DNA from: Enterobacter sp. RHBSTW-00994
GTDB lineage: Bacteria > Pseudomonadota > Gammaproteobacteria > Enterobacterales > Enterobacteriaceae
Direction: 5' to 3'
Assembly: GCF_013782625.1 (NCBI RefSeq)
Contig: NZ_CP056199.1
Location: forward strand, 2,064,588-2,128,587
Length of the DNA: 64,000 nucleotides
The translations under genes were made by a program, and so were the position numbers. The notes below the pieces were generated by a model. The model was given only the letters and a program-made list of their open reading frames with translations. It made no database searches and was not told the origin of the DNA. Shown piece by piece: positions 1 to 64,000 of the stretch (position 1 is its first letter; every line of letters starts with the position of its first letter).

Positions 1-184
1 CGGCATAGGGACGACAGCCGGGATAACCGCACTGCCCACACTGGCTTTGCGGCAGAAGCTCATCGATTTTTTCAACAACGGGATCGTCCTCTACCGCGAA
101 ACGACGGGAGGCATACCCAAGAATGACGCCAAAAACCAGTCCCAGCACGCTGATAGAGGCGATGGCAATCCAGATAGCATTCAT
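1..184 (-). CDS. rsxB: RsxB/RnfB, ferredoxin-like subunit of the Rsx electron-transport complex (N-terminal part, cut by window edge)
   Basis: Only the first 61 codons lie in the window. The translation begins [16 protein letters not shown], a hydrophobic membrane anchor, and continues into the cysteine-rich motif CGQCGYPGC, which starts an Fe-S cluster-binding region in this family. RsxB passes electrons through Fe-S clusters within the inner-membrane Rsx (Rnf-type) complex that keeps the SoxR regulator reduced. Its ATG shares one base with the rsxA stop codon (TAATG), so the two are probably translationally coupled in the order rsxA-rsxB. The rest of the gene lies to the left of the window. 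Confidence 0.95.
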
Positions 185-765
185 TACAACTTCACCAGAC
201 CACTGAAGCCCATAAAGGCCAAAGACATTAAACCTGCAGTCACCAGCGCGATAGCATTGCCGCGAAACGGTGCAGGAATATCAGCAGCCGCCAGACGTTC
301 ACGAATAGAAGCGAATAACACCATCACCAGTGAGAAACCAACCGCGGCGGAAAAACCGTACAGGGCTGATTGCATAAAATTATGACCAAGGTTGATGTTA
401 AGCAGTGCCACACCCAGGACGGCGCAGTTCGTGGTAATTAATGGCAGAAAAATGCCCAGCAAGCGATACAACGCAGGGCTGGTTTTGCGCACCACCATTT
501 CAGTAAATTGCACAACAACGGCAATCACCAGAATAAAGGCCAGTGTGCGTAAATAGGTCAAACCCAGCGGAATGAGGATCCAGGTATCAATCCACCAGGC
601 GCAAATCGACGCCAGTGTCATCACGAAGGTTGTAGCCAGCCCCATACCCATTGCTGTTTCCAGCTTTTTGGATACGCCCATAAACGGGCACAGGCCAAGG
701 AACTTCACCAGTACGAAGTTGTTCACCAGCACAGTTCCGACAAAGAGCAGTAAGTAATCGGTCAT
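184..765 (-). CDS. rsxA: RsxA/RnfA, integral membrane subunit of the Rsx electron-transport complex
   Basis: 193 residues, the same length as E. coli RsxA, and almost entirely made of membrane segments (about six). It begins [20 protein letters not shown] and matches the RnfA/NqrE family. Together with RsxB-G it forms an inner-membrane electron-transfer complex that uses NAD(P)H to reduce SoxR and switch off the superoxide response. It is the first gene of the rsx operon. The 76 bp between it and ydgK must hold the promoter or a read-through junction. The ribosome-binding site is weak (AGGCTAAATA before ATG). Confidence 0.95.
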
Positions 766-841
766 TATTTAGCCTGAAATAAAAAAGCCGCCTATTATCG
801 GACAAACCGGAGCAGGCGACAACAGGATAACTGTAAGGTTA

Positions 842-1282
842 TTACGGGTTCACGAAGGTTTTCTTCACACGTGCCGAACGTCGGAAATAGGGCGCGAAGA
901 GTGCGGCCGCCAGGAGCGGGAAGAGCAACTGGCGAACAGCCAATGCATCTGAAACCGGGGAGAAAGCAAAGGCTTTTAGTGCCAACAGAACAGAAATGAG
1001 CAGCCAGATAATGTAGTGCTTCGGCACGCTGCGTCTGCGTTTAAAGAACGCGATAGTCAACCACAGCGTGTAGTACCACATAGCGATGGCGAAAACGAAG
1101 GAAATAAACCACATCACAATATTGAATGTACTCTGGGACATCAGGTTTTGAAGTGCATGTGGAGTAGCCAGAGCAGTGGTATAAAGCAAAAGCGCCAGCG
1201 ATGCGCTTAATAATGCAACCAGCAGCCATGCCAGTGGGGCGATTAACCAGCCTCCGATTCTTTCTCCAGGCAATGCGGTCAT
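842..1282 (-). CDS. ydgK: YdgK-like inner-membrane protein (DUF2569 type)
   Basis: 146 residues from the chosen ATG, with four hydrophobic segments and a hydrophilic, basic C-terminal tail. It matches E. coli YdgK, whose gene also lies directly upstream of rsxA. An upstream ATG at 1348 is possible. The one at 1282 is preferred because it has a clear GGGAG ribosome-binding site six to seven bases upstream and because the protein then begins like the homolog (MTALPGERIGGWLIAPLAW). The function is not established. Position suggests co-transcription with rsxA, though no shared role is proven. Confidence 0.85.
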   Translation of the reverse strand: MTALPGERIGGWLIAPLAWLLVALLSASLALLLYTTALATPHALQNLMSQSTFNIVMWFISFVFAIAMWYYTLWLTIAFFKRRRSVPKHYIIWLLISVLLALKAFAFSPVSDALAVRQLLFPLLAAALFAPYFRRSARVKKTFVNP

Positions 1283-1369
1283 GATATCTCCCATAAGTCT
1301 GCGCGAAAAGTTATACATCAAATTTGCAGGGCGCTGAGTATATAACATTTCGCGCGGATGGCTACTTTC

Positions 1370-1585
1370 TTATAAAACGTAGCGCCATACAGACTTTGGC
1401 ACTTCGCCCACATTGAACAATCGTCCCCCGGATACAAGCTCTGCGCGACGATGATCTGCAGCGCGATACATATTGATGATTTCCTGATTATCCGACAGCG
1501 TGTAGTTCAGATGGTCAAACAGTTTTTCCAGGCTTTCAAGTGAATTGATCTTGCGGAATTTTAATAAATAGTCCTGAACTGTCAT
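1370..1585 (-). CDS. cnu: Cnu (YdgT), Hha/YmoA-family nucleoid-associated protein
   Basis: 71 residues, the normal length for the Hha/YmoA/Cnu family, beginning [20 protein letters not shown], which is the family signature. These small helical proteins bind H-NS or StpA rather than DNA alone and strengthen silencing of horizontally acquired genes. Cnu was also isolated as an oriC-binding protein. The gene lies between blr and ydgK as in E. coli. The TATGACAG start region has only a weak Shine-Dalgarno (GGAA 10 bases away). Confidence 0.95.
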
Positions 1586-1718
1586 ATTAATAAGTTTCCA
1601 TATAAAAGTGAGTAATACCAGTGAAGGTAATTCGTTCGAATAATAAACGGATTAATAAAGACGTAAACTGCCTACTCAGGTGACGCTAAAAATTAGGAGT
1701 TTTCTTTGCTGAAAGACT

Positions 1719-1738
1719 CAGGCATCAGACGATGCCTG
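1719..1738. terminator. Perfect 8-bp hairpin between blr and cnu
   Basis: CAGGCATC and GATGCCTG form a perfect 8-bp stem with a four-base AGAC loop. On the minus strand it is followed by only a short T-containing stretch (AGTCTTTC), so it could be a weak terminator or attenuator downstream of blr, or a processed 5' structure upstream of cnu. Which of these applies cannot be told from sequence. Confidence 0.55.
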
Positions 1739-1818
1739 GAAGAGAAGGTTAACCTTGTTCATCACTGCTGGCAATATGTAACTGACACGATATGTCACTC
1801 TCAATTGCTGCCCAGAAA

Positions 1819-1956
1819 TTACTTAGGTTGTGCGACAGTGACAGGCTCCGGGGGCTGGTAGTTATCGATATGGCTGGCAACGCCGAGCAAAACGACCGAA
1901 ACTCCCAGGACAATCCATCCCGCTAATTCAATGATTCGATTAATTATTGACGTCAT
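1819..1956 (-). CDS. blr: Blr, small inner-membrane protein of the divisome
   Basis: A 45-residue protein with one membrane segment, ending in HIDNYQPPEP followed by a short polar tail. The segment GWIV..SV.LLGVASHIDNYQPPE matches E. coli Blr (41 residues), a single-span protein linked to intrinsic beta-lactam tolerance and to cell-division proteins. E. coli Blr starts with Met at the equivalent of our NRIIEL, but here that codon is ATT. Translation must therefore begin upstream, at the ATG at 1956 or at an in-frame ATG at 1980, and neither has a strong Shine-Dalgarno. The gene order cnu-blr-ydgJ agrees with E. coli. Confidence 0.85.
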   Translation of the reverse strand: MTSIINRIIELAGWIVLGVSVVLLGVASHIDNYQPPEPVTVAQPK

Positions 1957-2188
1957 GATTCGTGTTTGTAATTTGTCCATAAATACAGGTTGCGAATGTT
2001 ACAGCGCCGCTTCTGTACAGGCAAGTGCTTTGGGAACGGTTTCCATAAATGAAATCAGCAGGTTATATGAATGTAACAAAAACAACTGGCAGAGGATGCT
2101 ATTTTAAGCCTGATAGCACATTATTAATCTGTTGTGACGGTTTATTGGCTAGTGTGAAATAAGCACATCACAGGATGAGGGCAATACC

Positions 2189-3229
2189 ATGAACGAGAAT
2201 ATCCGTGTCGGACTTATTGGTTATGGCTACGCAAGTAAAACATTTCACGCCCCTCTGATTGCCGGGACGTCAGGAATGGAACTGGCTGCCATTTCGAGCA
2301 GTGATGACGAAAAAGTACATAAAGACTGGCCTGGCGTGCCAGTGGCGTCTGAGCCAAAACACCTGTTTAACGATCCCGCTATTGACCTGATTGTCATCCC
2401 AACCCCCAACGATACGCATTTCCCACTGGCGAAGGCGGCGCTGGAGGCGGGTAAGCATGTGGTGGTGGATAAACCGTTTACCGTGACGTTGTCACAAGCC
2501 CGTGAGCTTGATGCGTTGGCAAAAAGCCTGGGAAGACTGCTGTCGGTATTCCATAACCGTCGCTGGGATAGTGATTTCCTGACGGTAAAAGCGCTTCTCG
2601 GTGAGGGGGCGCTTGGAGAAATTGTTTATTTTGAATCCCATTTTGATCGTTTCCGCCCGCAGGTACGTAATCGCTGGCGTGAACAGGCCGGCCCTGGCAG
2701 CGGTATCTGGTATGATCTGGCCCCTCATCTGCTCGATCAGGCGGTGAATTTGTTTGGTCTGCCGGTGAGTGTGGCTGTTGATCTGGCACAACTTCGTCCT
2801 GGCGCACAGACCACAGATTACTTTCACGCGGTATTAAGTTACCCAGAGCGTCGTATCGTGCTGCATGGAACGATGATGGCGGCGGCAGAAACCGCACGCT
2901 ATATCATCCATGGAACGCGTGGCAGTTACGTGAAGTTTGGTCTGGACCCTCAAGAGGAGCGTCTGAAAAACGGAGAACGTCTGCCGCAGGAAGACTGGGG
3001 GTATGACATGCGGGACGGTGTGCTGACACGCATCGAGAGTGAAGAGCAGGTGCAGGAATCCTGGCTGACGATCCCTGGCAACTATCCCGCCTACTATGCG
3101 GCGATTCGCGACGCGCTGAACGGGACAGGAGATAACCCTGTTCCGGCAAGCCAGGCAATACAGATCATGGAATTGATTGAACTGGGGATCGAATCCGCCA
3201 AACACCGCGCAACGCTGTGTCTGGCGTAA
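2189..3229 (+). CDS. ydgJ: YdgJ, Gfo/Idh/MocA-family oxidoreductase
   Basis: 346 residues, equal to E. coli YdgJ. The N-terminal Rossmann motif GLIGYGYASKTFHAPLI is the NAD(P)-binding site, and VDKPFTV contains the conserved EKP-type lysine (residues ~93-96) used by the Gfo/Idh/MocA family. The C-terminal half is the beta-sheet substrate domain. The substrate is not established. The GAGGG ribosome-binding site lies about eight bases before the ATG. The gene is transcribed alone and converges on add, with a hairpin between them. Confidence 0.92.
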   Translation: MNENIRVGLIGYGYASKTFHAPLIAGTSGMELAAISSSDDEKVHKDWPGVPVASEPKHLFNDPAIDLIVIPTPNDTHFPLAKAALEAGKHVVVDKPFTVTLSQARELDALAKSLGRLLSVFHNRRWDSDFLTVKALLGEGALGEIVYFESHFDRFRPQVRNRWREQAGPGSGIWYDLAPHLLDQAVNLFGLPVSVAVDLAQLRPGAQTTDYFHAVLSYPERRIVLHGTMMAAAETARYIIHGTRGSYVKFGLDPQEERLKNGERLPQEDWGYDMRDGVLTRIESEEQVQESWLTIPGNYPAYYAAIRDALNGTGDNPVPASQAIQIMELIELGIESAKHRATLCLA

Positions 3230-3240
3230 CCTGGAAGAGC

Positions 3241-3269
3241 GCCGGGTAAGCGTGTTGGCCTCACCCGGC
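3241..3269. repeat. REP-like palindrome between ydgJ and add
   Basis: GCCGGGT and ACCCGGC are complementary arms around a 15-base centre (AAGCGTGTTGGCCTC), the usual layout of an enterobacterial REP unit. It lies between two convergent genes, where REP units are typical and can stabilise both 3' ends. Confidence 0.75.
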
Positions 3270-3276
3270 AAAACCA

Positions 3277-4278
3277 CTACCCGCGCGCAACCTTGTCGCG
3301 CAGAGTCTGTTTTTCTTCTGGCGTTAAGAAGGCGATTTCCAGGCCGTTAATCTGTGCCTGGCGGATTTGCTCCCGGCTTAAACCTGCCTGAGGTGCGGCG
3401 ATATTATACTCATGGATAATATCAACCCCCTGAACGGCGGGATCATCGGTATTAAGCGTCGCCAGTACGCCATGTTCCAGGAAGGTTTTCAATGGATGCT
3501 GGGCCAGTGTTGGAACAGTACTGGTCTGAATGTTGGAGGTCAGGCAGGACTCAATACCAATACGCTGTTCAACGAGGAAATCCATCAACGCACGGTCTTC
3601 TATGGCTTTCACGCCATGGCCAATACGCTCTGCACCCAGTTCACGGATCGCCTGCCAGATACTTTCTGGCCCCGCAGCTTCTCCTGCGTGAACGGTAATA
3701 TGCCAGCCAGCATCACGTGCACGGTTGAAATGCGAAAGGAACAGGCTGCCAGGGAAACCCAGTTCATCACCGGCAAGATCGACCGCAGTGATCTGATCCT
3801 GATGTGCCAGCAACGCTTCCAGTTCCTGCAGGCAGGCCGCTTCGCCAAACGTACGGCTCATAATGCCGATCAGGCGCGCCTGTACACCGAAAGCCTTGCT
3901 ACCTTCACGCACCCCCTCAATTACCGCTTCAACCACACCAGCGACGGGCAGATTGTGGGTCATCGCCATGTAGCCAGGAGAAAAACGTAACTCGACGTAA
4001 TGCAGGCCATTACGTGCGGCGTCTTCGATGTTTTCGAATGCTACACGGCGACACGCATCCAGCGAGGCCAGCATTTTTACGCCCCAGTCGAGTTTACTCA
4101 GAAAACTGACCAGATCGGGTTCATTCGATGTGACCTGAACGTGAGGAATCAGTGTTTCCAGCGTTTGAGCGGGGAGGGTTAAATTGAACTGGCGGCCAAG
4201 ATCGAGAATGGTTTGGGCACGAATGTTACCGTCAAGATGACGATGGATATCAGTTAAAGGAAGGCGTGTATCAATCAT
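3277..4278 (-). CDS. add: Adenosine deaminase
   Basis: 333 residues, the E. coli length. It deaminates adenosine and deoxyadenosine to inosine forms in purine salvage. Zinc and catalytic motifs are visible: [10 protein letters not shown] near the N-terminus (His12/His14 type), [12 protein letters not shown] around residue 197, RIGHG around 215, and SLTSN-type region followed by NTDDPAV near residue 278 (catalytic Asp pair). It is monocistronic and converges on ydgJ, with about 96 bp separating it from malY upstream. Confidence 0.97.
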
Positions 4279-4374
4279 GGTCGCACTCTTTTCTGGTTAA
4301 AGTGCGCCATATTATAAAAACAAAACGAGGGAAAAAGCTATTTGCGCAATGGAATATTCCGTTGCGCAAAATGC

Positions 4375-5547
4375 TCACTGAAGCGAATGGATCCCGTTGA
4401 TGAGGCGCTGAACCCCCTGTTCAAGCTTACTGCGCGGGCATCCAGCATTCAGGCGAATGAAGCCATTTCCTTCATTACCATAGGTATATCCCGGCATGAT
4501 GGCGACTTTTTCCTGCTCAATAAGGATCTTCTGCAGCGCGTGCTCATCAATATTTAACGGACGTAAATCGATCCAGGCGAGGTATGTCGCCTCGGGGGGT
4601 TGCCAGTTGAGATTCGGAAAAGCACTGTTCAATTGTTCAGCAATATAATGCAAGTTGTCCTGAAGATAGTGGCGAAGGGCGTCCAGCCATGGCTCACCAT
4701 CCTGATAGGCTGCAATGTGAGCAACCAGCGCCAGTACCGAGGGAGAGGAGAGTCCATCCCGGCCTTTCAGCGCGCTCAGGTATGCCATACGGCTCTCTTC
4801 ATCACCAATCAGGCCGTATGCACCAGTCAATGCCGGAATGTTAAAACTCTTGGAGCCAGAGGTGAGCAGCGCCCATTTTCCGCGGGCAACGCTGTTCCAT
4901 GGAATGTGGCGGTGCTCACCCCAGACCATGTCCATATGAATTTCATCGCTAATGACAGCAACATCATACCGTGCGCACAGTTCAGCCATGACACGAAGTT
5001 CTTCCTGCGTCCAGACTTTCCCGGTCGGATTCTGCGGGCTGCACAGCAGCAACACGCTGTTTTCCGGCCGGGCGAGTGCGGCTTCAAGTGCGGCCATATT
5101 GCCCTCCCAGCCTGCTGCATTTTTTTTCATGGGGACAGGAACAACGGTGCGTTGATTGCCTTCGATAGCGTTATAAAAGGCATCGTAAGCCGGAGTATGT
5201 ACGATGATACCGTCCCCGATATCAGACCAGATGCGGATAAGTTCGGAGACCATGTAAATTACCGATGGCCCATAGACAATCGTGTTTGTATCAACGGGAG
5301 TGTTGAAACGCTGCCTGAACCAGTGATCAACGGCGACCAGAAACTCATCGTTCTTCCAGCGGCTATAACCAAATACCCCGTGGTCAAGACGATGGCGCAG
5401 GGCGTCGATAATACAAGGCGCTGTGGCAAAATCCATATCAGAAATAGTGAAGGGCAGCAGATCGTTAGCACCAAAGCGGTCAGCCACATAATCCCACTGA
5501 GTGCACCAGGTGCCGTGGCGATCCACGACAGTAGAAAAATCGAACAT
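4375..5547 (-). CDS. malY: MalY, PLP-dependent cystathionine beta-lyase and maltose-regulon modulator
   Basis: 390 residues from the ATG at 5547, which has AAGGA eight bases upstream and gives the E. coli N-terminus MFDFSTVVDRHGTW. An ATG 18 bases further upstream is less likely. It is a fold-type I PLP enzyme. The Schiff-base lysine lies in LLTSGSKSFNIP (about residue 230) and the PLP-phosphate and Asp motifs are in VISDEIHMD. It cleaves cystathionine to homocysteine and, separately, binds and inhibits the activator MalT. It is downstream of malX in the MalI-controlled operon. Confidence 0.96.
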   Translation of the reverse strand: MFDFSTVVDRHGTWCTQWDYVADRFGANDLLPFTISDMDFATAPCIIDALRHRLDHGVFGYSRWKNDEFLVAVDHWFRQRFNTPVDTNTIVYGPSVIYMVSELIRIWSDIGDGIIVHTPAYDAFYNAIEGNQRTVVPVPMKKNAAGWEGNMAALEAALARPENSVLLLCSPQNPTGKVWTQEELRVMAELCARYDVAVISDEIHMDMVWGEHRHIPWNSVARGKWALLTSGSKSFNIPALTGAYGLIGDEESRMAYLSALKGRDGLSSPSVLALVAHIAAYQDGEPWLDALRHYLQDNLHYIAEQLNSAFPNLNWQPPEATYLAWIDLRPLNIDEHALQKILIEQEKVAIMPGYTYGNEGNGFIRLNAGCPRSKLEQGVQRLINGIHSLQ

Positions 5548-5570
5548 GATGCGGGTCCTTAACATGAAGA

Positions 5571-5589
5571 CCCCCTCGTGAAGAGGGGG
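5571..5589 (-). terminator. Intercistronic hairpin between malX and malY
   Basis: CCCCCTC and GAGGGGG form a 7-bp GC stem with a five-base loop in the short malX-malY gap. There is no T-run, so it is more likely an RNA-stability element or weak attenuator than a full terminator. Confidence 0.5.
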
Positions 5590-5596
5590 AAAGAGG

Positions 5597-7189
5597 TCAG
5601 GCTTCGACTGTACGCATCAGGGTAGCCAGTTCATCTTTGACTGACTGCACCTGCGGGCCGATGACAACCTGCAAATTATGCTGATTGAGTTGTACCACGC
5701 CGATAGCCCGATTCGCTTTCAACGCGTTGGTATCCACTTTGGACATATCATTCACCGACAGACGTAAGCGAGTGATGCAGTTATCCAGAGAGGTAATGTT
5801 ATCCGCACCTCCCAGCGCCGCCAGAATAGCAGGCGTGTTATAGCCGGATTTACCCACCGTACCTGCCACGGCTTGTTCAACGCTGCTGGCGGTATCGGCA
5901 TCGCGTCCAGGGGTTTTCAGATTAAATCGGGTGATGGCGAAGCGGAAAATGGCGTAGTAGACCGCAAACCAGATTGCGGCCACAACCGGAACCAGATACC
6001 ACTTTGTCGACAAGCCGTGCAGAATACCGAACACCACAAAGTCAATCACGTTGCCGTCAGTGTTACCAATGGTTACGCCCAGTATGGCCATGGTGGTAAA
6101 GCCCAGACCGGTCAACACGGCGTGGATAAGGTACAGCACCGGAGCGACAAACAGGAACAGGAATTCGATGGGTTCGGTTGTACCACCCACGACGCAGGCA
6201 ATGACACCGGAAATCAGCAGGCCTTTAATTTTATGACGATTTTCAGGGCGAGCACAGTGATACATCGCCAGTGCCGCACCTGGCAGTCCACCCAGGAATG
6301 CCGGCATTTTGCCCTGTGACAGGAAGCGGGTTGCGCTTTCGGAGAAGCCGTGAGTCGTCGGGCAACTCAGTTGCGCCTGGAAAATGGTCAGCGCGCCACT
6401 CACGTCATGGCCACAAACCTCCATTGTGCCACCGGCTTCCGTAAAGCGAATCAGCGCCACCAGAATGTGTTGCAGACCGAATGGCAGCAGCAGACGTTCA
6501 CCGGTTCCAAAAATCATTGGACCAAAATCGCCAGCACCATTAATGATGCGACCAATGCCATTAATACCGAGCGCGAACACGGGCCAAATCAGCGGAATAA
6601 TCAAGCCAAATAGCCCCATCACAACCAGCGTGACGATGGGGACGAAGCGCGTGCCGCCGAAGAATGCCAGTGCATCAGGCAGGCGAATGTTGTGGAAACG
6701 TTCGTGCAGCATCCAGATGATGACACCTGCGATCACTGCGCCGAGGATCCCGGTATCGATAGACTGGATCCCGATAACGCTCTGAATGTTGTTCGCTTTT
6801 AGTACAGCTGTGTCAGTGGTCGGCAGAATGCCTTTTGCCGTCAACCAAAAGTTAACCGCCAGGTTCATCACTGCGTAACCAACAAAACCGGCAAACGCCG
6901 CCACGCCTTTATTCTCGCGCGCCAGACCGAGAGGGATCGCAATACAGAACATGACTGGCAGGAAGCTAAATGCAAAAGAGCCGACCTTACTCATCCAGAT
7001 AAAGATCGCCTGCAGTACGGGGTTACCGAGGAAGGGAATCAGTGTGATGACGTCATTACTGCTCAGCGAACTGCCGATCCCCAGCATGATCCCACAGAAA
7101 GAGAGAAGTGCCACGGGCAGCATAAAGGTCTTACCCAGTTGCTGGAAAAACTCCCACAGCGATATTTTTTGTGCTGTTTTCGTCGTCAT
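5597..7189 (-). CDS. malX: MalX, PTS permease EIIBC component (maltose/glucose type)
   Basis: 530 residues starting at the ATG at 7189, chosen over the adjacent TTG because GGAG lies seven bases before it. The N-terminal three quarters is the EIIC membrane domain, including FGTGERLLLPFGLQHI and GGTTEPIEF motifs. The C-terminal ~80 residues form EIIB, with the phosphorylated cysteine in SLDNCITRLRL. MalX transports and phosphorylates glucose and can carry maltose. There is no EIIA domain, so it must borrow one. It is the first gene of malXY and is repressed by MalI through the operators at 7243 and 7322. Confidence 0.97.
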   Translation of the reverse strand: MTTKTAQKISLWEFFQQLGKTFMLPVALLSFCGIMLGIGSSLSSNDVITLIPFLGNPVLQAIFIWMSKVGSFAFSFLPVMFCIAIPLGLARENKGVAAFAGFVGYAVMNLAVNFWLTAKGILPTTDTAVLKANNIQSVIGIQSIDTGILGAVIAGVIIWMLHERFHNIRLPDALAFFGGTRFVPIVTLVVMGLFGLIIPLIWPVFALGINGIGRIINGAGDFGPMIFGTGERLLLPFGLQHILVALIRFTEAGGTMEVCGHDVSGALTIFQAQLSCPTTHGFSESATRFLSQGKMPAFLGGLPGAALAMYHCARPENRHKIKGLLISGVIACVVGGTTEPIEFLFLFVAPVLYLIHAVLTGLGFTTMAILGVTIGNTDGNVIDFVVFGILHGLSTKWYLVPVVAAIWFAVYYAIFRFAITRFNLKTPGRDADTASSVEQAVAGTVGKSGYNTPAILAALGGADNITSLDNCITRLRLSVNDMSKVDTNALKANRAIGVVQLNQHNLQVVIGPQVQSVKDELATLMRTVEA

Positions 7190-7242
7190 CAAACGACTCC
7201 TTTATTGTTAAAATAGATTTACCTGCTTTGATGCTGCGAGAA

Positions 7243-7258
7243 GATAAAACGTTTTATC
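7243..7258. promoter_or_regulatory. MalI operator 1 (malX promoter side)
   Basis: GATAAAACGTTTTATC is a perfect 16-bp palindrome in the malX-malI divergent region and equals the known LacI-family MalI operator of E. coli. It lies about 55 bp upstream of malX, placed to repress it. Confidence 0.92.
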
Positions 7259-7321
7259 AAAGTTTAGTGCGCGCTAAATCACATTCTCAGGCTTTCACAG
7301 GTAGTATAAAGATAACGTATT

Positions 7322-7337
7322 GATAAAACGTTTTACC
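7322..7337. promoter_or_regulatory. MalI operator 2 (malI promoter side)
   Basis: GATAAAACGTTTTACC repeats operator 1 with a single mismatch in one arm. It lies 79 bp from operator 1 and 30 bp upstream of malI. It is the expected autoregulatory site, and a second site at this spacing could allow looping. Confidence 0.88.
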
Positions 7338-7366
7338 GATCTCATTATCAGGAGTCACGCCAACAC

Positions 7367-8395
7367 ATGGCTGTAGCGAAAAAAATCACTATTAACGATG
7401 TCGCATTGGCTGCGGGCGTCTCTGTCAGTACCGTGTCGCTGGTGTTAAGCGGAAAAGGGCGGATATCGTCGGCCACGGGCCAGCGGGTCAACGAGGCTGT
7501 TGAGCAGTTGGGTTTTGTGCGCAATCGGCAGGCATCGGCGCTACGTGGTGGACAAAGTGGCGTGATTGGTTTGATCGTGCGCGATCTTACCTCCCCGTTT
7601 TATGCAGAGTTGACCGCCGGATTAACCGAGGCACTTGAAGCCCAGGGACGAATGGTTTTTTTGCTGCATGGCGGCCGTGAGGCCGATCAGTTACTTCAGC
7701 GCCTGGACATGCTGCTTTTGCAGGGGGTTGATGGCGTAGTGATTGCCGGAGCTTCTGGTCTGGGAAACGAACTCTGTGAACGTGCCGCCGAAAAAGGCGT
7801 ACCGTTAGTGTTTGCTTCACGCGCCAGCTATCTGGATGAGGCCGATACTTTGAGGCCCGATAACATGCAGGCTGCACAAATGCTGACTGAACATCTGATC
7901 CGTCGTGGTCATCAGCGCATAGCCTGGCTGGGGGGGAAAAGTTCATCGTTGACCCGTGCGGAGCGAGTGGGGGGCTATTGCGCCACATTGATTAAATACG
8001 GCTTACCGTTCCACAGTGAATGGGTGGTGGAGTGTGAATCCAGCCAGAAAAAAGCCGCGGAGGCAATCAGCACGCTGCTGCGCAGCAGCCCAACGATCAG
8101 TGCCGTGATTTGCTATAACGACGTCATTGCGATGGGAGCATGGTTTGGTTTAATTCGTGCCGGGCGTCAAAGCGGTGAGGGCGGCGTTGAAACCTTTTTC
8201 GACCATCAGGTAGCTCTGGGGGCATTTGCGGATGTGGGTGAAAACGCGCTGGACGATCTGCCGATCGTCTGGGCAACAACACCCGCCCGTGAAATGGGCT
8301 ATACGCTGGCGGACAGGGTGATGCAGCGGATCGAGAAAGCGGATGTGCAGTCCGGACATCAGATCGTGGCGGCACGGTTAGTCACAGTCAAATAA
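7367..8395 (+). CDS. malI: MalI, LacI-family repressor of malXY
   Basis: 342 residues, the length of E. coli MalI. The N-terminal helix-turn-helix reads TINDVALAAGVSVSTVSLVLSG, followed by the LacI hinge and a periplasmic-binding-protein-like effector domain (about residues 60-340). It represses malXY and itself through the two palindromes upstream. The AGGAG ribosome-binding site is about eleven bases before ATG. It is transcribed divergently from malX. Confidence 0.97.
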   Translation: MAVAKKITINDVALAAGVSVSTVSLVLSGKGRISSATGQRVNEAVEQLGFVRNRQASALRGGQSGVIGLIVRDLTSPFYAELTAGLTEALEAQGRMVFLLHGGREADQLLQRLDMLLLQGVDGVVIAGASGLGNELCERAAEKGVPLVFASRASYLDEADTLRPDNMQAAQMLTEHLIRRGHQRIAWLGGKSSSLTRAERVGGYCATLIKYGLPFHSEWVVECESSQKKAAEAISTLLRSSPTISAVICYNDVIAMGAWFGLIRAGRQSGEGGVETFFDHQVALGAFADVGENALDDLPIVWATTPAREMGYTLADRVMQRIEKADVQSGHQIVAARLVTVK

Positions 8396-8552
8396 ACATC
8401 TCAACCCATCATCCGGCGGTGTTGTGTTTATCCCAGCGCCCCTCCACGGGTGAAGCATAGCCACCATCCGTGGTAAAAGGGTGATCCTGATCAAACGTTA
8501 ACCTGCTGGAACGAGGCATATTCCGTGCTTCAATTTTTCATTAGGTTCACCC

Positions 8553-9068
8553 ATGCGAGCAATCACGACGCTGTTGGCGTTAACACTTATCCCTTTTATT
8601 TCCTGCGCTTCCCGCGATATCGACGTGGGTTTTTCTCCTGAAGGTGGCGCGCAGTCACTGGTGCTGAAAACGATCAACAACGCGAAGAAGTCGATTCGGA
8701 TGATGGCATTCTCTTTCAGCGCACCGGATGTGATGAAGGCACTGGTGGACGCTCAACAGCGTGGAGTTGATGTCCGGGTCGTGATCGATGAAGAGGGAAA
8801 TACCCGCGCCAAAAGCTTGTCAGCAATGCGCTATATCACCCAACATGGGGTCAGGTTGCGCACCGATAATCACTACCGCATTCAGCATGACAAAGTGATC
8901 ATTGTCGATGACGATACGGTCGAAACCGGCTCGTTTAATTTTGCAAAATCATCTGAGTACCTGAACTCAGAAAATGTGATTGTCATCCATCGAGCGCCAG
9001 AACTGGCGAAACACTATCTGGCCCACTGGGAAAATCGCTGGCAGCAGGGCGTTGATTTTTCTCAGTAA
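8553..9068 (+). CDS. Exported single-HKD phospholipase-D-family nuclease (Nuc type)
   Basis: 171 residues with an N-terminal signal peptide (about residues 1-19, ending near SCA-S) and one complete HKD motif, HDKVIIVDDDTVETGSFNF, around residues 114-132. This size, single motif and signal peptide match the plasmid-type endonuclease Nuc, which dimerises to build one active site and degrades DNA without metal. A periplasmic nuclease is therefore the best call. A phospholipase is less likely at this size. It sits between malI and ydgA, where E. coli K-12 has no such gene, so it looks like an insertion into the core locus. Confidence 0.85.
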   Translation: MRAITTLLALTLIPFISCASRDIDVGFSPEGGAQSLVLKTINNAKKSIRMMAFSFSAPDVMKALVDAQQRGVDVRVVIDEEGNTRAKSLSAMRYITQHGVRLRTDNHYRIQHDKVIIVDDDTVETGSFNFAKSSEYLNSENVIVIHRAPELAKHYLAHWENRWQQGVDFSQ

Positions 9069-9073
9069 TAAAA

Positions 9074-9094
9074 AAGCCCCTCGATGAGGGGCTT
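9074..9094. terminator. Bidirectional Rho-independent terminator between nuc-like gene and ydgA
   Basis: AAGCCCCTC and GAGGGGCTT form a perfect 9-bp stem with a three-base GAT loop, preceded by an A-run on the plus strand. It gives a good U-tract for ydgA on the minus strand and a weaker one for the nuclease gene. Confidence 0.85.
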
Positions 9095-9108
9095 AAGTCT
9101 TAAGTCGG

Positions 9109-10623
9109 TTACTGTTGCGGTGCAGCCGGTTCGGCAGGTTCCGGCATTCCTAAAGCAGGCATACCAAACATCCCAACAAAGTCTTCCAGCGGCATTTTCT
9201 GTCCGTTCAGAGTGACCTGTCCATTGGCATATTGCAGGCTAGCACCCATCGTGTTGTCTTCGAGCGTGGTAATGCGGAACATCTGACCCATTGCCGCCAG
9301 GCCTTTCACCTGTTGACTGGCCAGTTTGCCGGCATCTTCTTCACCGTAACCTTCAAGTTTGGCGACCTGAGTCATAAACTCGGTGGCCATGTCCATTGGG
9401 ATCGTCAGTTTACTGTCGAGAGATTTCACGCTGCGATCCACTTCCTGCGCCAGCGTTTGTGCTTCACCCGTAGAAGTTGACGGATCTGTCAGGAACAAGG
9501 ACAAGTTGAAGCTGGTTTCGCCTTTGCTGTTTTTCCAGCTCAACGGTGCAATCGTAATGACCGGTTCACCTTTCAGCAAAATCGGCAGGTTATCAAACAG
9601 CACGGCCATCACCTGCTGCTGGTACACCTCGGGATTTTGTTTCAGGGCGGCATCTGTCAGCAGAGCCTGACTTTCTTTAGTGTATTTCTGGCTAAACTGA
9701 TGCCATGCCTGACCGTCAATGTTGCCAATTTTAAGGGACAACTTGCCCGTACCCAGATCCTGATTCTGTACTTTCAGACTTTTCAGTGTGTAGTCCAGTT
9801 GGGTATTGATGTTTTTACCGTCTTTCGAGACATCAGACTTCCCGTCCAGATCCATCCCTTCCAGTACGGCCATCTCTTTGCCTTCGACGGCGATCGCGAG
9901 TTTATCGAGGGTGATTTTTTGATCCCCGATGCGCTCATCAAAACGGGTCATGCGGCTGTTGCCGTTGGCCTTCAGGTTATTGAAAGTAAGCTGAACTTTT
10001 TGATTGTATTCATTTACTGCATTGACCAGCCCGCTTTGTGCTTCACCGGTCAGGCTGAATACATTGCCGTCACGATCGGCATCAAGCTGGAAGTTCCCCC
10101 CGCTAAAGGCGACTTTCTCTTCACCGTTTTCATAATTCAGCGCTTTCAGGGCAATATCGGAACGGGTATCACCGGCATAGCTGATACGGGTATTGATCTC
10201 AAATGGTGATGTATTTTTTGCCAGATCGAAAAGTGGCTTAGTGACGTCATTATTGACCAATACAGTGTTAACCGATGCCATCGACGGCACAAGATTAAAC
10301 GATTTCAGTTGTGCCAACGGGAAGGGACCGTGGCTAACCACTTCGTCCAGCACCACGCTTTGCCCTGATTTCAGCCACGGATTTGCGCTTCCGGCAACCG
10401 GTTTGACCACCAGTTGCATATGGCTGGTGAACACACCACGTTGATAATTCTGGTAGCCCAGTTCGATACCCGCTTCGGGCGCAGTACGTTTGAGTTCACT
10501 GTTGGCCTGCGCCACCATTTCTGCCAGACGGCCTTCCAGTTGTTTCCCGGTAAACCAGGAGGCTCCTGTCCAGACCACGCCTAATGCAACAATAACGCCT
10601 GCAGCTATAACCGTTTTTTTCAT
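9109..10623 (-). CDS. ydgA: YdgA, DUF945 family protein
   Basis: 504 residues from the ATG at 10623 (E. coli YdgA has 502), starting MKKTVIAAGVIVALGVVW, a single N-terminal membrane anchor. The remainder is a large beta-rich periplasmic region with repeated FSGG, LNG and LSW-type strands. The protein ends in a Pro/Ala-rich tail. Upstream in-frame codons to 10764 would overlap manA and its terminator, and they lack homology, so they were rejected. Family members behave as inner-membrane-associated proteins. No biochemical function is established. Confidence 0.92.
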   Translation of the reverse strand: MKKTVIAAGVIVALGVVWTGASWFTGKQLEGRLAEMVAQANSELKRTAPEAGIELGYQNYQRGVFTSHMQLVVKPVAGSANPWLKSGQSVVLDEVVSHGPFPLAQLKSFNLVPSMASVNTVLVNNDVTKPLFDLAKNTSPFEINTRISYAGDTRSDIALKALNYENGEEKVAFSGGNFQLDADRDGNVFSLTGEAQSGLVNAVNEYNQKVQLTFNNLKANGNSRMTRFDERIGDQKITLDKLAIAVEGKEMAVLEGMDLDGKSDVSKDGKNINTQLDYTLKSLKVQNQDLGTGKLSLKIGNIDGQAWHQFSQKYTKESQALLTDAALKQNPEVYQQQVMAVLFDNLPILLKGEPVITIAPLSWKNSKGETSFNLSLFLTDPSTSTGEAQTLAQEVDRSVKSLDSKLTIPMDMATEFMTQVAKLEGYGEEDAGKLASQQVKGLAAMGQMFRITTLEDNTMGASLQYANGQVTLNGQKMPLEDFVGMFGMPALGMPEPAEPAAPQQ

Positions 10624-10644
10624 CGTGATTATCCATAAAATGAA

Positions 10645-10668
10645 ACCAGGCGGTAAAAACCGCCTGGT
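10645..10668 (-). terminator. manA terminator hairpin
   Basis: ACCAGGCGGT and ACCGCCTGGT form a perfect 10-bp stem with an AAAA loop in the manA-ydgA gap. On the minus strand it is followed by TTCATTTTAT, a moderately T-rich stretch. Confidence 0.8.
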
Positions 10669-10723
10669 ATGTAATAAGGCTCTGACTAGCTTAGCAAGAG
10701 TTGTTAAAAACTTCAGTAAGTTG

Positions 10724-11899
10724 CTACAACTTATTGAAAACGCGTGCCAGGCGACCCGTTCCACTCACGGTGATCGGCGACTCATTCGCCGCAATAAATG
10801 CCGATTCACCCGGTTTTAGCACCAGACGCTGATCGTCTTTGTTCAGCGTTGCTTCGCCCTCAACGCAGAACAGGATTGCGGCGCTATCCTGTGCGACAGG
10901 GGTTTCTGTGCGGTTCAGGTCATGGAGTGAAAACGCAAAATCGTCTACCGGGATAGGGAAGTCTAGCTCCGGGCCTTTCTTAACCGGTTGCGTCAGCAGT
11001 TCTGCGGCCGGTTTAGCCACAAACTTCACGTTGGCAACCAGCTCCGGGATATCAATGTATTTCGGCGTTAAGCCAGCGCGCAGTACGTTATCTGAATTCG
11101 CCATCACCTCAAGCGCGACACCCTGTAGATAGGCGTGCGGTGTTTCGGCAAACAGGAACATGGCTTCGCCGGGGTTCAGTTTCACTACGTTCAACAGCAG
11201 TGGGGAGAACAGGCCGCTGTCGTCCGGGTAAAACTCAGCGATCACACGAATGGTCTGCCACGGTTCACCTTGCTGGCTGTTTAGCGCCGCTTTTAGTACC
11301 GCCAGAGCATGTGATTTTTCGTCACCCTGCATATTTAACAGGCTGGCAAAGAGCTGGCTTAAACCTGCGGAATCAGGATTTTCGAGGAAGTGGGCGATGG
11401 CTTTGTTGGCTCCGGCAACAGGCTGCAGCAGAGAAACAATTTCGGAGAATTCGCGGAACGCGTTCATTGCCAGGAAGGGGGTCAGGGCAAAGACCAACTC
11501 GGGTTTATGGTTAGGATCTTTGTAATTACGCTCAGCCGCATCCAAAGGAATGCCTGCGGCGTTCTCTTTTGCAAAGCCGAGTTCAGAGGCTTTTTTGTTC
11601 GGATGAACCTGAATGGAAAGCGGTTGGTCTGCACACAGCACCTTAAACAGGAACGGCAACTCACCAAAGCGGTTAGCAACCTTGTCGCTCAGTAGCGTCG
11701 CTTTGTCGGCCTCAATCACGTCGCGCAGGCTGCGTACCTGACCGCTGGCGTCCTCAATTTTTGAGCTGCTCTTCGGGTGTGCCCCCATCCACAATTCTGC
11801 CATCGGCAGGTTGTCTGGGTTCGCGATACCGTAGAGATCCGTTAACGCAGTTTTACTTCCCCAGGCGTAGTTTTGCACTGAGTTGATGAGTTTTTGCAT
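10724..11899 (-). CDS. manA: Mannose-6-phosphate isomerase (type I PMI)
   Basis: 391 residues from the ATG at 11899, as in E. coli. AGGG lies seven bases upstream, and the codons before it (to 11917) are not conserved. It interconverts mannose-6-phosphate and fructose-6-phosphate, linking mannose use and GDP-mannose synthesis to glycolysis. Zinc-ligand motifs of the cupin active site are visible: IQVHPNK (Gln/His, about residue 97), PELVFAL (Glu), and ETPHAYLQG (His, about residue 255). It is followed by its own terminator. Confidence 0.97.
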   Translation of the reverse strand: MQKLINSVQNYAWGSKTALTDLYGIANPDNLPMAELWMGAHPKSSSKIEDASGQVRSLRDVIEADKATLLSDKVANRFGELPFLFKVLCADQPLSIQVHPNKKASELGFAKENAAGIPLDAAERNYKDPNHKPELVFALTPFLAMNAFREFSEIVSLLQPVAGANKAIAHFLENPDSAGLSQLFASLLNMQGDEKSHALAVLKAALNSQQGEPWQTIRVIAEFYPDDSGLFSPLLLNVVKLNPGEAMFLFAETPHAYLQGVALEVMANSDNVLRAGLTPKYIDIPELVANVKFVAKPAAELLTQPVKKGPELDFPIPVDDFAFSLHDLNRTETPVAQDSAAILFCVEGEATLNKDDQRLVLKPGESAFIAANESPITVSGTGRLARVFNKL

Positions 11900-12099
11900 T
11901 ATCAAGCCCTGATTCAAATGTGGAATTAACTCCAGGTATTAAAGCAATAAACCGCGCGGAAGTAACCAGCGCATGTAAAAAGTCGTACTAGTCTCAGTTT
12001 TTGTTAAAAAATTGTGTAGGATAAGCTAACTCGCTTTTAAGCAGGGCAAACGGAAGATCTGCCTGAATCATAATCAGCAATGTCGTAAGTGAGAGCACA

Positions 12100-13746
12100 A
12101 TGTCGAACAAACCCTTTCATTACCAGGATCCTTTCCCTCTTGCAAAGGATCAGACCGAGTATTACCTGTTAACCCGTGATCATGTTTCTGTCGCTGAGTT
12201 CGAAGGACAAGAGATCCTCAAGGTGGACCCGCAGGCGCTGACTTTACTGGCTCAGCATGCGTTTCACGATGCCTCTTTTATGCTGCGTCCCGCGCATCAG
12301 CAACAGGTGGCAGATATCCTGAGTGACCCACAGGCCAGTGAAAACGATAAATATGTCGCCCTGCAGTTCCTGCGAAACTCGGATATCGCGGCGAAAGGCA
12401 TTCTCCCAACCTGCCAGGATACCGGAACAGCCATCATCACCGGCAAAAAAGGCCAGCGTGTCTGGACGGGCGGTGGTGACGAAGCCGCTCTGGCACACGG
12501 CGTGTATAACACCTATATCGAAGATAACCTGCGTTACTCGCAAAATGCGGCGCTGGATATGTACAAAGAGGTGAATACGGGAACTAACCTGCCGGCGCAA
12601 ATTGATCTCTATAGCGTCGATGGTGACGAGTACAAATTCCTCTGTATTGCCAAAGGCGGTGGTTCAGCCAACAAAACCTATCTCTACCAGGAAACCAAAG
12701 CCCTGCTTACGCCAGGTAAGTTGAAAAATTATCTGGTAGAGAAGATGCGTACGCTCGGTACGGCGGCGTGCCCGCCTTACCACATCGCCTTTGTGATCGG
12801 CGGGACATCAGCGGAAAGTACGCTGAAAACCGTCAAACTGGCATCTACCAAATACTATGATGGTCTGCCAACCGAAGGGAATGAGCATGGTCAGGCATTC
12901 CGCGATGTTCAGCTTGAGCAGGAACTGTTGCAGGAAGCCCAGAATCTGGGTCTGGGTGCGCAGTTTGGCGGCAAGTATTTTGCACACGATATTCGCGTCA
13001 TTCGTTTGCCGCGCCACGGCGCATCGTGCCCGGTCGGGATGGGCGTATCTTGTTCTGCGGATCGCAATATCAAGGCGAAAATCAACCGCGACGGTGTCTG
13101 GATCGAGAAACTGGAAAACAACCCAGGCAAATACATCCCAGAAGCACTGCGTAAAGCGGGTGAGGGCGAAGCTGTTCACGTCGATCTGAACCGTCCAATG
13201 AGCGATATTCTGGCGCAGCTTTCTCAGTATCCGGTATCAACGCGTTTGTCCCTGAATGGAACTATTATCGTCGGGCGTGATATCGCTCATGCGAAGCTGA
13301 AAGAGCGTCTGGATAACGGCGAAGGTCTGCCTCAGTACATCAAAGATCACCCGATCTACTATGCCGGCCCGGCGAAAACGCCTGAAGGCTACGCTTCTGG
13401 TTCGTTAGGCCCAACCACAGCTGGCCGTATGGACTCGTATGTTGATCAACTGCAGGCCAACGGCGGCAGTATGATCATGCTGGCAAAAGGTAACCGCAGC
13501 CAGCAGGTAACAGACGCGTGTCATAAGCATGGTGGTTTCTATCTGGGCAGTATTGGCGGCCCGGCAGCCGTACTGGCACAGGGCAGTATCAAGAGCCTGG
13601 AATGTGTGGAATATCCAGAACTTGGGATGGAAGCCATCTGGAAAATTGAAGTGGAAGATTTCCCGGCGTTTATCCTGGTGGATGACAAAGGTAATGACTT
13701 CTTCAAACAGATCCAGTCGTCCCAATGTTCTGCCTGCGTGAAGTAA
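12100..13746 (+). CDS. fumA: Fumarase A, class I iron-sulfur fumarate hydratase
   Basis: 548 residues, the E. coli FumA length. It hydrates fumarate to malate in the TCA cycle using a [4Fe-4S] cluster. The three cluster cysteines are at 105 (PTCQDTGTA), 224 (AACPPYH) and 318 (GVSCSADR). The [10 protein letters not shown] and [14 protein letters not shown] motifs are conserved. The protein ends with CSACVK. It is followed after about 140 bp by fumC, so the pair combines an oxygen-sensitive and an oxygen-stable fumarase. It cannot be fully separated from FumB by sequence alone, but the fumC-tus context fixes it as fumA. Confidence 0.97.
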
Positions 13747-13754
13747 GATAAAAA

Positions 13755-13781
13755 GCCGGGCAAGCGTCAGTGCTGCCCGGC
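13755..13781. repeat. REP-like hairpin in the fumA-fumC gap
   Basis: GCCGGGCA and TGCCCGGC form an 8-bp stem with an 11-base loop just after the fumA stop. It resembles a REP unit and probably stabilises the fumA 3' end or reduces read-through into fumC. Confidence 0.7.
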
Positions 13782-13889
13782 ACGATAAAGAGCGCACAAA
13801 GCGCCATACCGTTTTTTTGAAGCAATCAATACTTATCTCTTAAGCAGGTGAGCAATGTTCCCAACTTCATTGTTATCAAGGAGAAAGTA

Positions 13890-15284
13890 ATGACCACGTC
13901 ACGTCGCGAGAAAGACTCAATGGGTGCAATCGATGTCCCGGCTGATAAGCTATGGGGCGCACAAACCCAACGCTCACTGGAGCATTTTCGGATCTCAACC
14001 GAGAAAATGCCCGTCTCGCTGATCCACGCGCTGGCACTGACCAAACGTGCGGCCGCTAAAGTTAACCAGGACCTGGGACTGCTTGCCGCTGAAAAAGCGA
14101 CGGCCATTATCAATGCTGCTGATGAGGTCCTGGTGGGCAAGCATCCTGACGAGTTCCCTCTAGCTATCTGGCAAACGGGTTCCGGCACACAGAGCAATAT
14201 GAACATGAACGAAGTGCTGGCAAACCGCGCAAGCGAACTGCTGGGCGGCGTACGTGGCATGGAGCGTAAAATTCATCCCAATGACGATGTGAACAAAAGC
14301 CAGAGCTCGAACGATGTTTTCCCGACGGCGATGCATGTCGCCGCGATCATTGCCCTGCGTGAACACCTTCTCCCTCAACTGGACGTGCTGAAAAAGACCC
14401 TGAATGAAAAAGCGTTAGCCTTCAGCGATATCGTGAAAATTGGCCGAACCCACTTGCAGGATGCCACGCCGCTGACTCTGGGCCAGGAGATTTCTGGCTG
14501 GGTTGCCATGCTTGAACACAACCTTAAGCATATCGATCACAGCCTGCCGCATCTGGCTGAGCTGGCGCTGGGGGGAACGGCGGTGGGGACAGGGCTGAAC
14601 ACCCATCCTGAATACGCTGCACGTGTTGCAAAAGAGTTAGCGGCGATCACCGGACAACCGTTTGTCACAGCGCCCAATAAATTTGAAGCCCTTGCCACCT
14701 GCGATGCACTTGTTCATGCACATGGTGCGCTGAAAGGGCTGGCTGCATCGCTGATGAAAATTGCCAACGATGTCCGCTGGCTGGCTTCCGGTCCGCGTTG
14801 TGGTATTGGTGAGATCAGCATTCCGGAGAACGAACCAGGCAGTTCGATCATGCCGGGAAAAGTGAACCCGACACAGTGTGAAGCCATGACCATGCTTTGC
14901 TGTCAGGTGATGGGTAACGATGTGGCCGTGAACATGGGCGGGGCGTCCGGTAACTTTGAACTGAATGTTTATCGCCCAATGGTGATCCATAATTTCCTGC
15001 AGTCGGTGCGTTTGCTGGCGGATGGCATGGAAAGCTTTAACGAACATTGCGCGGTGGGGATCGAACCGAATCGCGAGCGCATCAACCAGTTGCTCAACGA
15101 ATCGCTCATGCTGGTGACCGCGCTCAATACCCACATCGGCTACGATAAAGCGGCAGAAATCGCCAAGAAAGCACACAAAGAGGGGCTGACGCTAAAAGCC
15201 GCCGCCCTGGCGCTGGGCTACCTGACTGACGCTGAGTTTGACAGCTGGGTTCGTCCTGAAGCGATGGTAGGTAGCCAGAAGTAA
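13890..15284 (+). CDS. fumC: Fumarase C, class II iron-independent fumarate hydratase
   Basis: 464 residues. The ATG at 13890 has AAGGAG six bases upstream and yields the family start [20 protein letters not shown]. An in-frame start at 13848 is not supported. The superfamily signature [15 protein letters not shown] (about residue 317) carries the catalytic serine loop, and [14 protein letters not shown] and [10 protein letters not shown] are also present. FumC works when superoxide or iron limitation inactivates FumA. Its stop codon directly abuts the stop codon of tus on the other strand. Confidence 0.97.
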
Positions 15285-16214
15285 TTATTCCGCCACATAC
15301 AGGTGCAGCCGCGGGATGATTAATTGCAGCGGCTGTGCCTGCGGTTTATAACGATGCTGAATGTTTTTGGCATCGTAATTCAGCAGCTCGCCAATATCCG
15401 GGATCACTGCGCCCTGATCGGCATCATAAAGTGCAATTAAGGGGGTGGGACAGGCGTGCTGAACCTGTTTTTGCTGTCCGGAATACCAGACCCGCGCGAT
15501 GGGCTGTACCTTTACAGGTCGTTTTATCTTGAGCCGCGCTTCTGAAGGCAGTGACGCAATACTGTGATACTCCTGTTCCAGACGTTCAATCCACTGCTCG
15601 CGCGACCAGGGGGCAACAGTGCGCGGCGCTTTCAGGCTTTTTTCCAGCATCGACAGGATCTCATCGCGGGTGAAGTTCTTGATAATGTGCTTATTCGCCC
15701 AGCCAAACCGTAATGTGGCCGGGTGACGAAGTACCGTCAACGAACGATAGGCATTCAGGGTGATAAGCCCTGGCAAATGACGATGAACCCACTCGAAACG
15801 TGCCGCCGGGGCTAATCCTGACTCTTCCGTAACGATTTTTTCGAACGCGGCTTTTAACGCGTTGATGTGGGCGATTTGCACTTCCAGCACTTCCCGCTCG
15901 GAGGTTTCTGTTTGCAGGCAGATCACGCCGGGCAGGCGAACGGCTGCTTTACTGCTGCGATTTTCTGACTGCTGCTGAATAAACAGGTGACGATAATGTT
16001 GTATCGTGAGCGCCAGAGCCGTACTGCCGATGTGTTGTTTGACCTCAATGCGTTCCAGTGGATCGTGTTCTGCGCCTTTCACCACATCTGGCAGAGTGAA
16101 TACGCGAGCGGCCAGTAAACGGCATGATTGCAAACGCCCGGTCAGTGAGAGCAGTTCATGCTCAATGTGCCGCAACGTGGTATTCAGTCTTTCGATCAGA
16201 TCGTAAGTCGCCAT
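15285..16214 (-). CDS. tus: Tus, replication terminus site-binding protein
   Basis: 309 residues, the same length as E. coli Tus. Segments [40 protein letters not shown] and [16 protein letters not shown] are the conserved DNA-contacting core. Tus binds Ter sites as a monomer and arrests the DnaB helicase on one face only. A Ter site overlaps the presumed promoter just upstream, which makes autorepression likely, as in E. coli. Gene order fumC-tus-rstB is as in E. coli. Confidence 0.97.
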
Positions 16215-16223
16215 GACAACCCT

Positions 16224-16246
16224 TAATTAGTTACAACATACTTACC
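16224..16246 (-). promoter_or_regulatory. Ter replication-arrest site (TerB position)
   Basis: On the minus strand the core is AGTATGTTGTAACTAA (16242-16227), an exact match to the Ter consensus AGNATGTTGTAACTAA. It lies 10-30 bp before the tus start, as TerB does in E. coli. By analogy with TerB orientation, it should block forks arriving from higher coordinates and let forks from the tus side pass. Bound Tus would also cover the tus promoter. Confidence 0.95.
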
Positions 16247-16288
16247 ATATAACACAGCACGCCGGGTCAGGCCAGCGCGCGGTTAAGG

Positions 16289-17590
16289 TCAGGCAGTAAC
16301 GGGAAGAGGGATATTGTGATACACCGGCCAGCTAAAACAGAAACGCGCGCCGCCGAGAGTGCTCTCTTCGCAGCGAACCGTCCCCCCCATTGCCTGCGCA
16401 ATGGAATAGACGATCGCCAGCCCCAGGCCACAACCTCCAGTGGCACGATCGCGGCTGGGATCGAGACGAACAAATGGTTCGAACACTTTTTCTCGCTCGT
16501 CCGGCGCAATGCCTGGGCCATCATCTTCGACGGACAAACGGGCCTGATTCCCCTCTAGCTGCAAGCCAATTCGTAACGTGGTTTGGCTATAGCGCATGGC
16601 GTTATTCACCAGATTATCCAGGACGCGCTCCATCAGGCGCATATCGAGTGCACCATAATCACCGGAGGTCACGGTTTCGAGCAGTAGCGTACGCTGAGGA
16701 TTAACACTTTGCACATCGTCAATATGGTTTTTCAGCCAGACGGGGAGATTTGGTGTACTGAGATTCAGCTCGTTTTGTGGGCGATCAAGCCGCGCGTAGG
16801 TCAGTAATTCCTCAATCAATCCTTCGAGCTGGCCGATGTCCCGGTTCAGCGCCAGAGACTCTGCCTCGGTCAAGTTATCACTCATCTCCAGGCGATAGCG
16901 CAGACGTACCAGCGGTGTACGTAGTTCATGTGCAATACCGTCGATCAACTGCTTTTTACTGGCAATCAGCGCATTGATGTTATCGGCCATCTGGTTAAAC
17001 GTCACACCTAACCGCTCGAAGCTCGAACCACTGTCAAAGTGGATACGCTCGGTAAGATGACCTTCACCAAAACGTTGTGCAGCTGCTTCAAGTCGCAGCA
17101 TGTCCTGCCAGTGCGGTCGCATCCAGATAAAGACCGGAAAGGCCAGTGAAATGGCGATAAATGCCAGGAGCGCCATATCCAGCAGCCGCATCTGGTGCAG
17201 ATAATACAGATAGGGGACGGGTCCCACGGCGAGAACATAGTGGCTTCGGGGAATGCGCTGAATAAACGTGTATTTTTCATCCAGTGCGACAATGTCACCG
17301 TCTCGCAAGCGCTGCATGGCGGGCGCATCGAGATCGAAATCTTTCATCGATTCAATACGCAGATTGAATGAGAGATTCAGATCCAGCTCTTTCAGTGTGC
17401 GGGCCCAGTCGTGTGGCGGAATTTCACGTAACTCACTGCGCATCAGGTACAGCGAGCTTTTCATCAAATCATCCAGCGATTGCCGACCCGCACGCTCGGC
17501 GGTGAACTTGTAGACCAGCCCGACCAGCATGGTCATCACCAGGAAGCAGACAAACAGCAGGAGATAAAACTGCACGAACAGCTTTTTCAT
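16289..17590 (-). CDS. rstB: RstB, sensor histidine kinase
   Basis: 433 residues, the E. coli length. There is an N-terminal membrane segment (about 5-27), a short periplasmic sensor domain, and a second membrane segment (about 135-155). These are followed by a HAMP domain, the phospho-accepting His in DGIAHELRTPLVRLRYR (about residue 225), and the ATP-binding N, G1 and G2 boxes (NNAMRYS, VEDDGPGIAPDE, GGCGLGLAIV). It phosphorylates RstA. It lies 24 bp downstream of rstA in the same operon, whose expression in E. coli is PhoP-dependent. Confidence 0.96.
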   Translation of the reverse strand: MKKLFVQFYLLLFVCFLVMTMLVGLVYKFTAERAGRQSLDDLMKSSLYLMRSELREIPPHDWARTLKELDLNLSFNLRIESMKDFDLDAPAMQRLRDGDIVALDEKYTFIQRIPRSHYVLAVGPVPYLYYLHQMRLLDMALLAFIAISLAFPVFIWMRPHWQDMLRLEAAAQRFGEGHLTERIHFDSGSSFERLGVTFNQMADNINALIASKKQLIDGIAHELRTPLVRLRYRLEMSDNLTEAESLALNRDIGQLEGLIEELLTYARLDRPQNELNLSTPNLPVWLKNHIDDVQSVNPQRTLLLETVTSGDYGALDMRLMERVLDNLVNNAMRYSQTTLRIGLQLEGNQARLSVEDDGPGIAPDEREKVFEPFVRLDPSRDRATGGCGLGLAIVYSIAQAMGGTVRCEESTLGGARFCFSWPVYHNIPLPVTA

Positions 17591-17614
17591 GAACGTATCC
17601 GGATGACGAGGTGA

Positions 17615-18331
17615 TCAAGTTTCCCAGGCGTGCGGGGCAAAAAGATAGCCTTTGTTACGTACCGTTTTAATGCGATACGGCTCAGTGGCATTATCCAGTA
17701 ATTTCTTGCGCAGCCGAGAAATGGCGACATCAACACTGCGATCCATACCATCGTAGCTGACACCGCGTAAATTTTTGAGTAATGCATCCCTGTCCATGAT
17801 TTGTCCGGCATGTGTTGCCAGTTCCCATAGCAGGTCAAAATCCGCCGTGGAAAGCGCGATCAGCTCACCTGACAGCAACACCTGGCGATTAACAGGATCG
17901 ATTGATAACGTACCAAAACGCATAGCTTTATGCGGTGTAAGCGAAGGTGCTGAGGGTTCCCTGTCAACGGTGGCGTGCTGGCGCAAATGCAGACGCAAAC
18001 GAGCGAGCAATACGGCAGGAGGGGTCGTTTTAAGGATGTAGTCGTTAGCGCCCATCTCCAGCGACAAGATGTGGTTCATGTCACTGTCCAGAGAGGTAAG
18101 AAGAACAATCGGGCCATCCCACTGGGCACGCAGGTCACGGCACAAGGTCATTCCGTCTTTACCGGGTAGCATGATATCCAGCAGCACCAGATCCGGCTTC
18201 TCACGCGCCACGACTTCCTCACCGCGATCGCCGCGAGGCTCGACTATGACGTCCATATCATGTTTACCCAAATAGGCGGCAATCAGTTGCCCGACTTCGG
18301 GTTCATCCTCTACATAAACGATCTTATTCAT
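17615..18331 (-). CDS. rstA: RstA, OmpR-family response regulator
   Basis: 238 residues from the ATG at 18331, one shorter than E. coli RstA. Codons upstream of it (to 18367) lack homology. The receiver domain has the acidic pair in YVEDEPEV, the phospho-acceptor Asp in LVLLDIMLPG (about residue 52) and the Lys in ILKTTPP (about 103). The C-terminal winged helix includes MDRDALLKNLRGVSYDGMDRSVDVAISRLRKKL. Target genes in relatives include asr and feoB. The ribosome-binding site is weak, consistent with low basal synthesis. Confidence 0.96.
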   Translation of the reverse strand: MNKIVYVEDEPEVGQLIAAYLGKHDMDVIVEPRGDRGEEVVAREKPDLVLLDIMLPGKDGMTLCRDLRAQWDGPIVLLTSLDSDMNHILSLEMGANDYILKTTPPAVLLARLRLHLRQHATVDREPSAPSLTPHKAMRFGTLSIDPVNRQVLLSGELIALSTADFDLLWELATHAGQIMDRDALLKNLRGVSYDGMDRSVDVAISRLRKKLLDNATEPYRIKTVRNKGYLFAPHAWET

Positions 18332-18376
18332 ACAGCGTCTGTTATCGCGAAAAAAGCCAACATACACTGCGTAACC

Positions 18377-18393
18377 TTAACCTTCCATTAATC
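18377..18393 (-). promoter_or_regulatory. Possible PhoP box upstream of rstA
   Basis: On the minus strand GATTAA-TGGAA-GGTTAA gives two direct hexamers with an 11-bp period, resembling the PhoP box (T/G)GTTTA-N5-(T/G)GTTTA with one and two mismatches. It lies about 46 bp upstream of the rstA start. rstA is a known PhoP target in E. coli. The match is imperfect. Confidence 0.4.
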
Positions 18394-18459
18394 TTTCAAA
18401 ATTAACCTCAGTTCCGTTATTCTGGTCTGAATTGTTGCCTGGTTGTTATGGGAAAATAC

Positions 18460-18795
18460 ATGGGCTTGCTGATAAAAGCTGCGCTGGGTGCGCTGGTGGT
18501 GTTACTGATTGGTGTGTTGGCAAAAACAAAAAATTACTACATTGCTGGGTTGATCCCGCTTTTCCCGACGTTTGCCCTTATTGCGCACTATATCGTAGCC
18601 TCGGAGCGCGGGGTTGAAGCATTACGAACCACCATTGTCTTTGGCATGTGGTCCATTATCCCTTACTTCCTCTATCTGTTGTCACTATGGTATTTCACCG
18701 GCTTTTTGCGATTGCCGCTGGCGCTGGGTGGGGCCGTTTTGTGCTGGAGCCTCAGCGCCTGGGTGCTCATTTTTTTCTGGAGCCGCTTACATTAG
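18460..18795 (+). CDS. ydgC: YdgC, GlpM-family inner-membrane protein
   Basis: 111 residues (E. coli YdgC 111), with three to four membrane segments and no large soluble part, beginning MGLLIKAALGALVVLL. The ATG at 18460 has GGGA about six bases upstream. A start at 18448 is possible. It resembles GlpM of Pseudomonas, a membrane protein linked to alginate production, but no enterobacterial function is known. Its 3' end overlaps the convergent folM by four bases. Confidence 0.9.
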   Translation: MGLLIKAALGALVVLLIGVLAKTKNYYIAGLIPLFPTFALIAHYIVASERGVEALRTTIVFGMWSIIPYFLYLLSLWYFTGFLRLPLALGGAVLCWSLSAWVLIFFWSRLH

Positions 18796-19514
18796 CGAAG
18801 CGGGCGACCGCCATCTACCGCGAAGGTTCTTCCGGTTACGTAACAACTGGTTAGCAGATAATCGATAAGATCGATCACCTCTTTTTCACCAGGGGCGATC
18901 TTCATCAACGATTTATTCAGAGCCTGCTGGCGGTACTCAGCGTCGTCGCTGTCGTTGAACAATATCAACGACGGGGCAATCGCATTGACTTTGACTTCTG
19001 GCGCGAGCTTACGTGCAAAAGAGCGTGTCATATTATCCAGCGCGGCTTTACTCGCGGCGTAGGCGATATGTTTATCGCTCCCTCGTTCTACGACATAGTC
19101 TGTAAAGTGAATGATGTCTCCCGCTGCATGCCCGTGCCCGCGTAGCAGGTCTTGCAGGGCGTGGTTAAGCAGGTAAGGGGCATTCACGTGGATTTGCAGC
19201 ATACTGGAGAGCGTATCGCTGAGCGGTGTGCCCGGCAGTTCAGCGAGCCAGGCACTGGCGTTATGAATGATTGCCCGAAGCCCGTCAGTACGGGATTTCA
19301 CTTCGTCGGCAAAAGCCAGAATGCCTTCGTCAGTTGAGAAATCAGCCTGAATACAGACCGCCCCGGCGTTTCGGAGACCGTCAATGGCAGGATATTCACT
19401 GCGATAACTGACGATCACCGGCTGGCGAAGGGTAAGAAAATGATGAGCAATGGCGAGGCCAATGCGACGGCCTCCCCCCGTGATTAATACAGGACGTTGT
19501 TGCATTTTTCCCAT
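18792..19514 (-). CDS. folM: FolM, dihydromonapterin/dihydrofolate reductase
   Basis: 240 residues, the E. coli length. It is a short-chain dehydrogenase with the cofactor motif LITGGGRRIGLAIA at the N-terminus and the catalytic YAASKAAL (about residue 151) after FTDYVVERGSDKH. It reduces dihydromonapterin to tetrahydromonapterin with NADPH and can weakly reduce dihydrofolate. AGGAG lies six bases before the ATG. It is 38 bp downstream of the ydgI-type antiporter gene and probably co-transcribed with it. Confidence 0.95.
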   Translation of the reverse strand: MGKMQQRPVLITGGGRRIGLAIAHHFLTLRQPVIVSYRSEYPAIDGLRNAGAVCIQADFSTDEGILAFADEVKSRTDGLRAIIHNASAWLAELPGTPLSDTLSSMLQIHVNAPYLLNHALQDLLRGHGHAAGDIIHFTDYVVERGSDKHIAYAASKAALDNMTRSFARKLAPEVKVNAIAPSLILFNDSDDAEYRQQALNKSLMKIAPGEKEVIDLIDYLLTSCYVTGRTFAVDGGRPLR

Positions 19515-19552
19515 CGTGTTCTCCTCTCAGTTCAGCAACGGGAAAGACGGCG

Positions 19553-20935
19553 CTATCCCATTAACATCCACGTTGCCGGTACGGCAGCAACCAGTAACAA
19601 CCCGATCAATGCCATCTCACGACGTTTAAGCGCATTATTCAATTGATGCGTACGGCGCGCGTAGATAAAGACCAGCAGACCCGGCGCATACAGTACAACC
19701 GAGAGCAGCAGGTGCATTGGGCCCGAAGCATACAACAACCACAAGCCGTAAATACAGGCGCCGATACCGACGATCAGGTGTGCTGGACGTGTAGCTATTT
19801 TTAACAAATAAGCGCCCACCAGAAAATAGGGAACCAGAATCATCTCTGAGGCGATAGTTAACAAGGTGTTATAGTCAGAACCTGTGAGCCAGATCAGGAC
19901 AAGGCAAACCTGCACGCTGATGTTGGTCAGCCAAAGTGAAGCTGAAGGCGCATTATTTTTATTCTGACGAGCAAATAAGCGCGGAAAGGCTTTATGGGTC
20001 GCCGCCAGAAAGGGAACTTCTGCTGCCATGATCGTCCAGCTCAGGTACGCACCACAGACAGAGACGATAAGACCCGCGGCAATCACCACATCGCCCCAGG
20101 AGCCCATCATGTTTACCATCAGGCCAGCCATTGATGGATTACGCATGCCGGCCAGCTCAGGACGTGCAACCACACCGAGTGAAAGCAGCGTCACCAGCAG
20201 GTAGACACCTAATGCTGCCAGTACGGCAAGTAAGGTGGCCCGGCCTACGTCGTGCTTATTACGGGCACGGGCAGAAACCACCACTGCACCCTCAACACCG
20301 ATGAATACCCACAGGGTTATCAGCATCGTATTTTTGACCTGTTCCCAGACAGGAACGCCCAGAGCAATACCCGTAAAGTCGAGCTTAAAGACATCAAGAC
20401 GGAACGCAATAAATGCCAGAACGATAAACAGGCCCAATGGGACCAGTTTCGCCAGCGTTGCGACCAGATTGATGCTCGCGGCAGTCTGCACACCACGTAA
20501 AACCAGCCAGTGAACGAACCACAGTAGTACCGATGCGCCGACAATAGATTGCCAGGTATTCCCGTCGCCGAAGAGCCGTAACTCTGGCGTATCGGTAAAG
20601 AAACTCAATGCAGAAAAGACGATGACCAGATACGAGACATTGGCGATAACCGCGCATAACCAGTAGCCCCAGGCCGAGCAAAACCCGATAAGCTCGCCGA
20701 ATCCTTCACGGGCATAAGTAAATATCCCGCCGTCAAGGTCTGGACGGATACGGGTCAGCAGTAGCATGGCGAAGGCCAGCAGCAAAATCCCGGCCCCGGT
20801 GATACCCCAACCAATGAGGAGTGCCGCAGGGCTTGCGACGGCAGTCATATTTTGCGGCAAACTGAATACACCCGCACCCAGCATTGAGCTTAAAACGAGT
20901 GCAGTCAAAGCACTCAGGCCAAGTTTCTTTTCCAT
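19553..20935 (-). CDS. ydgI: YdgI-type APC amino acid antiporter (arginine/ornithine type)
   Basis: 460 residues with twelve predicted membrane segments, the APC basic amino acid/polyamine antiporter fold. It starts MEKKLGLSALTALVLSSMLGAGVFSLPQNM, where the GAGVF motif in helix 1 contacts substrate. It matches E. coli YdgI, an ArcD-like arginine:ornithine antiporter candidate; the substrate is assigned by family only. It lies upstream of folM on the same strand. Confidence 0.9.
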   Translation of the reverse strand: MEKKLGLSALTALVLSSMLGAGVFSLPQNMTAVASPAALLIGWGITGAGILLLAFAMLLLTRIRPDLDGGIFTYAREGFGELIGFCSAWGYWLCAVIANVSYLVIVFSALSFFTDTPELRLFGDGNTWQSIVGASVLLWFVHWLVLRGVQTAASINLVATLAKLVPLGLFIVLAFIAFRLDVFKLDFTGIALGVPVWEQVKNTMLITLWVFIGVEGAVVVSARARNKHDVGRATLLAVLAALGVYLLVTLLSLGVVARPELAGMRNPSMAGLMVNMMGSWGDVVIAAGLIVSVCGAYLSWTIMAAEVPFLAATHKAFPRLFARQNKNNAPSASLWLTNISVQVCLVLIWLTGSDYNTLLTIASEMILVPYFLVGAYLLKIATRPAHLIVGIGACIYGLWLLYASGPMHLLLSVVLYAPGLLVFIYARRTHQLNNALKRREMALIGLLLVAAVPATWMLMG

Positions 20936-21084
20936 TGGCTTCCTGTTATGAAAGGTCCAAATCCAGAATAATTATTTCGCACAGGCGCATAAAAATGGTG
21001 GATCACACTAAGGCGCGGGATTTTACGGAGTGTCACGAAGTCATGCAATGACGTGAGGCAGAAATTAGAATAAAAGTTACAAAA

Positions 21085-21107
21085 AAAGGCGGCATTGCGC
21101 CACCTTT
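21085..21107 (-). terminator. ydgH terminator
   Basis: On the minus strand AAAGGTGGC pairs with GCCGCCTTT (one G-U pair) around a five-base loop and is followed by a T-run, a standard Rho-independent terminator 14 bp after the ydgH stop. Confidence 0.88.
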
Positions 21108-21121
21108 GTTAAACCGTTTAC

Positions 21122-22066
21122 TTACTTGTACAAATCGGCACTGATCGTCATGTTGTTACCACGTTCCTGCCACTGGCGGGTGATGTGGTAATACTTAGCC
21201 CCTTTCTTCGCCGCGCGTTTTGCGACCTGATAAGAGACTTCCGTCATATTGCCGTAGTTACCTGTAAACTTGATGCTGTCGAACGGAACCATCTGCGCAG
21301 CAGTGGTTTTGTTCAACTCTTCAATTTTGGTCCCGTCTGGCAGGGTAACGGAGTAACGACCGCCTTTTGTGGATTGCGTTTCAAAGAAGCGACCCACTTC
21401 CGCGCTTGGCGCAGCAGAGGTCGCAACGCCTGGAATTTCCACTTTCTTCGCTTCTTCGCCACCTTTCGCGATTGCTGCGCGGCCAGCGTCAGAATCGGCA
21501 GGGATAGCATCCGGGCTTTGCAGAACGCGTTTTTTCGCATCTTCTTTATAGATGAATGCGGTAATACGCTGGTTGCCGCCCTGGTTGGCATCGACCTGGC
21601 GCACAATATAGAAAGAGTAGGCCCCTTTCTCTTTGGCGGCTTTGGTGATTGCATCGTTCACTTCAGGCTGGCTGCGGTAGAACCCCTGAACAGTCACGGT
21701 GTCGTAAGGTTCCAGTTCAATCGCCTGATCTTTTGGCAGTTCGACGATACCGTTAATCACGCGATTTTTGGGTGCGTCAGCTTTTGGGGCATTGTCTTTG
21801 AACAGCGCGATGGTTACGCGCTGGTTGCCGCTGTTGCCGTAGTCAGACTGGTCAACAACGTAAAACGAGGCTGCACCGTTTTTATCGGCGGCTTTTGATG
21901 CGGCGTTAACGGCATCGCCAATAGAGTTATAACGACCCACAATGACCGTATGGTCAAAAGGTTTTAACGCTGCCGCTTGCTCCGGCGTTAACTCTGTCGC
22001 GGCATTCGCAGACAGGGCGGTCGCAGAAAGAAGTGCGGACGCCAGGAGTGTGTTCTTAAGCTTCAT
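21122..22066 (-). CDS. ydgH: YdgH, periplasmic three-domain DUF1471 (BhsA/McbA-type) protein
   Basis: 314 residues from the ATG at 22066 (AAGGA eight bases upstream), matching E. coli YdgH. A signal peptide (MKLKNTLLASALLSATALSANA) precedes three DUF1471 repeats, recognisable by recurring stretches such as FDHTVIVGRYNSIGDAVNAA, YDTVTVQGFYRSQPEVNDAI and FDSIKFTGNYGNMTEVSYQV. Each is followed by a GA.FYVV/YYHI strand. Single-domain members (BhsA, McbA) affect stress and biofilm traits. The role of YdgH itself concerns the envelope but is not well defined. Confidence 0.93.
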   Translation of the reverse strand: MKLKNTLLASALLSATALSANAATELTPEQAAALKPFDHTVIVGRYNSIGDAVNAASKAADKNGAASFYVVDQSDYGNSGNQRVTIALFKDNAPKADAPKNRVINGIVELPKDQAIELEPYDTVTVQGFYRSQPEVNDAITKAAKEKGAYSFYIVRQVDANQGGNQRITAFIYKEDAKKRVLQSPDAIPADSDAGRAAIAKGGEEAKKVEIPGVATSAAPSAEVGRFFETQSTKGGRYSVTLPDGTKIEELNKTTAAQMVPFDSIKFTGNYGNMTEVSYQVAKRAAKKGAKYYHITRQWQERGNNMTISADLYK

Positions 22067-24131
<2,065 letters not shown>

Positions 24132-24138
24132 GGGGTAG

Positions 24139-25530
<1,392 letters not shown>

Positions 25531-25542
25531 TCAGTAGCAATA

Positions 25543-25572
25543 AAAAAAGCCGCCATATTTGGCGGCTTTTTT
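25543..25572. terminator. Bidirectional terminator between pntB and uspE
   Basis: AAAAAAGCCGCC and GGCGGCTTTTTT form a perfect 12-bp stem with a six-base ATATTT loop. The A- and T-runs on the two sides serve both convergent transcripts. Confidence 0.95.
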
Positions 25573-25589
25573 ATATGCATCAACAAGGC

Positions 25590-26540
25590 TCAATCGTCGT
25601 CTTCGTCGTCCAGTTCAACCGGCGTCTGGTATTGATCCGGTTTAATGACCAGCAGGTCGCAGCGCAGATGGTCGATCACCTGTTCGGCGGTATTCCCCAG
25701 GAATGCAGCAGAAATACCGGTACGACCAATCGTGCCCAGCACGACAATCCCCGCCTGCAGGTGTTCAGCAAGGTCCGGGATCACCTCTTCAGGTAACCCT
25801 TTTTCAACGTGGGTCATTTTCTCATCAATACCGAATTTTTGGCGCAGTGCTTTCATGGCCAACAGATGCTGACCGCGGATTGCGTCGTTATACACACTCG
25901 GATCAAATTCAGGCAGCTCGATGGCGATATTGATAGGTGTCACCGGGTAAGCTCCCACCAGATGGACTTCGGTATGGTTGACTTGCTCGGCAAGCTGGAT
26001 GGTCTCTTTCACCAGCTTTTCGTTCAACGCGTTGTGATAGTCCTCTTCGCTGGCGAGATTGACCGCAACAACGGCCTTACCGCCTTCTGGCCAGGGTTGA
26101 TCTTTTACCATCCACACTGGGCAAGGGCATTTGCGCAATAAGTGCCAGTCCGTCGGGGTGAAGATGACGGACTCCAGTTTGTCGTGCTGGTGCGCCATTT
26201 TCAGCAACAGATCGTGATTGCCGCTGATAATTTCCTGGATAATGGCTTCAAATGGGCGGTTATGCCAGACCACTTTAATATCAATGGGAATTCCCGCATC
26301 CAGGTAATATTTCGCCTGTTCGCGGATCCATGCAGTACGCTGGCTGATCACTCCCTGACGCATAGCGGTGCGCTCGTCAGGCGACAGAAGGGTGGTCATT
26401 TCGTATGAGAAGTCATAGATCGGCAAAAACGCTTTGATTTTGCCACCAATCCGTTGATGTAAATACACAGCACGCCGTAACGCAGGTTGATCGTCCTGAT
26501 TAGGGTCGATGGCCACCAGCATGTTTTGATACTTTGTCAT
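25590..26540 (-). CDS. uspE: UspE, tandem universal stress protein
   Basis: 316 residues, equal to E. coli UspE, made of two Usp domains (about 1-150 and 155-305). The second ends in the family loop [24 protein letters not shown] (seen in part as GTIGRTG...GNTAE). AAGGAG is six bases before the ATG. The protein is cytoplasmic and linked to stress survival, motility and aggregation. It lies upstream of fnr on the same strand only with a gap occupied by an unrelated plus-strand gene. Confidence 0.96.
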
Positions 26541-26710
26541 ACAGGTCTCCTTACAACTGTCACCACAGTCTGTAACTAAAAGAGTAACCTATATATCTTG
26601 AATGAAACAGGGGGGAAGTTTTACCAGATCAATAAATCATGAAAAATTAATGGCTGTTGTGCCATCAGGTTGAAACCCAAGCGCTTTGCTTCTCAGATAA
26701 AGGAGCCAAC

Positions 26711-27076
26711 ATGGCAAATCACTCAAAACGGAAAGCGATAGGCAGATTAATTGCACAAGGGGTTGCGGCGAAAAGACAAGCGACAGAACGCATGTTGTAT
26801 ATCACCGAGCAGCAACAAGCGACCGCGCAAGATCTCGAATGTTTAAAAACACCGCCTAAAAACAGAACCGAGGCCAAAAAGCAACTGGCGGTAAAACTAC
26901 GCTTACTGAAAAATGGGGCTATGGATCTGAAATCGCTGCAAGAAATTGAAGTTCAGGCTGCAATCGACTTAGCAAATGCGAACATCCGCAGATTTGAAGA
27001 CGGCTCGGTTGACGCTGTTTCAACAGAGAAAACGCCAGTTAACAGGAAGAAATGGCGGGGCAGGACGGCAGACTGA
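26711..27076 (+). CDS. Orphan 121-residue basic helical protein, function unknown
   Basis: The ATG at 26711 has a strong AAGGAG five bases upstream, so translation is likely. The protein is cytoplasmic with no signal or membrane segment. It is rich in Lys, Arg, Ala and Gln, with long helix-forming stretches and Lys/Arg-rich ends (MANHSKRKAIGR, RKKWRGRTAD). I do not recognise a family. It sits alone between uspE and fnr on the opposite strand to both, where E. coli K-12 has only a short gap, which suggests an insertion specific to this lineage. Confidence 0.7.
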   Translation: MANHSKRKAIGRLIAQGVAAKRQATERMLYITEQQQATAQDLECLKTPPKNRTEAKKQLAVKLRLLKNGAMDLKSLQEIEVQAAIDLANANIRRFEDGSVDAVSTEKTPVNRKKWRGRTAD

Positions 27077-27167
27077 GAAGGGATGAGAACACGTTGGTAA
27101 GCAGAATCATGAATTTCAGTATGCAGCCAGACGAATGTATCGATCTGGCTGCAGTCATTCGCAGATG

Positions 27168-27920
27168 TTATGCCACGTTGCGGGAATGACCGGCGAGGAT
27201 CGCCAACGCTTCACCGTTTTCGATGGTGATATATTTGCCTTTAACGGCCAGCATACCGCTTTTCTGGAAGCGACCCAGCAGACGGCTGATGGTTTCAACG
27301 GTCAGTCCGAGGTAGTTACCGATATCACCACGGGTCATGGTCAGACGGAACTCACGTGGTGAGAAGCCACGTTCGGCAAAACGGCGCGACAGGTTATAGA
27401 TAAAGGCCGCCAGACGCTCTTCAGCATTCTTTTTGGAAAGCAGCAGGATCATGTCCTGATCGCCTTTAATTTCGCCGCTCATCAAACGCATCATCTGTTG
27501 ACGCAGGTTCGGCATTTTTCCGGACAGGTCATCCAGCGTTTCAAACGGGATTTCGCAGACCATTGAGGTTTCCAGCGCCTGAGCAAAGCTCGGGTGGTGA
27601 CCAGTACCGATGGCATCAAAGCCGACCAGATCGCCTGCTAAATGGAAGCCAGTGATCTGCTCATCACCTTGTTCGGTGATGGTGTAGCTTTTAATCGTGC
27701 CAGAACGGATAGCATAGAGCGATTTCAGTTCGTCTCCCGCTTTAAACAGCGTCTGTCCTTTCTGAATAGGCTTTTTGCGCTCGATGATATTATCAAGCTG
27801 ATCAAGTTCATGCTCATTCAGGGTAAACGGGATACAGAGCTGGCTGATGCTGCAATCCTGGCAATGGATAGCACAACCGCCAGACTGAATGCGTCGTATA
27901 ATTCGCTTTTCCGGGATCAT
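27168..27920 (-). CDS. fnr: FNR, oxygen-sensing global regulator
   Basis: 250 residues and nearly identical in layout to E. coli FNR. The four [4Fe-4S] ligands are Cys20, Cys23 and Cys29 ([11 protein letters not shown]) plus Cys122 (SMVCEIP). A cyclic-nucleotide-type beta-roll and dimerisation helix follow, then the helix-turn-helix with recognition helix in [16 protein letters not shown] switches anaerobic respiration genes on without oxygen. An FNR box overlaps its own promoter. Confidence 0.98.
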
Positions 27921-27939
27921 AGGTTTGCTCGAGCCTTAA

Positions 27940-27953
27940 TTGATATTGGTCAA
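27940..27953. promoter_or_regulatory. FNR box upstream of fnr
   Basis: TTGATATTGGTCAA fits the FNR consensus TTGAT-N4-ATCAA with one mismatch in the second half-site. It lies 20-33 bp before the fnr start codon, the place of the autoregulatory site in E. coli. Confidence 0.88.
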
Positions 27954-28103
27954 TTTTAACATCTTTTTGGCGAGTACGTAAGCCTGGCAAACCCTCAATA
28001 AGGACAAGAGACGGTAACGTGTTGCCATCTTCTTGAAATTCCACAGCTTGGTTATGGGTTTTCGCCCTAACTGGCAGAGAATTAAGCACTAAAAGCCTGG
28101 TAT

Positions 28104-28619
28104 CTACAGTAAAAGATAGCCCTCATGGCGCAATAACCACTCCTTGCGCTGCACGCCACCCGCGTAGCCGGTCATCGTGCCGTTACGGCCAATAACGCGA
28201 TGACAGGGAACGACAATGCTGACAGGATTAGATCCGTTGGCAGCGCCCACCGCTCGAGCAGCACCCGCACGGCCTAATTGTTCAGCCAGTTGGCCGTAAT
28301 GCATAACATGGCCACAGGGAATATCACGTAGCGCCTGCCAGACTTCACGCTGGAAAGCTGTACCGGCCGTGGCGGTTGGCAGGTTATCGATGATACTGAG
28401 ATCACCTTCGAAGTATGCCGCAAGCTTGTCGCTCAAGCCGTTGGGATTGCTGGCGCTGATACGTTCATACCCTTGTGAACGGTAATGAATATCGAGCAGC
28501 TCTATCATGCGGTTACTGTGCTCTTCCCACTCGACGGCACGTAAGTTGAACTGTTCGTCGGCAATAATCCACAGTGGCCCAAGCGGGGTAGCAATTTTAT
28601 CTTCGAGTAATCTCAGCAT
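28104..28619 (-). CDS. ogt: Ogt, O6-alkylguanine-DNA alkyltransferase
   Basis: 171 residues, the E. coli length. The active-site motif VPCHRVIG (Cys about residue 139) receives the alkyl group from O6-alkylguanine or O4-alkylthymine. The DNA-binding helix region [21 protein letters not shown] precedes it. It is constitutive in E. coli, unlike ada. It lies about 180 bp upstream of fnr and 10 bp downstream of abgT on the same strand, so it may be partly read from the abg operon. Confidence 0.97.
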
Positions 28620-28629
28620 CCTCTTTCCT

Positions 28630-30156
28630 TTAGTTCAGCCGCGGGTAAATACCCGGCCCAATTGGCAGGCCGACAAGATACCACGCCACCAGCATCACCA
28701 ACCATACCCCTAAAAAGATAAGCGGATACGGTAAAACCAGCGAATAGTAAGTACCCAGTTTGGCTTCAGGTTTATAGCGCTGAAGGAAGCCTAAAAACAG
28801 AGGGACAAACGGTGAGACAGGAGCCAGCGGGATCACTGACGAATCGGCAACACGGAACAGGATCTGCGCAAACGCCGGGTGGAATCCGAGCATCATGAAC
28901 ATGGGGACGAAGATGGGAGCCAAAATAGACCAGATAGCCGAACCACTGGCAATAAACATACACAGCAAGGAAGACAAGAGTGCCAGACCGACAAACGCCG
29001 GAACACCGCTTAACCCGGCCGCTTCCAGGGCATCAGTCAGGCCAACGGCCATAAACTTGCCCATGTTACTCCAGTTGAACATCGCCACAAATTGCGCCAG
29101 TGGGAACACCATCACGATAAACCCGGCCATCTCTTTCATTGGCTCGATCATCAAGTGTGGTAAATCGGCCTGACGGCGGATCTTGCCTGTGGCGATACCA
29201 TACGCCAGCGAAACGACGAAAAAGAAAAGGATGATCAGCGGTACGATCCCCTGAATAAAGGGTGAGGGCAGCACAGTGTGTTTGACCGGGTCGCGCAGCA
29301 CACCGTTTTCCGGTACAACCATTAGCGCTACCACGGCAATAAATGCCAGTGAGACGATGCCGGCGACGCGCAGACCGAAACGCTGCTCTTTACTTAATGT
29401 CTCCAGCTTTTCATCGCGACTGCCTTCCCACTTGCCTAAACGCGGTTCAATGAGTTTATCGGTGATAAGGCCGCCGACAATTGTCAGAACAATCACTGAG
29501 CTTGCCATAAAGTACCAGTTGTCGATCACGCTCACATGCATCGCGGCATCAATCGTTTTTGCAGCTTCAGTACTGATGCCGGAGAGCAGCACGTCCGTGG
29601 TGACAATGAGCAGATTTGCCGTAAACCCGCAGCCGACCCCGGCAATGGCGGACAACAGACCTGCGACAGGATGCCGACCCACCGCCAGGAAGATCAGCGC
29701 TCCCATTGGCGGCATAATCACCAGCGCGGCATCGGAGGAGATATGGCTGAAGAACGCGATAAACAGCACCATATAACTGGCGTAACGCGCACTGACATGG
29801 GAAGCCATTTTTACCATCAACGCCGGTAGCAGGCCTACGCGCTCGGCCAGCCCGGCCCCCAGCACCAGCGCCAGAATGGCTCCAAGTGGGGCGAAGCCGC
29901 TGAAGTTTTTAATTACATTCGGCAAAAACCAGTGCAAGCCTTCAACACTGAGCAGGTTTTTGACCGCGACCAGACTACCGTCGGCCGGGCTTCGTACGCT
30001 CACGTCGAATGCGGACAGAATGGCTGTTGCCATCATCAGAATCACAATCAAATAGATAAAAAGCAGGAAAGGGTGCGGTACTTTATTGCCGATCCTTTCA
30101 ACCCAGCCATAGAGCTTACCGGTTGGGGAATGCGAAGGTATGGAAGACATACTCAT
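28630..30156 (-). CDS. abgT: AbgT, p-aminobenzoyl-glutamate transporter
   Basis: 508 residues from the ATG at 30156 (GAGGA about seven bases upstream), as in E. coli. Earlier in-frame codons to 30249 lie inside the abgB end and are not conserved. Twelve or so membrane segments include the family stretches [20 protein letters not shown] and [16 protein letters not shown]. It imports p-aminobenzoyl-glutamate, a folate breakdown product, for cleavage by AbgAB. It is the last gene of abgABT. Confidence 0.96.
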
Positions 30157-30206
30157 GGGCGTTCCTCGGGACTGTTGTGTTGTTGTGTTTGTGTTTATGT
30201 GTTTTT

Positions 30207-31652
30207 TTATTTTAAAGGTGACGGTGTCACGCCTTGCGGGATCGGACACTCGTACGGTCGGTCTGTTATCTGTTGTTCAAACTCGTCACGGCATGCCCGA
30301 AGAAGGTCAGCGTCCTGGAGCAGGTTCAGGGCCGTAGCCCCCATGACTTTTCCCGCCAGCAGCATGCCTTTATGGGCAATAGAGGTTCGACCCTGTGTAA
30401 CCAATTGCCAGGTATGCAGTGGTGTGCCGATGGCGAAACAGGGGCTAAAGCACTGTGCGACAGGCATTTTCCAGCTGACATCGCCAACATCCGTTGAACC
30501 AGCCATGACATTGTCAGTCACGGAGTACGGGGCGACTTCGTCGATCAGCAACGTCTCCTGATGGCGACGGGCGAAGGTCTTGCCGTCTTCTCCCCCTGTT
30601 GCTGCAATATTTTTCAGGCTGTTTTGCAGATCATTTGGCGTAAGCGTTGTACGAATCTCACGGGCAAACTGGCGCTCCTCTTCATTCCAGGCGGGCGTTC
30701 CGTAATGTTGCAGGGCGCGATACATGGCTGCTTCGAGTGTGCGGTTAGGCAGGTAACTGGAACAGGCTTTGTCAAAGCGTTGCTCGACGGTGGTCTCTGT
30801 CATCAGCGCAGCACCCTGAGCGATCTTGTCAATACGCGCGTAGATCTGCCGTACATCGGCCATCTCCGGGGCGCGGATCAAATACAGCACTTCGGCCTGA
30901 GCCTGCACAACGTTGGGTGAAATGCCGCCCGTGTCGGTGATGGCATAATGTACACGCGCTTTCTCAATAATGTGCTCGTTGAGAAAATTTGTGCCGGTGG
31001 TCATCAGCGTGACGGCATCCAGCGCACTGCGGCCCAGATGTGGGGAGTTCGCTGCGTGGGCTGCCACGCCGTGAAAGCGCCACGATGCCTGAATGTTGGC
31101 GAGGGTACTGACATTAAACATCCCGGCAAAGGCTTCCGGATGCCAGGTCACTGCGGCATCGACATCATCAAACAAACCTTCACGCACCATAAAGGTTTTA
31201 CCCGAGCCACCTTCTTCGCCTGGACAGCCGTAGAAACGAACGGTTCCGTTTCCGCCATGTTGTTCCAGCCAGCTTTTCACAGCCACTGCGCCAGCAAGGG
31301 CTGCCGTTCCCAGTAAATTATGCCCGCAGCCGTGGCCGTTAGCGCCAGGCGTTGATGATTGTACGGTGGCGCAATATGCCTGCTGGCTTAAGCCGGCCAG
31401 GGCATCATATTCACCCAGTAATGCGATAACGGGCTTTCCTGTGCCGAAACTGGCGATAAAGGCATTTGGAATGCCGCCTGCTTCACGCATGAGGCTAAAT
31501 CCTTCGGCTTCCAGCGCATTAGCGAGCCGTTCTGCCGACCAAAACTCTTCGAAGCGGGTTTCCGGATGATCCCAGATCTCATCGGCTATATTGGTCAGTG
31601 TCTGAGATCGGGTGTCGATCGCATCAGCAATAAACGCATAGTTCTCCGGCAT
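30207..31652 (-). CDS. abgB: AbgB, p-aminobenzoyl-glutamate hydrolase subunit B
   Basis: 481 residues, as in E. coli. It belongs to the M20 metallopeptidase family. Metal-site motifs are seen: [12 protein letters not shown] (about residue 107), [10 protein letters not shown] (Glu pair about 143) and WHPEAFAG. Its ATG overlaps the abgA stop by one base (TAATG). With AbgA it forms the enzyme that splits p-aminobenzoyl-glutamate into p-aminobenzoate and glutamate. Confidence 0.96.
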
Positions 31653-32962
31653 TACACACCTCGCGCCCACGGAAAATTCAGCGCCGTTCGCGCCAGGGTT
31701 TCGATAGCGATGCACATGATCTGCTCGTCGAAGTCGAATTTTTCGTTGTGATGCCCGGCACTCAGATCTGTACCAAACACCATATAAGAGGCCAGGCCGC
31801 CATTTTCCTGCACTCGCGCCATCATCAGCGTGGCATCTTCAGAGCCTGCAGGCGCTTTTACCTTGTCGATGGCATGCGTGACGCCGGAAACCTGGCTTGC
31901 CTGTTCGCGGAGGTAGTTCACCCAGGCGGGGGTTGGGGTACTGGAGGTTGCCGCCCCCATCAGACGCATCTCTGAGGTAACGCCGTAAAGTGCAGCCGCA
32001 CCGGTAATAACAGACGTTGCACGCTCGAATACGTACTGATTGATGGCTTCGCTTTCGCCGCGGGTTTCTACCTTAAGCAAAGCGCTGGCAGGCACGACAT
32101 TGCGGCCACTGCCAGCCTGCATGACACCAACGTTTACGCGGGAAGCGCCTTCGCTGTGTGGTGCTATGCTGTGCAGGGCGAGCGCGGCCTGTGCGGCAGC
32201 TAACAGGGCGTTGCGGCCTTCTTCTGGTTTACCGCCGGCGTGTGCGGCTACACCGGTAAAGCGCACGTCAAACTTGGTGGTAGCCATAAAGTTATCGCTG
32301 CCGCAGATAACGGTTCCGGCAGGGACGCCTGTGCCAATATGAATAGCGGTAAAGTAATCCACCCCCTCAAGCGCACCGGCAGCCACCATCGCGCGAGCGC
32401 CCCGAGTGCCTTCTTCGGCGGGCTGGAAAATAATTTTGATCGTGCCGTTCAACTGGGCTTCATTCTGTTTCAGTACCTGCGCCAGACCCAGGCCGATCGT
32501 GGTGTGACCGTCATGACCACAGGCGTGCATCATACCGGGATTACAGGAGGAAAAACCTTCACGGAATGGGCGATGGCTCTCCTCCTGGGCCTCACTCAGA
32601 TCGAGAGCATCCATATCCACCCGAAAGGCCATAACGGGGCCGGGTCGGCCTGTATTGAGGGTGGCAACGATACCGGCAAATCCGCCTTCAAAGGCCGTAA
32701 GCCATTTTTCGGGAGCGCCTTGCTCACGGGCGCGGATAAACTCGCGGGCAAGAGTTGTATCATCCGGCAGCCCCATGCGGCTGTCGGCATCCACAACGTC
32801 CCGGCCCATCGCCAGTTCGTAGCCCAGGTGGTGTAATGTTTCTGCCACTTTTGCCGCCGTGCGAAACTCCACCCAGCCAGACTCTGCAAAACGGTGGAAA
32901 TCGCGTCGCCATGCGCTCAGTTGCGGGGTTAAGGTCTGGATGTATTGCGTCAGTTGATCCAT
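31652..32962 (-). CDS. abgA: AbgA, p-aminobenzoyl-glutamate hydrolase subunit A
   Basis: 436 residues from the ATG at 32962, which has AGGA six bases upstream and matches the E. coli start. It is an M20-family peptidase with [15 protein letters not shown] (about residue 144) and [11 protein letters not shown] (about 181) as metal and catalytic motifs, and [12 protein letters not shown] near the C-terminus. It pairs with AbgB. It is the first gene of the operon and is divergent from its regulator abgR. Confidence 0.96.
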
Positions 32963-33136
32963 GTCTTTTCCTGTCATCATTAAAATATGTGAACTTCTTC
33001 ACGCTGTGATAGTTTTTACTTATCACTAACCGTTTTTTCACAGTTTTAACCGTTCAGGAATTACCCTCGCACATCCATTTCCATTAAAGTAGATGACAAT
33101 TTCTTTACTCTGATAAACAACAGTTATCGGTGAGTT

Positions 33137-34048
33137 ATGTCCTATCAGGTTAAATTTCATCAAATCCGGGCGTTTGTAGAAGTGGCTCGCCAGGGCAGTA
33201 TTCGGGGGGCGAGCCGGGCGCTGAATCTTTCCCAACCGGCACTGACCAAATCGATCAAGGAGCTGGAGGAAGGGATGGCTGCTCAGCTTTTTGTTCGGCG
33301 CAGTAAAGGTGTGACGCTGACAGAGTGTGGTGAAAGCTTTTATCAGCATGCCAACCTCATTCTTGAGGAACTTCGTGCCGCGCAGGACGACATTCGTCAG
33401 CGGCAGGGGCAACTGGCCGGACAAATCAACATTGGTATGGGAGCCAGTATTTCCCGAACATTAATGCCTGCGGTCATTACCCGTTTTCACGTGCAGCATC
33501 CACGAGTGAAGGTCCGAATAATGGAAGGGCAGCTGGTATCGATGATTAACGAATTACGTCAGGGGGAACTGGATTTTACAATAAACACTTATTGCCAAGG
33601 TCCATACGATCATGAATTTACCTTCGAAAAACTCTTTGAAAAACCGTTTGCCATATTTTGTCGGGAAGGGCATCCGGCAATAGGAGCCAGAACAATTAAT
33701 GAGCTTTTACATTATGACTGGACAATGCCAACGCCACGGGGAAGTTATTATAAACAATTAGAAGATGTGTTTATGCACCGCTCGCAAATACCCCGTATCG
33801 GTATTGTCTGTGAAACGTTTTCCTCCTGCATTAGCCTGGTCGCACAAAGTGATTTCCTGAGCATTCTGCCGCAGGAACTGGGCTGTGACCCGTTGTTGGC
33901 GCATCGTCTGGTGATGCTGCCTGTTGTCGAAACACTCCCAAAAGCGACTTATTATTTAATCCAGCGACGTGATTCACGCCAGACACCGCTTACTGAATCG
34001 TTAATTACGCAATTCAGAAGGGAAGCCAGAAATATAGTATATGAATAA
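33137..34048 (+). CDS. abgR: AbgR, LysR-family regulator of abgABT
   Basis: 303 residues, typical for the LysR family. The N-terminal winged helix reads FVEVARQGSIRGASRALNLSQPALTKSIKELE, followed by an effector-binding domain with the IGMGASISRTLMPAVITRF start typical of the periplasmic-binding fold. Its divergence from abgA, with about 175 bp between them, supports control of that operon. Confidence 0.94.
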   Translation: MSYQVKFHQIRAFVEVARQGSIRGASRALNLSQPALTKSIKELEEGMAAQLFVRRSKGVTLTECGESFYQHANLILEELRAAQDDIRQRQGQLAGQINIGMGASISRTLMPAVITRFHVQHPRVKVRIMEGQLVSMINELRQGELDFTINTYCQGPYDHEFTFEKLFEKPFAIFCREGHPAIGARTINELLHYDWTMPTPRGSYYKQLEDVFMHRSQIPRIGIVCETFSSCISLVAQSDFLSILPQELGCDPLLAHRLVMLPVVETLPKATYYLIQRRDSRQTPLTESLITQFRREARNIVYE

Positions 34049-34060
34049 AATAACAAAAAT

Positions 34061-34156
34061 AAAAAAATAGAGTCTGCCGACACCTGACAGACCCTACAGT
34101 ACACACAGCAGTATATCCTTTCACATGTCCCGCGTGTTTTATCCGTTAAGCAGGTT
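34061..34156 (-). ncRNA. mcaS: McaS (IsrA) small RNA homolog
   Basis: On the minus strand the segment ACTGCTGTGTGTACTGTA, followed by a GGGTCTG...CAGACTC stem-loop and seven Ts, matches the 3' half of E. coli McaS as I recall it. The gene lies between abgR and smrA, the McaS location in E. coli. The 3' end is the T-run at 34061-34067. A TATAAC -10 element at 34163-34168 puts the 5' end near 34156, giving about 96 nt against 95 in E. coli. In E. coli McaS is activated by CRP and regulates csgD, flhDC and pgaA. The 5' third differs clearly from E. coli. Confidence 0.85.
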
Positions 34157-34199
34157 TATTTAGTTATAACAGCTTTCCTGTAAAATGAAAGGTTGTAGA

Positions 34200-34213
34200 G
34201 TGATTGATTTCAC
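34200..34213. promoter_or_regulatory. CRP site upstream of mcaS
   Basis: GTGATTGATTTCAC has the exact GTGA-N6-TCAC core of a CRP site. It is centred about 50 bp upstream of the predicted McaS 5' end. McaS is CRP-activated in E. coli. Confidence 0.75.
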
Positions 34214-34219
34214 GAATTT

Positions 34220-34263
34220 TTAACTTAAATTTAATGTTTAACTAATGCTGAAATTTAAGTTAA
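34220..34263. repeat. AT-rich inverted repeat upstream of smrA
   Basis: TTAACTTAAATTT and AAATTTAAGTTAA form perfect 13-base arms separated by 18 bases. It lies between the CRP site and smrA. There is no GC stem or T-run, so a protein-binding site or cruciform-prone element is more likely than a terminator. Confidence 0.65.
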
Positions 34264-34417
34264 GTTAGGTTTAAATTTGTCATTAGTTATTTTTGTATTT
34301 TCCCCTGTGTGATTATTTATTGTGTTTATTATTATCCGCGTATTCAGGGGCGGGGTGATTGAGACACGCCTCAGGCAAGGGTATAGTACAGAGCTCAGAT
34401 GTAGCCGGAGAATGTCC

Positions 34418-34981
34418 ATGAACCCTGACGACAAATCGCTCTTTCTTGACGCCATGGAAGATGTCCAGCCCCTGAAGCGCTGTACCGATATTCACTGGCA
34501 GCCGGAGCGTAATTCGCGTACCCGACAAGAGCTTGATACCGAGCAACTCGATAATTTTTTAACGCTGGGTTTTTTGGAGTTAGTCCCGCTTGCAGAGCCG
34601 CTGGCATTTCAACGTGACGGTGTGCAGCAGGGGGTTATTGATAAGTTACGCTCAGGTAAGTATTCCCGTCAGGCCAGCTTAAACTTATTACGCCAGCCCG
34701 TTGAACAATGCCGTCAGATGCTGTTTGCGTTTATCCGCCAGGCAGGGCGCGAGGGGCTGCGCAATCTGGTTATCGTTCACGGAAAAGGGCGTGAAGATAA
34801 TTCACACCCCAACGTTGTGCGCAGTTATCTGGCACGCTGGCTCGCGGAATTTGACGACGTGCAGGCATTTTGTGTGGCATTGCCTCATCATGGAGGCAGC
34901 GGAGCCTGTTATGTCGCGCTACGAAAATCTGACGAAGCCAGAGCTGAAAACTGGGAGCGGCACGCCAAACGCAGTCGTTAA
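34418..34981 (+). CDS. smrA: SmrA (YdaL), Smr-domain endonuclease
   Basis: 187 residues from the ATG at 34418, as in E. coli SmrA. An N-terminal acidic extension (MNPDDKSLFLDAMEDVQPLK) leads to the C-terminal Smr domain with LRNLVIVHGKGREDN and ALPHHGGSGACYVALRK, the nicking-nuclease core motifs. The HGKG and HGGSGA loops hold the catalytic site. Its role in vivo is unclear. The stop overlaps the convergent exporter gene by four bases. Confidence 0.94.
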   Translation: MNPDDKSLFLDAMEDVQPLKRCTDIHWQPERNSRTRQELDTEQLDNFLTLGFLELVPLAEPLAFQRDGVQQGVIDKLRSGKYSRQASLNLLRQPVEQCRQMLFAFIRQAGREGLRNLVIVHGKGREDNSHPNVVRSYLARWLAEFDDVQAFCVALPHHGGSGACYVALRKSDEARAENWERHAKRSR

Positions 34982-35598
34982 CCTGCGCTCAGTGCTGCCA
35001 GTATCTCTTTCCCATTCCACATCACGCCATACACCGCGACCGCCAGCATAAATACGGCTGTCGCGAACCGTATGACACGTTCGTACTTTACTGAGACATA
35101 CCGTCTGATGCCCACGATCCAGAGGGTAAGGATCACCAGATCCAGCACAATCCAGATAGCCGTCAACAGAGCAATGCTGTGCGCAAAATTATGGGTTACC
35201 GGGACGAACAGCGGGAAAAAGGCGACAAAAAAGAGAATGTCTTTTGGGTTGGCAATAGCCGTTAAAAATCCGGTGATAAAGCCGCCCGGTCGTGTTGATG
35301 TTTGCTCCCCTGTACCTGAATGCGTAAGTATCTGAATTGCCATTGCACCGATAAATAGCGCACCCGCAAGGCTGATACACGTCAGGCTTAATGGGTGTAT
35401 TTCCACGATCCCGCTCAGGATTAACACCGCCATCGCCAGTAACACCAGCGACGCTAAATTGGTTCCGGCAAGCGTGATAAATGCACGTTTATACCCTTCC
35501 CGTAAGGCTGTGTGAGTCACGAGTGCAATAACGGGACCGGGTGTGATGAGCAATAGAATAACGGCCACGAGATAAGAGCTCAGTAGCGATAACGCCAT
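34978..35598 (-). CDS. LysE/RhtB-family amino acid exporter
   Basis: 206 residues from the ATG at 35598, which has AAGGA nine bases upstream. An earlier start at 35694 would sit in the regulator's palindrome and lacks homology. Six membrane segments and the opening ITPGPVIALVTHTALREGYKRAF are diagnostic of the RhtB/LysE family. Substrates of such proteins are amino acids or derivatives. The divergent LysR gene next door probably controls it. Confidence 0.88.
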   Translation of the reverse strand: MALSLLSSYLVAVILLLITPGPVIALVTHTALREGYKRAFITLAGTNLASLVLLAMAVLILSGIVEIHPLSLTCISLAGALFIGAMAIQILTHSGTGEQTSTRPGGFITGFLTAIANPKDILFFVAFFPLFVPVTHNFAHSIALLTAIWIVLDLVILTLWIVGIRRYVSVKYERVIRFATAVFMLAVAVYGVMWNGKEILAALSAG

Positions 35599-35679
35599 AT
35601 CAGCATTCCTTGTGGTGAAGAGAAGAGGAGTGTCTGCCATCGCACTGGAATTGAAAAACGGAAAATCCTGCGTTTTAAT

Positions 35680-35694
35680 GTGAGTTAAACTCAC
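35680..35694. promoter_or_regulatory. Palindromic operator between the RhtB-type exporter and its LysR regulator
   Basis: GTGAGTTAAACTCAC has perfect 7-bp arms around a single central A, and ends one base before the regulator's ATG. Its place and symmetry suit a LysR-type autoregulatory site, though it lies unusually close to the start codon. Confidence 0.6.
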
Positions 35695-35695
35695 A

Positions 35696-36607
35696 ATGGA
35701 CTATTCCATGCTCTCTCCACTTCCGCCTTTGTATGCACTACGGGCCTTTGATGCCGCCGCCCTTTGTGGCTCGTTTACCCGTGCGGCACTAATGCTGCAC
35801 GTCACACCTGGCGCAATCAGCCGTCACATCCGTACCCTGGAAGAGAACTTTCATTGCCAGCTCTTTCTGCGCAATGGTCCTGCGGTTGAACTGACCGATG
35901 CCGGACGTATCCTGGCAAGCCAACTCAGAAATGGTTTTGCTACGCTGGAGAGTGCGTGTGAGGCATTTCGTACCACCCGCCACGGACTACGACTAAAAGC
36001 CCCCTCAACACTAACACTGAACTGGTTACTGAACATTCTGAAGATATTTGTTGAGGAAAACTCAACGCCTGAGGTGCATGTTTCCAGTGTCTGGATGGAT
36101 GTCGATCACGTTGATTTTTATCAGGAGCCGTTTGACTGCGCGATTTTGCTCGGCAACGGTCAGTTTGGCGAGCAGACCGTTTCACAGTTGCTCTTTAAAG
36201 AGTGCCTTGCGCCGGTATGTGCGCCGGGGCTTCTGGAAAAAGCGCAACACAATATCAGTGCCTGCGAACTGATTCACCCTTCGCCAGATCGGCGTGACTG
36301 GCGACGCTGGCTTAAAGGTAGCCCGTTTGAGTTGACGCTGGATATCAGCAAAGGGAAGGTTTTCGATACGCTGGAGCAGGGAAATCAGGCGGCAGCCGGT
36401 GGGTTCGGTGTGTCTGTTGGGGATGTGGCGCTGAGCATTCCGGCGCTGGAGAGTGGTTTGCTGGTGATGCCGTTTACCCGCACGATTGAAACCGGGGATG
36501 GCTATTATCTGGTCTGGCCCAGCGACAGCCCAAAGCAACAGGGCATTGAGACGCTATGTGCGTTCTTGCTCGGGCATATTCCGGATATCAGCACGTGCGT
36601 TAAATAG
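35696..36607 (+). CDS. GcvA-like LysR-family regulator
   Basis: 303 residues. The helix-turn-helix lies in FDAAALCGSFTRAALMLHVTPGAISRHIRTLE, and the PPLYALRAFDAAA start is typical of the GcvA/AmpR subgroup. An effector domain follows. A second ATG at 35708 has a GGA at suitable distance and could be the true start. Divergence from the exporter gene suggests that it senses that exporter's substrate. The ligand is unknown. Confidence 0.88.
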   Translation: MDYSMLSPLPPLYALRAFDAAALCGSFTRAALMLHVTPGAISRHIRTLEENFHCQLFLRNGPAVELTDAGRILASQLRNGFATLESACEAFRTTRHGLRLKAPSTLTLNWLLNILKIFVEENSTPEVHVSSVWMDVDHVDFYQEPFDCAILLGNGQFGEQTVSQLLFKECLAPVCAPGLLEKAQHNISACELIHPSPDRRDWRRWLKGSPFELTLDISKGKVFDTLEQGNQAAAGGFGVSVGDVALSIPALESGLLVMPFTRTIETGDGYYLVWPSDSPKQQGIETLCAFLLGHIPDISTCVK

Positions 36608-36627
36608 CGGGCGACAGATCGCCCGCT
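36606..36627. terminator. Bidirectional hairpin between the LysR gene and the chemoreceptor gene
   Basis: AGCGGGCG and CGCCCGCT form a perfect 8-bp stem with a six-base loop, overlapping the last base pairs of the LysR gene and 17 bp before the stop of the convergent chemoreceptor gene. Confidence 0.7.
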
Positions 36628-36643
36628 GGGTTTCGTATGACGA

Positions 36644-38302
36644 TCAGAAGGTTTCCCAGTTACCGTCGGCGGCGGTAGTGGTTGCCGGGCGTAACAATTG
36701 TGGTGTTTTCACATTTGTCGGGCGAGAAGCCGTCACCTTTTCTTGTGCGTTCAGGCGGAATGCCGCGACGGCCTGACGTAACTGTTCTGACTGGTCTTCC
36801 AGCGCGGCGGCGGCCGTTGCTGATTCCTGAACCAGCGCGGCGTTTTGCTGTGTCACGCTGTCCATCTGCGAAACGGCCAGGCTAACCTGCTCAATCCCCC
36901 GACTCTGCTCATCGGATGCCGACGAAATTTCACCCATAATGTCGGTCACGCGGGTGACTGCCGCGACGATCTCTTTCATGGTTTCACCCGCTTCACTGAC
37001 CTGGCCAGAACCGGTATTTACACGGCTAACCGAGTTCTCGATAAGTCCTTTGATCTCTTTCGCCGCCTGCGCACTGCGGCTGGCCAGCGTTCGTACTTCG
37101 CCTGCTACGACGGCAAATCCCCGGCCCTGTTCCCCGGCTCGAGCGGCTTCAACAGCGGCGTTGAGTGCCAGGATATTGGTCTGGAACGCGATGCTGTCGA
37201 TAACACTGGTAATGTGAGCAATCTGCTGTGAGCTGTCGGCAATTTCGGTCATGGTACGCACAACGTTATCGACGACACGTCCACCCCTGGCCGCGGTATC
37301 GGAGGCATTTTTGGCCAGTAAGGTGGCCTGACGGGCATTATCGGAGTTCTGTTTGACCGTTGCGGTTAACTCTTCCATGCTGGCAGCCGTTTCTTCCAGT
37401 GAGGCAGCCTGTTGTTCTGTACGGGCCGAGAGATCGTTGCTACCGGCGGCAATTTCACCTGCGCCGGTGTAGATCGAGTCGGTACTGCCGCGCACCGCGC
37501 TGACCGTGCTCACCAGAGATTGTTGCATCTCATGCAAACCGGTCGCCAGTTGTCCCATTTCATTACGGCTGCCAAGAGTAATGCTGTGCGTCAGATCGCC
37601 ACCTGCGATGGTTCGAATATGGTTCATGATGCTTTTCAGTGGGGTTAACAGCAGGTGTTGTAAACCTTGCCAAATCACCACCAGGACAACGACTACGGCG
37701 AGGAAGATGCCAGCCAGCGTCCATTGCATATGCGTAAAGCTGCTCTGGTTCTCTTCGGCGGCGGCTTTGAGTAAGGTGTTATTCTCTGCACGCCAGCGGT
37801 TGTATACCGCCTCCATATCATCCTGCGCTTGCTGCGCATCCAGATCGCCATAAGCCTGATAGTTATCTGCACGCAGATACTCAATCGACAGACGCATCAC
37901 CTCATGCATTTGCGTCCAGGATTTTTGCATCTCTTCCGTCAGAGCCTGGTTTTGGCCCTTCACCTGTGGCATTTTTTGCCAGGCGCTGTAATAGGTTTCG
38001 GCTTTTCCCAGTGATTCACTGGCCGTTCCCAGCAGTTTGCTGATGGCGGCCATTGCCGCTGGGTCACGTTGATTTTTCAGATAACGAATCGCTACACGGG
38101 TGACGGTAACGCGTGTTTTCACCAGGGTGTTCACGCTGTCACTCAGGCTTTCCTGTTGCGCGTTAAGCACGCCTGAGTTCTGGAAGTTGTGGCGGTCATT
38201 ACTGACGGCAGAGTAAAACAACCCGCCCGTGACAACTTGCAGCAGACAGAATATGGTGAGTGCAAAGATAATACCGGTGATAACGTGCAAATTTTTCAGC
38301 AT
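36644..38302 (-). CDS. Methyl-accepting chemotaxis protein (Tsr/Tar class)
   Basis: 552 residues, close to Tsr (551). There are two membrane segments (about 8-30 and 190-212) around a four-helix periplasmic ligand domain, then HAMP and the long signalling hairpin. The tip has [33 protein letters not shown], and methylation helices contain [17 protein letters not shown]. It ends with the pentapeptide NWETF, which tethers CheR and CheB. The ligand cannot be read from sequence. It is isolated from any che or fla cluster here but has its own sigma-28 promoter. Confidence 0.95.
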
Positions 38303-38340
38303 GGCGGTCGTCCGTTATAGGTGCAGGAGTTGCACAAATA

Positions 38341-38367
38341 ATATCGACGTAGCGAAATTAAACTTTA
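38341..38367 (-). promoter_or_regulatory. FliA (sigma-28) promoter of the chemoreceptor gene
   Basis: On the minus strand TAAAGTTT (38367-38360), an 11-base spacer, and GTCGATAT (38348-38341) match the FliA consensus TAAAGTTT-N11-GCCGATAA with 14 of 16 bases and exact spacing. It lies about 40 bp upstream of the start codon and places the receptor in the flagellar class 3 regulon. Confidence 0.92.
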
Positions 38368-38473
38368 ATTTAACTATTACTTAACTAACAGTATTGCTCC
38401 GGAACGCGTTGTAAACCGGAACAATATTGATGGTCCAGGCGTTCTCTCTACCCAGTGAATCAGGAAGGCATAC

Positions 38474-39340
38474 ATGACCAGTATTGATAAAAGTGGAACG
38501 TACACGTTAGGGACGCGTACGGTTAAGCGGCTCGGCTATGGCGCAATGCAGCTTGCAGGTCCTGGTGTTTTTGGGCCACCGAAGGACAAAAATGCTGCGC
38601 TTGATGTGCTTCGTCATGCAGTCGCCGCAGGTGTGAACCACATTGATACCAGTGATTTTTACGGCCCTCATGTCACTAACCAGCTTATTCGTGAGGCACT
38701 TCATCCGTACCGTGACGACCTCACCATTGTTACCAAAATAGGTGCGAGGCGAGGTGATGATGCTTCCTGGCTGCCCGCATTTTCGGCGGCTGAACTGACA
38801 CAGGCAGTGCATGACAACTTACGCAACCTGAAACTGGATGTGCTGGATGTGGTTAATTTACGCATCATGTTTAGTGCGCATGGTCCGGCAGAAGGCTCGA
38901 TTGCTGAGCCACTGGCCGCGCTCGCGGAGCTTCAGCAGCAAGGGTTGGTTCGTCATATTGGATTAAGTAATGTGACGGTTACACAGGTTGCTGAAGCGCA
39001 GAAGATCGTTTCGGTTGTTTGCGTTCAGAACATGTACAACATTGTGAATCGTGAAGATGACGCTCTGGTTGATCTGCTCGCTCAGCAGAAGATCGCGTAT
39101 GTCCCGTTCTTCCCGCTTGGCGGCTTTACACCGTTGCAATCTTCCGGGCTGCAGGCGGTCGCCGATTCGCTAGGTGCAACAGCCATGCAGGTTGCACTGG
39201 CCTGGTTGCTGCAACGTTCCCCCAATATCTTGCTGATCCCCGGTACATCCTCTGTGGTGCATTTGCGTGAAAATCTGGCCGCTGCCGATCTGATTTTACC
39301 GGTGGATGCGCTTGATACCCTGAACGCGCTGGTGGATTAA
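38474..39340 (+). CDS. Aldo-keto reductase, YdbC-like
   Basis: 288 residues, an AKR TIM barrel. It begins YTLGTRTVKRLGYGAMQLAGPGVFGPP and is strongly similar to E. coli YdbC (286 residues). The catalytic tetrad is visible: Asp in NHIDTSDFYG (about residue 59), Tyr64, Lys in TIVTKIGARRG (about 92) and an N-terminal-half position normally His replaced within LRIMFSAHG. It probably uses NADPH to reduce a small aldehyde; pyridoxal has been suggested for relatives. AGGAAGG precedes the ATG. Confidence 0.9.
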   Translation: MTSIDKSGTYTLGTRTVKRLGYGAMQLAGPGVFGPPKDKNAALDVLRHAVAAGVNHIDTSDFYGPHVTNQLIREALHPYRDDLTIVTKIGARRGDDASWLPAFSAAELTQAVHDNLRNLKLDVLDVVNLRIMFSAHGPAEGSIAEPLAALAELQQQGLVRHIGLSNVTVTQVAEAQKIVSVVCVQNMYNIVNREDDALVDLLAQQKIAYVPFFPLGGFTPLQSSGLQAVADSLGATAMQVALAWLLQRSPNILLIPGTSSVVHLRENLAAADLILPVDALDTLNALVD

Positions 39341-39352
39341 GCGCAAAAATGA

Positions 39353-39380
39353 AAAGTCCAAAGCGACGGCTTTGGGCTTT
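39353..39380. terminator. Terminator after the aldo-keto reductase gene
   Basis: AAAGTCCAAAGC and GCTTTGGGCTTT form a 12-bp stem (one G-U pair) with a four-base GACG loop, followed by TT on the plus strand. It serves the reductase and also sits 14 bp past the end of the convergent small gene. Confidence 0.88.
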
Positions 39381-39394
39381 TTCCGTCCGGCATG

Positions 39395-39619
39395 TTATTT
39401 ACGCATAACCTTATCCGACTGAGTAGTCTTTGCCTTCAGCTCAGGATGTCTGGCGATGTTTTGCGCTTTGGTTTTGTTAATGTCGCACGTGCCGTTGCTT
39501 TCCGTGACCTGAGTACAGCCGGAACGCTCCAGCTTCGCGCGGTATTTTGCACTAATAGCATGTGCTGGGAGGGCAGTCAGGGTGGCTAAGGCCAGGGCTA
39601 TCATCACTGTTTTTTTCAT
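39395..39619 (-). CDS. Small secreted protein of unknown function
   Basis: 74 residues. A clear signal peptide (MKKTVMIALALATLTALPAHA) leads to a mature part of about 53 basic, polar residues, including SAKYRAKLERSGCTQV and a second cysteine in GTCDINKTKAQN. The two cysteines could form a disulfide in the periplasm. I do not recognise a named family. It converges on the aldo-keto reductase gene, which shares its terminator, and lies 41 bp downstream of the ribbon-helix-helix gene. Confidence 0.75.
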   Translation of the reverse strand: MKKTVMIALALATLTALPAHAISAKYRAKLERSGCTQVTESNGTCDINKTKAQNIARHPELKAKTTQSDKVMRK

Positions 39620-39659
39620 GACAATCTTTCTCGTTTTGTGGTTGTAAACCCTGTCGGGT

Positions 39660-39869
39660 TTATTCCGCCGCAGATTCTGCCTGGCGATTTCTCCTGTGCA
39701 GCGCTAATGCTTCCGCCACAATCTCCTGCTTACTTTTGCGTGTCTCAAACGCAGTGGCTCTGACGTACTCCATTAAGTCTTTATCAACTCTTGCACTTAA
39801 CATCTTCAGGTCGGCATCTTTTGCGAAACCGCGTGCAATACGCTTATCCGGATAATCACGGGTTGGCAT
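39660..39869 (-). CDS. Ribbon-helix-helix small protein (antitoxin-like)
   Basis: 69 residues with GAGGA eight bases before the ATG. The stretch KMLSARVDKDLMEYVRATAFETRKSKQEIVAEAL fits a beta strand followed by two helices, as in Arc/CopG-type DNA-binding proteins. Such proteins are often antitoxins, but no toxin-like gene lies beside it, only the small secreted protein downstream. It may be a solitary regulator or an orphaned antitoxin. Confidence 0.7.
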   Translation of the reverse strand: MPTRDYPDKRIARGFAKDADLKMLSARVDKDLMEYVRATAFETRKSKQEIVAEALALHRRNRQAESAAE

Positions 39870-40162
39870 AGAAAACGTCCTCTACACGTTGTCTTGTTAA
39901 TTTGTGCTGTAAAATATGCTGCTGACAAAAATTAAAGTCAATATGTAGTGATTGCATAGTGATGTTATTTTTTGGTTTTGCATTTAGATTAAGTCATTGG
40001 TAAGTGATTTTTATATGACTTTTGTTTGACTTAGTTTCCTCTAAGGTTGCGAGTTCAAAAATTTACGTCTCATCACAGAATCACCTTTTTTCTTTTTACT
40101 TTGTTTCCTGTGTTAACTATGTTGGGGCCATTGTTCTATGGCATAAAAAAGGTGAAAACACG

Positions 40163-41707
40163 ATGGTGAACCAACATATCAATAAGATGACCCAGGGCAT
40201 TTTGCTGGCAATGGCCGGGGTGGCGACATTCTCTGCACCACTGGCTTTTGGCGCGGAAACGGCTATCACACAGATTGCCGGTAAGGTACTGCCTTATCAG
40301 GAAAAACCCCGGGTCTTTGTGCTAACCGATATCGGTAATGAGCCGGACGACCAGATGTCTCTGACGCGGTTTTTGCTCTACGCCAACGAGATGAATATTG
40401 AAGGTCTGGTGGCAACCACATCGACCTGGCAGCGTGAAAAAGTGCATACCGATATGATTGACCTGGTGGTGGGGCACTATGGTGAAGTACAGCCGAATCT
40501 GCTGAAACATGCTGCCGGATTCCCGACGGTGTCTGCACTGCAGTCTGTGGTGGCGCCAGGCCTGGCAAGCTATGGCATCGCAGCGACAGGGGAAGGAAAA
40601 CAGACCGCGGGTTCTGAGCTGCTGGTTAAGGCCATTGAAAAGAGTACTGATGCGAATCACCCGCTGTTTATCACTCTGTGGGGAGGGGCGAACACCCTGG
40701 CGCAGGCGTTACAGGATGTGTCGAGAAAACATCCCGCAGAGAGGGTTCAGTCGCTGGCGCGTAATCTGGTGGTGTATGCCATCTCCGATCAGGATGATGC
40801 CGGAAGCTGGGTGCGTGAACACTACCCGGATATCACCTACATCGTCGACCCCTCCAGCCAAAACGGTGAAGATTATGCCCGAGCCACCTGGACCGGGATC
40901 AGCGGCGATCGGTATTACCGCAACGCACCGGGAGCAGACTTTACCACCGTCTCTCAGCACTGGCTGGATGAGAATATCCGCAATAAAGGGCCAATGGGGA
41001 AAGGCTATCTGAAGTATCTGTTTATCATGGAAGGTGACACGCCGTCGTTTATGAGCCTCATCCGTAACGGCTTAAACAGCGAAAGAAACCCCGGCTGGGG
41101 TGGCTGGGGAGGACGTTATATTGTGCGTCAGCCGCAGCATGAAACGCGCCCTGTCTGGAGCAGCGGAGGGGACTTTTATCCAGGCAACCCTAACGCAGCG
41201 GATACGGTGACGGGAAAAGACGGCAAGCAGTATACCTCTAACCAGGCGACGATCTGGCGCTGGCGTGAAGCTTTCCAGCACGACTTTGCTGCACGTATGG
41301 CATGGGGGATTAACGACTATGCGAACGCCAATCACAACCCGGACGTGGTGGTGAATGGTCAGGCGGGTCAACAGGTGGTTTATCTGCAGGCCAAAAAAGG
41401 GGAAACACTGACTCTGGATGCATCAGGCAGCAAAGATCCCGATGGCGATAAGCTCAGCTACAACTGGTTTCTCTACCCTGAGGCCGGTTCGGCCAGCTCT
41501 GCTGCCGTGGATGTTAACGACGTTCAGGGACGTCGCGGAGAAGATAATCTCAATGCGCCAGCCGTGTTGACGCTGGGTGAAAATGGCCAACAACGTGTGA
41601 CGGTGAAAGCCCAGCGAGCGGGTACTGAGCACCTGATTCTGGCCGTGACGGATAATGGCACTCCGTCGTTAACCTCCTACCGTCGCATCATTGTTTCCGT
41701 CAAGTAA
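40163..41707 (+). CDS. Exported nucleoside-hydrolase-like protein (DUF1593) with C-terminal Ig-like domain
   Basis: 514 residues from the ATG at 40163 (AAGGTG eight bases upstream); earlier in-frame codons lack signal-like sequence. A signal peptide (about 1-33, ending LAFGAE) leads to the DUF1593 domain. That domain starts RVFVLTDIGNEPDDQMSLTRFL, whose acidic cluster resembles the Ca-binding loop of inosine-uridine nucleoside hydrolases. From about residue 400 an Ig-like domain follows (LDASGSKDPDGDKLSYNW), similar to PKD folds. Such proteins occur with sugar-use genes. It is first in a four-gene plus-strand cluster. The substrate is unknown. Confidence 0.82.
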   Translation: MVNQHINKMTQGILLAMAGVATFSAPLAFGAETAITQIAGKVLPYQEKPRVFVLTDIGNEPDDQMSLTRFLLYANEMNIEGLVATTSTWQREKVHTDMIDLVVGHYGEVQPNLLKHAAGFPTVSALQSVVAPGLASYGIAATGEGKQTAGSELLVKAIEKSTDANHPLFITLWGGANTLAQALQDVSRKHPAERVQSLARNLVVYAISDQDDAGSWVREHYPDITYIVDPSSQNGEDYARATWTGISGDRYYRNAPGADFTTVSQHWLDENIRNKGPMGKGYLKYLFIMEGDTPSFMSLIRNGLNSERNPGWGGWGGRYIVRQPQHETRPVWSSGGDFYPGNPNAADTVTGKDGKQYTSNQATIWRWREAFQHDFAARMAWGINDYANANHNPDVVVNGQAGQQVVYLQAKKGETLTLDASGSKDPDGDKLSYNWFLYPEAGSASSAAVDVNDVQGRRGEDNLNAPAVLTLGENGQQRVTVKAQRAGTEHLILAVTDNGTPSLTSYRRIIVSVK

Positions 41708-41780
41708 TTCAGGTATGAAGTGATGTCGGATGCGAAAGCCTCTGACATCACCTCTTCGTTAACTCTGCCGGTGAACCACG

Positions 41781-43166
41781 ATGAAAACCGCTCTTGCGCC
41801 CGCCCTCACGTTGCGAGAGAAGCTCTGTTACGGCCTGGGGGATACCTCAGCGAATATCTTTATGGGCATGACGATGATGTTCTTGTCCATCTACTACACC
41901 GATGTGTTCCAGCTTAACCCTGCAATAATGGGCAGTTTGTTTTTGATGGCGCGCTTGTTGGATGCGTTTGGCGATCCCCTTATTGGTCTTCTGGCGGACC
42001 GGACTCGTTCTTCCCGTGGGCGTTATCGGCCCTGGTTGCTCTGGTTCGCGCTTCCCTATGGACTGAGCTGCGCGGCGGTCTTTTTTTCGCCTGAACTCAG
42101 CGCGTTCTGGCGCACGGTTTATGCCTGTCTGACCTATACCGCGCTGGTGCTTAGCTTCAGCTTTGTGGTGGTTCCCTATGTATCACTGCTGGGCGCAATC
42201 TCAGCCGATAGCGACGAACGGATCCACATTAATGCGATCCGCTTTCCTCTTGCCAAAACGGCCTATTTACTCTGCTCACTGTTGATCCCTGCGCTGATTA
42301 CCCTCTTTGATAACGATGTACTGGGCTACCGGGTGGTGATGAGCGGGATTGGATTGTTGTCTACGCTGTTGATCCTGATTTGTTACTTCAATACGCAGGA
42401 GCGGGTGATCCCGGAGGGTATGCCCGCCGTCAGTCTGCGCCAGCAGTTTGGTTATCTCCTGAAAAATGACCAGGCGCTGATCCTTTTTGCGGCGCAAGGG
42501 CTGGTGATGATCATGAATACGCTGAAGTTTGGTGCGGCAGCCTATTTCGTAAAATATGTCCTCAGTATGCCCGTCACCTTTCTGAGCATGATGCTGACTA
42601 TGGCATCGGTGGCGGGTATTGTGGCTCCGGTGATGACCGGATATCTGCTACGCAGTGGAAAGGTGAAACGCATTGTGCTGCTGGTCTACAGCCAGCTGGC
42701 GAGTGGGGCGATCACGCTGGCGATTGGCTTTATGCCAGCCAGTGCGCTCTGGTCGCATGTCGGGCTTTTTGTTTTCGCCACGCTGGCGGCAGAGCTGATT
42801 GCGGTGATCCTGTGGGCAAGCGTAGCAGATGCCGCAGATTACGGATTTTATCGTTTTGGCGTTCGCATTAACGGCATGATTGGCGGCGGTATGTTGTTCG
42901 CGACGAAAGCCGGTATGGCGGTAGGGGGCGCGCTGATAGGGTATGTGCTGGCATGGTATGGTTATCGGCCAGAAATGCACACCGTGGCGTTGCCGGATCA
43001 CCTTCCGGCGTTTCGTTGGCTCTATATCTGGCTCCCGGCCTGTTGCCTGTTTTTGACGGCGGCTTTGCTGCAGTGTTATCGGCTGGATGAACAAAAAATG
43101 AGGGATGTTATGATGGCCGTTCGGGATGAGGCGGGTCGGAAAGAGGCGACACGACATGGATTATAA
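41781..43166 (+). CDS. GPH-type sugar:cation symporter (MFS fold)
   Basis: 461 residues and twelve membrane segments. The N-terminal part EKLCYGLGDTSANIFMGMTMMFLSIYYTDVFQLNP and DAFGDPLIGLLADRT are diagnostic of the glycoside-pentoside-hexuronide family (MelB, UidB, YicJ). It should import a glycoside or uronide with a cation. It begins 73 bp after the DUF1593 gene. Its last codons overlap the start of the ROK-type gene by 11 bp, so the cluster is translationally coupled. Confidence 0.88.
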   Translation: MKTALAPALTLREKLCYGLGDTSANIFMGMTMMFLSIYYTDVFQLNPAIMGSLFLMARLLDAFGDPLIGLLADRTRSSRGRYRPWLLWFALPYGLSCAAVFFSPELSAFWRTVYACLTYTALVLSFSFVVVPYVSLLGAISADSDERIHINAIRFPLAKTAYLLCSLLIPALITLFDNDVLGYRVVMSGIGLLSTLLILICYFNTQERVIPEGMPAVSLRQQFGYLLKNDQALILFAAQGLVMIMNTLKFGAAAYFVKYVLSMPVTFLSMMLTMASVAGIVAPVMTGYLLRSGKVKRIVLLVYSQLASGAITLAIGFMPASALWSHVGLFVFATLAAELIAVILWASVADAADYGFYRFGVRINGMIGGGMLFATKAGMAVGGALIGYVLAWYGYRPEMHTVALPDHLPAFRWLYIWLPACCLFLTAALLQCYRLDEQKMRDVMMAVRDEAGRKEATRHGL

Positions 43167-44172
43167 AAAACACATTCTCAATATTTTGCACAGTGAGCAC
43201 GCGTCACGCGCGGAGATGACCCGGCGGGTTGGCGTCACCAAAGCCTACATTACCAAGCTGACATCACAGCTGTTGCAGGAAGGGTGGATTGAGGAGCGCG
43301 ATATTAAAGATGTCGCCTTTGGTCGTCCGCAGCAACTTCTGGCCGTAAAAGGCGGACAAGCCTTTAGTATCAATATTATGCTGCGAAAGGGGAGTTTTCA
43401 GGGAACGCTTAACGATTACAACACCCAGGTTGATGCGCTTGCGACTCATGAATTTTCCCTGCCGGAAATGATGACGCCAGCCGAGTTGGTCATCCGCATT
43501 GCGGGTGGCATTAAAGCGCTGTGCGACGCCGCCGGGGTTGCGCAATCCCGCATCAACGTGGCCAGTGTAGCGCTACAGGGCGGGATTGAACATTTCACCG
43601 GTGTGGTACGTTATTGCCCGCTGTTTACGGACAATAACGTCAATCTGATGGCGCTTATTCAGGAGCATGTCGGGATCACCACCCGAATTTATAACATTGC
43701 TCATTGCACCAACTACCTGCTGGCAAAGCGATCGCCGGGATTATCGTATGTGGCCTTTATGCCAGGCTTTGGCAGCCTGGGATATGGCTACTGCACAAAC
43801 GGTGTACCAGGGTTGGGTGAGAACGGTTTTTATCCGGAAATCGTACATTTACCGTATGAAGGCGGCATAGAACACGCCTTTAATGTCATTGAAGAGAACA
43901 AAGCAGAGACGGTGCTGACCACAGCGAAAGCACTCTACTTCGCCATTTGTTGCACTGCGCCCATTCATAACATCAAGCTGGCGATTGCCACTGGTGAATT
44001 GTTTGAAGATTACGGTGAAGAAGTCCTGCCGCGTGTTCAGGATATGCTGGATAACAACCCTAATCAGCATATTCGCGAAATTCGTCTCCGGCATGATAAA
44101 ACGGGATATCACTATGGCGTGAAAGGGCTGGTCCAGCTCAGTTCAGACAGTATCACTGAGCAATTGGTTTGA
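43156..44172 (+). CDS. ROK/NagC-like transcriptional regulator
   Basis: 338 residues from the ATG at 43156, overlapping the transporter stop. An N-terminal winged helix (ILHSEHASRAEMTRRVGVTKAYITKLTSQLLQEGWI) resembles NagC/Mlc/XylR proteins, and the rest follows the ROK fold (SVALQGGIEHFTGVVRY, FMPGFGSLGYGYCTNG). The zinc-binding CxCGxxGC motif of ROK proteins is not visible, so ligand binding may differ. It probably controls its own cluster. Its stop at 44170 precedes the next gene by 45 bp. Confidence 0.78.
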   Translation: MDYKKHILNILHSEHASRAEMTRRVGVTKAYITKLTSQLLQEGWIEERDIKDVAFGRPQQLLAVKGGQAFSINIMLRKGSFQGTLNDYNTQVDALATHEFSLPEMMTPAELVIRIAGGIKALCDAAGVAQSRINVASVALQGGIEHFTGVVRYCPLFTDNNVNLMALIQEHVGITTRIYNIAHCTNYLLAKRSPGLSYVAFMPGFGSLGYGYCTNGVPGLGENGFYPEIVHLPYEGGIEHAFNVIEENKAETVLTTAKALYFAICCTAPIHNIKLAIATGELFEDYGEEVLPRVQDMLDNNPNQHIREIRLRHDKTGYHYGVKGLVQLSSDSITEQLV

Positions 44173-44216
44173 TGCCTTTCCACGACGGGCTTACATCAGA
44201 ATTTGAGGTCAATAAC

Positions 44217-45605
44217 ATGGATTTTAGCGCACTTCATTTACAGGTTACGGCTGCGCCACCGGCGTTTCCGGGCGTTGCACCTGTCCCGCTTACCGACGCA
44301 ACGATGCAGGAACGTAAGAACAATGTCCTGAAACGAATGGATGCTGAGGATTTTGACGCCATTATTGTGTATGCCGACAAAGAACACGGCAGCAACTTTG
44401 AGTACCTGACGGGGTTTATTCCCCGCTTTGAAGAGGGGTTGCTGGTGCTGGAGAAAAACGGTGACGCGACCGTGATCCTCGGCAATGAAAATCTGAAGAT
44501 GGCGACATATTCCCGCCTGCCGGTCACGCTTAAGCACAGCCCGCTATTCTCGCTGCCTAACCAGCCGATGGAAAACGATAAACCCCTGAGTGTGCTGTTC
44601 GATGAAATTGGGTTGAGTGCCATGTCCCGCATTGGATTAGTCGGCTGGAAAATGTTTACTTCATCTCTGGCTGACAATAAGCAACTTTTCGATTTACCCT
44701 GGTTTATTGTCGACGCCATTCGCAACAGTATTTCGGCCAGTACGGTCCTGGAAAATGCCGCACATCTTTTTATTGGCGGAAATAAGGGTGTCCGGATCAC
44801 CAATAACGCGAATGAGATTGCACATTATGAGTACGGCGCAAATCTTGCGTCAACCTGCATACTGAACGCGATGAATGCCGTGGAGCCGGGGATTCGCGAG
44901 GCGCAATTGGGCAGCTATCTCACGGCAGAAGGCCAGTACAATACGGTAGTAACGATTGCCGCTGCCGGGCAACGTTTTGAAAAGGCCAACCTTTACCCGA
45001 CATATAAACCGGTGCAGCGAGGCCAGCCTCTTTCCATGACGACCGGTTTTAAAGGCGGGCTTTCCAGCCGGACTGGTTTTGTCATTGCTGATGAGAGCGA
45101 GTTGCCGGAAACGCAAAAAGACTATCTTGAACGCGTAGCGAAACCCTACTTTGGTGCTGTTGTTACCTGGCTCGAAACGATAAAAATTGGGATGAAGGGC
45201 GGGGAGATGTACTCCCTGATCTCGTCCGTTCTGCCGAAAGAAAAATATAGATGGCATCTGAATCCAGGGCATCTCAGCGCAGACGAAGAGTGGATGTCAT
45301 CCCCAGTCTATAACGCCTCTACGGAAACCCTGAAAAGCGGAATGATCCTGCAGATCGATATTATTCCATCCGTCCCGGGGTACACCGGCATAAGCGCCGA
45401 AGAGAGTATCGCGTTGGCAGATCCTGCGCTTCAGAAGGAGATACAACACCTTTGGCCTGAGTTATGGGCGAGAATTGAAGCCAGAAAAAACTATATAAAT
45501 AATGAGCTTAATATAAAGCTGAGCGACGATGTGATCCCACTGTCAAATACCGTGGCCTATTTGCGGCCTTTCTTACTGGCGAAAAATAAAGCCTTCACCT
45601 GTTAA
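44217..45605 (+). CDS. M24-fold (creatinase/prolidase-like) protein lacking metal ligands
   Basis: 462 residues from the ATG at 44217, with GAGG eight bases upstream. An N-terminal creatinase-type domain (about 30-170) and a C-terminal pita-bread domain (about 185-400) are recognisable, including LNPGHLSADEEW and SAEESIAL. In the place where prolidases have the two metal-binding aspartates, this protein reads LSMTTGFKGGLSSRTGF, without either Asp. Creatinase also lacks metals, so an active metal-free hydrolase is possible, as is a loss of catalysis. It is last in the sugar-related cluster. Confidence 0.75.
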   Translation: MDFSALHLQVTAAPPAFPGVAPVPLTDATMQERKNNVLKRMDAEDFDAIIVYADKEHGSNFEYLTGFIPRFEEGLLVLEKNGDATVILGNENLKMATYSRLPVTLKHSPLFSLPNQPMENDKPLSVLFDEIGLSAMSRIGLVGWKMFTSSLADNKQLFDLPWFIVDAIRNSISASTVLENAAHLFIGGNKGVRITNNANEIAHYEYGANLASTCILNAMNAVEPGIREAQLGSYLTAEGQYNTVVTIAAAGQRFEKANLYPTYKPVQRGQPLSMTTGFKGGLSSRTGFVIADESELPETQKDYLERVAKPYFGAVVTWLETIKIGMKGGEMYSLISSVLPKEKYRWHLNPGHLSADEEWMSSPVYNASTETLKSGMILQIDIIPSVPGYTGISAEESIALADPALQKEIQHLWPELWARIEARKNYINNELNIKLSDDVIPLSNTVAYLRPFLLAKNKAFTC

Positions 45606-45616
45606 ACCCGCCACGG

Positions 45617-45633
45617 GCCGGATGAAATCCGGC
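45617..45633 (+). terminator. Terminator after the M24-fold gene
   Basis: GCCGGAT and ATCCGGC form a 7-bp stem with a three-base GAA loop, followed by TCTCTTT. It ends the four-gene cluster 12 bp past the stop codon. Confidence 0.7.
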
Positions 45634-45716
45634 TCTCTTTATCTGAATGTGTCGTTATTTCAGTGGGTTCTGTTTTTTGCGCCTGGAGAGTCTTGCAGGA
45701 TAGCCTAAAAGCGTAA

Positions 45717-45736
45717 TACTGTGTTTATATACAGTA
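45717..45736. promoter_or_regulatory. LexA (SOS) box upstream of umuDC
   Basis: TACTGTGTTTATATACAGTA contains the CTG-N10-CAG core inside symmetric TA flanks, an excellent match to the SOS-box consensus TACTGTATATATATACAGTA. It lies 20 bp before umuD. Confidence 0.96.
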
Positions 45737-45755
45737 TCACGCAGGCAAGGCAATA

Positions 45756-46190
45756 ATGAGCATCCTCTTTTCGTATCACGCCACTCAACTTATTGAGTTA
45801 CCTCTTTTTTTAGAGCATGTGCCCTGCGGCTTTCCCAGCCCGGCACAGGATTACGTTGAAGATCGTCTCGATCTGAATCGGCTGGCAATAAAACATCCCA
45901 GCGCAACCTATTTTGTCAGAGTCAGTGGCGATTCGATGGTCGGGGCTGGGATCGGTGACGGCGATCTGCTGGTGGTTGATCGGTCGTTGACGGCGGTGCA
46001 TGGCGACATTGTTGTAGCCTCCGTCGCCGGTGAATTTACGGTGAAGGAGCTACAAATTCGTCCAACCCTGAGGTTGCTTGCGCACAACAGGCATTATCAG
46101 CCTATTACGTTTCAGTCTGAAGAGGAGTTGCAGATCTTCGGCGTGGTCACCCATTCACTGAAGACACACAGACATGTTCGCGCTTGTTGA
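45756..46190 (+). CDS. umuD: UmuD, autocleaved subunit of DNA polymerase V
   Basis: 144 residues. RecA-stimulated cleavage occurs between Cys24 and Gly25 (HVPCGFPSP). The catalytic dyad is Ser60 (VSGDSMVG) and Lys97 (FTVKEL), all at E. coli positions. The C-terminus extends five residues past E. coli UmuD (139), ending HRHVRAC, and these codons overlap umuC. The LexA box upstream makes it SOS-inducible. Confidence 0.95.
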
Positions 46191-47436
46191 TGTCAACAGC
46201 TTCTACGCGTCCTGTGAGACGGTTTTTCGTCCGGACCTTCAGGGAAAGCCTGTTGCGGTGGTATCTAACAATGACGGCTGCATTATTTCGCTTTCAGCAG
46301 AAGCAAAGCGACTCGGCATCAAAATGGGAGAACCGTTTTTTAAGGTAAAAGCAAATACCTATCCGTCCAGAATCAACTTTTTTAGTTCCAATTACACGCT
46401 GTATGCCGATCTTAGCCATCGAGTTATGCAGACGCTGGCCGATATCTCCCCGGCGATAGAAATTTACTCAATAGATGAAGCGTTTGTGAATGTTTCGGGT
46501 ATCAGCAACTGCATTTCCCTGGCGGAATTTGGGCATAAAATGCGTAGCCAGGTCCGTCAAAATACCGGGCTCATCGTCGGCGTGGGGATTGCCCAGACGA
46601 AAACCCTGGCGAAGTTGGCAAATTTTGCGGCCAAGAAATGGCAAAGGACAGGGGGAGTGGTCGATCTATCAAATAAAGATCGCCAGCGAAAGCTGCTGGC
46701 GGTTGTGCCGGTGAGCGAAGTCTGGGGAGTGGGCAGGCGAATCAGTAAAAAGTTAAACGAGATGGGCATTACCACGGCGCTTGAACTGGCGGAAAGTTCA
46801 TTGTGGGTCATACGTAAGCATTTTAACGTCGTTCTCGAGCGCACGGTGCGTGAGCTTCGTGGTGAGTGCTGTCTTGCGCTGGAAGAGTTTACGCCGACGA
46901 AGCAACAGATCATCTGTAGCCGTTCTTTTGGGCATCGCATTACGCACTATGCAGATATGCGCCAGGCCATTTGCGCCTATGCGGAGCGCGCATCGGAAAA
47001 GTTACGTGCCCAGCACCAGTTTTGCCGCTTCGTCAGTGTATTTATGCGCACCAGCCCACATGCTGAAAATGAAATTTATTACGGGAATCAGGCATCCGTA
47101 ACACTGATGACCCCGACAAATGACACGCGGGACATTATTCGCGCCGCCACTGAGGGACTCGGAGGGATATGGAACGATGGGCATCGCTATATGAAGGCCG
47201 GTGTGATGCTGGCGGACTTTTTCAGTCACGGTGTCGCGCAGCTTAATCTGTTTGACGACAACCAGCCCCGCGCCAACAGTGCGGCTCTGATGGCCACCCT
47301 TGACCGCGTCAATGTCTCCGGGAAAGGAAAAGTGTGGTTTGCAGGGCAGGGAATTGAAAAATCCTGGGCAATGAAACGCGAAATGCTTTCCCCGTCTTAT
47401 ACCACACGTTTTTCCGATCTGCCTGTTGCGAAGTAA
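46174..47436 (+). CDS. umuC: UmuC, Y-family polymerase of DNA polymerase V
   Basis: 420 residues (E. coli 422). The N-terminus [21 protein letters not shown] carries the first metal-binding Asp, and [12 protein letters not shown] has the second acidic pair (about residues 101-102), as in all Y-family polymerases. The little-finger domain and UmuD-binding region follow. The C-terminal LNLFDD is a typical beta-clamp-binding motif. It performs error-prone translesion synthesis with UmuD'. Its ATG lies 17 bp inside the umuD coding region. Confidence 0.95.
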
Positions 47437-47775
47437 GAGAGGGTGTCGTTGCTAAACCGGTATGACTTGATCTTCCGGGAGGCATGGGTGAATAACCAAT
47501 GCACGTATCAATGATTGTTCTGTAATGGGGTGGGTTTGATTGCTGAAATGAGAAAGGATGCGTAATGAATAACAGGGGGGGGCGATACACCCCCAGAGAT
47601 TATCGTACACCGGTTGACAGCATTCTGGTGTTCGTAGGCGCGCAGTTAACCCGAATTCAGTGGAGAATGCCAAAGCAGAAGTGGAGGGACATACTGTCCT
47701 CCACGACGGGGGAGACATTCAACCGCGGAAATCAGCCCCATTTATCCGTTCGTGGAAAACAGGGTTTTGGTGTCG
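47437..47775. other. Intergenic region between umuC and mesD with two hairpins, no gene seen
   Basis: 339 bp. A G8/C5 hairpin at 47578-47594 (GGGGG, seven-base loop, CCCCC) and a second at 47681-47704 (GTGGAGG...CCTCCAC, extendable with one bulge) face the convergent 3' ends. The second is the better terminator candidate for mesD. A plus-strand frame beginning at 47565 runs into mesD antisense and is not credible as a gene. Confidence 0.55.
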
Positions 47776-48807
47776 TTAGTTTGCCGAAAGTTCTTTCCGG
47801 ACGATCTCTGCGCCTGCACTTAACGCATTCAGTTTGCCCGTGGAGACCCGACGAGGCAGGGGAGCCATGCCGCAGTTGGTCGATGGATAGAGTTTGTCGG
47901 CATCGACAAACTGAAGTGCTTTGCGTAGCGTATCGGCGACCTCTTCCGGCGTCTCGATGGTATTGGTTGCCACATCAATCGCCCCGACCATAACTTTTTT
48001 ACCGCGAATCAGTTCGAGCAGGTCCATTGGAACACGTGAGTTATGGCATTCCAGGGAGATGATATCGATATTCGAGGTCTGCAGTTTTGGAAACGCCTCT
48101 TCATATTGTCGCCACTCTGAGCCGAGCGTTTTTTTCCAGTCAGTATTGGCTTTGATGCCATATCCATAGCAAATATGTACTGCGGTTTCGCATTTAAGGC
48201 CTTCAATTGCTCTTTCTAAAGCCGCGATTCCCCAGTCATTCACCTCGTCAAAAAATACATTAAAGGCAGGTTCATCGAACTGGATGATATCCACTCCCGC
48301 AGCCTCTAACTCTTTTGCTTCCTGGTTGAGAATTTTGGCAAATTCCCAGGCGAGCTTTTCACGGCTTTTATAGTGATTATCATAAAGCGTATCGATCATC
48401 GTCATCGGCCCAGGCAGCGCCCATTTAATCGGCTGGCGGGTAAGCTGACGTAAAAATTTAGCATCTTCAACAAACACCGGTTTCTGGCGGGTAACGTCAC
48501 CCACAACCGTCGGGACACTGGCATCATAACGATTACGAATTTTGACCACCTGGCGATTCTCAAAATCCACACCGCTGAGATGCTCAATAAAGGTGGTGAC
48601 AAAGTGCTGACGCGTTTGCTCCCCATCACTGACAATATCAATGCCTGCACGCAGTTGATCAAATAAGGACAAACTCAGGGCATCTTTTTTCCCCTCAATC
48701 AGTTCGTCATTTTGCAATTTCCAGGGGGACCACAGTGTCTCTGGTTGCGCAAGCCAGGACGGTTTCGGTAAGCTGCCAGCAGTAGACGTGGGTAGTAATT
48801 TTTTCAT
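47776..48807 (-). CDS. mesD: MesD-type core methionine synthase (MetE C-terminal-domain homolog)
   Basis: 343 residues from the ATG at 48807, which has AAGGTG seven bases upstream and is preferred over the ATG at 48813. It covers only the catalytic C-terminal half of cobalamin-independent MetE. Recognisable parts include STAGSLPKPSWL, DGEQTRQHF, ALPGPMTM and, near the end, STNCGMAPLPRR with the zinc cysteine. The family called MesD makes methionine without methyl-folate and needs the DUF1852 partner MesX, encoded 27 bp upstream here. Assignment to MesD rests on this pairing. Confidence 0.82.
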   Translation of the reverse strand: MKKLLPTSTAGSLPKPSWLAQPETLWSPWKLQNDELIEGKKDALSLSLFDQLRAGIDIVSDGEQTRQHFVTTFIEHLSGVDFENRQVVKIRNRYDASVPTVVGDVTRQKPVFVEDAKFLRQLTRQPIKWALPGPMTMIDTLYDNHYKSREKLAWEFAKILNQEAKELEAAGVDIIQFDEPAFNVFFDEVNDWGIAALERAIEGLKCETAVHICYGYGIKANTDWKKTLGSEWRQYEEAFPKLQTSNIDIISLECHNSRVPMDLLELIRGKKVMVGAIDVATNTIETPEEVADTLRKALQFVDADKLYPSTNCGMAPLPRRVSTGKLNALSAGAEIVRKELSAN

Positions 48808-48834
48808 AATCATTCACCTTTTATTTTCGGTAAG

Positions 48835-49812
48835 TCAAATAGCGTAGTTAGCAGACCATTGTTCAAGAATGGCTTTATTCGGTTTGATAAAGTGTTCTTC
48901 GGTGAATTTTCCCTGCTCAATCGCCAACTGGCTACGTTCTTCCCGGTCATAAACAATTTTTGTTAATGAGTGATCCTGATGATTCAGGTCGGGCTGATAG
49001 TATTGTCCTGCTGCGGAGTTAGCATTATAAATCTCAGGGCGGTATATCTTCTGGAAGGTTTCCATTGTGCTGATCGTACTAATAAGTTCATGATTAGTAT
49101 AATCACCCAATAAATCCCCAGAGAAATAAAAGGCTAACGGTGCGGCGCTGTTTTTAGGCATGAAGTAACGAACCTTCAGGCCCATTTTATTGAAGTACAT
49201 TTCCGTTAAAGAAGAGCCATTCGGCTGGTATTCGATACCCAATACAGGATGTTCGTTACCTGTACGGTGATAAATATCTTTGCTTGACACACTTAAACAA
49301 ATAACGGGCTGTTTCCTGAAGTTATCGTTGTATTCATTCGAGTTAACGAAGTGCTTGAATATATTTCCGTGTAACTCGCCAAAGTTTTCCGGAATGCTAA
49401 ATGTGGTCTGGTCTTTATTATGATCCAGCAGCAACACACTAAAATCATAGTCACGCACATAAGAAGAGAAATTATTACCGACAATCCCTTCCGTACGTTC
49501 TTGCGTTTTTTTATCAATAATATAGGTTTTCAATATCTCAATGGCGGGGAAAACATCACCATTTTCGACAATGTTCATCTCAACTGAAATTATTTCAAGC
49601 TCTACGGCATAGCGATCGCTTTTGGGGTTATCCCAATGAACTAACGTATTAAAACGATTGTTAATCATGGCGAGTGTGTTGCGCAAGTTTTCCTGACGGT
49701 TACTCCCTCTGGCCAGATTAGCAAAGTTGGTTGTAATACGCGTATTTTCAGAAGGGTTATAGTTTTCGTCAAAACGACTACTTTTAATCGTAAATGTAAA
49801 CGCTTTACTCAT
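48835..49812 (-). CDS. mesX: MesX (DUF1852), partner of the MesD methionine synthase
   Basis: 325 residues from the ATG at 49812 (MSKAFTFTIKSSRFDENY); an in-frame start at 49875 is less likely. It is a soluble protein with no signal peptide. I recognise it as DUF1852, a family that typically precedes a core-MetE gene. Genetic work on other bacteria assigned it an accessory role in oxygen-dependent, folate-independent methionine synthesis. The methyl donor is not settled. It lies 27 bp upstream of mesD in a two-gene operon. I did not find a clear MetJ box upstream. Confidence 0.78.
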   Translation of the reverse strand: MSKAFTFTIKSSRFDENYNPSENTRITTNFANLARGSNRQENLRNTLAMINNRFNTLVHWDNPKSDRYAVELEIISVEMNIVENGDVFPAIEILKTYIIDKKTQERTEGIVGNNFSSYVRDYDFSVLLLDHNKDQTTFSIPENFGELHGNIFKHFVNSNEYNDNFRKQPVICLSVSSKDIYHRTGNEHPVLGIEYQPNGSSLTEMYFNKMGLKVRYFMPKNSAAPLAFYFSGDLLGDYTNHELISTISTMETFQKIYRPEIYNANSAAGQYYQPDLNHQDHSLTKIVYDREERSQLAIEQGKFTEEHFIKPNKAILEQWSANYAI

Positions 49813-50054
49813 CGCGGCTCTGCATCCTGGATTCTGATATGAAAACGGACGTTGTTTCTGTCCCGTCGTTTTCATGTTATCAATAAGTTAATGTTGCATA
49901 TTTTATGCCAGAGCCAATGACGGAGTTAAAGCGACTAAATTTCAATACAACATGAGCCATATTCATGATCTGGAGCACAGTGGAGCGGTCAGCCCTTGCC
50001 TGGAGATGAAACCGGCCTTTTTTTCAGCGTGATTCCGGCGTTTCAGCCGTTCCG

Positions 50055-50792
50055 TCAAACACAGACATGGTGGTTGGTTAACGTGTTGTTGACGTAGCGG
50101 TGAACCATCAATCCTGGCGATTTTTCTGCTGGTGGCACGTTAACTGTGCCAAACCAGACCGGATTGGCCGGACAGACGGAGCTACAAATATAAGCCGGGA
50201 TCCCCGCAAACAGACCGGCGACGGGTCGGTGAACGTGTCCCGCCGCCATGGCGAGCAGTTTGTTTGGCGTGTTTTTGATGAGCGCTTCCAGCTCATCCAG
50301 CCCTCTGCACATGGTCTCATCCAGCGTTGGAATGCCGGACGCAAAAACGGGGTGATGCATGAACAGTATCGAGGGTGAATTATCTGCATGATGAATGTGT
50401 TTATCCAGCCATAGCAGGTGATCGGTCACAGAACCGTAGGTCTGGTCCTCAACCGTCGAATCCAGCCCAATCAGCCGTAAGCCATCAGCATAATGGATTG
50501 TGTGCAGAGCCTCTTCAGGCGCATCGCCTGACCATGAATTTTTATCCCATACTGAGCGCATCAGGCTACGGTCATCGGAGTTGCCCGGCAGGACCAACGA
50601 CGGATAATTCTGCTGACGGAGGCGGGCCGCAATCTGTTTATAACCCTCGTTCCAGCTGTTGTCCGTTAAATCACCGGTCAGGATCAGGACATCCGGTTGC
50701 AGTTGCGCCAGCCACATCAGAACCCGGTCAAAACGGGACAGGTGATCGTTTTCGGGTGAGGCATGAATATCTGAAACCTGCGCGATTAACAT
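50055..50792 (-). CDS. Calcineurin-type metallophosphoesterase (CpdA-like)
   Basis: 245 residues. All five class III phosphodiesterase blocks are visible: QVSDIHA (5-11), LILTGDLTD, LVLPGNSDD (with D in place of H in the usual GNHD), FMHHPVFA and AAGHVHRPVAGLF. These coordinate two metal ions in the cAMP phosphodiesterase and GpdQ families. AAGGA lies seven bases before the ATG. The GNSDD variation occurs in some phosphodiesterases and could affect activity. The natural substrate is not known. Confidence 0.88.
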   Translation of the reverse strand: MLIAQVSDIHASPENDHLSRFDRVLMWLAQLQPDVLILTGDLTDNSWNEGYKQIAARLRQQNYPSLVLPGNSDDRSLMRSVWDKNSWSGDAPEEALHTIHYADGLRLIGLDSTVEDQTYGSVTDHLLWLDKHIHHADNSPSILFMHHPVFASGIPTLDETMCRGLDELEALIKNTPNKLLAMAAGHVHRPVAGLFAGIPAYICSSVCPANPVWFGTVNVPPAEKSPGLMVHRYVNNTLTNHHVCV

Positions 50793-50961
50793 AGATGTTT
50801 CCTTAAGACTAAAGGCGTTCAGAATAAGACCCCTCCCAAGACCGCCTTGACACGCACCCCGTTGACGCGGTGATTCAACGGATCGATGTAGCGCTATCTT
50901 TTGGATCTCTCCTGGACTACCGGGATAGTGTAATTCCAGGGGAAGGGGATATCACAAATCC

Positions 50962-51234
50962 TCAATGAGAGAAAATGAGCGCCACAACTAAACCTAAAAC
51001 TAAAATGGCACAATAGAAAAAGATGTTTCCGGAGTATTCAGACAGCGCATTCAGATGCTCCTGACCCTGTTTATTGAGTTTTTGAATAGCATCATTTTCA
51101 TTGCTTGCTTCTATTGTGTAAGTTTACTGAGTAAACCCTTTCTTTTTCAGATCCCTGGAAAGCGCTCGCGTGACACGATCGGCAGTGATGACTTTTGACT
51201 CATTTCCTTTAATAAACACGATATAACTATTCAT
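50962..51234 (-). pseudogene. Small single-span membrane protein gene interrupted by an in-frame stop
   Basis: The ATG at 51234 has a strong GGAGGG three to four bases upstream. Translation gives 36 residues (starting MNSYIVFIKGNESKVITADR), then a TAA at 51126-51124. The same frame stays open for 53 more codons: TYTIEASNENDAIQKLNKQG, then SGNIFFYCAILVLGLVVALI as a membrane helix, ending FSH. The two halves fit one 90-residue protein with a cytoplasmic domain and a C-terminal anchor. A single nonsense mutation is the simplest reading. No family is recognised. Confidence 0.75.
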
Positions 51235-51618
51235 ATTCCCTCCATGCAGAATAATTACCTTACAATGCCGGGTGGCACTCATTTTTACTGTCGTTGGTTT
51301 AACTTTTGACGACGCTGTTTTTCTGTGGTGGTAATATCTGGCACGCTACAATCTTCATTCTCCGGGCGAGATATCATCGTTTTTCAGTAAAGTTTACCAT
51401 GCCTTTTCCTGGCCATTTTATGCATCATCCCCCCTTTTATTGGGAGGGGGCAGGTCCTCAGTTTTGCCAGGAGATGATATAAAAAAACCGGAACAATCAA
51501 TTATTTCACCTTATCGAAAATAGTACTGAGATAATCATCTGTTGTTATGCCAAATCAAATACCAACCAGTGGTTGAATGGTTTACTGCAGACTCTTCTTT
51601 ACTGGCAGGAGGATAATC
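51235..51618. other. Intergenic region, no gene seen
   Basis: 384 bp between the disrupted small gene and the VOC gene. It contains a C/G-rich hairpin-like element near 51428-51449 (CCCCCC...GGGAGGGGG) and AT-rich sequence before the VOC gene. A 27-codon frame there lacks a ribosome-binding site and was not accepted. Confidence 0.5.
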
Positions 51619-52011
51619 ATGATTGACCACACCGGATTCAGCGTCACAAATCTTGCAGACAGTAAACGGTTTTACTCCCGTGTTCTCGCAAGCCTTGGTC
51701 ATATTGCCCGGCTTGACATTCCGGGAAAGGCGGTAGGTTTTGGGCCGGCTCACCCGGATGAAAGCGCTGATCCGGGAGGGGCATTCTGGATCACTCAGGG
51801 CACACCCTCTACGCCCCGAATGCATCTTGCCTTCAGTGCAAAAAATAAAAAGGAAGTGGAAGCATTCCACAGTGCCGCTCTTGCGGCGGGTGGAATAGAT
51901 AATGGTGCGCCGGGCTACAGGCCTCAGTATCACCCCGGATATTATGCCGCGTTTATCCGTGATCCTGACGGATATAATATTGAGGCGGTTTACCATGAAA
52001 CAGGAAAATGA
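51619..52011 (+). CDS. VOC-superfamily (glyoxalase/bleomycin-resistance-type) protein
   Basis: 130 residues starting MIDHTGFSVTNLADSKRFYSRVL at an ATG with perfect AGGAGG seven bases upstream. It has the beta-alpha-beta-beta-beta modules of the vicinal-oxygen-chelate fold, with the metal ligands His3 and Glu near the end (DPDGYNIEAVYHE) and YYAAFIRDPDG before it. Members bind or transform small electrophiles or drugs. The substrate cannot be told. Confidence 0.85.
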   Translation: MIDHTGFSVTNLADSKRFYSRVLASLGHIARLDIPGKAVGFGPAHPDESADPGGAFWITQGTPSTPRMHLAFSAKNKKEVEAFHSAALAAGGIDNGAPGYRPQYHPGYYAAFIRDPDGYNIEAVYHETGK

Positions 52012-52104
52012 CGAACAAACCGGAAAAAGAATATAGCCATCCCGCGCCTGATGGCTAAAACAGAATTGCGGCATTGGGTTTGCCGGGAAGGGCATGTGGC
52101 AGAT

Positions 52105-52641
52105 TCAGGTTAATGTATTCTGCCACTCATTTAACGAGAGAGTATAAAGCAAGCTCGGAGGCTCATTTTTAACATCGTGGATCTCTCTGTCATATTTCAG
52201 CCCGGTTTTTTCAAGAACTTTTTGCGACGCCAGATGATTACTGCGCACAACGGCCGAAACCTCAACCAGTTTAATGACCTCGAAACCGTATTTCAGCGCG
52301 CAGGCTGAAAACTCTGTTGCCAGGCCTTTTCCCCATACTTCGGTGGCGAACCGATACCCCAGATTATTAATGGTTATATCGCCATAGCGGAGAATGCTCA
52401 ACCCACCGAAACCGATGATTTTTTCAGGGCTGGCGAGAAGCGAGATAGCCCAGTTCCCAAATCCATGGTTTTGCCAATGGGCGAGCCAGCGATCCATCAC
52501 CGTTTTTGCATGGTCAATGTCCGGGTAGGGGCCGGCTGGGTTAAAGGTGTTCGTTGCAGGGTCACCATAAATGTTGAAAAGATCGGTGACATCGGACGTG
52601 ATGACGGGACGAAGACGCAAACGATTTGTTTCGACGAGCAA
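52105..52641 (-). CDS. GNAT-family N-acetyltransferase (RimJ/RimL type)
   Basis: 178 residues beginning at a TTG (52641) with AGGGGG six bases upstream; no ATG is available nearby in frame. ETNRLRLRPV at the start and LGYRFATEVWGKGLATEFSAC, the acetyl-CoA-binding region with G-x-G-x-A, identify the RimJ/RimL-type GNAT family. Substrate may be a protein N-terminus or small amine. The gene faces the VOC gene convergently. Confidence 0.85.
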   Translation of the reverse strand: MLVETNRLRLRPVITSDVTDLFNIYGDPATNTFNPAGPYPDIDHAKTVMDRWLAHWQNHGFGNWAISLLASPEKIIGFGGLSILRYGDITINNLGYRFATEVWGKGLATEFSACALKYGFEVIKLVEVSAVVRSNHLASQKVLEKTGLKYDREIHDVKNEPPSLLYTLSLNEWQNTLT

Positions 52642-52769
52642 ACTGACCCCCTGATGTGTGCTGCTACCAGCATGGCTTTATGCGAATGAACCCCACTGAT
52701 TTAAGCACACTTTCTTTTTGACGTAATGGTCTTTGGTTAACACCGGACCAGGGTTGAATTCCCTTTTCA

Positions 52770-53354
52770 TCAACTGCGTACTGCCTCCAGCCAGCGGGTG
52801 ACGGCCTCCGTGGTTTTTCGCTCCTGATCGCATTCAATCACGAACGGTTTTTCCCGTCGTGCGGCCGGAGCAAGGCAGGCAAGAATATCGTCGCTATCAC
52901 CTTTGCCGTAGCCGCCGTGGGTGATGAAGGGAATAAGCAATTTACCGGCGAGGTTATGGGTACTCAGAAATGTTTGCACCACGGGCGGGACGCTGGTTCC
53001 CCAAATGGGAAAACCCAGATAAATCGTCTGATAACGCCCGAGACCCGCAAGGCGATGCTTTAATGCGGGCCGGGCTCCCGATGCGCGTTCGTTTTTTGCC
53101 TGTTCTACCGTCTGAAAATAGTCATCCGGGTAGGGGGAAGCGGGTTCGATTTCAAACAGATCGCTCTTCAGGCAGCGATGAATCACACCCGCAATCACCC
53201 GCGTATTGCCGCTACGTGAAAAGTACGTGACCAGAACAGGGCTGCCACGTTGTACATTCGTGATGTCGGGGGCTGCTGTTGCCTGAGGGAGGCGCGCCAG
53301 CGAAATCCCGGCCAGGGCCGTGATCAACATTCTGCGGGTGGGATCGTGTTCCAT
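52770..53354 (-). CDS. Exported flavodoxin-like protein, probable Tat substrate
   Basis: 194 residues from the second of two adjacent ATGs (53354), spaced six bases from AAGGA. The start reads MEHDPTRRMLITALAGISLA, a twin-arginine (TRRMLI) signal with a hydrophobic stretch and ATAA cleavage region. The mature part is a flavodoxin fold with the FMN phosphate loop TYFSRSGNTRVIA and the WGTSVPP loop. Tat export suggests that it folds with FMN in the cytoplasm before export. It follows the CMD gene by about 10 bp. Confidence 0.8.
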   Translation of the reverse strand: MEHDPTRRMLITALAGISLARLPQATAAPDITNVQRGSPVLVTYFSRSGNTRVIAGVIHRCLKSDLFEIEPASPYPDDYFQTVEQAKNERASGARPALKHRLAGLGRYQTIYLGFPIWGTSVPPVVQTFLSTHNLAGKLLIPFITHGGYGKGDSDDILACLAPAARREKPFVIECDQERKTTEAVTRWLEAVRS

Positions 53355-53364
53355 CATGGCTTCC

Positions 53365-54129
53365 TTATTTCGCGTTCGCCAGTACCTGTTGCAGGGCATA
53401 TTCCGCTCGCGTCGCAGCATCGTTTTCGCCTTGTTCGCGTAAAACCGCTGCCAACTGGCGTAGCTGTTCTGGCGTCAGACCGACCCGGAGGCTGGCTCGG
53501 GTATGGGACAGTAACTGTGATTCCAGTCCCGGTGTTGCGGCCAATGCGCCGACGGTCGCCAGTTCGCGGCTTTGCCAGTCGAGGTTATCGCGGGCAAAAA
53601 TGTCGCCAAACAGATGTGTTTGCAGGAACTGGTTAATGACCGGAGCAAAATCGAACAAGGGACCCTGGACGGGCGCACCGGAGATTTTGGTCTGATTTTC
53701 CGTCCCCACGCGAAGGAGTTCCTCCCCGACCGGGACAGGCCTGATGGGCATTTTACCTTCAGCATCGTGGATGCCGCGCTGTTTACGCGAGTCGACAACC
53801 TTCATCAGCTCATTTAACGCATTCAGACTGCGCGGGAAGCCGGTGTAGGCGTAGAGTTGCACGAGAATTTCTTTGCTTTCGTTGATGGTGAGCCCGGCGT
53901 CCAGCCCCTGGTTCAATGCCGTATTCAGTTTTTCCATCTGGCTGCTTGCCATGGTGGTTGCGATCAACGGGATGGCCTGCTGGCGGGCAGACAACGTATC
54001 CGATTCGATTTTGTCGTGATGCATTTCTTGAACTCCTGTGGTTACGGACGCAGCCTGGGCCGGGAGGCTACAGCTCAGGAACAGTAAGGCTGTTGCCATG
54101 AATGCTTTAATGGGCATGGTATTGTTCAT
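53365..54129 (-). CDS. Exported carboxymuconolactone-decarboxylase-family protein
   Basis: 254 residues from the ATG at 54129, with GGAG ten bases before the GTG/ATG pair. A signal peptide ([26 protein letters not shown]) leads to two CMD (AhpD-like) helical domains. Each has the family pattern of [18 protein letters not shown] and [20 protein letters not shown], but without the CxxC of AhpD, so peroxidase activity is unlikely. It is in a decayed cupin-CMD-flavodoxin cluster. Confidence 0.8.
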
Positions 54130-54500
54130 CACTTACGTTCTCCATCCAGCTAACGACCCTCCCTGTTATCGCAAGGTGTGTCATGGTGCTGTCTGGCGTT
54201 GCGCCATACCAGTGTTTGACGACAGGGGGGACACGGCACAACATCACCTGCGCGATTAATCTGAACGGGATTGCCTTACTGTTGTGTCAGCCCGACGTTG
54301 GAAGTGACGATAAGCTGTTGGCCTGCCGAATGGGGATGCCATGCGGAGCGCGCACCAGGCTCGAAAGTGAGATACGCGCCTGAAACCGTCATGACATTAT
54401 CTGGGCTGAATAGCGGATCGACCCGCACGCGCCCGGTAAACGTCTCTGCAGATCCAGATCCGCCTTTTAAACGCGGTATCTGATCGACGGCGCGACGCAT
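54107..54500 (-). pseudogene. Cupin-domain gene with a nonsense codon and a frameshift
   Basis: The ATG at 54500 begins a cupin domain: AETFTGRVRVDPLF, TFEPGARSAWHPHSAGQQLI (metal-binding His pair), then GLTQQ and TAA at 54278-54276. The same frame continues [13 protein letters not shown], and a run of six Cs (G6 at 54225-54230 on the plus strand) then shifts the frame. With one C fewer it would read [23 protein letters not shown], the rest of the cupin. Two lesions make this a clear pseudogene. The restored end overlaps the CMD start. Confidence 0.88.
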
Positions 54501-54724
54501 ATCGAAACCTACGGGTTCCTCGTATGTTGACCAGGCGATGAGCCAGTTAGATACCTTCTTTGATAAGCATATTTAACCGGGTTTTCAGCAACGCCAGTCA
54601 GCCTGTCATGACGGCCGTAAATGCAGATTAACCGAATTTTCGCGAAAGATAATTACGCCTGGTAAATAGGCGCTATGAATGAAATTCATAGAAGGATGCT
54701 GTATTTCCAGCGTATCTGCGCGTG

Positions 54725-56842
54725 TTAGTGTGGCATGTCTGCATCCATCACGAATATGCGGTCTGCCGATGAAATCGTTGTTTCACGGTGGGCGATAATG
54801 ACTCGGGTGATGTTCATCGCTCTTATCGATTGGTTTACCTGGCTTTCGCTTGTTTTATCCAGGTGGCTGGTGGCTTCGTCCATAAATAAAATGCCAGGCC
54901 TGCGGTATAATGCTCTGGCAATATAAAGCCGTTGCTTTTGACCGCCGGATAACCCTTCGCCCAGTTCACCAATCAGTGTTTCGTAACCCATCGGGAGTTT
55001 CATAACATCATCGTGGATATGGCTGGCGATAGCACATTCCACCACCCACCGATCGTCAATATCAGGGCGGAAACCCGCAATATTTTCTTTAATTGATCCT
55101 GAAAATAGCTTGTCTTCTTGCATGATACAGGCGATGTGCTCGGCATAATGGTCGAAACCAAGTTGTTTAATATCGATTCCATTGATTCTGACGCAACCTT
55201 CGGTGGGTTCAAATAACCCACACAGCACTTTCATTAGGGTGCTTTTACCTGCGCCAGAGACGCCCGTAATAGCAATACTTTCTCCTGCACGAATGCTCAG
55301 ATTCAGTTTTCTGAAGATGTCACCTGCGTGGTTATCATAGCGATACGCCAGATCGTGAGTCTCCAGGATTAACGCGCCCTGGGGTAAATGCAATGGGCTG
55401 GTTGCCATTGGCGGTATCGCCTTTTGCAGGGCAATATCTGCGATGCGTTCACTGTGTAAACTAATGATCTTCAACTGGATGATAAAGTTAATCAGCGCAT
55501 TTATACGGTCATAGAACTGGCTTCTGAAGGTATTAAATGCGATAAACATGCCGATGGTTAAGTGGCTATCAATCATCAGTCTGCCACTTACCCAAAGAAT
55601 GACAATTTGATCGCAGGTGGCGATAAACGACACCACACCGCCAAAGAAAAGATCCATTCTCGTCAAACGAATACCGGTATTGATCTTATCCGAAAAAAGA
55701 TTAAACCAGTTGTTGACCCTCAGCTCAGTCATGCCCTGAATTTTAATGGTTGCGATGCCGTACAGGGTTTCCATAAAGTAAGAGTTCAGGCGCGCTTCTT
55801 TAATTAACTCTTCTTCGGATAACTGACGATAATAGCGGTAGGTTGCAAATCGGATAAGGGTGTACAACGCCGTAAAAGAGACCACAATCAGGCTGAGCTG
55901 GAGATTGTATAAAAACATCATTATCAGCAGCCCTATAACCATCAGCGTATCAATGATGCTGCCCGTTAATCCTGTAGTAAAGGTCGAGCGGATAATATCG
56001 AGCGAGTGAAAGCGAGACTGAATATCACCCAGTTTTCGTCTTTCGAAGTAGGTTATCGGAAGCTTAACCAGGTGTGACAAGAGGCCAAAACTCCATTGAA
56101 CATCAATGAGTGTTCCCAGTATCAACGTGGTCCAGGATCGTATAATACTGACAGTCAATCGCAACAGGATAAGAATAAAAAGCCCAAGACAGATGATGTT
56201 CAGTAACCCATAATCCCCGGAGGCAATGACATTATCCGTGACTAATTGTGTTCCTACAGGCAATAGCAAGCTAATGAATTCAATGACCAGGGATAAGAAA
56301 AATATTTTTGCGAGAGAGGGAATCAGACCGTTAATATTTTTCAATAACGCTGATGTTCGTAATGTCTTATTCCGTTTTTGCCCTGAAAATGAGGTTCCTG
56401 GCCATAATTCAAGCACCACGCCGGTAAAATGCCGGGAGAGTTCTGGCAGGCTAATCACACGCTTTCCGAGAGCGGGATCGTGGATCACAACGCTGTTCTT
56501 ACCCACCTTAACCAGCACGACGAAATGATTAAAATCCCAATGCAAAATGCAGGGCTTCCGGACGTCGCGCAGCTCCAGAAGGTCCACTGATAAAGCGCGT
56601 GAGAACATTCCCAGTTCACCTGCAATTGCTTTTATAGACTGAAGATTAACCCCACGAGCCGATAAATTAAACTGCTGCCTGAGTTGCAATAAATCGACCT
56701 GCTTACCATAAAAGCTGCATACCATCGAAAGGCAGGCCAGACCACATTCGGAGGCTTCGGTTTGAAAGACTACGGGGACACGTTTAAATAACGTCAGATC
56801 CAGTTTGCGTATCAGTGTTTCAGGGTGATAAATATTAGTCAT
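54725..56842 (-). CDS. CvaB-type peptidase-containing ABC exporter (PCAT) of the microcin operon
   Basis: 705 residues from the ATG at 56842, which gives the CvaB-like start MTNIYH; an ATG nine bases earlier also exists. The C39 peptidase domain has Cys33 (TEASECGLACL), His106 (LHWDFNHFVVL) and Asp122 (IHDP), the complete leader-cleaving triad. Six membrane helices follow (about 165-450). The ATPase has Walker A GVSGAGKST (527-535), signature LSGGQ (631), Walker B ILFMDE (651-656) and the H-loop His685. Much of the sequence matches colicin V exporter CvaB. Its start lies within the last codons of the fusion-protein gene. Confidence 0.96.
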   Translation of the reverse strand: MTNIYHPETLIRKLDLTLFKRVPVVFQTEASECGLACLSMVCSFYGKQVDLLQLRQQFNLSARGVNLQSIKAIAGELGMFSRALSVDLLELRDVRKPCILHWDFNHFVVLVKVGKNSVVIHDPALGKRVISLPELSRHFTGVVLELWPGTSFSGQKRNKTLRTSALLKNINGLIPSLAKIFFLSLVIEFISLLLPVGTQLVTDNVIASGDYGLLNIICLGLFILILLRLTVSIIRSWTTLILGTLIDVQWSFGLLSHLVKLPITYFERRKLGDIQSRFHSLDIIRSTFTTGLTGSIIDTLMVIGLLIMMFLYNLQLSLIVVSFTALYTLIRFATYRYYRQLSEEELIKEARLNSYFMETLYGIATIKIQGMTELRVNNWFNLFSDKINTGIRLTRMDLFFGGVVSFIATCDQIVILWVSGRLMIDSHLTIGMFIAFNTFRSQFYDRINALINFIIQLKIISLHSERIADIALQKAIPPMATSPLHLPQGALILETHDLAYRYDNHAGDIFRKLNLSIRAGESIAITGVSGAGKSTLMKVLCGLFEPTEGCVRINGIDIKQLGFDHYAEHIACIMQEDKLFSGSIKENIAGFRPDIDDRWVVECAIASHIHDDVMKLPMGYETLIGELGEGLSGGQKQRLYIARALYRRPGILFMDEATSHLDKTSESQVNQSIRAMNITRVIIAHRETTISSADRIFVMDADMPH

Positions 56843-58109
56843 TGCCCACATCCATTACGCTCATTTTCATTTCATAAAATGGCGACAATAACCATTCATA
56901 GACACGTCTTTTTTCCAGGAAAAGCGTGATTTGTGCTTTCATTCCTGTGCCGAGAACAAGCGGCTTGCCATGAACCTGCACAGACTGGCGTTCAGGTTTG
57001 ATCATGATCTTGTACCAGGATTTTTTATCGTCATAAAATTCCTGCGCGATAGTTTGTTTCGACTGTAATTCTGTTTTTGGGGCAGGGAGCCTTGAAATTG
57101 CGGATATTGATGCCCTGAACTGTCCAAATTTCTCATAAGGAAACGCGTCATAACTGACATTAACCTGCTGGCCGACGGTAAGATAAGGTAATACCTCATC
57201 TGAAACCCAGGTTTCGAGATAACAGGGTGAATGCGTGCTCTGCTGAACACGGGCTAATACATCTCCTGCACTAAGCATTTTTCCCTGTGCCGTATTTACC
57301 GAGTCGATTGCGCCATCGGCTGTAGCTTTAATGACATAGTTCCCCTCGGCTTCCGTATTCAGTTTTTCTTTTTCCAGCTCGTATTTTTGTTGCTCAAGCT
57401 GATAAATCTGCTGGTCATAGTCGGAGGCTTGCGTTTGAATCTGATGATTAAGGGTGTCGACTTGTACTTGGTCCTGTGATTTTCTGGCGACCAGATCGGA
57501 AACATTGCTCTGTTGTTGATAAAGAAGGGCGCTTTGACTGCTCATCTGATCTTTAGTGACAAGCCCTTTTTTCTGATAGGCACGATAATCTGAAACGTTT
57601 TTCTCTATTTGATGTAATTCCTGCTGCGCCTGAGTAAGAAGGGTCGATGAGACCTTAAAACTGGACTGATAATGTTGTTTCTGCACAGAAAGTGAATTGA
57701 GCGTACTTTGTTTCGTCGAGTACAAATTTGTCATCATGCTACTGATACTTTTTATCTGTAGATCAATATCTCTTTTTTTATTCTCATCAACGAAACCTGA
57801 CTGGGTCGATACGCCAGAGTGGATGAGAAATAAGGTGTCGCCTTTTTTTACGTGGTCACCCTCGGTAATGTATTTCTGTACAACCGTACCCTGTGTGGAG
57901 GCATAAATATTAACGGGGCCGGGGAATGTAGTTATCTCGCCATGAACAACGACGCGTCGGGTATATGTCCCTTTAACGACGAAAGTGGTGATAGCACTGA
58001 TAAAAAGGATACAGAGCAATACGATATAGTAAAAAGGAATGCCGGGAAGAAGAATGGCTTTGCCTTCCCATTGGGTTCGTTGATATTCAATGGCTTCCTT
58101 GCGAAACAA
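56835..58109 (-). CDS. CvaA-type membrane fusion protein (HlyD family) of the microcin exporter
   Basis: 424 residues starting at TTG (58109) with perfect AGGAGG six bases upstream. The protein begins MFRKEAIEYQRTQWEGKAIL and so aligns with CvaA (MFRQDALE...). One membrane helix (about 24-45) precedes a long coiled-coil hairpin (about 110-260, rich in Gln/Leu) flanked by lipoyl halves (GTVVQKYITEGDHVKKGD and ADGAIDSVNTAQGKMLSAGD). A beta-barrel domain ends in FLEKRRVYEWLLSPFYEMK, again CvaA-like. It would link the ABC exporter to TolC. The 3' end overlaps the exporter gene by eight bases. Confidence 0.95.
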   Translation of the reverse strand: MFRKEAIEYQRTQWEGKAILLPGIPFYYIVLLCILFISAITTFVVKGTYTRRVVVHGEITTFPGPVNIYASTQGTVVQKYITEGDHVKKGDTLFLIHSGVSTQSGFVDENKKRDIDLQIKSISSMMTNLYSTKQSTLNSLSVQKQHYQSSFKVSSTLLTQAQQELHQIEKNVSDYRAYQKKGLVTKDQMSSQSALLYQQQSNVSDLVARKSQDQVQVDTLNHQIQTQASDYDQQIYQLEQQKYELEKEKLNTEAEGNYVIKATADGAIDSVNTAQGKMLSAGDVLARVQQSTHSPCYLETWVSDEVLPYLTVGQQVNVSYDAFPYEKFGQFRASISAISRLPAPKTELQSKQTIAQEFYDDKKSWYKIMIKPERQSVQVHGKPLVLGTGMKAQITLFLEKRRVYEWLLSPFYEMKMSVMDVGND

Positions 58110-58132
58110 ATTTGGCCTCCTGCTGTTGAGGA

Positions 58133-58159
58133 AATAGCCGCTGAAGATAAGCGGCTATT
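58133..58159 (-). terminator. Attenuator-like hairpin between microcin gene and exporter genes
   Basis: AATAGCCGCT and AGCGGCTATT form a perfect 10-bp stem around a seven-base loop, 33 bp after the microcin stop. On the minus strand it is followed by TTCCTC, a short T-poor tail. It would allow partial termination so that the precursor is made in excess over the exporter. Confidence 0.75.
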
Positions 58160-58191
58160 GGCTATGTGGCGCTACATTGCCATTTTATTGA

Positions 58192-58473
58192 TTAATGTTT
58201 ACCGTGGTCGGTGTTGTGACCGCCACCATTTTTTGAACCGCCATTACCTTTCGAGCTACCACCACTTTTACCGCCAGCATTGACTGAGCAACCGCCGCTA
58301 AAAGAGGTGCTTTCAGAGTGGGAGCCATCTTTATTGGTTGTGCTGGTATGAGAATAGCTACCGTTGCAACCTGCGCTGCTACCACCGAACATTCCACCAA
58401 TAGCATTGCCGATAGAACCCCACATGCCTGCACCACTTACATGACTTAATTCATTTTCATTCAGTTCACGCAT
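58192..58473 (-). CDS. Putative class II microcin precursor, Gly/Ser-rich, double-glycine-type leader
   Basis: 93 residues. AAGGA lies nine bases before the ATG, within the end of the upstream gene. The leader MRELNENELSHVSGA closely follows those of MccV (MRTLTLNELDSVSGG) and MccL (MREITLNEMNNVSGA), so cleavage after Ala15 by the neighbouring C39 exporter is expected. The mature peptide (78 residues, starting GMWGSIGNAIGGMFGG) has a small-residue helix-like N-terminal part and two cysteines (36 and 62, possible disulfide). Its tail is Gly/Lys/His-rich and ends HGKH. It lacks the Ser-rich C-terminus of siderophore microcins. Activity is inferred only. Confidence 0.87.
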   Translation of the reverse strand: MRELNENELSHVSGAGMWGSIGNAIGGMFGGSSAGCNGSYSHTSTTNKDGSHSESTSFSGGCSVNAGGKSGGSSKGNGGSKNGGGHNTDHGKH

Positions 58474-58475
58474 AA

Positions 58476-59252
58476 TTAATTTTCCTTGCAATAGTGAGCA
58501 AAAGGTATACCCATAATATCCATAGACTTTTTCCATACCATTTCACCATCCGTGTATGAAATGTTTTTTACGCCAAATTGCGTAAAATCCTTCTCGCTGT
58601 ACGTCGACAGGCCTGTGTCAGGATCACCAATATTTTCTTTTTGCCCGCAAAGCGGCATCATCCATGACACATGTATATTGTTGTAGAATGCTTTATCAGT
58701 TTTTCTTATTTCGGCAAAGATCTTATCTGTTGTCGCAGGGTCAGATGTTCTTTCTCCATCGACTGTCGTGATCAATTTGCTGTCATCCGAATTGGGTGAG
58801 CCATGAAAACCAATAATAGAACCGTAATTGATTACTTTATTTTTTGCGGCAGGGAAGAGGTAGTTAGCACAGGAAGAGAGACAAAGTCGCCTCACTTCGA
58901 TACTGATGCCTTTATCGTGAATAATACGCCCGATATTAATGGCAGTTTCAATATCACCACCGCCACTGTTAATGGATATTGTCTGAACAGGGATCAGGTT
59001 TTTTTCTATGATTGATGCAATGATTTTGTCATCATTTTTAGAAATATTTCCATCCACATACAAAGTATCAAAGATGAGATGAGTGGACATTTTTTCGCTC
59101 AGCCCTTGCTTCACAATAAGCTGATTCGAGAGTTGATATAAAATATCTCTACTGGCTTTTTTGAAGTGATACGTGTTGTATGAATAAATAGCGACAGCGC
59201 AGAGTATCGCTATAAAAACGGCTCCCAGGATGTATCCCTTTTTTATCTTCAC
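58476..59252 (-). CDS. Membrane-anchored ClpP/crotonase-fold protein in the microcin operon (immunity or processing candidate)
   Basis: 258 residues starting at GTG (59252), with GGAG ten bases upstream. One N-terminal membrane helix (about 7-25) is followed by a soluble, probably periplasmic domain of the COG3904 type. It contains SINSGGGDIETAINIGRII (94-112), the nucleophile region CLSSCANYLF (124-133, Ser126/127), and IGFHGSP with His150. This resembles ClpP/SppA serine peptidases. It ends two bases before the microcin ATG. In the colicin V operon the gene directly upstream of the toxin encodes immunity, so this may be an unusual immunity protein, or a processing or quality-control protease. 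The role is inference. Confidence 0.8.
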   Translation of the reverse strand: MKIKKGYILGAVFIAILCAVAIYSYNTYHFKKASRDILYQLSNQLIVKQGLSEKMSTHLIFDTLYVDGNISKNDDKIIASIIEKNLIPVQTISINSGGGDIETAINIGRIIHDKGISIEVRRLCLSSCANYLFPAAKNKVINYGSIIGFHGSPNSDDSKLITTVDGERTSDPATTDKIFAEIRKTDKAFYNNIHVSWMMPLCGQKENIGDPDTGLSTYSEKDFTQFGVKNISYTDGEMVWKKSMDIMGIPFAHYCKEN

Positions 59253-59611
59253 GAAAAAGCAGCTCCATGTGTAAAGTCATGTAAATTTATCAATATAAAA
59301 AAGAAGATAAATGCGGTATTTGTATCTAAATGTAAATATAACTCAATTTAATTTTGATGATTTATTGAACAAACCCAGGAGGAATGGGCTTGTCACGGCA
59401 ATGTATGCACAAAATGAGTAAGGTTTTTCTGGAAGTACCTACCAATAAGAGGGGTAATCGATAGAACGCTTATTATTTCTCTTCTTGGTTTTATCTGGAT
59501 ATATTGCTCGATATTTACGCTGGGTCGCCAATGAAATAAATCTGGCATCCGTGACCTGATATGCCAGAGAGGGTAATCTATTGCTGTTTCGCTACATTCA
59601 GGTAAATCGCA
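59253..59611. promoter_or_regulatory. Promoter region of the microcin operon
   Basis: 359 bp, strongly AT-rich, between the microcin operon and the divergent oxidoreductase. On the minus strand TTGAGT (59346-59341) and TACAAA (59324-59319) are spaced 16 bp and could be the operon promoter, about 65 bp before the GTG. No clear Fur, LexA or CRP box was found. The AT-richness suggests H-NS binding. Confidence 0.45.
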
Positions 59612-60559
59612 ATGGATAATTTGGCGCTAAGGTATGGCCGTTTTGGCGAGCCGGGCTCCGTGCTGCAGCCAGATATGTCATCGCCAGGCCCGCTTATGCC
59701 AGGATGCCTTCGGGTGCAGATGCTTTTTTCTCCGGTGAATGCGTCGGATATTATTCCCATCACTGGCGCATACCGCCACCGAACGCCTTTGCCGACAGTG
59801 GCAGGATATGAGGGCGTCGGAGTGGTGATTGACGCGCCGGAAGAGGCTGTTCATCTGCTCGGAAAGCGTGTCTTACCGTTACGTGGACAGGGGACCTGGC
59901 AGCGCTATGTGGATTGCCCGCTCAGTATGGCGATTCCTGTGCCCGACGATATCCATTCGCACCTTGCCGCGCGAGCCTATATCAACCCCCTTGCTGCACA
60001 ACTGATGCTCACACACTATCCTTCGGCAGGAAAACGCGTGCTGTTGACGGCGGCGGGGTCTGACTGTGCCATCTTACTGGGGCAGTGGGCGCGACGTCTG
60101 GGCGCAGAGACGGTGTACGGCATTCATCGCTCAGCCATTCACGCAGACCGTTTAGCGGCGCTGGGCATCATACCGATCTCGCAAAATGAGACGGCCACCA
60201 TCAGGGCCATCGCCGCACAGTCAGACAGGGTTTACGATGCCACGGGGGGGCGTCTGGCAGAAGAGATCCTGAATGCCATGCCAGAAGAGGGCGTTTTTAT
60301 CTGTTATGGCATCCTTTCAGGCCAGCCGTTCCGCCAACAGCACGCTCGTCCGAGGGTTGAATGGTTCCACATCCGCAATTATCTGGATACGCTGAGTGTT
60401 GAGGAATGGCAGGCGGCGTTTCGTCAGATCTGGTCGAGGCTGCGAACAAGCCACTACAGCGAGGCGACGTTATTTCCCCTGACTGAGTGGCAGGCTGCAC
60501 TGACGTTTTATCGTGAGGCAGGAAGGTTCAGCAAGCCGTTGCTGTCGATGGGACTGTGA
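59612..60559 (+). CDS. Zinc-independent MDR-family oxidoreductase (2-enoyl/quinone reductase type)
   Basis: 315 residues. It begins MDNLALRYGRFGEPGSVL, the enoyl-reductase-like start. PVNASDIIPITGAYRH and PTVAGYEGVGVV are the family's substrate-side motifs. The nucleotide-binding fold lies around VLLTAAGSDCAILLGQWARRLGAETVYG, in which the usual glycine-rich AAxSxxG reads AAGSDCAIL. The zinc ligands of alcohol dehydrogenases are absent. It probably reduces an enone or quinone with NADPH. The substrate is unknown. Confidence 0.82.
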   Translation: MDNLALRYGRFGEPGSVLQPDMSSPGPLMPGCLRVQMLFSPVNASDIIPITGAYRHRTPLPTVAGYEGVGVVIDAPEEAVHLLGKRVLPLRGQGTWQRYVDCPLSMAIPVPDDIHSHLAARAYINPLAAQLMLTHYPSAGKRVLLTAAGSDCAILLGQWARRLGAETVYGIHRSAIHADRLAALGIIPISQNETATIRAIAAQSDRVYDATGGRLAEEILNAMPEEGVFICYGILSGQPFRQQHARPRVEWFHIRNYLDTLSVEEWQAAFRQIWSRLRTSHYSEATLFPLTEWQAALTFYREAGRFSKPLLSMGL

Positions 60560-60592
60560 GAGAAAGCCCTCCCTTTAAGAGAGGGCCAGCGT

Positions 60593-61627
60593 TTAGCGAT
60601 GATCCATATCGCTCAACAGTATCGCGATGCTTTGCCCGCCTGCCGTCTGTTCCAGGGCGATTTTCACAATAATGGTCAAAGGCACAGAAAGCAGCATGCC
60701 GACCGGCCCAAGCAGCCAGCCCCAGAAAATTAACGACAAGAACACCACTAAAGTGGACAGTCCCAGTCCGCGGCCCATCATTCGCGGTTCCAGCATATTT
60801 CCAAATATCAGGTTAATGAGCAGATAACCTGCGAGTAAGACGAGGGCATCGTAAAATCCACTGAAGACCAGGACCTGAAGAATGGGGGGAATGGCTGCCA
60901 GTACGGACCCAATATTAGGAATGTAGTTAAGTGCAAAAGCCAGTAATCCCCAGACGAACGCAAAGCGAACATCCAGCGCGGCAAGCATGCCCCAGACAAC
61001 AGCACCCGTCACCAGGCTAATGGCGGTTTTCAACACCAGATAGCGAGAGACACTATCCAGTGCGCGCTGGATGGCTTGCATCCCTTCAGCAGGACGGGCC
61101 ATGACCTGTTGTAATTTTGCGGGTAACTGTGGCACTTCAAACAACATGAATACCACTGTCAAAAACAGCAAGAAAATGGAGGTCATGGCATTTGAAAGTT
61201 GTGTCAGCAAACTGGTGACCAGCGTCATTGCGGCATTTGGGTCGATATATTTCAGCAGTTCTTCAACCGATACCTCAATACCTGCACGTTGTAGCCAGGG
61301 CTCTAGCTGCAAGAGGGGAATGACCAGCGATGAACGGTATTTTGGTAGCGTGCGTGCCAGTTCATTGAGCGATGTTCCCAGATACGCGACAAGCAGCACC
61401 ATCGCGATAATAATGATGCCGATCAGCAGTGAGATCGCTAAAACACGCGGTACGCGTAGCCGAACCATACGCTGTACCAGCGGGTTGAGGATCACCGCGA
61501 TAAACAGTGCCAGAATAAATGGGACGATGATATCGGCAGCGAAACGCACGCCCGTCAGAATGATCACCATCATACCCAGCATGATGACAATTTTAAGCCC
61601 GTTAAGGGTAATGATAGGTTTGGCCAT
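60593..61627 (-). CDS. tqsA: TqsA (YdgG), AI-2E-family transporter
   Basis: 344 residues, the E. coli TqsA length, starting [26 protein letters not shown], with about seven or eight membrane segments and the conserved [29 protein letters not shown] segment. E. coli TqsA was reported to affect autoinducer-2 export. The AI-2E family includes antiporters, so the true substrate is open. In E. coli it is adjacent to pntB; here it is about 35 kb away, but still beside mdtJI. Confidence 0.93.
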
Positions 61628-62049
61628 GAAGATTCCTGAAATAATCCTTTTATTTATAATAAGTGTGATTGACGATTCAATAAACTAACCAGGGTCAAAC
61701 AGTATGGGTAAAGAATTGAAAAGACTTTGAGTAAATTCCTGGCTTATGGTACAAATCAGGCGTGTTTAACTACTGAGGACAATTTTCATCCGCAAAGACG
61801 AGAAGCAACACCGCGGATAATTGTAATTTTATGGACAATGTGTTCAGGACGTATTTTTCAAACAACACCGCTGTATTCTCCACTTCCTTTTGCCTTCTTT
61901 CTGGTGAGCAACACTGGCGCAACGCGCTGTAGTCACGTCTTCTGCCTGAGCTAGCGCCATGCGTCTGGCTATCTGATCGTATTTCATATTTTTGGGTTTG
62001 CTGCATACAGCGAGCCTCGATGGATTATATTCTCAAGCAGGAGAAGAAC
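61628..62049. other. Divergent regulatory region between tqsA and mdtJ, no gene seen
   Basis: 422 bp. No credible coding frame, and no strong terminator. mdtJI is spermidine-responsive and H-NS-silenced in relatives, which fits the long AT-rich leader here, but no specific site could be named. Confidence 0.5.
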
Positions 62050-62412
62050 ATGTTTTATTGGGTATTATTAGCGTTGGCTATCGTGGCTGAAATTACGGGT
62101 ACGCTTTCAATGAAATGGGCCAGTGTCAGCGACGGCAATACTGGCTTTATTTTAATGTTGGTGATGATCTCACTCTCCTATATTTTCCTGTCCTTTGCGG
62201 TAAAAAAAATCGCCCTGGGTGTCGCTTATGCGTTATGGGAAGGTATCGGTATTTTATTGATCACACTCTTCAGCGTACTGTTATTTGATGAAACGTTATC
62301 GACCATGAAAATTGCCGGTCTGACAACGCTGGTTGCGGGTATCGTGCTGATTAAATCGGGCACGCGTAAGCCAGTAAAACAGCAGAAGGAGCAGGCTCAT
62401 GCAGCAGTTTGA
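62050..62412 (+). CDS. mdtJ: MdtJ, SMR-family spermidine exporter subunit
   Basis: 120 residues from the ATG at 62050 (AGGAG seven bases upstream), four membrane helices, small-multidrug-resistance family. It begins [24 protein letters not shown], with the conserved membrane Glu14-type residue. It works as a heteromer with MdtI to export spermidine. Its last 14 bases overlap mdtI. Confidence 0.94.
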
Positions 62413-62728
62413 GTGGGTACACGCTGCCTGGTTGGCATTTGCTATCGTGCTGGAAATTGTGGCAAACGTATTTTTGAAGTTTTCTGATGGTTTCCGGCGG
62501 AAATTCTACGGCCTTATGTCCATTGCTGCCGTACTGGGCGCATTCAGTGCATTGTCACAGGCGGTAAAAGGCATCGACCTTTCGGTCGCGTATGCGTTGT
62601 GGGGCGGTTTTGGTATTGCCGCCACCCTGGCCGCAGGCTGGATCCTGTTTGGCCAACGATTAAATAACAAAGGCTGGGTCGGCTTATTGTTGTTGCTGGC
62701 AGGAATGATCATGATAAAACTTGCCTGA
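62399..62728 (+). CDS. mdtI: MdtI, SMR-family spermidine exporter subunit
   Basis: 109 residues, four membrane helices, E. coli length. [23 protein letters not shown] has the conserved Glu of the SMR family. AGGAG is seven bases before the ATG, inside mdtJ. It pairs with MdtJ in spermidine export. Confidence 0.94.
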
Positions 62729-62812
62729 TGTGAGCGCTGCCTGCATTTGCGGGCAGCGAAATTTGCTACCTGTATTACTCTTAGAAAAGAAGAACTTTGA
62801 AGAGGGTGGCGA

Positions 62813-64000
62813 ATGTATTACACATTAAGCTGGCGTAATATTCCTACGGCAAAAACCCTGTTTGTCATGATATTTATGGCCGGGATCGGCTTAATCGTTT
62901 CGGTTGTCGCACTGCTTTATCTTTCGCTTCATCTTATCAGCACCAAAACCAATGAAATTGATGAGCACCGCTCCGCGCTCTCGGTTCAGGGTGCTATCCA
63001 GACTTCCGTAAACCGCGTCTCGTCACTGGTTATCGATAATGCCGTCTGGGATGACGCCGTTCGGGAGGTTTACAAACCCGATATCAACACCGAATGGTTG
63101 TATAACACATGGGGAGCGGGTTTTAAGATCAATAATCTCTACGATGGCACATTTGTACTGGATCAACATTTCAACGTGCTGTGGGGCTCGTTCCGGAGCA
63201 AACCCTTTACCGAAAAAAGTCTCGATTTTTTTGGCAATGGCCTGAAAGCGTTGATCAGCCAGCACACCCGCGCGTTACCCAGCGATAAGACTATCTATGC
63301 CGGGATCACCAGAACCCGCAATGGTGTGGCGTTCATTGGCATTGGGCTTGTTCGGCCAATGGTCGGGCCTCTGAAGGTCAATGATGATACACGTCGATAT
63401 CTGGTGATTACACGTCATCTCAACCCCCAGATACTCTCCGATCTGGGCGCGACGTTTCAAATCGATAATCTGAACTATACCCCGGACAAAATTAACGATA
63501 CGAGCATGCCGCTTCGAAGTTCAGCGGGAGAGTTACTGGGTTACCTGAACTGGCAAGCGCGTCTGCCTGGCGCACAGGCAGCTCATGCGGCATCGTCAGA
63601 AATTACACAGATCGTCATTCTGGCGGCAGCCCTGATCTTACTGTTTATTCTGCTGAGCAGCGTTGGGTTGTACAAGCTTGCGAGAGGAGAAAGTCAGGCC
63701 CGGCTGGTGGCAAGAACCGACTGGCTAAGCCACCTGCCAAACCGACGTGCGCTGATTGAGTCCCTGGATAAGGTGAGCTTGCGCGGAGATATTGATGTTA
63801 AAAGCGTGGTCTTTATCGATCTTGATGGTTTTAAAGATGTGAATGATATCTATGGTCACAGCGTTGGTGATGATTTGATCATCGCCATTGCCAAAACGCT
63901 GCGCGAGCGGGTTCCGCCAGGAGGGATGCTGGCGCGTATGGGGGGAGATGAGTTTGCAATGACCATTGGAGGCGATCGTGCTGAAGCGCTGGCCGCGGCT
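62813..64000 (+). CDS. CHASE4-GGDEF diguanylate cyclase (C-terminal part beyond window)
   Basis: The ATG at 62813 has GAGG eight bases upstream. About 396 codons lie in the window. A membrane helix (about 16-41), a periplasmic CHASE4-type sensor domain with VIDNAVWDDAVREVY (about 74-88), a second helix (about 268-285) and a GGDEF domain are visible. The domain has RTDWLSHLPNRRALIE, FIDLDGFKDVND, GHSVGDDL and the active-site ARMGGDEFAM, so cyclic-di-GMP synthesis is likely. An EAL domain downstream cannot be excluded. It stands where E. coli has ydgD, so it is an insertion or exchange at that position. Confidence 0.9.
   Translation, partial: MYYTLSWRNIPTAKTLFVMIFMAGIGLIVSVVALLYLSLHLISTKTNEIDEHRSALSVQGAIQTSVNRVSSLVIDNAVWDDAVREVYKPDINTEWLYNTWGAGFKINNLYDGTFVLDQHFNVLWGSFRSKPFTEKSLDFFGNGLKALISQHTRALPSDKTIYAGITRTRNGVAFIGIGLVRPMVGPLKVNDDTRRYLVITRHLNPQILSDLGATFQIDNLNYTPDKINDTSMPLRSSAGELLGYLNWQARLPGAQAAHAASSEITQIVILAAALILLFILLSSVGLYKLARGESQARLVARTDWLSHLPNRRALIESLDKVSLRGDIDVKSVVFIDLDGFKDVNDIYGHSVGDDLIIAIAKTLRERVPPGGMLARMGGDEFAMTIGGDRAEALAAA

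Follow-up and report, generated by a model that had tools for sequence, protein, structure and literature searches.

A predicted mobile class II microcin-type operon of Enterobacter with a candidate immunity protein of ClpP fold

The window analysed here is a stretch of 64,000 nucleotides from Enterobacter sp. RHBSTW-00994 (contig NZ_CP056199.1), whose minus strand is filled between positions 54725 and 59252 by four open reading frames. In the order of transcription, these encode a ClpP-fold protein of 258 amino acids with an N-terminal membrane helix (58476-59252), a microcin-type precursor of 93 amino acids (58192-58473), an HlyD/CvaA-type membrane fusion protein, or adaptor, of 424 amino acids (56835-58109) and a peptidase-containing ABC transporter of the CvaB type of 705 amino acids (54725-56842). 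The initial annotation had described a complete class II microcin-type operon of four packed minus-strand genes, and all four reading frames were confirmed. The precursor gene starts 2 nt past the stop codon of the ClpP-fold gene, a gap for which translational coupling of the two is probable, and 82 nt separate the precursor from the adaptor. Besides the precursor and the export genes, the operon holds only one gene, that of the ClpP-fold protein. Judged from its sequence, the locus is a mobile operon of the class II microcin type (IIa-like), with a predicted antibacterial-type peptide product. Searching the known defence systems of PADLOC yielded no match for the precursor, the ClpP-fold protein or the adaptor; the exporter matches two PADLOC models within its ATPase part. 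No structured RNA was found between 50000 and 64000 with Rfam at the gathering score.

The precursor begins with a leader of 15 residues ending in Gly-Ala (58429-58473, minus strand), which places it in the double-glycine (GG or GA) type of class II microcins and resembles the leader of microcin V, as first proposed. The cut is predicted after Gly14-Ala15, at the same position as the Gly-Gly of a Pantoea homologue described below. Curated leader models of Pfam and NCBIfam score the precursor below their cut-offs; the microcin V family PF17508 gives 17.1 bits for a cut-off of 27 and covers residues 1-41 only, and no named microcin model of Pfam or NCBIfam is matched above cut-off. The mature part of 78 residues, starting with GMWGSIGN, is Gly/Ser-rich and carries a His/Lys tail. 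For comparison with the C-terminal Gly/Ser feature as described in PMC13101503, the last ten residues of the precursor contain three Gly and no Ser. Its two cysteines, Cys36 and Cys62 (spacing 26), would likely form one disulfide, with which the computed average mass of the mature peptide is 7362.6. The initial claim that the precursor looked new thus held with respect to the named models and is limited by homologues that databases already list as hypothetical proteins; an earlier listing in the supplements of microcin surveys may also exist. A Gly/Ser-rich mature part with such a tail and no named relative above cut-off could suit a secreted signal, adhesin or matrix peptide that is exported by a bacteriocin-type system and is not antibacterial. 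We consider this very improbable, as the leader type, the gene set, the plasmid mobility and the retention of a lone ClpP-fold gene would all fit a toxin-immunity logic.

The antibacterial peptide that we favour would depend on the two export genes, whose CvaA/CvaB type was rightly recognised at the outset: adaptor and exporter score above curated Pfam cut-offs, with 50.1 bits against 22.2 for PF13437 in the adaptor. The exporter has the C39-peptidase domain characteristic of class II microcin exporters, its Cys33/His106/Asp122 triad is in place, as had been stated, and its best relatives of solved structure are the bacteriocin transporters 8VP3 and 4RY2. In the genome of origin, P0004 is matched full-length by this one exporter alone, the other hits beginning no earlier than residue 181. 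The same genome holds TolC-family proteins, the best with 463.9 bits for a cut-off of 225.15. The 15-residue leader would be recognised and cut off by the C39 domain of the exporter, and the 78-residue product would leave the cell through the HlyD-type adaptor and the chromosomal TolC.

The same four-gene order is carried by two Pantoea dispersa plasmids, one of them with a stop inside the adaptor gene. Identity to the window proteins is 29% for the ClpP-fold protein over the whole alignment (36% in the best stretch), 35% for the adaptor and 49% for the exporter. The Pantoea precursor has 84 amino acids, with a 15-residue leader ending in Gly-Gly and a Gly/Ser/Lys/Asn-rich tail. Its cysteines, at positions 21 and 47, have a spacing of 26 identical to that of the window precursor, and the stretch SFxxGCxxN around the second one, read from the alignment, is common to both. 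Overall identity between the two precursors is low (36%) and their homology therefore rests jointly on the leader, the cysteine spacing, the SFxxGCxxN stretch and the gene order. The Gly/Ser-rich precursor family, with its likely disulfide, is thus composed of an Enterobacter-Klebsiella branch and a Pantoea branch.

Relatives of the precursor were found in 3 of 60 genomes in a first search, own genome included, and, among 72,556 plasmid records, in 5 that all come from Klebsiella; a megablast search of 20,395 E. coli records with the 4.7-kb stretch gave no match. With a threshold of E 0.01, a profile search over 392 genomes of the family retrieved 30. Beyond the own genome and Enterobacter G019, these matches are weak (E 9.5e-6 or weaker), most covering the first 30 to 63 residues and one covering residues 25-89. 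These weak leader-type matches, at L063-L080 and other places in about 28 further genomes of the family, are plausibly other double-glycine precursors. A phage-borne origin was ruled out, the precursor having no match in 50,697 phage records.

With blastn, positions 54739-59401 of the window align over their full length to two other Enterobacter genomes, G019 and G012 (about 79% identity); the flanks are not common. G012 is taken as Enterobacter vonholyi E13, also the single precursor locus found among genome contigs. Similarly, positions 54753-59337 align at about 82% to the three Klebsiella plasmid stretches compared (L005, L030 and L031). Outside the limits of the cassette, only one upstream patch of 50 to 66 nt is left by blastn, in Klebsiella. 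In all four stretches compared from Enterobacter relatives (18 kb each; L125-L128), the sequence of the right flank between about 59606 and about 62776 is present without the operon; in G012 the flanking gene and the operon lie on separate contigs, and in G019 the flanking gene is unmatched. Because the flanks differ and the right one occurs without the operon in relatives, the operon is a mobile element, some 4.7 kb long (a block of 4.66 kb). The horizontal transfer suggested initially is supported by this sharing of the cassette by several genomes and plasmids in different contexts. No convincing repeats mark the cassette ends. The Klebsiella carriers are conjugative or mobilizable plasmids, including two from blood isolates (one copy being truncated) and one from an insect. 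In K. variicola plasmids, the annotation shows TIR-domain proteins within a few kb on the downstream side of the operon (L005 14928-16771 and L032 13149-13757), possibly an adjoining defence locus.

We calculated dN/dS for each gene relative to G019, E. vonholyi and K. variicola. The ClpP-fold gene gave 0.10-0.11, the precursor 0.044-0.054, the adaptor 0.062-0.096 and the exporter 0.061-0.084; these values come from simple Nei-Gojobori counts with dS of 0.7-2.0 and are hence rough, the Pantoea comparisons being saturated. All four genes are under purifying selection. A chance reading frame or a decayed remnant in the window was ruled out, the four genes being open and under such selection.

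Upstream of the operon, a perfect CpxR-type motif GTAAA-N5-GTAAA lies at 59271-59285 (plus strand), 19 to 33 nt before the first start codon; the motif is the one given for CpxR in PMC9600279. It is matched once in the window for 0.08 expected, and at least one match occurred in 7 of 100 shuffles. In the genome of origin the pattern occurs 23 times, versus 13 for a reversed control pattern; therefore the motif alone is weak evidence. The box is perfect in all seven upstream regions scanned of the Enterobacter-Klebsiella branch, with a second perfect site in two of them, and the surrounding stretch is conserved as a whole, not the box alone. One-mismatch sites are located further upstream in Pantoea and in genomes G378 and G312, and none in G146, these counts having no chance control. 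The Cpx envelope-stress system may thus have a part in controlling expression of the operon. Microcin PDI is reported to be under another envelope system, EnvZ/OmpR (PMC5311971). The promoter scan gave 3 sites, compared with 4.8 in shuffles, and terminator-like sites numbered 5, compared with 1.3; two of the latter overlap each other where the ClpP-fold gene begins, on the same strand as the operon.

The fold of the 258-residue protein was assigned to the ClpP/crotonase type from a predicted model and structure comparison. The initial description of a ClpP-fold membrane protein was borne out in both respects, its single hydrophobic helix being N-terminal. Ser126 and His150 occupy the positions expected of the ClpP serine and histidine; they are invariant in the 17 rows of an alignment of homologues (A2) and at least 90% conserved across the 42 rows of a larger one (A3). 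In the 17-row alignment, no conserved acidic residue could be read at the place of the ClpP catalytic aspartate and catalysis is therefore uncertain. The window protein has no match in Pfam, CLP_protease PF00574 included, and this family is matched by 5 of 42 homologues at E 0.0015 or weaker. Protease folds include members without catalytic activity. They offer a precedent for a microcin system in which the ClpP-fold protein protects non-catalytically, by binding or shielding the peptide, and the third catalytic residue that cannot be assigned in the alignment points the same way. We judge this unlikely, given that the serine and the histidine are conserved even in distant homologues sharing 18 to 31% identity with the window protein.

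For the catalytic protection that we prefer, the first question is whether this gene serves immunity at all. It is the sole immunity candidate, because the operon contains no other gene outside the precursor and the export functions. We specifically analyzed its retention at 13 close loci (the window, L022, L029, L005, L032, L030, L031, L006, L007, L173, L023, L024 and L025). The ClpP-fold gene is intact in all 13, and all four genes are intact in 7. The adaptor is broken by a frame break in L031 and by an in-frame stop in L007. In four loci (L006, L023, L024 and L025), the precursor and the exporter are broken or gone and the ClpP-fold gene is kept. For instance, in K. pneumoniae plasmid p298-2 (L006 8780-10083), the precursor is cut short to 46 residues, with an IS3 family transposase adjoining it; there, the ClpP-fold gene has stayed whole and no exporter occurs within the 16.8-kb stretch. 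In L024 and L025 (G378 and G312), the DNA resembles the Pantoea operon only as far as the first 26 nt of the precursor gene. In L023 (G146), the ClpP-fold gene is followed, about two dozen nt past its stop, by an exporter fragment of 36 residues with a stop. Several of the 13 loci are near copies of one another and do not count as independent, with identities of about 98-99% among the Klebsiella copies, about 95% between L022 and L029 and about 99% between L024 and L025; the weapon losses therefore represent three separate events at most. The orphan ClpP-fold genes show omega values of 0.145-0.21, mostly over old divergence; for the orphan pair L024 and L025 the value is 0.51 (six changes), and p298-2 compared with two further copies from Klebsiella has 0.13 (three changes) and 0.18 (five changes). 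An immunity gene is expected to outlive the precursor and the exporter, and a processing enzyme is not. In the light of these sequences, immunity is the best reading for the ClpP-fold gene of the operon, a role that we infer from its position and retention.

We also considered that the ClpP-fold protein could act within the export system as a protease for maturation or quality control, immunity lying elsewhere or not being needed, a reading which the wider family bears upon. In an order-wide profile search, 41 of 394 genomes matched the ClpP-fold profile at E 1e-8 or better; weaker matches were partly in longer frames, possibly of other ClpP-fold proteins. An exporter was nearby in 2 of the 32 loci taken from this search (flank up to about 6 kb) and in 9 of 56 loci scanned, five of which (L113-L117) are only about 3.5 kb long. 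In the genus of G036, 1 of 11 genomes had a match. In genus g21, 25 of 148 genomes matched at E 1e-30 and an exporter was present in 3 of 20 further loci taken. Since most of the distant homologues examined have no exporter nearby, the wider ClpP-fold family is not microcin-specific, and many of its members carry lipoprotein-type signals; the gene may encode a more general periplasmic protease. In G141, two different ClpP-fold relatives lie side by side (L026 8653-9219, minus strand, and 9955-10500, plus strand), with no exporter in the stretch.

Genus g21 is probably Vibrio: its radical SAM gene has relatives on plasmids of Vibrio alginolyticus and Photobacterium damselae, and many of its genomes consist of two contigs. 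Five clusters were delineated there: L157 1057-6813, L161 5-6672, L162 265-6540, L096 337-6781 and L088 1616-6941 (coordinates of the reverse strand for the latter). Their order is a Gly-rich precursor, a small variable protein, a radical SAM protein (Pfam), an HlyD-type adaptor, a C39 exporter and, last, a ClpP-fold lipoprotein, preceded in 4 of the 5 by a hexapeptide-repeat transferase. The precursor leader reads MYNL..EI.MV.GG; L088 has no visible precursor and only a short radical SAM piece. By its gene content the cluster resembles a microcin-type system with enzymatic modification of the peptide. Other small genes, of which some read as membrane proteins, adjoin these precursors and the ClpP-fold gene comes last, so that a role as cognate immunity gene is not obvious for it there. 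Related radical SAM, adaptor and C39-exporter genes were found on Photobacterium damselae plasmid pdp3 (L174) and on a Vibrio alginolyticus plasmid (L175), preceded by an annotated toxin-activating lysine-acyltransferase, a SelO-family protein and a glycosyltransferase. No ClpP-fold gene was found in L174 and L175 using 42 homologues as tblastn queries at E 0.01, and the gene is therefore dispensable in the Vibrio-type cluster. The position of the ClpP-fold gene behind adaptor and exporter in the five g21 loci, with the precursor and another immunity candidate upstream in four, would agree with a maturation or quality-control role. For the operon of the window we nevertheless hold such a role to be quite unlikely, given that the ClpP-fold gene outlives precursor and exporter in the four close loci and that removal of the leader would already fall to the C39 domain.

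Taken as a whole, we lean, with some reserve, towards a mobile microcin operon whose released peptide would inhibit related enterobacteria, with possible Cpx-linked expression. The immunity protein would be an inner-membrane-anchored, periplasm-facing serine hydrolase of ClpP fold, most likely inactivating the peptide by cleavage on its entry into the periplasm; this periplasmic proteolytic immunity is inferred. A broader proposition is a new microcin family, disulfide-looped, Gly/Ser-rich and in two branches, with a membrane-tethered periplasmic ClpP-fold protease as immunity protein and a wider family including orphan resistance genes against incoming peptides. We put it forward tentatively and regard it as rather doubtful; if true, these ClpP-fold proteins would represent an unrecognised class of proteolytic immunity. 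In either case, the operon provides a precursor family unnamed by the scanned curated models, with two comparable branches, and a concrete candidate for microcin immunity based on a protease. Of all the parts of such systems, immunity genes are the most difficult to predict. With a fold that can be recognised and that persists in lone genes, searches would therefore become feasible both for immunity and for the peptides against which it was kept.

Previous surveys were also consulted. The verified immunity proteins of PMC9746304 have 51 to 216 amino acids, versus 258 here; they are described there as sharing no obvious similarity, and the pipeline ceiling was 250 amino acids. The survey reports 6,496 putative hits, 425 of them unique and novel. 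Nine Enterobacter and sixteen Klebsiella microcin candidates are given in PMC11494933, and the Klebsiella microcins named in PMC10269471 are E492, S-like and B17. Pantoea candidates were screened in PMC13174018, whose main text contains no words beginning with dispersa, Clp or protease. No ClpP-fold microcin immunity protein appeared among the matches listed in open-licence PMC text.

Among characterised systems, microcin V (cvi-cvaC, cvaA-cvaB) likewise combines a double-glycine leader, an HlyD-type adaptor and a C39 exporter, and has cvaC downstream of cvi as the window has its precursor downstream of the immunity candidate. Cys33/His106/Asp122 of the window exporter are one residue off Cys32/His105/Asp121 of CvaB (PMC9746304). 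Unlike microcin V, the operon has an unmatched mature part, an immunity candidate of 258 amino acids with a ClpP fold and all four genes in the same direction. A V. cholerae microcin is reportedly subject to proteolytic immunity, as the title of Kim et al. 2024 has it, and would resemble the reading proposed here in having a protease for immunity. The CAAX-type protease fold differs from the ClpP fold. Microcin S also has four genes (mcsS, mcsI, mcsA, mcsB) and its McsI belongs to the CAAX amino-terminal protease family (PMC3316575); the window candidate and McsI thus have different protease folds. In contrast to ClpP/SppA-like serine proteases, the window protein is one chain with an N-terminal membrane helix, has no Pfam match and has its third catalytic residue unplaced. 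Compared at the sequence level with these systems, the export logic and the leader are known, and what sets the operon apart is a precursor family to which none of the scanned models gives a name, together with a candidate immunity protein of a fold not met in this role in the literature searched.
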